Of a DNA stretch of 26,168 nucleotides, positions 1 through 26,168 are shown piece by piece. Source of the DNA: a virus; the IMG/VR virus record IMGVR_UViG_3300025652_000462, positions 1 through 26,168 of that record; one strand, 5' to 3'. A program made the position numbers and the translations under genes. The first letter of the stretch is position 1. Each line of letters starts with the position of its first letter. Under the pieces are notes generated by a model, which was given only the letters and a program-made list of their open reading frames with translations, had not been told where the DNA came from and ran no database searches.

Positions 1-366
1 GTCAATATACTGGTCAGTACTAGTAGGTGTGGTAGCCGCCACGGTAGTACCGCCAGTAGGTAGTGCCGGATTGTACATACGGTCTACTGTTGTTTGTCCT
101 ATTGTAGGTGTTGTCGTTGCTGTATCATCAGTTGTATCCGTTGTATCTGTAGTATCTGTTGTAGTTACAGTACCACCATCAGCATACTTATTAACCATAC
201 CACCACGTGCCATCATTGTGGCTTGCTGTTGATACTGTTGCATCTGCTGTTGACGCATTGGGTCTAAGGCAAGATAGTCTTGGAAGCCTTGCATGTCACC
301 CTGATAACCCATAGAGTTTGCAATCTTCTGCATACCACTAGGTTTGAATGCTTTAAACATAGCCAT
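1..366 (-). CDS. Gln/Thr-rich phage protein with GG motif, C-terminus cut by window edge
   Basis: Only the first 122 codons are present; the frame is open at the left edge. The start is the ATG at 366-364, which overlaps the stop of the upstream gene (TAATG) and has GGGAG seven bases before it; a second in-frame ATG at 360 is less well placed. The protein begins MAMFKAFKPSG, then has a Gln/Met-rich stretch (about residues 37-50), the motif ARGGMVNKYADGG (about 53-65) and a Thr/Asp-rich low-complexity tail. Similar GG motifs occur in the 573-residue protein at 15073-16794. I infer a virion-associated or internal protein of a marine-phage type, but no catalytic domain is visible and the function is unknown. 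Confidence 0.8.
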   Translation of the reverse strand, partial: MAMFKAFKPSGMQKIANSMGYQGDMQGFQDYLALDPMRQQQMQQYQQQATMMARGGMVNKYADGGTVTTTDTTDTTDTTDDTATTTPTIGQTTVDRMYNPALPTGGTTVAATTPTSTDQYID

Positions 367-554
367 TAATTAACTCCCACAAACACCGTAACCGCCATAG
401 CTACCATAGCAAGGGTGCTACTCATTATCATTGCTTCTAATCGCCACATACGTTTATCAAGCGACTCTAGTTTATTATGTACCATTTCATATCTTACAGC
501 GCACTCTTTTTCATGTGCATCTAATTCTAGCTGTACTCTGAGTTCTGGTTCCAT
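366..554 (-). CDS. Small coiled-coil protein with C-terminal membrane segment
   Basis: The ORF is open from 578, but the start is placed at the internal ATG 554-552 because AGGAA lies seven bases upstream of it, whereas the ATG at 578 has no visible ribosome binding site. The 62-residue product has an acidic/basic helical N-terminal half (EPELRVQLELDAHEKECAVR) and a hydrophobic C-terminal segment (roughly the last 20 residues, Ala/Val/Met-rich) that would span a membrane. The layout resembles XhlA-type haemolysin or holin-accessory proteins, which are short helical proteins with one C-terminal transmembrane segment, but this is only architectural similarity. It sits after the collar fibre and is coupled to the next gene by TAATG. 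Confidence 0.7.
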   Translation of the reverse strand: MEPELRVQLELDAHEKECAVRYEMVHNKLESLDKRMWRLEAMIMSSTLAMVAMAVTVFVGVN

Positions 555-590
555 TGTTTGTTCCTGTGTTAAACGCATGTTAAACTTCTA

Positions 591-2828
591 CTACGTTTTG
601 ATGATGTAGTTTAGGATGATTGTAGGCTGTACGTTGTTGTGTGCGCCATCGCCGCCTGTACTTTCCGTATCTTTAGTGCTAGGGCCAACATCATATACGT
701 TTCCGCTACCACCCCCAACACGTGGGCCTGTTGCATTTAGTGGGTCTATATTGTGAACGTGTGCTGGTATTTCCGCAACGGTAAGAGTATGTGACTCAGA
801 GCCGCCAACCGCACCAAGCGTGTCACCATTTATCGGTGATGTAAGCCTGTTTGCTGAACTGCCACCCATGTCATCCTGACCCGCAATAGTACGCCCACGG
901 AAGTCTGGCACATTAAATGTAGATGACCCATCACCAACACCATAAGTAGTTCCGATGGCACTGAACAAGTCGGAGTAAGTAGAGCGAGAAACTGCTTGAC
1001 CATAAGATAGCAACCAGCCAGAAGGTGCCGAGGCTCCCGCATATGGCATAACCATACCAGAAAGAAAGGCGGCAGGTAAAGTAAGGTATGAAAAACTACC
1101 GTCTCCATCCGACTGAACAACCTGACCGCTTGTCCCATCACCCGCTATGTTTAACGCATCTGCACCCACAGCATTGTCATCAATTTTAGCTGCAGTGACA
1201 GCATCATCAGCAATCAAAGCAGTTGATATATCACCAGTAGTGAGTGTAGCTTGCTTTGCATTAAGCTGTGTTTGGATATTGCTAGTAACACCATCTACGT
1301 AGTTTAGTTCTGCCGTTGTAGCAGTAACACCATCAATCAAGTTTAGTTCTGCTGTAGTTGCAGTTACACCATCTAGCTTATTAATCTCTGCCGCTGTAGC
1401 AGTAATCTCAGTACCGTTAAGGAAAATACCAGCAACATCAATTGTTCCTTTAGTACCACTGAATACTTCGTTTGTATTAGTGGCATCAGGAATAAAGGTA
1501 AATCTACCAGTGCTGTCATCAAATCCAAAGAAGCCTACTTTAGCAGTACTACCATTATGCCAACGGAACTCAAGGCCACGGTCTTTGTTATCATCTGATG
1601 CAGGTGCAGAGTTACCACCTAGTGTGAGGATAGGGTCTTGCAGGGTAGTCACTGTGCTGTCTACTGTAAAGGTAGTACCATTGACGGTTAAGTTACCTGT
1701 GATTGTAGCATTACCACCTACATTTACATTACCCGTTGTAGTGACTGTATCAATGTATCCAGCAGACCAGTAGTTGCTAGAGTCACCTAAAGCATACGTG
1801 CTATCAGCAGATGGAATAAGATTAGATGCTACATCAGCCGTGACTGTTACTGTGTCAGTATTGGCATTACCTAAGGTGGTACTACCATTTACAACAAGGT
1901 TAGCAGTTAGTGTAGTATTACCTGTTACCCCTAGTGTACCACCTACAGTGCTTGCACCTGTTACATCTAGTGTGCTAGATAGGGTTGTAGCACCAGCCAC
2001 ATCAAGAGTGCTGTCTAGTGTACCAGCACCTGTTACATCAAGTGTACCTGCTAAGTCTACATTAGCACCACTGAAGGTAGCGGCAGTAGTAGAACCAGAC
2101 TTTAATACAAGATTACCAGAAGAGTTTGTTAATGCAGCATACTGTGTACCAGCATCCTTAACTAGGATGTCACCACCATCTGCATCAAGCACAATATCCC
2201 CTGCGACATCTATAGTAAGGTCGCCAGAGGACAAGTCAATTTCAGTGCCATCAATAGTAATGTTATCTACAACTACACCAGCATTGGCTGTAACAACACC
2301 AGTAACACCTAGTGTGCCACCTACTGTTGTGTTACCTGTAATAGCACCTGTACCACCTACTGCAAGTGTGCCAGATACATCTGTGTTAGCATTGATGTCT
2401 AATGTTGTTGTGGCAATTTGTACTTCTGTATCTGCGACAATATCTAGTTGACCATCAGCAGATGAGTTTATGTATATTGCGGTATCACGAAACTGTGTCT
2501 TTTTATCTGTGGCTATTAGGATGTCTTCCCCTAAACCATCAGCGTATAGTGTACCATCAAGATACATATCTTTAAATTGTACGGAAGCAGAACCAATGTC
2601 TAGTGTGTTTGTGGTAAGAGGAAGAACAACAGTACCACTAACGGTAAAGTCACCACTTGGTCCTATCTCAAGTACACGTGCGCCATTAGCCGCTGTGCCA
2701 TCATGGACATGACCAGTCGATGCATTGAAAGCTGTTTCAATAGCATTATATTCATTGTTAAAATCACTGGCGTTAATAACACCATCATCAACAATATTAC
2801 TTGCAGATTGTCTAGTATATCCTGCCAT
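591..2828 (-). CDS. Tail fibre with C-terminal phage tail-collar domain
   Basis: 745 residues. The N-terminal end (MAGYTRQSASNIVDDGVINA) is the kind of short head seen in marine phage fibres, probably for attachment to the virion. The middle is a long run of imperfect Thr/Gly/Val repeats of the type GTLGVTG, LDVTGA and TLDSTLDVAG, expected to form a trimeric beta-helical shaft. At about 485-525 come three copies of a 13-residue repeat (TATTAELNLIDGV). The last 150 residues are a recognisable tail-collar domain: GMVMPYAGASAPSGWLL, then a YGVGDGSSTFNVPDFRGR core and a His-containing HTLTVAEIPAHVH segment. Collar domains sit at the distal part of phage fibres and can take part in receptor binding. 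AAGG lies eight bases upstream of the start, and the gene follows the nozzle gene by five bases. Confidence 0.92.
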   Translation of the reverse strand: MAGYTRQSASNIVDDGVINASDFNNEYNAIETAFNASTGHVHDGTAANGARVLEIGPSGDFTVSGTVVLPLTTNTLDIGSASVQFKDMYLDGTLYADGLGEDILIATDKKTQFRDTAIYINSSADGQLDIVADTEVQIATTTLDINANTDVSGTLAVGGTGAITGNTTVGGTLGVTGVVTANAGVVVDNITIDGTEIDLSSGDLTIDVAGDIVLDADGGDILVKDAGTQYAALTNSSGNLVLKSGSTTAATFSGANVDLAGTLDVTGAGTLDSTLDVAGATTLSSTLDVTGASTVGGTLGVTGNTTLTANLVVNGSTTLGNANTDTVTVTADVASNLIPSADSTYALGDSSNYWSAGYIDTVTTTGNVNVGGNATITGNLTVNGTTFTVDSTVTTLQDPILTLGGNSAPASDDNKDRGLEFRWHNGSTAKVGFFGFDDSTGRFTFIPDATNTNEVFSGTKGTIDVAGIFLNGTEITATAAEINKLDGVTATTAELNLIDGVTATTAELNYVDGVTSNIQTQLNAKQATLTTGDISTALIADDAVTAAKIDDNAVGADALNIAGDGTSGQVVQSDGDGSFSYLTLPAAFLSGMVMPYAGASAPSGWLLSYGQAVSRSTYSDLFSAIGTTYGVGDGSSTFNVPDFRGRTIAGQDDMGGSSANRLTSPINGDTLGAVGGSESHTLTVAEIPAHVHNIDPLNATGPRVGGGSGNVYDVGPSTKDTESTGGDGAHNNVQPTIILNYIIKT
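1287..1403 (-). repeat. Three tandem 39-bp coding repeats in the collar fibre
   Basis: Units 1287-1325, 1326-1364 and 1365-1403 each encode 13 residues of the form TAT[TA]AE[LI]Nx[LIV]DGV. They are exactly adjacent and in frame. This AELNxxDGV repeat is common in phage fibre shafts, so it is a protein repeat rather than a DNA element. Confidence 0.9.
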
Positions 2829-2833
2829 GTTTT

Positions 2834-4375
2834 TTACCTTCTTCCGTTTACCGCAAACTCAAGTACAATTGAATCTAATGAGAATGGTGGGTTAGTATTA
2901 TTTGATGTAACCTGAATAGCTGCGCTATAGCCAGAACCAATAAGTTGTGTTTCTAATATGGTATCAATATCACCAGAACCAAATGTAGCAGTTCCAAAGA
3001 TAGCAGTAGGAGAACCATACTCAAATATATTACTGGTATCATTCGCTAAGTTAATAGCATCCGGTTGAATAATACCAGCATTGTTTCTTTCAAAGTCTAA
3101 CGCCAATCTTAATGATACATCTACTGAACCACTAGGGTCTGTGTACAAGAATGCTTTGTAGAAAGTCTTACGCAATCTTGGGTCTTGAAAAGATAAGAAC
3201 GGACTAAAGAAGTCAGCTACAATATTCTCACCGTCAAAACTATTACCCTGTTCTAGCTGGTACACATAACCATTATCATTAGCAAAGAATATAAACTCAT
3301 CATCACCACTATACTCACTGAAAGAGACACGGGCATTGATACCACGAGTTTCTGCCCAAGCAACCTTACCTTCACCTAATTGTGTTCCTAGTATACCTAA
3401 AGCAGACTCATCTGGAACACCACTAGCATAACCGAATAATCTGTACTGACTTTTCTTACGAATAACTAATGCAGAGAAAGAAGATACACTAGATACAAAC
3501 TTTGTTACTTCAGACTGAATAGGCTTAGACAATACAGATAAGTTAAAGTCACCAATTCTATCTGTAGCACCTAATGTGCGAATACCATCAGGTCCAAGGA
3601 ATACTACGTCACCTGCTACTTCTTTTGCAGTATCTGGCTGGATAGCCCCTAAGTCTTCTGATACAGTCTGCAGTTGAAAGTCTGCTACACTGTTACCTGC
3701 AATACGTCTGATACTGCTTTCGCTAAATACAATTAGTTGTTCACGAAATACTATTAAGTCTGTAACAATATCACCAATATTTATTACACCGCCGCCATTA
3801 GCGACACCAAAGTCCGTGTCTAAATACGGTGCTGAGAAGAATACGTTTTCATCATTTGCTACAAATATATGGTTTTTAAATACTGTAACAAAATCTGAAC
3901 CACTAAAGTCTGCACTCAATGAACTAAGTAATGTAAGTGTTCCGGCGTTATCATCCAGTACAAAAGGCTTACTAGAACCGTCAACTATGAATAGTTTTTC
4001 ATTACCATCAAAGTTATACTTAGCAAATCTTACAACACCACTACCACCTAATGTAACACCAGCACTAGAAAAGGTAGCATTGTCTGTTACCTGTGTCCAA
4101 CCACTACCAGCTGACCTGTATAAGTGTGTACCTCTAGCTGCATAGACACGTCCATTATAATATGTAAGTCCACGAATAATAGTAGAACCAGTGATTGCAT
4201 TGGTATCGTATTTAACATATCCAGTAAGACGTTTGTAACCACCCTCAACTGAAGGCTCAAAGTTCTTTAAACTAGTAGCACTTCCGGGCAAACTAATGCC
4301 TTGCTGTAACGGACTAATGTTGGTAACTAGACCATTATTAAATTCTATAGGATATGTATTCCAAGAATCTGGCAT
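2834..4375 (-). CDS. Tail nozzle / tail-tubular-B-like protein
   Basis: 513 residues. The N-terminus has the characteristic opening of podovirus nozzle proteins: an early FNNGLVTNISPLQQGISLPG segment, then SLKNFEPSVEGGYKRLTGY at about 37-55. Repeated GxxxxFIVDGSSKPFVLD and EQLIVFSESSIRRIAGN segments resemble beta-propeller blades. In podoviruses such proteins form the lower, bacterial-surface end of the tail. The gene lies directly downstream of the head-tail adaptor, the same order as T7 genes 11 and 12. It has its own good ribosome binding site (AGGAA six to seven bases before ATG) and a predicted promoter in the 64-base gap upstream. P22 tail accessory factor gp10 is an alternative analogue; role confident, exact family less so. 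Confidence 0.85.
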   Translation of the reverse strand: MPDSWNTYPIEFNNGLVTNISPLQQGISLPGSATSLKNFEPSVEGGYKRLTGYVKYDTNAITGSTIIRGLTYYNGRVYAARGTHLYRSAGSGWTQVTDNATFSSAGVTLGGSGVVRFAKYNFDGNEKLFIVDGSSKPFVLDDNAGTLTLLSSLSADFSGSDFVTVFKNHIFVANDENVFFSAPYLDTDFGVANGGGVINIGDIVTDLIVFREQLIVFSESSIRRIAGNSVADFQLQTVSEDLGAIQPDTAKEVAGDVVFLGPDGIRTLGATDRIGDFNLSVLSKPIQSEVTKFVSSVSSFSALVIRKKSQYRLFGYASGVPDESALGILGTQLGEGKVAWAETRGINARVSFSEYSGDDEFIFFANDNGYVYQLEQGNSFDGENIVADFFSPFLSFQDPRLRKTFYKAFLYTDPSGSVDVSLRLALDFERNNAGIIQPDAINLANDTSNIFEYGSPTAIFGTATFGSGDIDTILETQLIGSGYSAAIQVTSNNTNPPFSLDSIVLEFAVNGRR

Positions 4376-4394
4376 ATTTATTTCCTAGTACCTA

Positions 4395-4422
4395 GTTTTA
4401 CATATTTAGTTTGATTTGTCAA
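4395..4422 (-). promoter_or_regulatory. Predicted sigma70-type promoter upstream of the nozzle gene
   Basis: On the minus strand TTGACA (4422-4417) is followed after 16 bases by TAAAAC (4400-4395). The -35 box is a perfect match and the -10 box matches at 4 of 6 positions. It lies in the short gap between the adaptor stop and the nozzle start and shares TTGACAA and GTAWAACTR with the promoters at 14090-14117 and 22944-22972. Confidence 0.55.
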
Positions 4423-4439
4423 GCGATTTTTGCTATTTA

Positions 4440-5150
4440 CTAAACTAAAAGATTTCTATTGTTGCGAAGGATTACTGTAGAACGCACATAATCATAACGG
4501 TTAATCAGAGTAGAACGCATACTCTTGATACCTTCTTCAAACTTTTCTTTAGCAATGAGTGCATCCTGTGAATTACCACGAAATAGATACGCATAGTGCA
4601 TAGCACCATCAGCAATAACATGGGCAAATCGTTCTGGTACAGAGGATACATCTGTTGCATTCTCTAAATCTACAGGTATACGGTAGTACTCATATACAAT
4701 TGTATAGGCTTTGTTAGGTGGAGGTACTACACCAAACTCTTCATTAGGTGCTTGAAACACATAGTTGGGTACAGAAGAAGAACCATTGTCCTCATCATAT
4801 TCATACTGTATGTAGTTATCTAAGTAGTCTTCGTAAGATAATAAGTCTAACTTTTTTGTGGATACACCTAGTGTAGAACTCTCTTTGAGACGGAAGGTAT
4901 TGAAGTTTATAAGTTTTGCATCATGTGGAAAAGAATAACGAAGAAGGTTAGGTGTTAGTACATCCTCTTCTTCTACATGATTGAAAGGCCAGTTATACTC
5001 TATCTGGTTAATGTCTCTGATTGAAGCATTCACTGCATCTTTAGCTTGTGAGTAAAAACCTGCGGCACCAGCAAAGTTAGCCTCTGTGAGTTCTACTTCG
5101 TTTAACCGCCTATTTACCTTGTTGACAAGGCCAAGAAAATTATAAGCCAT
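4440..5150 (-). CDS. Head-tail adaptor / tail-tubular-A-like protein
   Basis: 236 residues, mostly helical, beginning MAYNFLGLVNKVNRRLNEVEL. It has aromatic-rich central segments (YEYYRIPVDLENATDVSSVP) leading into a C-terminal helix RFAHVIADGAMHYAYLFRG, the pattern of the gp11/gp4-like adaptor family. These proteins form a dodecameric ring under the portal and connect head to nozzle. Its position immediately before the nozzle gene supports this. The start ATG overlaps the preceding stop codon (TAATG), so translation is probably coupled to the fibre-tail adaptor gene. Confidence 0.82.
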   Translation of the reverse strand: MAYNFLGLVNKVNRRLNEVELTEANFAGAAGFYSQAKDAVNASIRDINQIEYNWPFNHVEEEDVLTPNLLRYSFPHDAKLINFNTFRLKESSTLGVSTKKLDLLSYEDYLDNYIQYEYDEDNGSSSVPNYVFQAPNEEFGVVPPPNKAYTIVYEYYRIPVDLENATDVSSVPERFAHVIADGAMHYAYLFRGNSQDALIAKEKFEEGIKSMRSTLINRYDYVRSTVILRNNRNLLV

Positions 5151-5473
5151 TACTTATCTCTCACTTTAATTTTAACTGTGCGTTCAGCAGTATTGCCTGT
5201 GTTGTCAGTAATTTGACAGTACAACTGATATTGTACATTGTTAGTACCGTTTGCTAAATATATAGTAGCTGTCTTATTATCACTGCTAATTGTCTGTGCT
5301 GTACTGCTTAGTGTGTTTACAGTACCCGTTGCAGTCAATAGTGTTTTAGCATTAGATGCATCGTTGACATACCATGTGACACTACTAATAGTGGCACTTG
5401 CTAGAAAACGTGACCAATCAATGCTATAATCTAGCACTTCATCTGGGTCTTTGTTAGGCCAACGAAAAGACAT
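5150..5473 (-). CDS. Phage fibre-tail adaptor-like protein
   Basis: 107 residues. The N-terminus contains FRWPNKDPDEVLDYSIDW, a signature I associate with small proteins annotated as phage fibre-tail adaptors, followed by an Ig-like beta domain (TISSVTWYVND ... QYQLYCQITDNTGNTAERTVKI). It would link fibres to the tail or baseplate-like hub. AGGAG stands six bases before the ATG. The stop overlaps the start of the head-tail adaptor gene, which fits a joint role in head-tail joining. The family name is recalled from memory; the beta fold is inferred from residue pattern. Confidence 0.7.
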   Translation of the reverse strand: MSFRWPNKDPDEVLDYSIDWSRFLASATISSVTWYVNDASNAKTLLTATGTVNTLSSTAQTISSDNKTATIYLANGTNNVQYQLYCQITDNTGNTAERTVKIKVRDK

Positions 5474-5482
5474 TCTTTACTC

Positions 5483-6367
5483 CTATGCCGCTACTTTAGC
5501 AGTTCTATCGTAATGTGTAGTACTACGCTCAACTAGTACTGTGCGAGACTCTGCCATAACTTGTACTGTTCTATCGGATGCTGTTGTTCTACGCTCTATG
5601 TATGCTGTACGTGTCTTAGCGTAGTTATCTCTTTGGTTAAAGTAATTAAAGCTAGTAGCAAATGATGTTATGCTACCAACACCTGTTGCTGTAGTTACAC
5701 CTGCTAATACTGCTACAACTACAGAGGATACACTAGCTTGACTAGATACCGATGCTTCTGCTGGCTTAATTGTTATGCCTACAGCACTTGTACTTGCTTC
5801 ACCTAGTATGCTGGACGCTACATCCTGTACCTTAATAGGTGCAGATGCTACAGTAGCACTACCACTAACAGATGAAAAACCACCTGCTATAGCAATAGCC
5901 GATGAACTTGTCGATGCAGAACCTGCTGCAGAACCGTCTGTTATCTTTACAGTAACAGGTGAAGATGCGGCACTAGCAGAACCTGATGCAGAAGAACTTA
6001 CAGGATTAACTTTGCCCGGACTTGTTACAGCAGACGCTGTGCCTACTACAGATGCAACACCTGCCTGAACGAATAAAGCTGAACCAGATACAGATGCTTC
6101 TGCTGATACTGATGCAGATAACTCTTGTACAAGCGTACCGGGATAGGATACACTTGCTGAACCACTGACAAGTATCTCACCGGGAAATAAACCTACGCCA
6201 TTTGCAGTGGATGAACCTACAGCATTAATGGAACTAGTAGCTAGTAGACGCGCGGTAGCAGAACCAGTCTCAGTACCTACACCAGAGACACTAGCTGTAG
6301 CGTCCTGTATAGTACCCGCAAACTGTGCGGATAATGGGGCTTCTGATAATGCTACATATCCAAACAT
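5483..6367 (-). CDS. Repetitive Ala/Ser/Val-rich structural protein
   Basis: 294 residues. Residues about 10-240 are low complexity, built from short units such as SASVSG, SGSAS and ASAVTSPGKV, with alternating small and beta-branched residues suggesting a repetitive beta structure. The last 45 residues change character: they hold tandem RT-containing segments (KTRTAYIERRTTASDRTVQV, then ESRTVLVERSTTHYDRTAKV). I have seen this C-terminal pattern in marine phage proteins of unknown function. It lies between a fibre-assembly-like gene and the fibre-tail adaptor, so a virion or fibre-associated role is likely. No enzymatic motif is visible. Confidence 0.78.
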   Translation of the reverse strand: MFGYVALSEAPLSAQFAGTIQDATASVSGVGTETGSATARLLATSSINAVGSSTANGVGLFPGEILVSGSASVSYPGTLVQELSASVSAEASVSGSALFVQAGVASVVGTASAVTSPGKVNPVSSSASGSASAASSPVTVKITDGSAAGSASTSSSAIAIAGGFSSVSGSATVASAPIKVQDVASSILGEASTSAVGITIKPAEASVSSQASVSSVVVAVLAGVTTATGVGSITSFATSFNYFNQRDNYAKTRTAYIERRTTASDRTVQVMAESRTVLVERSTTHYDRTAKVAA

Positions 6368-6390
6368 CTACAGTGTAATCCTTATTATCT

Positions 6391-6966
6391 TTATGGTTTG
6401 ATAGGCCAGTCGTGTATAGGGGCGTTACCTGCTATCACACCATCAGCAGCAACAGGCACGTCGAACAAAACGATGAACGCATCTATATCTGCGGCGTTAT
6501 CAATAGCTGCTTCGATTGAGCCGGAGGCAGAGCGAACGGCAGCACGGTAGTCTGAAACTTCTGTACTGAGTGTCTTTGTGTTATCCTCTTGTAGACGGAT
6601 AACCATCCAGTCAGTATCAGCTAACAACTCACCAGCCGTAACTTTAGTCTGCGCTTTGTACTTTGACTTCAGCCCAAGTGTTACACCCTGCACACCTGTA
6701 GTTATATCAATGACTGCATTGCCATTATCGTCCACCCACGGCGTGTCACCAAGTTCTTTTGGCATGTCTGCGCTCCAATAGAAGCGATTGTCAAAAGGTG
6801 CGGGGTCGTCTTCCCAGACCAGTCCTGTGGCAACTTTATCTACGTCAGACCAAATCATCCAGTTCTTTGGATGTGTGACATCAAAAGCATTACCGTCTTC
6901 GTCTGTTGCTGTACCAACCCAACTGCGTCCAGCACGAATAATTGTGTCATTGTATTTCCAAGCCAT
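6391..6966 (-). CDS. Tail-fibre-assembly-like protein
   Basis: 191 residues. The second half contains AGELLADTDWMVIRLQEDNT, then VSDYRAAVRSASGSIEAAID and a terminal aspartate/aromatic-rich APIHDWP. This is the pattern of C-terminal regions in tail-fibre assembly chaperones and DUF4376-like proteins, which fold or attach the preceding fibre. The N-terminal half (VTHPKNWMIWSDVDK ... DTPWVDDNGNAV) looks like a small beta domain. It follows the 825-residue fibre gene by 13 bases, the usual position for a dedicated fibre chaperone. AGGAA is six bases before the ATG. Function is inferred from motif and position. Confidence 0.65.
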   Translation of the reverse strand: MAWKYNDTIIRAGRSWVGTATDEDGNAFDVTHPKNWMIWSDVDKVATGLVWEDDPAPFDNRFYWSADMPKELGDTPWVDDNGNAVIDITTGVQGVTLGLKSKYKAQTKVTAGELLADTDWMVIRLQEDNTKTLSTEVSDYRAAVRSASGSIEAAIDNAADIDAFIVLFDVPVAADGVIAGNAPIHDWPIKP

Positions 6967-6979
6967 ATCTTTTTCCTAA

Positions 6980-9457
6980 TTATTTGGCGTTAGCGTATTT
7001 AAAAGGCTGTTCAGCAAAGGCGAGGTAAACGTAAGTTCCGCCAGAGACATTATATAATGTGTCTCTAGCCTTAAAACCGTTGCTTAAAATATCATATGAG
7101 TTAGTTGACAACCCCGCTTCGCTTAAATTTAAATTGGCGGCAAGCCACGCTGTAGAAACATTGTAAGGGCTTCTTACTGTGTCTATCATAGCCCAATGCG
7201 AAGCATCGTCAGAGCGTTTTATAAGCAAAAATGAAGGACGGAAACCTAGGTGCACATAGGTGCCGTCTGCATTTCCATTTCCGCTGTAAACTCCAGCCTT
7301 GCTGTACTGGTCTATGTCTGTGAAAAAATAAGCGATGTAGTCTTCGTTGTTTGCATTTACAACGTGACCTGTTCCCAGCGTCATAACGGAACTGGTAGGC
7401 TCTGTGTCATTAAAGCGGTTATCTTGGTCTGCTTTTGCATCTGACAGATTTAAACTTAGGTTATGTGTTGCCAAAATGTCTTTGTGATATACAGCCCACG
7501 GGTCGCCTACATCTCTATTTTTAAAAATAACCATCGATGGCTTTGCGCCAAGATTGTGCGGTATCGTATGCCCCGCAGTGCCATTGCCTTTGTATGTAAT
7601 TATAGAAAAGCCAGACTCAGTATTTACAGAACCTGAGTAGGCTTTCGCTGTGCCTGAACCTGTCGTGTTTCCAGATATGGCTGTGCCAGCTTTCCAGTTC
7701 CACGATGCGTAAGTCTCGCCACTATCGTTGATGTTTCCATTGTTTCCTAGAGAATAGCCATTAGACAAAAATGCAGTTACGCCGGGAACCCCTGTTGCTT
7801 CAGCGGCACTGTAGTTTGAACCTAACTCGTTACCGGTACCCCTAACACTATCATAAATAACATGAGAAGCCGCACCATCTCTGCGTTTATTCCAGACCCA
7901 ATCAGGCTGAAACCCAACAGTAGTAATATCTTGAGTACCACCATTGCCGTTATATAGCACCGTGTTAAAATACTCAGACCCATCAATTATCTCAGGCTCA
8001 GGAAGATTAGCTGTGCATAATGCTAAATAGCCACTCGGTACAGAATACTTGAAATCACCTTTGCTATTTCCATCTGTGTTGCCACCTGCTGTAGTTCCAC
8101 CCACAAAAGTACTATCTTGACCAAAGTTTAATATAAAGGCATCATTACCAAGATTAGACACAGCTACATAATAAACATCATCTGTATTAGCAGTATATTT
8201 TTGATTTGTTCCTGCAGATGGGTTGCCACTATCAAACCAAGTTCCATTTCTTCCAAACCATAATTTCCCTGTATCAGCATCTAAGGCAAACATAAAAATA
8301 TCACCATTAGACGCATTTATTCCACTATCAGTAAATGAATTATTATGATTAAAATAGATATCAGAAGCAGCATTATCAATCATTAATGCCCAAGAATTAG
8401 TATTTATACCTAAATAGTTATTTCCTATTACATTACTAGTAACTTTAGATATTCCAAAACTTTCATTTTCTCCACTAGTTGTTACTGTAGGGCATCTTAT
8501 TTCCCAATACCATTTACCACTATTTACAGCTATTGTTCCAGAAGAAATTCCATAACCAGATGACCTAACTAATTTTAAATTTCCCTCAGAAAATGTAGGT
8601 GAATTAAAGCTATCTAATGGATTCAACGTAGCAAAATTATTCGTCGGGCTGTCTAGCACAACATCTGTTGCGGCAAGATTGGTAGATGCCCAGTCATTGT
8701 TATTACCAGATACATCATTGCCTTGCGAACCTGCATTTGCAAAGTCCAGATGGAAGCCGTTAGTTCCGTAAGAACCACCATATTCCTTTGGTACCCAGAT
8801 ACCGTCTGTGGTTTCCCCGAAGCTACTCGCATCAAGAGAACTACCATCTACAAAATTTATTTCTGACATGTAGCCGTCATTAAAATTAAATGCACCCCCA
8901 AAGTCAGGGTCATAGAAAGTTCCCATAGTGTGTAACTGGGTTCTATTAACATAACCGTCAAAGTTCTGTGAAACATTTATACTGCTGGGCTGCCCTGCTG
9001 CACCAGTGCCTCCAAAAGATGTGATTCGCTCTCCGTTCACATAAACACGCATACGGTCATTTGCAGTTGCATTAGGGCTGTCATATACACAAACAATGTG
9101 ATACCAAGCCGCCACATCTCGAAACAGCATATCAAGTGTCTTACTACCTCTATGCACATTAGCACCGCCGTCATACAGCATAAAGGTCAGTCGGTCATTA
9201 TTAAACACTATTCTGTGCTGGTAGTTGCCGGGGAATTGCCACTGAGAAAAAAGCGTATGAATGTCACTTCCTGCATTTAAATTACCACGCTTAACCCATG
9301 CGCTCCAAGTCCAGTTTCTTAAATTGCCAGCAGACGATGGGGTTCTACTTAAATAAGCACCGCTCCCATCCTCAAAACGCAAAGAATTGTCTATCGTGTA
9401 TGGATAGAAGCTGGAGCCGGAGGAATACATCCAATGTGCAGAAGTTGTTAAAGACAT
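6980..9457 (-). CDS. Very large fibre/appendage protein with LamG-like and SPRY-like domains
   Basis: 825 residues. About 20-240 is a concanavalin-A/LamG-like domain (WTWSAWVKRG, RIVFNNDRLTFML, WYHIVCVYDSP, RVYVNGERITSFG), a carbohydrate-binding fold. About 275-450 resembles a SPRY domain (GKWYWEIRCPTVTTSGENES, FALDADTGKLWFGRNGTW). About 480-825 holds two related beta modules, each with a PDWVWNKRRDGAASHVIYD or PSFLLIKRSDDASHWAMID core. The arrangement suits a receptor-binding appendage that recognises surface glycans. The SPRY-like part is strikingly richer in A and T than the rest, suggesting a recently exchanged module. AAGG lies six bases before the ATG. The domain calls are by eye. Confidence 0.85.
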   Translation of the reverse strand: MSLTTSAHWMYSSGSSFYPYTIDNSLRFEDGSGAYLSRTPSSAGNLRNWTWSAWVKRGNLNAGSDIHTLFSQWQFPGNYQHRIVFNNDRLTFMLYDGGANVHRGSKTLDMLFRDVAAWYHIVCVYDSPNATANDRMRVYVNGERITSFGGTGAAGQPSSINVSQNFDGYVNRTQLHTMGTFYDPDFGGAFNFNDGYMSEINFVDGSSLDASSFGETTDGIWVPKEYGGSYGTNGFHLDFANAGSQGNDVSGNNNDWASTNLAATDVVLDSPTNNFATLNPLDSFNSPTFSEGNLKLVRSSGYGISSGTIAVNSGKWYWEIRCPTVTTSGENESFGISKVTSNVIGNNYLGINTNSWALMIDNAASDIYFNHNNSFTDSGINASNGDIFMFALDADTGKLWFGRNGTWFDSGNPSAGTNQKYTANTDDVYYVAVSNLGNDAFILNFGQDSTFVGGTTAGGNTDGNSKGDFKYSVPSGYLALCTANLPEPEIIDGSEYFNTVLYNGNGGTQDITTVGFQPDWVWNKRRDGAASHVIYDSVRGTGNELGSNYSAAEATGVPGVTAFLSNGYSLGNNGNINDSGETYASWNWKAGTAISGNTTGSGTAKAYSGSVNTESGFSIITYKGNGTAGHTIPHNLGAKPSMVIFKNRDVGDPWAVYHKDILATHNLSLNLSDAKADQDNRFNDTEPTSSVMTLGTGHVVNANNEDYIAYFFTDIDQYSKAGVYSGNGNADGTYVHLGFRPSFLLIKRSDDASHWAMIDTVRSPYNVSTAWLAANLNLSEAGLSTNSYDILSNGFKARDTLYNVSGGTYVYLAFAEQPFKYANAK

Positions 9458-9470
9458 AAATTACCTTATA

Positions 9471-11855
9471 TTATGCAAATGCCAACTGTGGTGTGCCAAG
9501 ATTTATAATCCCACCTGCCCGAACAAAGTAGGGCACAAGGTCTACTGCACCTGCCGCGCCTGATAATGTAAGACCAGCACCACCAACCGTTTTATATTGA
9601 TTACCAAGAGATACAGTTCGTCCAGCACCACTGTGGATAAAAACGAATACACCAGACATACCTGCAATTTCTGTTGATGGGTTGCCCAGTGTTATATTTC
9701 CAGTGAGTGTCCATACAAAACTATTGTATACATATAAGTTTGGTGTGTGTGTTCCTGCACCTTGATTTGTGTCTGTATGAACTTTACCTACGGTATTTGC
9801 ACCTGCTAATATGTAGCTGTTATTAATTTCAAGCATCTCTGTGGCACCAGTTACAACACGCCATTGGTCGTTGGCGTGGAACTGCATGTAAGTATTAACG
9901 TCTCCTTCGTGATAAATTGTCGATGCTAAATAGATGTTATTTACAGCGTTAATATCACCTGAAATGTCCACGTTGGCAGCCGATGTGATACGCATACGCT
10001 CAGTGCCAGTTGCGCCGACTGAAGCGCCACCAGTAACCCCTGTTTTAAAAACGATGTCGTAACTATCTGTTCCAATATTAAGGCCGCTTGAGTTAGCACC
10101 TAGATAGCCGGAAGCAACTCCACTAGCTGTGACTTTAATCTCACTATTTTGATTGTTAGCAGTACCTTCGACCGTTAGCTTTTGCGATGGTGCCACAGTT
10201 CCAACGCCGACCAATCCAGCATCTGTGATAGCTATTCTTTCAGCACCATTGGAAAACAACTTTGTCCGATACGGGTCGCCAGCAGAGCCAGCCCCACCCA
10301 TCCCAATGCCATATACAGACGAACCAGCATTTTCAAATAACGCGATTGTCTTACCGATGTTTGCGCCAAAAGATAGTGGGAAGTTAGGTGCGGTAGTTGC
10401 GATGCCGACGTTGCCATTCGACAGTATCCGCATCTTTTCAGAGTTGTTAGCTAGAAATTGAACAGCGTGATTTGTCAATGTGCCAACTGAGCCAGTTCCG
10501 CTGGTAGCTTGCATAAACATCTGAATGGAAGCACTGCTGTTTTCAGACATCACAATGTTATCTGCGCCAGCGTTGCTTACTACGAATTTCTGTGGGGGGC
10601 TGACAGTGCCAATGCCGACCTTGCCAGCACTGGTTTCAGTGATTGCGTCTGTAGTGATTGCGCCAGTGACATCCACGCCTGTGTTGGTAGTGGCGAGTTT
10701 GGCAGAACCATTATAATAAGCAGTAACAGCCCCATCTTGTGAGGCTCTAAGCAATGTTTCATTATTAGGTGCATTCATTATGATAAGGTCATTTGACCTT
10801 ATATATAAATTTCCCAATCCTGCTGCATCTGAAATCCAACTATCAGAACCATCGTGATAAATCTGCAAGTCAGACCCAGCACCGAAGATAGCCTTGCCAT
10901 TATCTGCAAACGAGAGGTTGCCAGAAATGTCGCCAGAGCCATTGATGTCAAGGCTATCTGCTTGCAACTCACCTGTGATGAGAACACCATCGGTTTTAGT
11001 GTTAAGTTTTACCGCAGTGTTATGCCTTATAGTAACTGTTCCACCAGTGCCGTTATCAGACATATTGATGTAACTGTTTCCGTCAGCATCTCTTAAGTTT
11101 ATATCAGTGCCGTGAATATTTAACGAACCCGTTCCGCTATCAACAATGTAGCTGGATGAACTGTCGTGATAAATCTGAAGGTCACTGCCAGCACCGAAGA
11201 CTGCTTTATCGTTATCACCGAAGTTTATGTCGGCAGAAGTAGTCATGCCGTCTGTAGTGATTACGCCCGTGACATCAATGCCTGTGTTGGTGGTGGCGAG
11301 TTTGGCAGATGAAGCAGTGCCGTTATCGTGAAACAGGGTTGCTGTGCCAGCCGTAGTATTAAACTGTGCAATGTTTCTGCTACTGCCGTTTGTAATGTTA
11401 ATTGCGGCACCGCTAGATTGGATGTATAGGTTGCCAGTACCATTTTCATTAATCCACGAGTGAGTACCTGAATGATAAATCTGCAAGTCAGAGCCAGCAC
11501 CAAAGATGGCCTTCTCATTATCTGCAAAGTTGACGTTGTTAGATGCGTCTTTGAATACAGACTTGTCTGCAACATAAGTTACAAAAATAGTTCTAGTACC
11601 CGCTGACCAGTTTACTGCGTTATCGGAATTACTAGATTGTAATATGGTCGTTCTTGCCAGAGTAGTACCAGAGGCAGTATACGTACCAATACCGATTTCA
11701 AAATCAGTACCGTCTGTACATGCATAGTACGTAGTGTTACCATCCCCTACAGCAGTAAAAGACTGAAACCCTGTAGCAGCACCCGCAAGTGCATAGGTTC
11801 CAGTCCCAGTTGTAGTGGTGGTTTCTTTTACTCTATCGGCAAGAACAAGGGCCAT
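9471..11855 (-). CDS. Long tail fibre with [11 protein letters not shown] repeats
   Basis: 794 residues. The N-terminal 100 residues ([19 protein letters not shown], then a [18 protein letters not shown] segment) form a head domain seen in many marine phage fibres and likely anchor the fibre. Three copies of a 19-residue motif ending [11 protein letters not shown] recur every 102-104 residues, each followed by a S[WY]I..G.GNLYI-like strand set. Later segments contain [19 protein letters not shown] repeats and [21 protein letters not shown] units, typical of trimeric beta shafts. The C-terminal 130 residues, with an [19 protein letters not shown] segment, probably form the tip. It is a likely receptor-binding protein. 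No peptidase or endosialidase motif is visible. Confidence 0.88.
10854..11528 (-). repeat. Three long-period 57-bp coding repeats (10854-10910, 11166-11222, 11472-11528)
   Basis: Each copy encodes F[AG]DNxKA[IV][11 protein letters not shown]. The starts are 312 and 306 bases apart, so the shaft is built of roughly 103-residue modules. The nucleotide similarity is strong enough to permit recombination between copies. Confidence 0.9.
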
Positions 11856-11860
11856 AGTTT

Positions 11861-12247
11861 TTACGCCTCAGTTATGGTAACGCTATCAGCAGCAAAACGG
11901 AGAGTATCTCCATCAGCGATTGTCTTAGAAGCAGTCAATGCCCCGTAGTAAATTAAGTTGCCAGAGGTTAATGCATCGTGTAAGCCAAAGTGTGTTACTG
12001 TACCCCATGACCCACCGCTTGCGGTAAATTCTTTAACTGCGTCAGGTCCAGTGGCAGAACCACCAGAAGCAGCATTAAAGTCAACAGCGATACGGGCATA
12101 GCCGTTACCACTAATTTCTGTACCTGAATCATCTTCATCAGGATTTGATGTATATAAAGAAAGATACACCGTGGGAGAGGTCAATGCTGTAGTCCCCAAC
12201 ACGTGGTCCAGCACAGCGTTCTCCAAGTAGTTGGATTTTGCAGACAT
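11861..12247 (-). CDS. Small beta-rich virion protein (tail-fibre-like family)
   Basis: 128 residues, beginning [20 protein letters not shown] and continuing [45 protein letters not shown] and [20 protein letters not shown]. This string of motifs is common in phage proteins annotated as tail-fibre or tail proteins; the fold is probably a beta sandwich. It is the first gene after the terminator at 12271-12306 and is followed six bases later by the 794-residue fibre gene, so it may be a connector or small fibre component. AGGAG is six bases before the ATG. The precise role is unknown. Confidence 0.75.
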
Positions 12248-12270
12248 TATTTTCTCCTATGAGTATGCAA

Positions 12271-12306
12271 AAGAAAAAAGAGGCAAGGCGTTAACCCTGC
12301 CCCTTT
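12271..12306 (-). terminator. Rho-independent terminator after the capsid genes
   Basis: On the minus strand AAAGGGGCAGGG pairs with CCTTGCCTCTTT (12 pairs, two of them G-U) around a six-base loop TTAACG, and the stem runs into TTTCTTTT. It falls just past the stop of the 161-residue head protein, with no promoter visible between it and the next gene, so partial read-through is expected. T7 has a comparable terminator after its capsid gene. Confidence 0.88.
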
Positions 12307-12315
12307 CTATGCTAT

Positions 12316-12801
12316 TTAGGCAAGTGCGTCACGGTCTACTTCGTTAGCAGAAGTATCACCCTGTCCACTTACATCCATCAATGTTGCGAAAACACGAAGT
12401 TTACCAGCAGTGAAAGATGCACCTGTACCTGCAAAAGTAAGGTCCAGTGTGTTTGCTGCAGTTTGAACAACTACATCAAGAGGCGTTACTGCAGGTGCAT
12501 AAGCACCGTCAGCAGCACCATCAATGTCAAAGACAGCTACAAACTCGTTAGGGTCTAGGTCTGTGCCTAGAGTAACGGTTGCATCTGTTCCTGTATTCAT
12601 TGTCGCACTTTCAACAACCTGAACACCAGCATGTACAATGAATGTATTAGCTGGTACTGTAAGCATTTGCGCTAGGTCAGCGTTTGACGGGTCAATTGCT
12701 ACAGCAGTCAAGTCAATTTCTTTCTCAATGAAGTAGACGTTGCGTCCACGCTGAGAGTTTCCAGTTGCAGGAAGAAGTGTTGTGGTAAAAGTATCAGCCA
12801 T
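12316..12801 (-). CDS. Probable head decoration or accessory capsid protein
   Basis: 161 residues, beta-rich and acidic, with no Cys. It opens MADTFTTTLLPATGNSQRGR, followed by alternating hydrophobic strands (FIVHAGVQVVESATMN, ATVTLGTDLDPNEFVAVFD, LDLTFAGTGASFTAGKLRVF). It lies 13 bases downstream of the major capsid gene and both are enclosed by the promoter at 14090-14117 and the terminator at 12271-12306, so the two proteins should be made at comparable high level. That favours a decoration or cement protein or other high-copy virion component. GGGAG precedes the start by eight bases. No sequence signature proves the role. Confidence 0.68.
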   Translation of the reverse strand: MADTFTTTLLPATGNSQRGRNVYFIEKEIDLTAVAIDPSNADLAQMLTVPANTFIVHAGVQVVESATMNTGTDATVTLGTDLDPNEFVAVFDIDGAADGAYAPAVTPLDVVVQTAANTLDLTFAGTGASFTAGKLRVFATLMDVSGQGDTSANEVDRDALA

Positions 12802-12814
12802 TTTCTATTCTCCC

Positions 12815-13885
12815 TTATGCTAAGTGGTAAGAGGCGTTAACAATTGCCTCTGGACGCAGAATTTTGCGACCGTACAAATGCATACCACGAACAATGTCAG
12901 CGAAGCTGTCAGGGTCACGATATGTTTCAGTCTTGTTGATTTGTTCTGCAGTTGCAACAGCTGACTGATGACCAGCAACAATCACACCAAAGTTAGTAGC
13001 AGAGTTCGCACCCGCAAAGGATGGACCTGAACCAATTGATGGTAGGTTGTTAGACGAGTAAACAGTGAAGCCATGAATGTTAGTTCCAAGAACGCCATTC
13101 TGCAGACCTGAACCACCGAAGTCAGAGTTGAACAGACGAGAATCTTCGTCTTTTAGTAGTTCAATGAACACTGGGTCAAGAACAATCCAACGACCTTGGG
13201 TATCTACGTTTTGCTGGTCAAGAAGACGAGACATACGTGCGATAACCTGAAGTGGGTTTGCATCACCAGCAGTTGATGGAGGTGCAACACCGCCTGAACG
13301 TGCGCTGATAGCAATTGCTTCACCACCAGTTAGTGAACCACCACCGTCATTAAAGTCGGTACCGATTAACTTCATGGATGCTAACAGTTCATCTGAACCA
13401 GCTGTAGAAACAGCAACAGTACCATTAGTAGTAGTGTTAATTGTGTCTGGTGTTCCATGAATTGCAGACTGCTTGTAACCAGCCAAGTAGCCAAGAACGT
13501 CTTGGTCAAACTGGTCAGCTAGGCGGTATGCAGCACGGTCACTTGCCAGAGACTGGAAGTTAACGTGTGAGTGTGCTTCTTCAATGTCATCAACTTTAAA
13601 TGCAAAGTAGTTTGCTTTGTCGATGGTCAGTGAAAAATCTTCGTCATCAAGGTCTTGAGGCGTGATTGTTGTGCCACGCTCGTATGCCTTAACTGTGATT
13701 TCTGGTTCCTTGATGATTTTAACTGAATCACCCATTGCGGCGATTTCACCGAAGTAATCAGAATTAGTGATTGCCTCACAAACAGCGGCCTTGCGGAAAG
13801 CAAGTTGCACCTGTTTGGAGTAAATGACTGGACTAAAGTTACCATTAGGTAGGTTACCGTATCCAGCAGCGGAAGTAAAAGCCAT
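12815..13885 (-). CDS. Major capsid protein
   Basis: The reading frame opens at 13891, but AGGAG directly abuts that ATG; the ATG two codons later (13885-13883) has the same AGGAG at a normal six-base distance and is chosen, giving 356 residues. Features match marine podovirus major capsid proteins: N-terminal NFSPVIYSKQVQLAFRKAAV, then the early strand DSVKIIKEPEITVKAYERG, a helical segment AAYRLADQFDQDVLGYLAGY (backbone helix) and a late DTQGRWIVLDPVFIELLKD. The HK97-like fold is an inference from this layout. The gene comes after a scaffold-like gene and a 239-base leader holding one strong promoter. It is probably the most highly expressed gene of the window. Confidence 0.9.
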   Translation of the reverse strand: MAFTSAAGYGNLPNGNFSPVIYSKQVQLAFRKAAVCEAITNSDYFGEIAAMGDSVKIIKEPEITVKAYERGTTITPQDLDDEDFSLTIDKANYFAFKVDDIEEAHSHVNFQSLASDRAAYRLADQFDQDVLGYLAGYKQSAIHGTPDTINTTTNGTVAVSTAGSDELLASMKLIGTDFNDGGGSLTGGEAIAISARSGGVAPPSTAGDANPLQVIARMSRLLDQQNVDTQGRWIVLDPVFIELLKDEDSRLFNSDFGGSGLQNGVLGTNIHGFTVYSSNNLPSIGSGPSFAGANSATNFGVIVAGHQSAVATAEQINKTETYRDPDSFADIVRGMHLYGRKILRPEAIVNASYHLA

Positions 13886-13963
13886 TTCCATCTCCTGTTA
13901 AATTAGCTTTGACAGATGCAAACAGTACAATTCTTGGCAGAGGCTGTATAACTTAGGGTGTAT

Positions 13964-13994
13964 ATCATACAAAGGTTGCAACCAGTGTAGTCAA
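13964..13994 (-). promoter_or_regulatory. Possible second capsid promoter with internal palindrome
   Basis: TTGACT (13994-13989) and TATGAT (13969-13964) on the minus strand are separated by 19 bases, two more than ideal. The spacer contains a perfect ten-base palindrome, GGTTGCAACC (13974-13983), which could be a regulator site. Both are weak calls. Confidence 0.3.
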
Positions 13995-14089
13995 TAGGCC
14001 ATGTTAATCAGGTAATCTTAAAGATTTTTGTAGTTTGCGGATTGACAGATAAGCAAGTAGCTAACTCACTTATTCTGTGCCTGACTATA

Positions 14090-14117
14090 GTTATACATAT
14101 TAATAACTACTTGTCAA
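14090..14117 (-). promoter_or_regulatory. Predicted strong promoter for the capsid genes
   Basis: TTGACA (14117-14112), a 16-base spacer and TATAAC (14095-14090) lie at the beginning of the capsid leader, eight bases beyond the stop of the scaffold-like gene. Transcription would start near 14083, giving a leader of about 200 bases. An imperfect hairpin (AAGTGAGT, loop TAGCT, ACTTGCTT; 14051-14071) would form near the 5' end of that transcript. No other gene is visible in 13886-14124. Confidence 0.7.
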
Positions 14118-14124
14118 CTCTTTT

Positions 14125-14994
14125 TTATCTAGCTGAACCAGAAACATCATAAATAAACTTTCCTGTACGGATAGCTTCCATGATTGCATCAGCTTGCTTC
14201 TCATATTGTTGAGGAGACATTCTCTGTACTTCTGATTCCTTTAGATATGTAGCATTACCCTCATCGTGAGGTTTACTGCGACTATTCTTTGTAGATACAG
14301 ACTTAGCTGCATCTTTATCTGATTTAGGTTTCTTACCTGAGATACCCATATCAGCTTTGTATAAGTCAATTGCCCTTGCTGCAGAACGTGCATCATTATC
14401 ATTCTCATAAAGTGCATCTTGTACCCACTTAGGCTGTTCGTCTGCCCATGTGTGAAAATCATCGCTATCACGAATTTCATCAAAGTCTGGGTGAAGCTGC
14501 ATTAATTGTGCTTCAGCCTTTTCTTTGGTGGCACTGTTTTGCATGTCATCAATTGCTTTTAGGCGGTCTTCTAATGCAGAAGATTGTTCCTTTGCCTTCT
14601 TCATTGCAATTGTTTCAACGATAGCTGCTACATCTGGGTATTCTTTTGCCCAACTGTCGATGTCTTCATCTGACTTTGGTAGCTTCATTTCTTTCTTGGT
14701 AGCACTCTCAAGTTGAGATTTAAGTGCAGCTAGTTCTGTTTTAAACTCTTCAGCTTGCTTCTGCTGATGTCTACGTAGGTCAGAGTAACGCTTTTTGAAG
14801 GTCTTCTCTTCTGCGCCAGTAGGCTCTGCCTCTACTTCTTCTGTTGTTTCTTCACCTTCACCAGCTTGTTCTTTAATAAGCTGTGCTAGTTCTTCTTCAT
14901 CACGTTTCCTACGGTCTTCTTGTGAGTAGGGTTTGTCTACAAATGCAGCCTTCTTAGGTGTTTGCATTTCTTCTGCTAGTATTGTATCGTTCAT
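14125..14994 (-). CDS. Scaffold-like / capsid assembly protein
   Basis: The frame opens at a TTG at 15060, but the ATG at 14994-14992 has AAGGA seven bases upstream and is chosen, giving 289 residues. The product is highly charged and predicted almost entirely helical, with coiled-coil-like segments at about 65-110 (RYSDLRRHQQKQAEEF, TELAALKSQLESATKKE) and 130-165, and Glu-rich low complexity at about 35-60. It directly precedes the major capsid gene, the canonical scaffold position in podoviruses. Conserved-looking segments LMQLHPDFDEIRDSDDFHTW and KWVQDALYENDNDA occur in scaffold proteins of other marine phages as far as I recall. No protease triad is visible, so scaffold removal would rely on exit rather than cleavage. 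Confidence 0.8.
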   Translation of the reverse strand: MNDTILAEEMQTPKKAAFVDKPYSQEDRRKRDEEELAQLIKEQAGEGEETTEEVEAEPTGAEEKTFKKRYSDLRRHQQKQAEEFKTELAALKSQLESATKKEMKLPKSDEDIDSWAKEYPDVAAIVETIAMKKAKEQSSALEDRLKAIDDMQNSATKEKAEAQLMQLHPDFDEIRDSDDFHTWADEQPKWVQDALYENDNDARSAARAIDLYKADMGISGKKPKSDKDAAKSVSTKNSRSKPHDEGNATYLKESEVQRMSPQQYEKQADAIMEAIRTGKFIYDVSGSAR

Positions 14995-15072
14995 TTCAGT
15001 ATCCTTACTGGGGCCACCGTAGCCAACCTGTCGGGGTATGGGGGATGAGTAGCCAGTCAAATTGTGGACTTA

Positions 15073-16794
15073 TTATTTAGAAGCTAGTCCACTTCGCTTC
15101 ATCTGTTTGGTCATTCGTTTAGCTTTATTTTCTATATACTTTTCACCAACGTATGCACCTTTGTAATCACCACCGCCAAAGGCATCTGACATCATACCCG
15201 TATCACCTACCTGTGACACATCAGCAGTATCGTATCCAAAGTCAGAATTATCTCTACCACCATTATCAAACTGGTCAAACCTAGACTCAATGTCTTTAGT
15301 ACTCATATAATTAGATGCACCTTCTTTGGCTCTTTCAGCCGTTTCTTCAGCCGCTTTAGTATCTTGTAATGCTTGTTTAGCAGCCGCTTTAGCTTCAACA
15401 CCATTTTGTACTGCTTCTTTTGCCCTACTCATAACAGCCGCAATAAAGTCTAAATCTTTTTTTGATGCCTCTTTAGTATTGCCATCATCATTAGTATAAT
15501 CAATGGTATTACCGTCTACTTTTGCAATACCTAAATCTGCAATAGCGGCTACTTTAGCCTGATACATAGCTGTTGACACATCTTTTGGTGTGGTTTTACC
15601 TGCTAATTCACTGCCTAGTGCTGCTTTTGGGTTTAGACTTAAACCTTGATACACACCTAACTCTGCGGTCATTTTACTATAAGCATCGCTATCTAACGAG
15701 TTTGCAAAACCACCAAAGTCTCTAGCGTCTGAGCCACCAAACTCTCCATCACCTTCATCCAGCGTATTGGTACTCCTTGTAGTAACAGCTTCAGTTTTAA
15801 CTGTTTCAGGTTTTACATACTCTGATGTAGGTATAAAACCTTCTGGTATTGGTGTGGTAGGTTGATTATTAATAAAGGTAATGGATTTCTTCTCACCAGT
15901 CTCTGCATTAATATATTCACGAAGTTCCGGTTTTGCACCTTCTGTAGGCTGAATAAAATCTTCGTAACTAGGCATGGTAGCTGGCACGGCAGTTGTAGGA
16001 ACAGCCTGTTGCTGTGGTGCCATGTATTGTGAAGAAGCAGCTTGCATAGGTTGCTGTGTAGTTATACCTGTAGTACCCTGTACTGCACTAGGTGTGTAAT
16101 ACACTCCTGTATCAGGATTAGGTGTAGGCATACCACCTACTGCAAACTCTTGTCTGCCATTATACTGGTCTTCATCATCCATGTCAAGGTCATTTAAATC
16201 AAAAGGTAAATCATCTGGCATAGTAGCTTCATCACTATTACCCATTTGACCCATAGCTTCCATTTGCTTTAGGCCCATCTTAGCATCTTGGCGTATCTTC
16301 ATAAGAGTACCTAGACCGATGTAACGAACAACGTCAGCAGGAAATACAAACTCTCCCTCACTTAGCTGTGCAGGGATGTCATCTCTCACTTCCTCTTGCG
16401 TAGAGCCGGGTGGAACATCGTTGCCTGATACAGGGTCTATTGAACCACCTTCGTCCATGAGACCACCATCTTCAAACATTTCCATTTGTTCTTTCATTGG
16501 TACTGTTCCACCTTCTGCAAATACTAAATTATCACTTCTTTCTTGTGCCGCCTTGACAGCATCTTCTACTGTCTTATGCTTACTAGTCGGTTTTATAGAA
16601 CCTTCTACAAGCATATCATAAATAGCATCTTCAGAATACATAATACCATCGTGTATACTAGGTACATTTACGTATTCATCCCCAACTTTTAAAGTAACAG
16701 ATTTTTCTGATACACTTTCTCCTTCAGGTGTTATATAAACATCTCTACCTGCCTGAGTAGTTTTATCAGTTTTTGTACCTACTTTATCCACCAT
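15073..16794 (-). CDS. 573-residue probable virion protein with GEFVFPADV motif
   Basis: About 20-90 is a module with VSEKSVTLKVGDEYVNVPSI and DMLVEGSIKPTSKHKTVEDA. About 92-118 is rich in GG pairs (FAEGGTVPM, EDGGLMDEGG). About 136-164 holds VRDDIPAQLSEGEFVFPADV followed by RYIGLGTL, a motif widespread in marine phage structural proteins of unknown role. Then come acidic and Gln/Pro/Thr-rich linkers (about 190-290) and helical Ala/Lys-rich segments (about 430-500). The ATG overlaps the preceding small gene by 11 bases. Placed between portal and scaffold, it may be an internal or head-associated protein. Nothing enzymatic is visible; the gene is clearly real, the function unknown. Confidence 0.82.
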   Translation of the reverse strand: MVDKVGTKTDKTTQAGRDVYITPEGESVSEKSVTLKVGDEYVNVPSIHDGIMYSEDAIYDMLVEGSIKPTSKHKTVEDAVKAAQERSDNLVFAEGGTVPMKEQMEMFEDGGLMDEGGSIDPVSGNDVPPGSTQEEVRDDIPAQLSEGEFVFPADVVRYIGLGTLMKIRQDAKMGLKQMEAMGQMGNSDEATMPDDLPFDLNDLDMDDEDQYNGRQEFAVGGMPTPNPDTGVYYTPSAVQGTTGITTQQPMQAASSQYMAPQQQAVPTTAVPATMPSYEDFIQPTEGAKPELREYINAETGEKKSITFINNQPTTPIPEGFIPTSEYVKPETVKTEAVTTRSTNTLDEGDGEFGGSDARDFGGFANSLDSDAYSKMTAELGVYQGLSLNPKAALGSELAGKTTPKDVSTAMYQAKVAAIADLGIAKVDGNTIDYTNDDGNTKEASKKDLDFIAAVMSRAKEAVQNGVEAKAAAKQALQDTKAAEETAERAKEGASNYMSTKDIESRFDQFDNGGRDNSDFGYDTADVSQVGDTGMMSDAFGGGDYKGAYVGEKYIENKAKRMTKQMKRSGLASK

Positions 16795-16996
16795 TTATTT
16801 CATCCCGTAGCATCTTTAGTTTACGTAATGCCATAATAGCACCCTGCTGTCTGTGCATTAGTATTGTATCATCAGATTGTTCTAACACTCTATGATGTTG
16901 TTCTATAGAGTTATCTAAATAACTATTGAATGCCTCCCAGTGGTGGCTGTTGCCCACCAGCGGCTTGAGGTTGCTGAGTATTTGCTTCTTGTCCAT
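16784..16996 (-). CDS. Small conserved-type protein overlapping the portal gene
   Basis: The ORF is open from a GTG at 17017, but the ATG at 16996-16994 with AAGGA ten bases upstream is a better start, giving 70 residues (MDKKQILSNLKPLVGNSHHW...). It is helical and charged, with a C-terminal QQGAIMALRKLKMLRDEI. Small proteins with this L-KPL-x(4)-HxW ... QGAIxxLRxLKxLRDE pattern are familiar to me from the same location in other marine phages. The first 74 bases overlap the 3' end of the portal gene in another frame, and the end overlaps the next gene by 11 bases, so translation is probably coupled on both sides. Function unknown. Confidence 0.7.
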   Translation of the reverse strand: MDKKQILSNLKPLVGNSHHWEAFNSYLDNSIEQHHRVLEQSDDTILMHRQQGAIMALRKLKMLRDEINGG

Positions 16997-19058
16997 TTCC
17001 ACTAAATCCTTGTTCACCCGGCACAGGAACTTGACCCATACCTATATTTCCACCACCTGCGCCAGTAGGGTCCATAGCATTACCTGTTGCCATTCCCTGT
17101 TGTTCTGGTCCCATAGGTTGCTGGAAGCCTTTCATAATTTCGGCTTGCAGTGCGGCTTCATCCATATTGTTGGTTACTTTGTCGGGGTCTAAGTCCATTG
17201 ACTTTGCAATCTCACGGATTACATACTGGAACTTAGCAAAAGGTGCTAGTGCAGGATTACTTGCAATCTGCAAGAACTGCATCAATCTTTGACTGCGTAC
17301 TTCGTTAGCCATTAGGCTTTCTGTACCACGTGCCTTAACTTCTAGGTCGCCCTTAATCTCTGGGTCAAAGTCAAACTGCATGTTAAAGCGGAAGAACCCT
17401 TCTCCAAGAGGACGTAGTAAGTAGTCATCTACGTTCTTGATAACGGTCTTAGTTCCACCTGCAGCCGCACCCATAAGCATAGAGATACCTGAAGCAGTAC
17501 GACCTACTCCTGATACACCTGTCTGCCCGTGAGCGAATGATGGGAAGCCTGTACTTTCATCTGCCAGTACACGTGCCTTATCAAACAGCATCATGTTCTC
17601 AGAAGACACATTGGGGAACTTAGTACCGAAGATAGCCTGACCCGGTGCGCCACCCTGTCTACGAAATACTTTACCCGGATACATTGATAGGTCTTGACCC
17701 GGTACTAGGTTAGTCTCATCAACCTCAACAATCAAGTTGCCAGACAGTACAGCGTTATCTACAGCCATACGCATGAAACCATTCATTAGTGTCTGCGTAT
17801 CATCCATATTCTCTGCAATACCTACACCAAAGAATGAATAAGGGTTTAGTTCATACGGTGCTGCATTGTATGGTATTTTAGAAGGCTTGAATGGATTAAG
17901 AACCATACGTAGTAGCTTACCATTACAAATCCACACGTTTGCTTGTAACTCATCAAACTCACGTAGTTCTTTTGGTATCTCAATACCCTGTTCTTCTAGT
18001 AGTTCTGTATCAACCATACCCCAGTACTCAAGTACCTCAAAGCGGTCAATGCCATGTTCCGGTGCGTAGTCTGATAGGTCATCTTCCCAATACTTCTTGG
18101 TATAGTTCTCACCCATAGAAATTACGTCATTGATAACTTCACCACGGAAGTAAGGACGCTTCTTTAGATTACGTAACTGTGTACGAGACATCTTATGACG
18201 CTCGATAGCAAACTGAGCCTCATCCATGTTGTTAGCATCTGGGTCTGGGTAAAAGTTCCATACAGATACATGATTTACTTGTGGTGTAGTTTTAAAGAGT
18301 GGGTCATACGTACCCTCGTCATCCCAGTTGGGATATTCTTTATCTACCGCAAATGGACCCTTCATAACGCCCGTACCAAACAATGCCATCTCAAACGCAG
18401 CATTACGCAGATGCTTAGATGCGCCAGACTCTTCTAGTTGGTCATGTATCTTCTTCTGCATCTTCTTAGCTGCAATCATTGCTGGGCTAAATGCAATAGC
18501 TGTAGGTGTCTTACCCGGACCTTCTTTCAGTTTATCCTGAATAGGTTCCAGCTTATTAGTCATAACGCCTAGCTTTTCATTAAGCGTCTGTGCTGTAGCA
18601 CCCGGAGGTAACTCTCTTCCATCACCAGCAAAACCGTAAGGGCTTGAAAGGGAAGTATCACCACGAAGCTGGTCTGGCTCTTGTGGGTCAAAGTGTACGT
18701 CAGAGACTACACCCTCTGGTAACTCTGTAGGCTCTACAGACAGAGGAAACTTATGATTAGCAAATAATACATCGACAATAGAGCCATAAGCTGCTAATGT
18801 CTTAGTCTTAGTTACTTTAATAAATACACGAGACTTCTCAGTTTCAGTGAACTGTACATCTGGACCATATAAACCACGGTAGTTACGATACGCTTTTAAC
18901 CAACGCTCCTCATCTTGATACCTATAGTCTTCTGACCTGTTAAAACGGTCCATTACAAATGGAATAATGTTAGCTACGTTTACATCCGACAATGATGTAT
19001 CATCACTATCTTCTAGCGCAATAGCATCATCTTCAATCATAATATCTTCTTCAGCCAT
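16923..19058 (-). CDS. Portal protein
   Basis: 711 residues. Typical podovirus portal segments are present: an acidic N-terminus, DEERWLKAYRNYRGLYGPDV at about 49-68, SRVFIKVTKTKTLAAYGSIV, then WNFYPDPDANNMDEAQFAIE in the middle and SGVGRTASGISMLMGAAAGG in the last third. The last 65 residues are Gly/Gln/Pro-rich and likely disordered. Portals form the dodecameric vertex through which DNA is pumped and to which terminase and the adaptor attach. The gene follows terminase large subunit by nine bases, the standard order. AAGGA stands six bases before the ATG. The subfamily (P22-like or T7-like) was not decided. Confidence 0.9.
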   Translation of the reverse strand: MAEEDIMIEDDAIALEDSDDTSLSDVNVANIIPFVMDRFNRSEDYRYQDEERWLKAYRNYRGLYGPDVQFTETEKSRVFIKVTKTKTLAAYGSIVDVLFANHKFPLSVEPTELPEGVVSDVHFDPQEPDQLRGDTSLSSPYGFAGDGRELPPGATAQTLNEKLGVMTNKLEPIQDKLKEGPGKTPTAIAFSPAMIAAKKMQKKIHDQLEESGASKHLRNAAFEMALFGTGVMKGPFAVDKEYPNWDDEGTYDPLFKTTPQVNHVSVWNFYPDPDANNMDEAQFAIERHKMSRTQLRNLKKRPYFRGEVINDVISMGENYTKKYWEDDLSDYAPEHGIDRFEVLEYWGMVDTELLEEQGIEIPKELREFDELQANVWICNGKLLRMVLNPFKPSKIPYNAAPYELNPYSFFGVGIAENMDDTQTLMNGFMRMAVDNAVLSGNLIVEVDETNLVPGQDLSMYPGKVFRRQGGAPGQAIFGTKFPNVSSENMMLFDKARVLADESTGFPSFAHGQTGVSGVGRTASGISMLMGAAAGGTKTVIKNVDDYLLRPLGEGFFRFNMQFDFDPEIKGDLEVKARGTESLMANEVRSQRLMQFLQIASNPALAPFAKFQYVIREIAKSMDLDPDKVTNNMDEAALQAEIMKGFQQPMGPEQQGMATGNAMDPTGAGGGNIGMGQVPVPGEQGFSGNGQEANTQQPQAAGGQQPPLGGIQ

Positions 19059-19067
19059 TTTATATCC

Positions 19068-20636
19068 TTAATATCCAAATGTAGAATCGGCTACTGGCAT
19101 ACTATTTCTAGGTCCACCATGAGGGTCGTAATCAAATATACTAAACCGTGGTCTTGACATTATACCATACCTTAGTGCATCGTACAAGTGGTCTTCACTA
19201 TGCGTGTCAATGTCTTCTGGGTTTTTCTTATCCAGCGGAATGGACGGTAGTTGTGCGACCGTGTTTGTACAACTATTAAAGAAAACAATCCGTGGTTCCT
19301 CTGTAAACTCATCTACCTGTAAGCGTCTGTGTATTTCGTTCTTACCTGCTACACGACTACCACGGCTTCTATCTGATGGTCGCCAACGGCAACCTCTATT
19401 TACCATCTGTTCTGCGAGGCTAGGACCAGTATCACCACGCTTATGCCAAAGAGAACTGTCCAGTACACCATACTTTATATTTCCATCACCAGCTTCAGCT
19501 TCTAGTACCATATCCGCTAAATCAGCGGCAAGGACTTTCGACGTGTATAATTCTCTATATACAATAAGTTGTTCGTTAGGCGCAATAGCAAACCATAATA
19601 CACCAGACTTACTACCGTAACCATAATCGCAAGCCCTAAACTTAACCCAATTATTAGGTATATCGAAAGGCTCAACAACATGCAGATTGCGGTCAAACTC
19701 AGTAAAGGCTGCACCTTCTTTAATATCCCAGTCACCTTCCAGAAGCTGCCTTCTTTGTTGTTCGGGCATAGAGAGAAGCATTGCTTCATAATCACCTGAT
19801 TCCGCAAGGTATGGGTTATCAGAAAGTCTTGCTGGTATAAATCTTCTCTTGAATAGAGGTTTTCCAGCCTTTGCGTGTCCTGCGGGGTATGCAAGTACTT
19901 CTCCGGTTTCAGTGTCTGTTGCATTAAACGCTCTATTGTAGGGAGCGGGGTCAATAAAAGTTTTCTTAACCCAATGGTGACCTCTGCCACCGGGGTTGGT
20001 CGTAGCCCTCATATATATTGGCAAATCTGGTGCAGTGGACCGTAGACGAGAACGCATATAATTCCATGCATATGGTGTGGCCCATTGTGTTAATTCGTCA
20101 AAGCCTATCCAACTAAAAGCTAGACCCTGATAACGCAAGACATCATCATCTCTATCCAGATAAGACATCCACAATCTTGCGCCAGAGGGCGCAGTCCACT
20201 GCATCTTTCTTTCTGACCATTTAATACCGGGCCAGATTTTAGGATATAACTCCTGCGACTTAAATACAAGTTCACGAAGTTCTTCCGTTGTATGTCGTAG
20301 CAACAACCCACTAAAAGCAGGGTGTCCCATGTACCTCAGAGGGTCAGCAAGCATCGCATAGGACTTACCACCACCTGCACTACCACCGTATAGCACTTCA
20401 CGCTCTGAGGCGGCTAGAAAGTCCATCTGTGGGCCTTCGTTAGGCTTAAAGAGTACATTGGCATGTTCTTCAATAGAACTACTGTCAAATGTAGGAGAAA
20501 TAGTCTCCTGTATATCAACCGTTGGCTTTGGAGCCTGTTCGTTCTTCTTCGAGGCTTTTCGCTTTGGCGATTGCCTTTTCCGCATACTCTGCCCACTTGC
20601 GGATGCTTGTAGCTTGGTTCTTACGCTGTCGCTCAT
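19068..20636 (-). CDS. terL: Terminase large subunit (packaging ATPase and nuclease)
   Basis: 522 residues. The ATPase has Walker A GGSAGGGKS at 84-92, Walker B SWIGFDEL at 175-182 with D180 and E181, and a coupling motif ATTNPGGRG at 211-219. The RNase H-like nuclease has D337 in RACDYGYGS, D393 in VLDSSLW and a C-terminal acidic pair in SEDHLYDALRYG (D482, D487). These are the elements needed to pump DNA into the head and cut concatemers. The start is uncertain: the first ATG (20636) overlaps the upstream gene by 122 bases, and Met18 at 20585 is also possible. The first 55 residues are Lys/Ser/Gln-rich and absent from minimal terminases. Confidence 0.95.
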   Translation of the reverse strand: MSDSVRTKLQASASGQSMRKRQSPKRKASKKNEQAPKPTVDIQETISPTFDSSSIEEHANVLFKPNEGPQMDFLAASEREVLYGGSAGGGKSYAMLADPLRYMGHPAFSGLLLRHTTEELRELVFKSQELYPKIWPGIKWSERKMQWTAPSGARLWMSYLDRDDDVLRYQGLAFSWIGFDELTQWATPYAWNYMRSRLRSTAPDLPIYMRATTNPGGRGHHWVKKTFIDPAPYNRAFNATDTETGEVLAYPAGHAKAGKPLFKRRFIPARLSDNPYLAESGDYEAMLLSMPEQQRRQLLEGDWDIKEGAAFTEFDRNLHVVEPFDIPNNWVKFRACDYGYGSKSGVLWFAIAPNEQLIVYRELYTSKVLAADLADMVLEAEAGDGNIKYGVLDSSLWHKRGDTGPSLAEQMVNRGCRWRPSDRSRGSRVAGKNEIHRRLQVDEFTEEPRIVFFNSCTNTVAQLPSIPLDKKNPEDIDTHSEDHLYDALRYGIMSRPRFSIFDYDPHGGPRNSMPVADSTFGY

Positions 20637-20916
20637 TTAATAACCGTTTCCTTAAACCTACATGTGAAATAGACCGGCCTGTATTTGTACTAAGCCAGTT
20701 TGCTACTTCACGATAACTATATTGATTTACGTGGCTACGTGCCTTCTCTAGTAAATCTAACTCTGTTGGTATTGGGTCAAGAATGTCGGGGTCTTCATCG
20801 TTTTGTTTATAACCAAATGGTACAGTCCTTGCAATGCGAGGTATCTGTACCCATTCGTTTTCTTCTTTAATGTCTGTTGGCTGTGGTAGCTTCCACTTGC
20901 CTATGCTGCGTGTCAT
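20515..20916 (-). CDS. Helix-turn-helix protein of the packaging region
   Basis: 133 residues. The N-terminal part contains VPFGYKQNDEDPDILDPIPT, and about 64-90 carries SYREVANWLSTNTGRSISHV followed by GLRKRLLNERQ, a good helix-turn-helix pattern reminiscent of resolvase-type DNA-binding segments. A basic helical tail follows. The gene starts in a 4-base ATGA overlap with the upstream gene and runs 122 bases into terL in another frame. I associate this VPFGY...SYREVANWL family with the gene just upstream of terL in marine phages, where it may help terminase recognise DNA. That role is inferred from HTH and position. Confidence 0.72.
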   Translation of the reverse strand: MTRSIGKWKLPQPTDIKEENEWVQIPRIARTVPFGYKQNDEDPDILDPIPTELDLLEKARSHVNQYSYREVANWLSTNTGRSISHVGLRKRLLNERQRKNQATSIRKWAEYAEKAIAKAKSLEEERTGSKANG

Positions 20917-21230
20917 TTTACTTTACGATTATCTTCAGTAGTTTTTGTCATTCCAGATGTTCTGTAATCTATAGTACCTGTTCTGTCGTTACCAACCTGT
21001 ACTGCAGTATTAGTCTTTCCACGCTTTGCTGCATTAGCTTGTCTTTTAGCTTTACGTGCCAAGTCTTCGGTAGCTTCTTTTCTTACTTTAACTTGTTTTT
21101 TACCTTTACGTGACGTAGTATCTTTACGTGCTTCTCGCATAACTGAGTCATCATATGCGCCACTTGTCTGCCTAAGTTTTTCTAAACGCAGACGTTCTTC
21201 TTTTCTCGCTCTTTCAGCATCTGTTTGCAT
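20913..21230 (-). CDS. Highly charged small protein, unknown function
   Basis: 105 residues, about a third Lys or Arg, with no hydrophobic core evident. It begins MQTDAERARKEERLRLEKLR and continues with Lys/Arg/Thr-rich sequence (DTTSRKGKKQVKVRKEATED). It is likely helical or disordered and could bind nucleic acid. Both ends overlap neighbours (TAATG from the terminase small subunit gene, ATGA into the HTH gene), which supports it being a translated member of the packaging operon. I do not recognise the family. Confidence 0.62.
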   Translation of the reverse strand: MQTDAERARKEERLRLEKLRQTSGAYDDSVMREARKDTTSRKGKKQVKVRKEATEDLARKAKRQANAAKRGKTNTAVQVGNDRTGTIDYRTSGMTKTTEDNRKVK

Positions 21231-21604
21231 TAGTCATCATCCTCTACAACAGCTTTAGGTGGCATAAGCATAACACCACCGGATGCTTCTACCTGCATCT
21301 TCTCAGTTTTCACTAGACCAGTGCGGTCAAGCAGTTCTTTAGCCGCTGACATCTTATCACGGATACCTAGTTCAGTTGGGTCATATAGACCGCCTACCAT
21401 AGCCATTGCAGCTTTAGGTGCGTTACGTGCCATGTACATCTGCGTTGCGTCAAGGATTTCTTCTTTCAATCCTTTTACAATCTCTGACGTGCTAGAAGTA
21501 TCTGCATAGCCAGCTAACTTCTTAGCTTGCACTAAGTCGCCATTTGCTTCTTCAAATAATACATTAAGTAATATCTGTTGTTTTTCGGTTAGCTGTCTAG
21601 CCAT
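21230..21604 (-). CDS. Terminase small subunit-like protein
   Basis: 124 residues. It begins MARQLTEKQQILLNVLFEEA followed by NGDLVQAKKLAGYADTSSTS: the LTEKQQ start and a helix-turn-helix with A-K-K-L-A-G-Y are the usual N-terminal pattern of terminase small subunits, which bind the packaging site. The central segment ARNAPKAAMAMVGGLYDP and KMSAAKELLDRTGL would form the oligomerisation helices. The C-terminus is acidic (VVEDDD), a common way to contact the large subunit. The gene lies two genes upstream of terL. Its ATG directly follows the lysozyme stop. Confidence 0.72.
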   Translation of the reverse strand: MARQLTEKQQILLNVLFEEANGDLVQAKKLAGYADTSSTSEIVKGLKEEILDATQMYMARNAPKAAMAMVGGLYDPTELGIRDKMSAAKELLDRTGLVKTEKMQVEASGGVMLMPPKAVVEDDD

Positions 21605-21605
21605 A

Positions 21606-22091
21606 TTAAAACTCTCCGTTGTGCATAGCGTTTGCTAATTTAGTTGCACGTGATTTTACTTGCTTTGCCCACCTGCTATCAAGCATTTCTTTTGCTGCGG
21701 TAGGGAAGTCTTCAGCATGTATTGCTGCCCACATATTTTTAAACTTACGAAGTCTTGGCACACCCATATTAAAGGCCATGTCCATAAGTATAAGCTGACG
21801 TACAGAGTCTAGGCTGTCCACGCAAGGGTGCGCTGATAACAGTTCTCTTTCGACAATCTCTACGTCATTCCTTGCTAAATAGTATGCACCTAGTTCTGAT
21901 ATGCCGTGTTCATACACAGCTTCAATAGAGGGTACACCCATATAGTTTAATTCTTCCTCAGTTATTCCTCTGTCCTTTAAGTTCCTACCAATACCAATAG
22001 TGTCGATACCCAATGTATCTTGATAGACTGTAAGGACTAAACCTTCGTGAGAAACTAACTTATCTACAAATACCTGTTTGTCGTACTTCAT
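21606..22091 (-). CDS. Endolysin: T4-type lysozyme (GH24 muramidase)
   Basis: 161 residues, close to T4 lysozyme (164). The catalytic pattern is intact: E16 in SHEGL, D25 in YQDTLG and T31 in DTIGIG, with the same spacing as E11, D20 and T26 of T4. The C-terminal lobe has RQLILMDMAFNMGVPRLRKF and WAKQVKSRATKLANAM. It hydrolyses the beta-1,4 link between MurNAc and GlcNAc in peptidoglycan. There is no signal peptide, so release should depend on the holin-like proteins encoded immediately upstream. The start ATG overlaps the preceding stop (TAATG). Activity is strongly supported. Confidence 0.95.
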   Translation of the reverse strand: MKYDKQVFVDKLVSHEGLVLTVYQDTLGIDTIGIGRNLKDRGITEEELNYMGVPSIEAVYEHGISELGAYYLARNDVEIVERELLSAHPCVDSLDSVRQLILMDMAFNMGVPRLRKFKNMWAAIHAEDFPTAAKEMLDSRWAKQVKSRATKLANAMHNGEF

Positions 22092-22297
22092 TACTTATCA
22101 CCCTTGTGTTCGTGACCCATCCAAATACCAAATACGCCAGTCATAACACCCATCACTACGGATACGAAAGCTGACTGTGCGCCTGTTGGGTCTGGTAAAG
22201 CCATAAACCACTCAGCACAACGCCACGACATTATGGTACTAGCCAGCATCATAAACCGTGGTAGTATCTTCCATTTTAGAAAAGTCTCTACACTCAT
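22091..22297 (-). CDS. Small two-helix membrane protein, holin-like
   Basis: 68 residues with two hydrophobic segments, about 14-33 (RFMMLASTIMSWRCAEWFMA) and about 42-60 (SAFVSVVMGVMTGVFGIWMG), and a charged tail HEHKGDK. Both termini flank short charged segments, as in class II holins. It is sandwiched between the three-TM-type holin candidate and the lysozyme, with TAATG overlaps on both sides, so a role in inner membrane permeabilisation or its timing (holin or antiholin) is likely. Sequence alone cannot tell which of the two membrane proteins is the pore former. Confidence 0.7.
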   Translation of the reverse strand: MSVETFLKWKILPRFMMLASTIMSWRCAEWFMALPDPTGAQSAFVSVVMGVMTGVFGIWMGHEHKGDK

Positions 22298-22680
22298 TAT
22301 TTCTTACCGAAGAATTTTGTAGCTGAACGAACTCCAAAAGAAGCGGCAACGATAACTCCCAAGGAATACTGATACCATTCAGGCATTTCATTAAGTCTTG
22401 CGAAGCCATTCTTAACTACCTCTTCCATACCGGGAATGAAAGCTAATACAAGTGGGATACTAAATAGTACAGTAAGCCACTCGTCTTTCCACGAAGACTG
22501 ACTGCCTTTAGCCATCTCCAAATCCCAGTCAATCTCACCAGTAGCTTTCTTCTGCATGACAATAGCTTCAGCTTCAGCTTTTGCTACACGTGTCTTAGCT
22601 TGTGCCTTCTTCTCTTCTACCTTGCCAGCCATCCATGTGCCAGCTAGTTCAGAGATTGGTCCTATTAATAAGTTAAGCAT
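22297..22680 (-). CDS. Holin of the 3-TM / GTA-holin type
   Basis: 127 residues. The N-terminal 60 residues are helical and Ala/Lys/Glu-rich. Then comes SWKDEWLTVLFSIPLVLAFI (membrane segment at about 75-93) with PGMEEVV, then MPEWYQYSLGVIVAASFGV (second membrane segment at about 104-122) and a basic end. The WKDEWxTxxxSIPxxxAFIPG signature is the one I associate with holins of the GTA_holin_3TM family. The location directly upstream of another membrane protein and the lysozyme supports a lysis role. Number of membrane passes is by eye: two clear, the N-terminus possibly amphipathic. Confidence 0.8.
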   Translation of the reverse strand: MLNLLIGPISELAGTWMAGKVEEKKAQAKTRVAKAEAEAIVMQKKATGEIDWDLEMAKGSQSSWKDEWLTVLFSIPLVLAFIPGMEEVVKNGFARLNEMPEWYQYSLGVIVAASFGVRSATKFFGKK

Positions 22681-22937
22681 TATGCACCTCGTCTAAACTG
22701 CGATGTCTTAGCTTGTACCTTTTTAGGTTGCTTGACATGTTGTTTACCAGCAGCAGTTCCTTTTCTTTTAGCAGCCGTTGTGGACGCATACTCAGAAGGT
22801 GAGAGGGCTTTAATAGCTGATGCGGGAAGATATCTCTCGCCTGTTGCTTTTGGTCCTTGAGTTGAAGGTTTACCACTTTTGGTTCCCCAATCTTGTCTAG
22901 TCCACTGCTTTAAACTTTTTTGTGACTTCTTTAACAT
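22680..22937 (-). CDS. DUF5872-like basic protein, candidate leaderless gene
   Basis: 85 residues, very basic. It carries LKQWTRQDWGTKSGKPST, then ERYLPASAIKALSPSEYAST and KGTAAGKQHVKQPKKVQAK. This W-T-x-Q-x-W-x-T-K-S-G-K-P ... RYLP ... L-S-x-S-E-Y-A pattern matches what I recall as DUF5872, found in phages and bacteria with no known function. The only Met is the start. Upstream there is no Shine-Dalgarno sequence; instead the -10 box of a strong promoter ends six bases before the ATG, so the mRNA probably begins at or next to the start codon. It is the first gene of the lysis and packaging operon. Confidence 0.78.
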   Translation of the reverse strand: MLKKSQKSLKQWTRQDWGTKSGKPSTQGPKATGERYLPASAIKALSPSEYASTTAAKRKGTAAGKQHVKQPKKVQAKTSQFRRGA

Positions 22938-22943
22938 AAGACA

Positions 22944-22972
22944 GTTATACCACGCTAAAATGAGTTTGTCAA
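22944..22972 (-). promoter_or_regulatory. Predicted promoter of the lysis and packaging operon
   Basis: TTGACA (22972-22967), a 17-base spacer and TATAAC (22949-22944) on the minus strand, in the 42-base gap between genes. The expected transcription start, about seven bases past the -10 box, coincides with the ATG at 22937. This is the best spaced of the three related promoters. Confidence 0.72.
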
Positions 22973-22979
22973 GTAATTA

Positions 22980-23462
22980 TTATAATATCATAGCTATCGC
23001 TGCTGACAAAAACATACCTATGACCGCTGCAATAATCACAGAAATAACACCTAACACAATAGCTGTCATCTTTATTGTTTCCATCATCTCTTCTTGCTTT
23101 AGTGCTTTTTCTTTTCTAACAACAAAAGCAGCTTCTTTAGCTTCCTGTATTCGCTTGGCACGTTCTGTTACAATACCAGCCCACGTACCATGACCAAACC
23201 GCTGGTCTACCATTACAGAAACTTCATACAGTTTCTCTGCAGCAATCTTTGCATCTATAGTTTCTTTAGCTACAGAGTTTATATTAAACTGATTGACACC
23301 TGACTTTTTATTACGTGCCCTCTGTGTCTGGCTTTCGCCTTCAAACAGGTTATCAATGTGACCCGCAATGTCACCGATGTCTTGTGCAGTGCCAATAGCG
23401 GATTTAATGCCATCAACTGCACTCTTTACAAGTGCAATACCCGCTAATGTTTCTGCTATCAT
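22980..23462 (-). CDS. Membrane-anchored helical phage protein, unknown function
   Basis: 160 residues. An N-terminal helical segment (AETLAGIALVKSAVDGIKSA) is followed by a polar middle with FGHGTWAGIVTERAKRIQEA at about 89-108, then a long charged helix and a C-terminal hydrophobic stretch of about 28 residues (from METIKMTAIVLGVISVIIAA onward) ending at the stop. I have seen RFGxGTWAxIVxERAxRIxEAKE proteins in marine phages, without known function. A membrane-inserted structural, ejection or lysis-related role is possible. The start overlaps the preceding gene by four bases (ATGA). Confidence 0.75.
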   Translation of the reverse strand: MIAETLAGIALVKSAVDGIKSAIGTAQDIGDIAGHIDNLFEGESQTQRARNKKSGVNQFNINSVAKETIDAKIAAEKLYEVSVMVDQRFGHGTWAGIVTERAKRIQEAKEAAFVVRKEKALKQEEMMETIKMTAIVLGVISVIIAAVIGMFLSAAIAMIL

Positions 23463-23818
23463 TTATAGCCGCCTCCTGCAGCTTTATACGCTTTAGCTAA
23501 CATCTGCGCTTTACGTGCAGACCACTGACCGGGCTTACCGCCTTTGCTACCAGCTTTAATCTTTTCAAATAATCTTTTTCTTAGTGTGGGCTTAGTGTAG
23601 TTGCCAGCTTCATTAACTCTACTTTTGCCCTTCGCTTTAGACTTCGCCGGTTTGCTAGTTTTTCTAGCTGCCCCACCTTTCGCAAGTTTTTGCTTTTTCT
23701 CCACGTCTGTAATTGTTCCTTTGTTGGCACTTGCGTAGAAGATTTGTTCACCCTTTTTCTCCCCATATTTCTTTGTCATGGCAGATTTAATCTTAGAACC
23801 TTTTGTTGTTAGGGGCAT
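23459..23818 (-). CDS. Lysine-rich small protein of marine-phage type
   Basis: 119 residues, pI clearly basic. It appears built of two known short modules: TTKGSKIKSAMTKKYGEKKG followed by EQIFYASANKGTI (residues 4-36), and TLRKRLFEKIKAGSKGGKPG followed by QWSARKAQMLAKAYKAAGGG at the C-terminus. They are joined by a Lys/Ala/Ser linker. Both modules occur in small proteins of many marine phages; no function is known to me. Possible roles are nucleic-acid binding or packaging with DNA. GGAG lies two bases before the ATG, closer than usual. Confidence 0.78.
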   Translation of the reverse strand: MPLTTKGSKIKSAMTKKYGEKKGEQIFYASANKGTITDVEKKQKLAKGGAARKTSKPAKSKAKGKSRVNEAGNYTKPTLRKRLFEKIKAGSKGGKPGQWSARKAQMLAKAYKAAGGGYK

Positions 23819-23825
23819 ATCTCCT

Positions 23826-24161
23826 TTAACTCCTCTGGGGTATGAATGTTTCTTCTATGTTAAATACAACTGTAATTGAATCAGTTGCACTTGCAAGTCC
23901 ACGAAACTTATCATCCTTATAGAACCACAGACTTTCGGTAATCTGTAGCATCGAATTAGGGGGCATACTAACTGTCTCAGCTAGTGTGTGATATGTAGTG
24001 TTCTGTGCATCATAATAGTCTAGGCTAAATGTTCTTGCACTAGATGATGCATTATTTACGTAGATACTTTTAATGTTAGCTTCAAAGTTAGCAGGGACTG
24101 TGTACAAGTCAACATTACTTGCGGTAAGTAGTTTAGCTACAGTGCGATTCTTTGTTGTCAT
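23826..24161 (-). CDS. Small beta-rich probable virion protein
   Basis: 111 residues without Cys, made of alternating strands: TASNVDLYTVPANFEANIKS, IYVNNASSSARTFSLDYYD, then a PPNSMLQITESLWFYKDDKF segment. The LYTVPAN...SIYVNN pattern is common in small phage proteins that pack against fibres or capsids. The ATG overlaps the stop of the upstream beta-rich gene by four bases (ATGA), so the two are likely made in fixed ratio and may act together. No finer function can be assigned. Confidence 0.72.
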   Translation of the reverse strand: MTTKNRTVAKLLTASNVDLYTVPANFEANIKSIYVNNASSSARTFSLDYYDAQNTTYHTLAETVSMPPNSMLQITESLWFYKDDKFRGLASATDSITVVFNIEETFIPQRS

Positions 24162-24916
24162 GGTGCTGTGTTCTCTATATATACAATGTCAAACGCTGCG
24201 GCAAGTTTTAGGTCAGCATTACTACTGGAAGCTACTGCACGAAACTCAACGTCTGTCTTTTCAAGAATAGGTTGGGGTGCTTGTATAGTTTGCGAATACA
24301 CACCAGCATCCATATCAAATTTACTTTGAGTACGGAACACGCCATTAAGTTCTCGTGTTACCATACGAATGGTAGCAACTTTGTTATTCTGTTCTGTAAA
24401 GGCAGTAACATCAAGTTGAAAAAGATAAGCTGTGTAACCAGCAGGTACAGTCCATAGAGCCATTAGAGTTTGCTGTTCTGCAGCGGCAACTAGTGCATAC
24501 GTAGTGCCACCATTAGAGATGCCAACATTGCCTACTGCGGCTGTACTGCCAGAATTAAAGGCACGGTAAACACGTAGGTAAGTCTGTGTAGTCGTAGCTG
24601 TTCCAGAGCCGTTGAGTGTTACCTCTTCGGATACTTCATTATAGCTTGCATCCAAACCCTGTATAGTTATTTGCACACCGCTATCTGTAGCACCGCTTGC
24701 GCTGGTAGCTGTCATTGCAAGTGCGGTAGATGGATACACATATATACCACCTGTATCCCAGATGGTTTCTTCTACGTTTTGTATCTCGCCGTTGTAACCA
24801 AACTTGAATACACGCTCATGTCCATCGACTAGACCACGGGATACCTGTAGGTAGTAAGGATAATTACCTACCCCACCACCGAAGGTCACTAACTCTGGAT
24901 AGCTTGTGATACTCAT
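24158..24916 (-). CDS. Probable virion structural protein
   Basis: 252 residues, beta-rich, with no membrane segment or catalytic motif. It starts MSITSYPELVTFGGGVGNYP and contains TSASGATDSGVQITIQGLDA, LMALWTVPAGYTAYLFQLDV and TDVEFRAVASSSNADLKLAA. The VPAGYTAYL and VEFRAVASSSN segments recall proteins annotated as virion structural proteins in marine phages. It lies upstream of the lysis operon in a group with the 111-residue protein. A surface or fibre-associated location is plausible but not shown. Confidence 0.72.
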   Translation of the reverse strand: MSITSYPELVTFGGGVGNYPYYLQVSRGLVDGHERVFKFGYNGEIQNVEETIWDTGGIYVYPSTALAMTATSASGATDSGVQITIQGLDASYNEVSEEVTLNGSGTATTTQTYLRVYRAFNSGSTAAVGNVGISNGGTTYALVAAAEQQTLMALWTVPAGYTAYLFQLDVTAFTEQNNKVATIRMVTRELNGVFRTQSKFDMDAGVYSQTIQAPQPILEKTDVEFRAVASSSNADLKLAAAFDIVYIENTAP

Positions 24917-24990
24917 TAATCAATCCACTTTAATACAGTGCGATGTAACCGCCAGAACCAGTTGCCAATGCGGGTAAAGGGCTTGCCCAT
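24916..24990 (-). CDS. Possible 24-residue ORF in the gap after the HNH gene
   Basis: The 96-base gap between the HNH stop and the next gene contains an ORF whose TAA overlaps the next ATG (TAATG), a coupling arrangement seen repeatedly in this genome. From the internal ATG at 24990 it encodes MGKPFTRIGNWFWRLHRTVL plus four residues, an amphipathic Trp/Arg-rich peptide. The frame is open back to 25137 inside the HNH gene, but no good ribosome binding site is seen for either start. Real translation is uncertain. Confidence 0.3.
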   Translation of the reverse strand: MGKPFTRIGNWFWRLHRTVLKWID

Positions 24991-25012
24991 TGCAAGAAGT
25001 GTCCACCCTAAT

Positions 25013-25351
25013 CTACGCACGAGGATTTTTCTTACGTGCTGTTGACGTTCTGGCGAAAGAGCGATTCTGAGACTTAGGCTGTACGGCAAGGTTAGTACGT
25101 CGGTTATCTGTTGGATTACCATTTTTATGTGCCACATCTTTTCCGTCTCCTTTTTTAACAGCCCCTGTCTTTACTAGAGCGTTACGTGCCGCATTACGGC
25201 TATCTCGTTTTTTAATCTGTTCTGGTCTACCGTGGTAGTTATCATACTCTTTGCGGTAGTTACGTGGCTTTGTAAGCGCACCACCTACCGACAGCTTCTT
25301 CTTAGCAGGTGCTTTTTTAGTTGCTGCTGTCTTTTTTACTCTAGGAGCCAT
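25013..25351 (-). CDS. HNH endonuclease
   Basis: 112 residues. A basic Lys/Ala tail (1-25) precedes YRKEYDNYHGRPEQIKKRDS and RNAARNALVKTGAVKKGDGK, then the HNH core KDVAHKNGNPTDN at 71-83 (D72, H75 as probable general base, N79, N83), NL at 87-88 and KSQNRSFAR to about 101. The residue before H75 is Ala where many relatives have His or Asp. Such proteins nick or cleave DNA; some phages use one together with terminase for packaging, others as free-standing homing enzymes. AAGGAAG lies four bases before the ATG. It borders the 23S rRNA-like segment at 25379-25477, a possible target or cargo. Confidence 0.88.
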   Translation of the reverse strand: MAPRVKKTAATKKAPAKKKLSVGGALTKPRNYRKEYDNYHGRPEQIKKRDSRNAARNALVKTGAVKKGDGKDVAHKNGNPTDNRRTNLAVQPKSQNRSFARTSTARKKNPRA

Positions 25352-25363
25352 GATACTTCCTTA

Positions 25364-25422
25364 CGTATAAATAAAAACGGGCGAGGACAGCACTACCTGT
25401 TTCCTCGACCTGACACCTGCCC
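25364..25422 (-). terminator. Possible terminator or structured leader upstream of the HNH gene
   Basis: Minus strand: CGAGGA, bulge AA, CAG, loop GTAGTG, CTG and TCCTCG form a nine-pair hairpin (25382-25407), continued by CCCG and a T-rich run TTTTTATTT. A GGG at 25420-25422 can pair with the CCC next to the T run, extending the stem. The spacing of the T run makes it a mediocre terminator. The same bases are part of the rRNA-like segment. Confidence 0.35.
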
Positions 25423-25477
25423 ATAGCGACCGTAACGTAACGTCCTAAGGTAGCGATAACTTTTTCTGCACGAATGG
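25379..25477 (+). ncRNA. Miniature 23S rRNA domain IV-like segment
   Basis: On the plus strand, collinear blocks match bacterial 23S rRNA domain IV recalled from memory: ACAGCACT (25387-25394), TGACACCTGCCC (25411-25422), GACCGTAACGTAACGTC (25428-25444, a helix-69 counterpart), TCCTAAGGTAGCGA (25443-25456) and CTGCACGAATGG (25466-25477). In real rRNA the last four span about 150 bases; here they span 67, because the regions of helices 68 and 71 are missing. The helix-69 counterpart folds as GAcCGU/ACGUC around loop AACGUA. No good plus-strand promoter is visible, only a TATAAA at 25366-25371 without a -35 box. Whether it is transcribed, and from which strand, is unknown. The surrounding 25352-25503 has no gene. 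Confidence 0.75.
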
Positions 25478-25503
25478 ACGACTTCGGGGGTGAATTAGTT
25501 TAA

Positions 25504-25800
25504 TTACATCTTTTTAGATGCGTAGCCCCCACCCATCATCTTCTTTGATGAGGATTGTGTAGGAGACATGGATGCACCACAGTTAGCATAGCCACCTTTG
25601 TTGTACTTCTTAGGCATACCACCCTTAGACATAGCCTTTTCACGTGCTATAGCATTTTCAGTGTTTTCGGTAAAGTCTGCACCCTCTGAACCTACTTTAG
25701 CAAGAACCTTCTTAGCATCCTTACGCTCTTGTACTGTGTAACGCTCTGGCTCACGAGTGATTGCCATAGCTTTAGTGGGGGTCATTGTTGCTTCAGACAT
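25504..25800 (-). CDS. Small Gly/Lys-rich protein with GG motif, unknown function
   Basis: 98 residues. The N-terminal half is charged and helical (AITREPERYTVQERKDAKKV). The C-terminal half is Gly/Ser/Lys/Met-rich with SKGGMPKKYNKGGYANCGAS at about 58-77 and ends MMGGGYASKKM. The KGGMPKKYNKGG segment resembles GG motifs in the 573-residue virion protein and the partial protein at the left edge. GGA stands ten bases before the first ATG; a second ATG five codons on is possible. Role unknown. Confidence 0.72.
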   Translation of the reverse strand: MSEATMTPTKAMAITREPERYTVQERKDAKKVLAKVGSEGADFTENTENAIAREKAMSKGGMPKKYNKGGYANCGASMSPTQSSSKKMMGGGYASKKM

Positions 25801-25805
25801 GTTAT

Positions 25806-26168
25806 TTATTTCCTTTTTGGTCTAGATTTAGGCATTGAAGGACGAACCTTCTTAGGTATCTTCAAAGAGGCACCTGCACTAATCTTATTAGCATCTTTAA
25901 TGTTGTTTAGCTTTTTAAGTGCTGCAACAGTAGTTTCATTTCTAGCAGCAATAGCAGACAGGGTATCACCTGATTTAATCTTATAGGATGTAGTAGTTGG
26001 CTTCTTTGGTCCAGAGCCAGTGTATGTGACTTCACCACCCATTCTTTTAGGCTTATCTGCAGCAGTGCGAGTTTTAGTTTTAGCACTTAGTACCGTACCT
26101 GTAGGTGATTTTGCTGCCTTCTTAGCTAACTCACGTTGCTTACGCTCTGTCTGTGTAGCTTTAACCTG
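25806..26168 (-). CDS. LysM-domain protein, N-terminus cut by window edge
   Basis: A Met codon exists at 26042, but the frame stays open to the right edge and that ATG has no ribosome binding site, so the gene probably starts outside. The visible 120 residues have a Lys/Ala/Thr-rich N-terminal part, then SYKIKSGDTLSAIAARNETT and VAALKKLNNIKDANKISAGA, LKIP: one complete LysM domain, which binds GlcNAc-containing glycans such as peptidoglycan. The tail is very basic (KKVRPSMPKSRPKRK). In phages LysM occurs in endolysins, virion-associated wall-binding proteins and tail parts. No catalytic domain is seen in the visible part. Confidence 0.85.
   Translation of the reverse strand, partial: QVKATQTERKQRELAKKAAKSPTGTVLSAKTKTRTAADKPKRMGGEVTYTGSGPKKPTTTSYKIKSGDTLSAIAARNETTVAALKKLNNIKDANKISAGASLKIPKKVRPSMPKSRPKRK

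Follow-up and report, generated by a model that had tools for sequence, protein, structure and literature searches.

Small RNAs derived from the 3′ untranslated regions (3′UTRs) of bacterial mRNAs, of which CpxQ is reportedly an example, typically have a terminator-bounded 3′ end. In archaea and eukaryotes, box C/D and H/ACA guide RNAs are complementary to conserved parts of the large-subunit (LSU) rRNA, including helices 69 to 71; we know of no such guide RNA machinery in bacteria. At the DNA level, a universal 23S region is recognized by I-CeuI, I-PpoI, and R2, and the 15-mer GTCCTAAGGTAGCGA is the core of the I-CeuI site. Imitation of rRNA is known from r-leaders, which precede ribosomal protein genes and reproduce a structure that binds protein (PMC7247131).

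We analyzed a viral DNA stretch of 26,168 nucleotides (IMG/VR record IMGVR_UViG_3300025652_000462; the whole stretch is referred to here as the window) that carries a 23S rRNA-like element in a gap between two genes. As in 3′UTR-derived small RNAs, the putative seed follows a stop codon and the 3′ end would come from the gene's own terminator, but the element is phage encoded and its complement is the 23S core, whereas the known targets of such RNAs are mRNAs or small RNAs. With box C/D and H/ACA guides it shares the complementarity of a short (here putative) RNA to conserved functional parts of LSU rRNA. It also overlaps the same universal 23S sequence as the targets of I-CeuI, I-PpoI, and R2; unlike these targets, the matched segment varies among phages, its orientation is tied to the gene end, and there is no consistent endonuclease gene. 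The element resembles r-leaders in being rRNA-like outside rRNA genes, but it lies on the opposite strand, its stems are not kept, and no ribosomal protein gene is found downstream, the few identified neighbors being head, terminase, or lysis genes or unknown.

Positions 25411 to 25485 of the plus strand contain collinear blocks that match helices 67 and 69 to 71 of 23S rRNA domain IV, in the same order as in the rRNA, with the alphaproteobacterial (Ruegeria) domain IV as the reference (Table 1). Exact collinear blocks of ≥7 nt cover 56 nt in total, a value reached by none of 2,000 dinucleotide shuffles (maximum, 32); of 206 other rRNA tiles, the best gave 29 nt, as did the best unrelated tile in the window. 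The resemblance to rRNA reported in the initial annotation of this DNA is real, significant, intergenic, and specific to the helix 69-71 region. That annotation listed four blocks of 12 to 17 bases plus one of 8: their order and strand hold, but only two are exact at 12 to 15 nt, and the remaining ones attain about 12 nt only with mismatches or gaps. The octamer that it had put at E. coli position 1775 (ACAGCACT, 25387-25394) sits within the terminator-like hairpin, and the match does not depend on it. The element lacks both helix 68 (∼70 nt) and the hairpin of helix 71, and neither cmscan against the Rfam LSU rRNA models, even at E ≤ 1, nor a direct search of the whole record with RF02541 yielded a match, which together indicate that the element is not simply a captured piece of rRNA. 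One block, ACGACTTC, is alphaproteobacterial and not found in E. coli, which fits the nearest relatives of the window, the SAR116 and Roseobacter phages HMO-2011, CRP-1, and CRP-345. The element itself had no blast match in these cultured relatives.

Table 1. Coordinates of the element, its flanking genes, and related features (window positions unless a locus is named)
Feature	Coordinates	Strand	Details
Upstream gene, 98 aa	25504..25800	-	TAA stop at 25506-25504; no PHROG match
3′UTR/intergenic gap with the element (gene-sense RNA)	25352..25503	-	
Antisense to 23S ∼1962-1985	25466..25485	-	GAAGTCGTCCATTCGTGCAG; blocks of 8 and 12 nt
Antisense to 23S 1922-1936, between helices 69 and 71	25442..25456	-	TCGCTACCTTAGGAC; 15 nt, exact
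Antisense to part of helix 69	25430..25441	-	GTTACGTTACGG; imperfect
Antisense to 23S ∼1828-1838, helix 67/68	25411..25422	-	GGGCAGGTGTCA; one mismatch, which a G-U pair can accommodate
Terminator-like hairpin	25382..25407	-	CGAGGAAACAGGTAGTGCTGTCCTCG; stem kept in relatives via changes on both sides
U-tract after hairpin	25370..25377	-	TTTTTATT
Downstream gene, 112 aa	25013..25351	-	ATG at 25351; AAGGAAG before the ATG
rRNA-like block CCTGCCC	25416-25422	+	Exact versus Ruegeria 23S; within 25411-25422 (TGACaCCTGCCC, one mismatch)
rRNA-like block CCGTAAC	25430-25436	+	Exact versus Ruegeria 23S
rRNA-like block GTCCTAAGGTAGCGA	25442-25456	+	15 nt; exact versus Ruegeria 23S
rRNA-like block CTGCACGAATGG	25466-25477	+	12 nt; exact versus Ruegeria 23S
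rRNA-like block ACGACTTC	25478-25485	+	8 nt; exact versus Ruegeria 23S; absent from E. coli
Complement of the 16S 3′ end in enterobacterial phages	L131:2480-2530; L132; L137; L135:2510-2550; L365:1190-1225		

The minus strand encodes both genes flanking the gap as well as the window's main genes. The gap is therefore the 3′UTR of the gene ending at 25504, and as the rRNA-like blocks lie on the opposite strand, transcription would yield an RNA antisense to 23S rRNA. Read on the minus strand, the gap runs from the TAA stop through GAAGTCGTCCATTCGTGCAG, TCGCTACCTTAGGAC, GTTACGTTACGGTCG, and GGGCAGGTGTCA to the hairpin CGAGGA...TCCTCG, followed by CCCGTTTTTATT and the ATG of the next gene. This placement, on the gene strand between a stop codon and an intrinsic terminator, is that of a 3′UTR-derived small RNA; the terminator in the window was judged by eye from its hairpin and U-tract and was not flagged by our automatic terminator rule, which allows only shorter loops. 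The predicted duplex between the gene-strand RNA (25503-25399) and Ruegeria domain IV has an energy of −102 kcal/mol (mean of 200 shuffles, −57.6; best shuffle, −71.5), and domain IV is the best-pairing tile for this RNA across 16S and 23S rRNA. Complementarity and position can thus be read directly from the DNA, and we consider it an even call whether the element is, as these features suggest, a phage mRNA 3′UTR (25503-25352) antisense to 23S helices 67 and 69 to 71.

The element is not confined to the window. The exact 15-mer GTCCTAAGGTAGCGA is present in 90 IMG/VR stretches, as a single copy in each of the 30 records tested, and a second universal 15-mer, from helix 71 (TGTCGGGTAAGTTCC), is present in at least 120. 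Control 15-mers were found in 29 (CAGGGATAACTGGCT, which differs from the bacterial rRNA form and so acted as a random control), 15 (sarcin-ricin loop), and 22 (peptidyl transferase center) stretches. A 15-mer from 23S 1964-1978 gave 71 matches that were coding in 47 of 48 lineages and therefore does not, on its own, qualify as a conserved seed. We grouped matches by flanking similarity and called open reading frames (ORFs) by a simple method. The two motifs, both picked for matching rRNA, were intergenic in 28 of 41 and, among the matches listed, 21 of 56 lineages (49/97 combined), compared to 1/25, 0/13, 1/12, and 1/48 for the four control 15-mers (3/98 combined; P ∼ 2 × 10−15 by Fisher's test). 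Spurious ORFs overlapping the motif probably account for some of the coding calls (e.g., in L047, L146, and L200), so any bias would make the contrast an underestimate.

The intergenic copies also share an orientation. The gene located 3′ of the rRNA-like strand ends toward the motif in 46 of 49 intergenic groups (P ∼ 3 × 10−11), and by a hand count, 37 of 39 distinct intergenic lineages have the motif after a stop codon and antisense to the gene, often with an intrinsic terminator immediately downstream (a locus matching both motifs was counted once, and the tRNA-array class described below was left out, as its short ORF calls are unreliable). The distance from the stop codon to the motif ranges from 0 to some hundreds of nucleotides and is 0 or a few nucleotides in many lineages. 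On the gene strand, 12/21 and 5/28 groups had a strict intrinsic terminator downstream; on the other strand, 3/21 and 2/28 did. Overall, the arrangement of stop codon, element, and terminator-like hairpin occurs in about forty phage lineages with overlapping target windows of 15 to 40 nt within 23S ∼1908-1978. The exact segment matched differs by lineage (1907-1930, 1914-1936, 1922-1940, 1935-1958, or 1943-1958), and many copies consist of one window of 15 to 20 nt. Individual matches in the phage database are not significant (E values of 0.2 to 8), and the weight of the comparison comes from position and architecture.

The multi-block form occurs at 33 loci including the window, downstream of differing genes: a small gene in the window, a head-assembly/scaffold protein (PHROG 1052) at most loci, and terminase-like proteins (named by eye from sequence) in L024 and L076. 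The adjoining hairpin keeps its stem with changes on both sides (CGAGG/CCTCG, CTAGG/CCTAG, and GTGAGGT/ACCTCAC). T4-like phages have the motif immediately after the stop codon (TAA-GGAACTTACCCGACA-GTAAGAACGAAG-hairpin-TTTTTTT), and the annotated cyanophage C48C1 (Kyanoviridae) has TAG-GAACTTACCCGACA-GTAAG and then GGGGGCGTAAGCCCCCTTTTTT. The element follows an endolysin/lysin gene in the Guernseyvirinae phages AH01 and TS33 and occupies the gap between converging operons in Jilinvirus and its relatives; elsewhere, it adjoins genes for an endolysin (L079), major head proteins (L086 and L242), or a head-assembly protein (L013). Capsid, head-assembly, terminase, or endolysin genes thus adjoin the element in several lineages with this arrangement. 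An Rfam scan of the cultured-phage loci found no known family at the element.

Helix 71 in rRNA has the structure GUCGG-GUAAGUU-CCGAC. Phage copies keep UGUCGGGUAAGUUCC but usually lose the partner strand CCGAC (GTTCCttag, GTTCCagag, GTTCCtatg, or GTTCCacct). Together with the single 15- to 20-nt windows that vary by lineage, this loss fits linear complementarity better than rRNA structure. Helix retention of the kind seen in r-leaders was likewise not found in the window: on both strands, the fold of its fragment is no better than that of shuffles (z = −0.60 for the window fold). For the helix 71 form, predicted folding of the gene strand is not better than that of the rRNA-like strand, which folds about equally well or slightly better. 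A comparison of substitutions for G-U compatibility was confounded by the identity of the rRNA base at each position.

These observations bear most directly on the strongest alternative, in which the plus strand yields a short RNA that folds like the helix 67-69-71 junction and, as a mimic or decoy, captures an rRNA-binding protein, a modifying enzyme, or a ribosome-targeting toxin. The element was initially annotated, at 25379-25477, as such a miniature domain IV, and its conserved structure was proposed as a check. The multi-block form does skip helices 68 and 71, as a trimmed domain would, and the slightly better folding of the rRNA-like strand in the helix 71 form points the same way. However, the element is opposite to the genes both here and in nearly all lineages counted, no strong plus-strand promoter was found at the element in the window, and the rRNA stems that a mimic would need are usually lost. 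We therefore regard a structural mimic as unlikely and as the weaker reading compared to antisense pairing.

A sense-strand RNA fits better in a minority class of large phages with tRNA arrays (L001, L004, L007, L014, L030, L042, L062, L070, L081, and L087). These carry GTCCTAAGGTAGCGA, often extended to 20 to 25 nt of helix 69, on the tRNA strand, so their RNA would be sense, and it lies within a partly conserved RNA-like element (GAATGCC...GGGATTACA...AACGGTCCTAAGGTAGCGA-hairpin-TAGCGA) at which an Rfam scan of these loci gave no match. The class falls outside the antisense explanation, and a mimic or decoy is possible there. Near two of these elements, we also noted phage tmRNA genes of ∼420 nt (L004:4713-5137 and L070:7175-7595).

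For the other lineages, we propose that late phage mRNAs end in a 3′UTR element that would work like a 3′UTR-derived small RNA. Its terminator-bounded 3′ end would accumulate from the late mRNA and pair with helices 69 to 71 of free or still-assembling 50S subunits, where the region is expected to fold last and to be exposed; in the family of the window, the predicted pairing surrounds the base of helices 68 and 71, with both rRNA hairpins looped out. In 70S ribosomes, helices 68 to 71 are buried at the subunit interface. Late bacterial 50S precursors have helices 68, 69, and 71 in an immature state (PMC12560758), and in a mitochondrial precursor, helices 68 to 71 are kept partly unfolded (PMC8492066). 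Taken with their burial in 70S ribosomes, this suggests that the target would be reachable mainly on free or immature large subunits. Because phages depend on functional ribosomes, targeting of the ribosome core calls for a reason, and selectivity for such subunits may provide one. Whether pairing of the gene strand with 23S rRNA is the element's function seems to us about equally probable either way. The outcome may be that maturation or joining of host large subunits is held back late in infection or, alternatively, that phage mRNA is docked on 50S subunits; that the element RNA holds back 50S subunits is in itself doubtful. The wider proposition, that mRNA tails complementary to the helix 67-71 core of host 23S rRNA arose repeatedly in unrelated phages, which would thereby control or exploit host large subunits late in infection, falls slightly short of even in our judgment.

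Pairing with 23S rRNA might instead serve the phage mRNA in cis, through 50S docking, post-termination ribosome recycling, or 3′-end protection. The position of the motif at the stop codon or a few nucleotides beyond it in many lineages and the highly expressed head genes that adjoin it are consistent with such a role, but the variable spacing from the stop codon and the location of the next cistron beyond the terminator make it quite improbable. Nearly the same low probability applies to a DNA-level target, i.e., a homing endonuclease, integrase, or transposon site at a universal position of the 23S gene. The identity of GTCCTAAGGTAGCGA with the I-CeuI site core fits such a target, mobile elements commonly land behind stop codons and close to terminators, and an integrase gene adjoins the element in phage KA2-1. 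Nevertheless, KA2-1 is the sole such case among the annotated contexts (part of the loci were annotated), the orientation bias is strong, and the variation of the matched window by lineage excludes a single recognition site; across these contexts, we did not find one conserved window with an enzyme gene nearby.

Chance matching, rRNA contamination, or a captured rRNA relic accounts for some matches (L077, L126, and L127 are chance coding matches or true rRNA, and a scan of bacterial genomes returned the true 23S of L126 and L127 and otherwise short chance matches) but is very unlikely as a general explanation given the intergenic excess over controls and the window shuffles. As the origin of the window element, rRNA contamination, an assembly chimera, and a captured relic were all rejected: the relic of a host rRNA operon suggested initially does not agree with the recurrence of the same short windows at the same kind of site in unrelated phages, and a chimera is very unlikely with 32 further multi-block loci in several gene contexts. 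Separately, full host 23S rRNA is present in the deposited phage records OR844775, OR850160, KM209255, and MZ092003, among others, probably as contamination.

The recurrent arrangement suggests that phages act on host ribosomes by a route not yet described, with expression, pairing in cells, and effect predicted from sequence. In agreement with the initial annotation, which knew of no such phage element, we found no phage RNA antisense to 23S rRNA in the open-licence literature and no Rfam match, which points to a class of phage RNA that is undescribed as far as that literature goes. If the proposal holds, natural antisense RNAs directed at the best-conserved functional region of the large subunit are encoded by many phages and would represent a new mode of host takeover at 50S maturation or subunit joining. 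Phage 3′UTRs, usually annotated as empty, would gain meaning, and the elements would offer natural sequences for probing the accessibility of helices 69 to 71 in living cells.

Several smaller features accompany the elements. In the enterobacterial phages (Jilinvirus, KA2-1, TS33, and AH01), the gene-strand RNA is also complementary to the 3′ end of 16S rRNA, 10 to 14 nt after the helix 71 complement (AGGAGGTGATCC in KA2-1 and AGGAGGTGAT in TS33), and a start codon at the right distance is absent. The hairpin loop ACAGCACTACCTGT or a close variant is located beside the element in L013, L024, L076, and the window (25382-25407), where gene contexts differ, as if the terminator traveled with the element. 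In L189, L237, and L256, two antisense blocks are joined, the helix 71 complement and the complement of CTGCACGAA (23S ∼1964-1972), and in L189 the two are separated by an extra hairpin.
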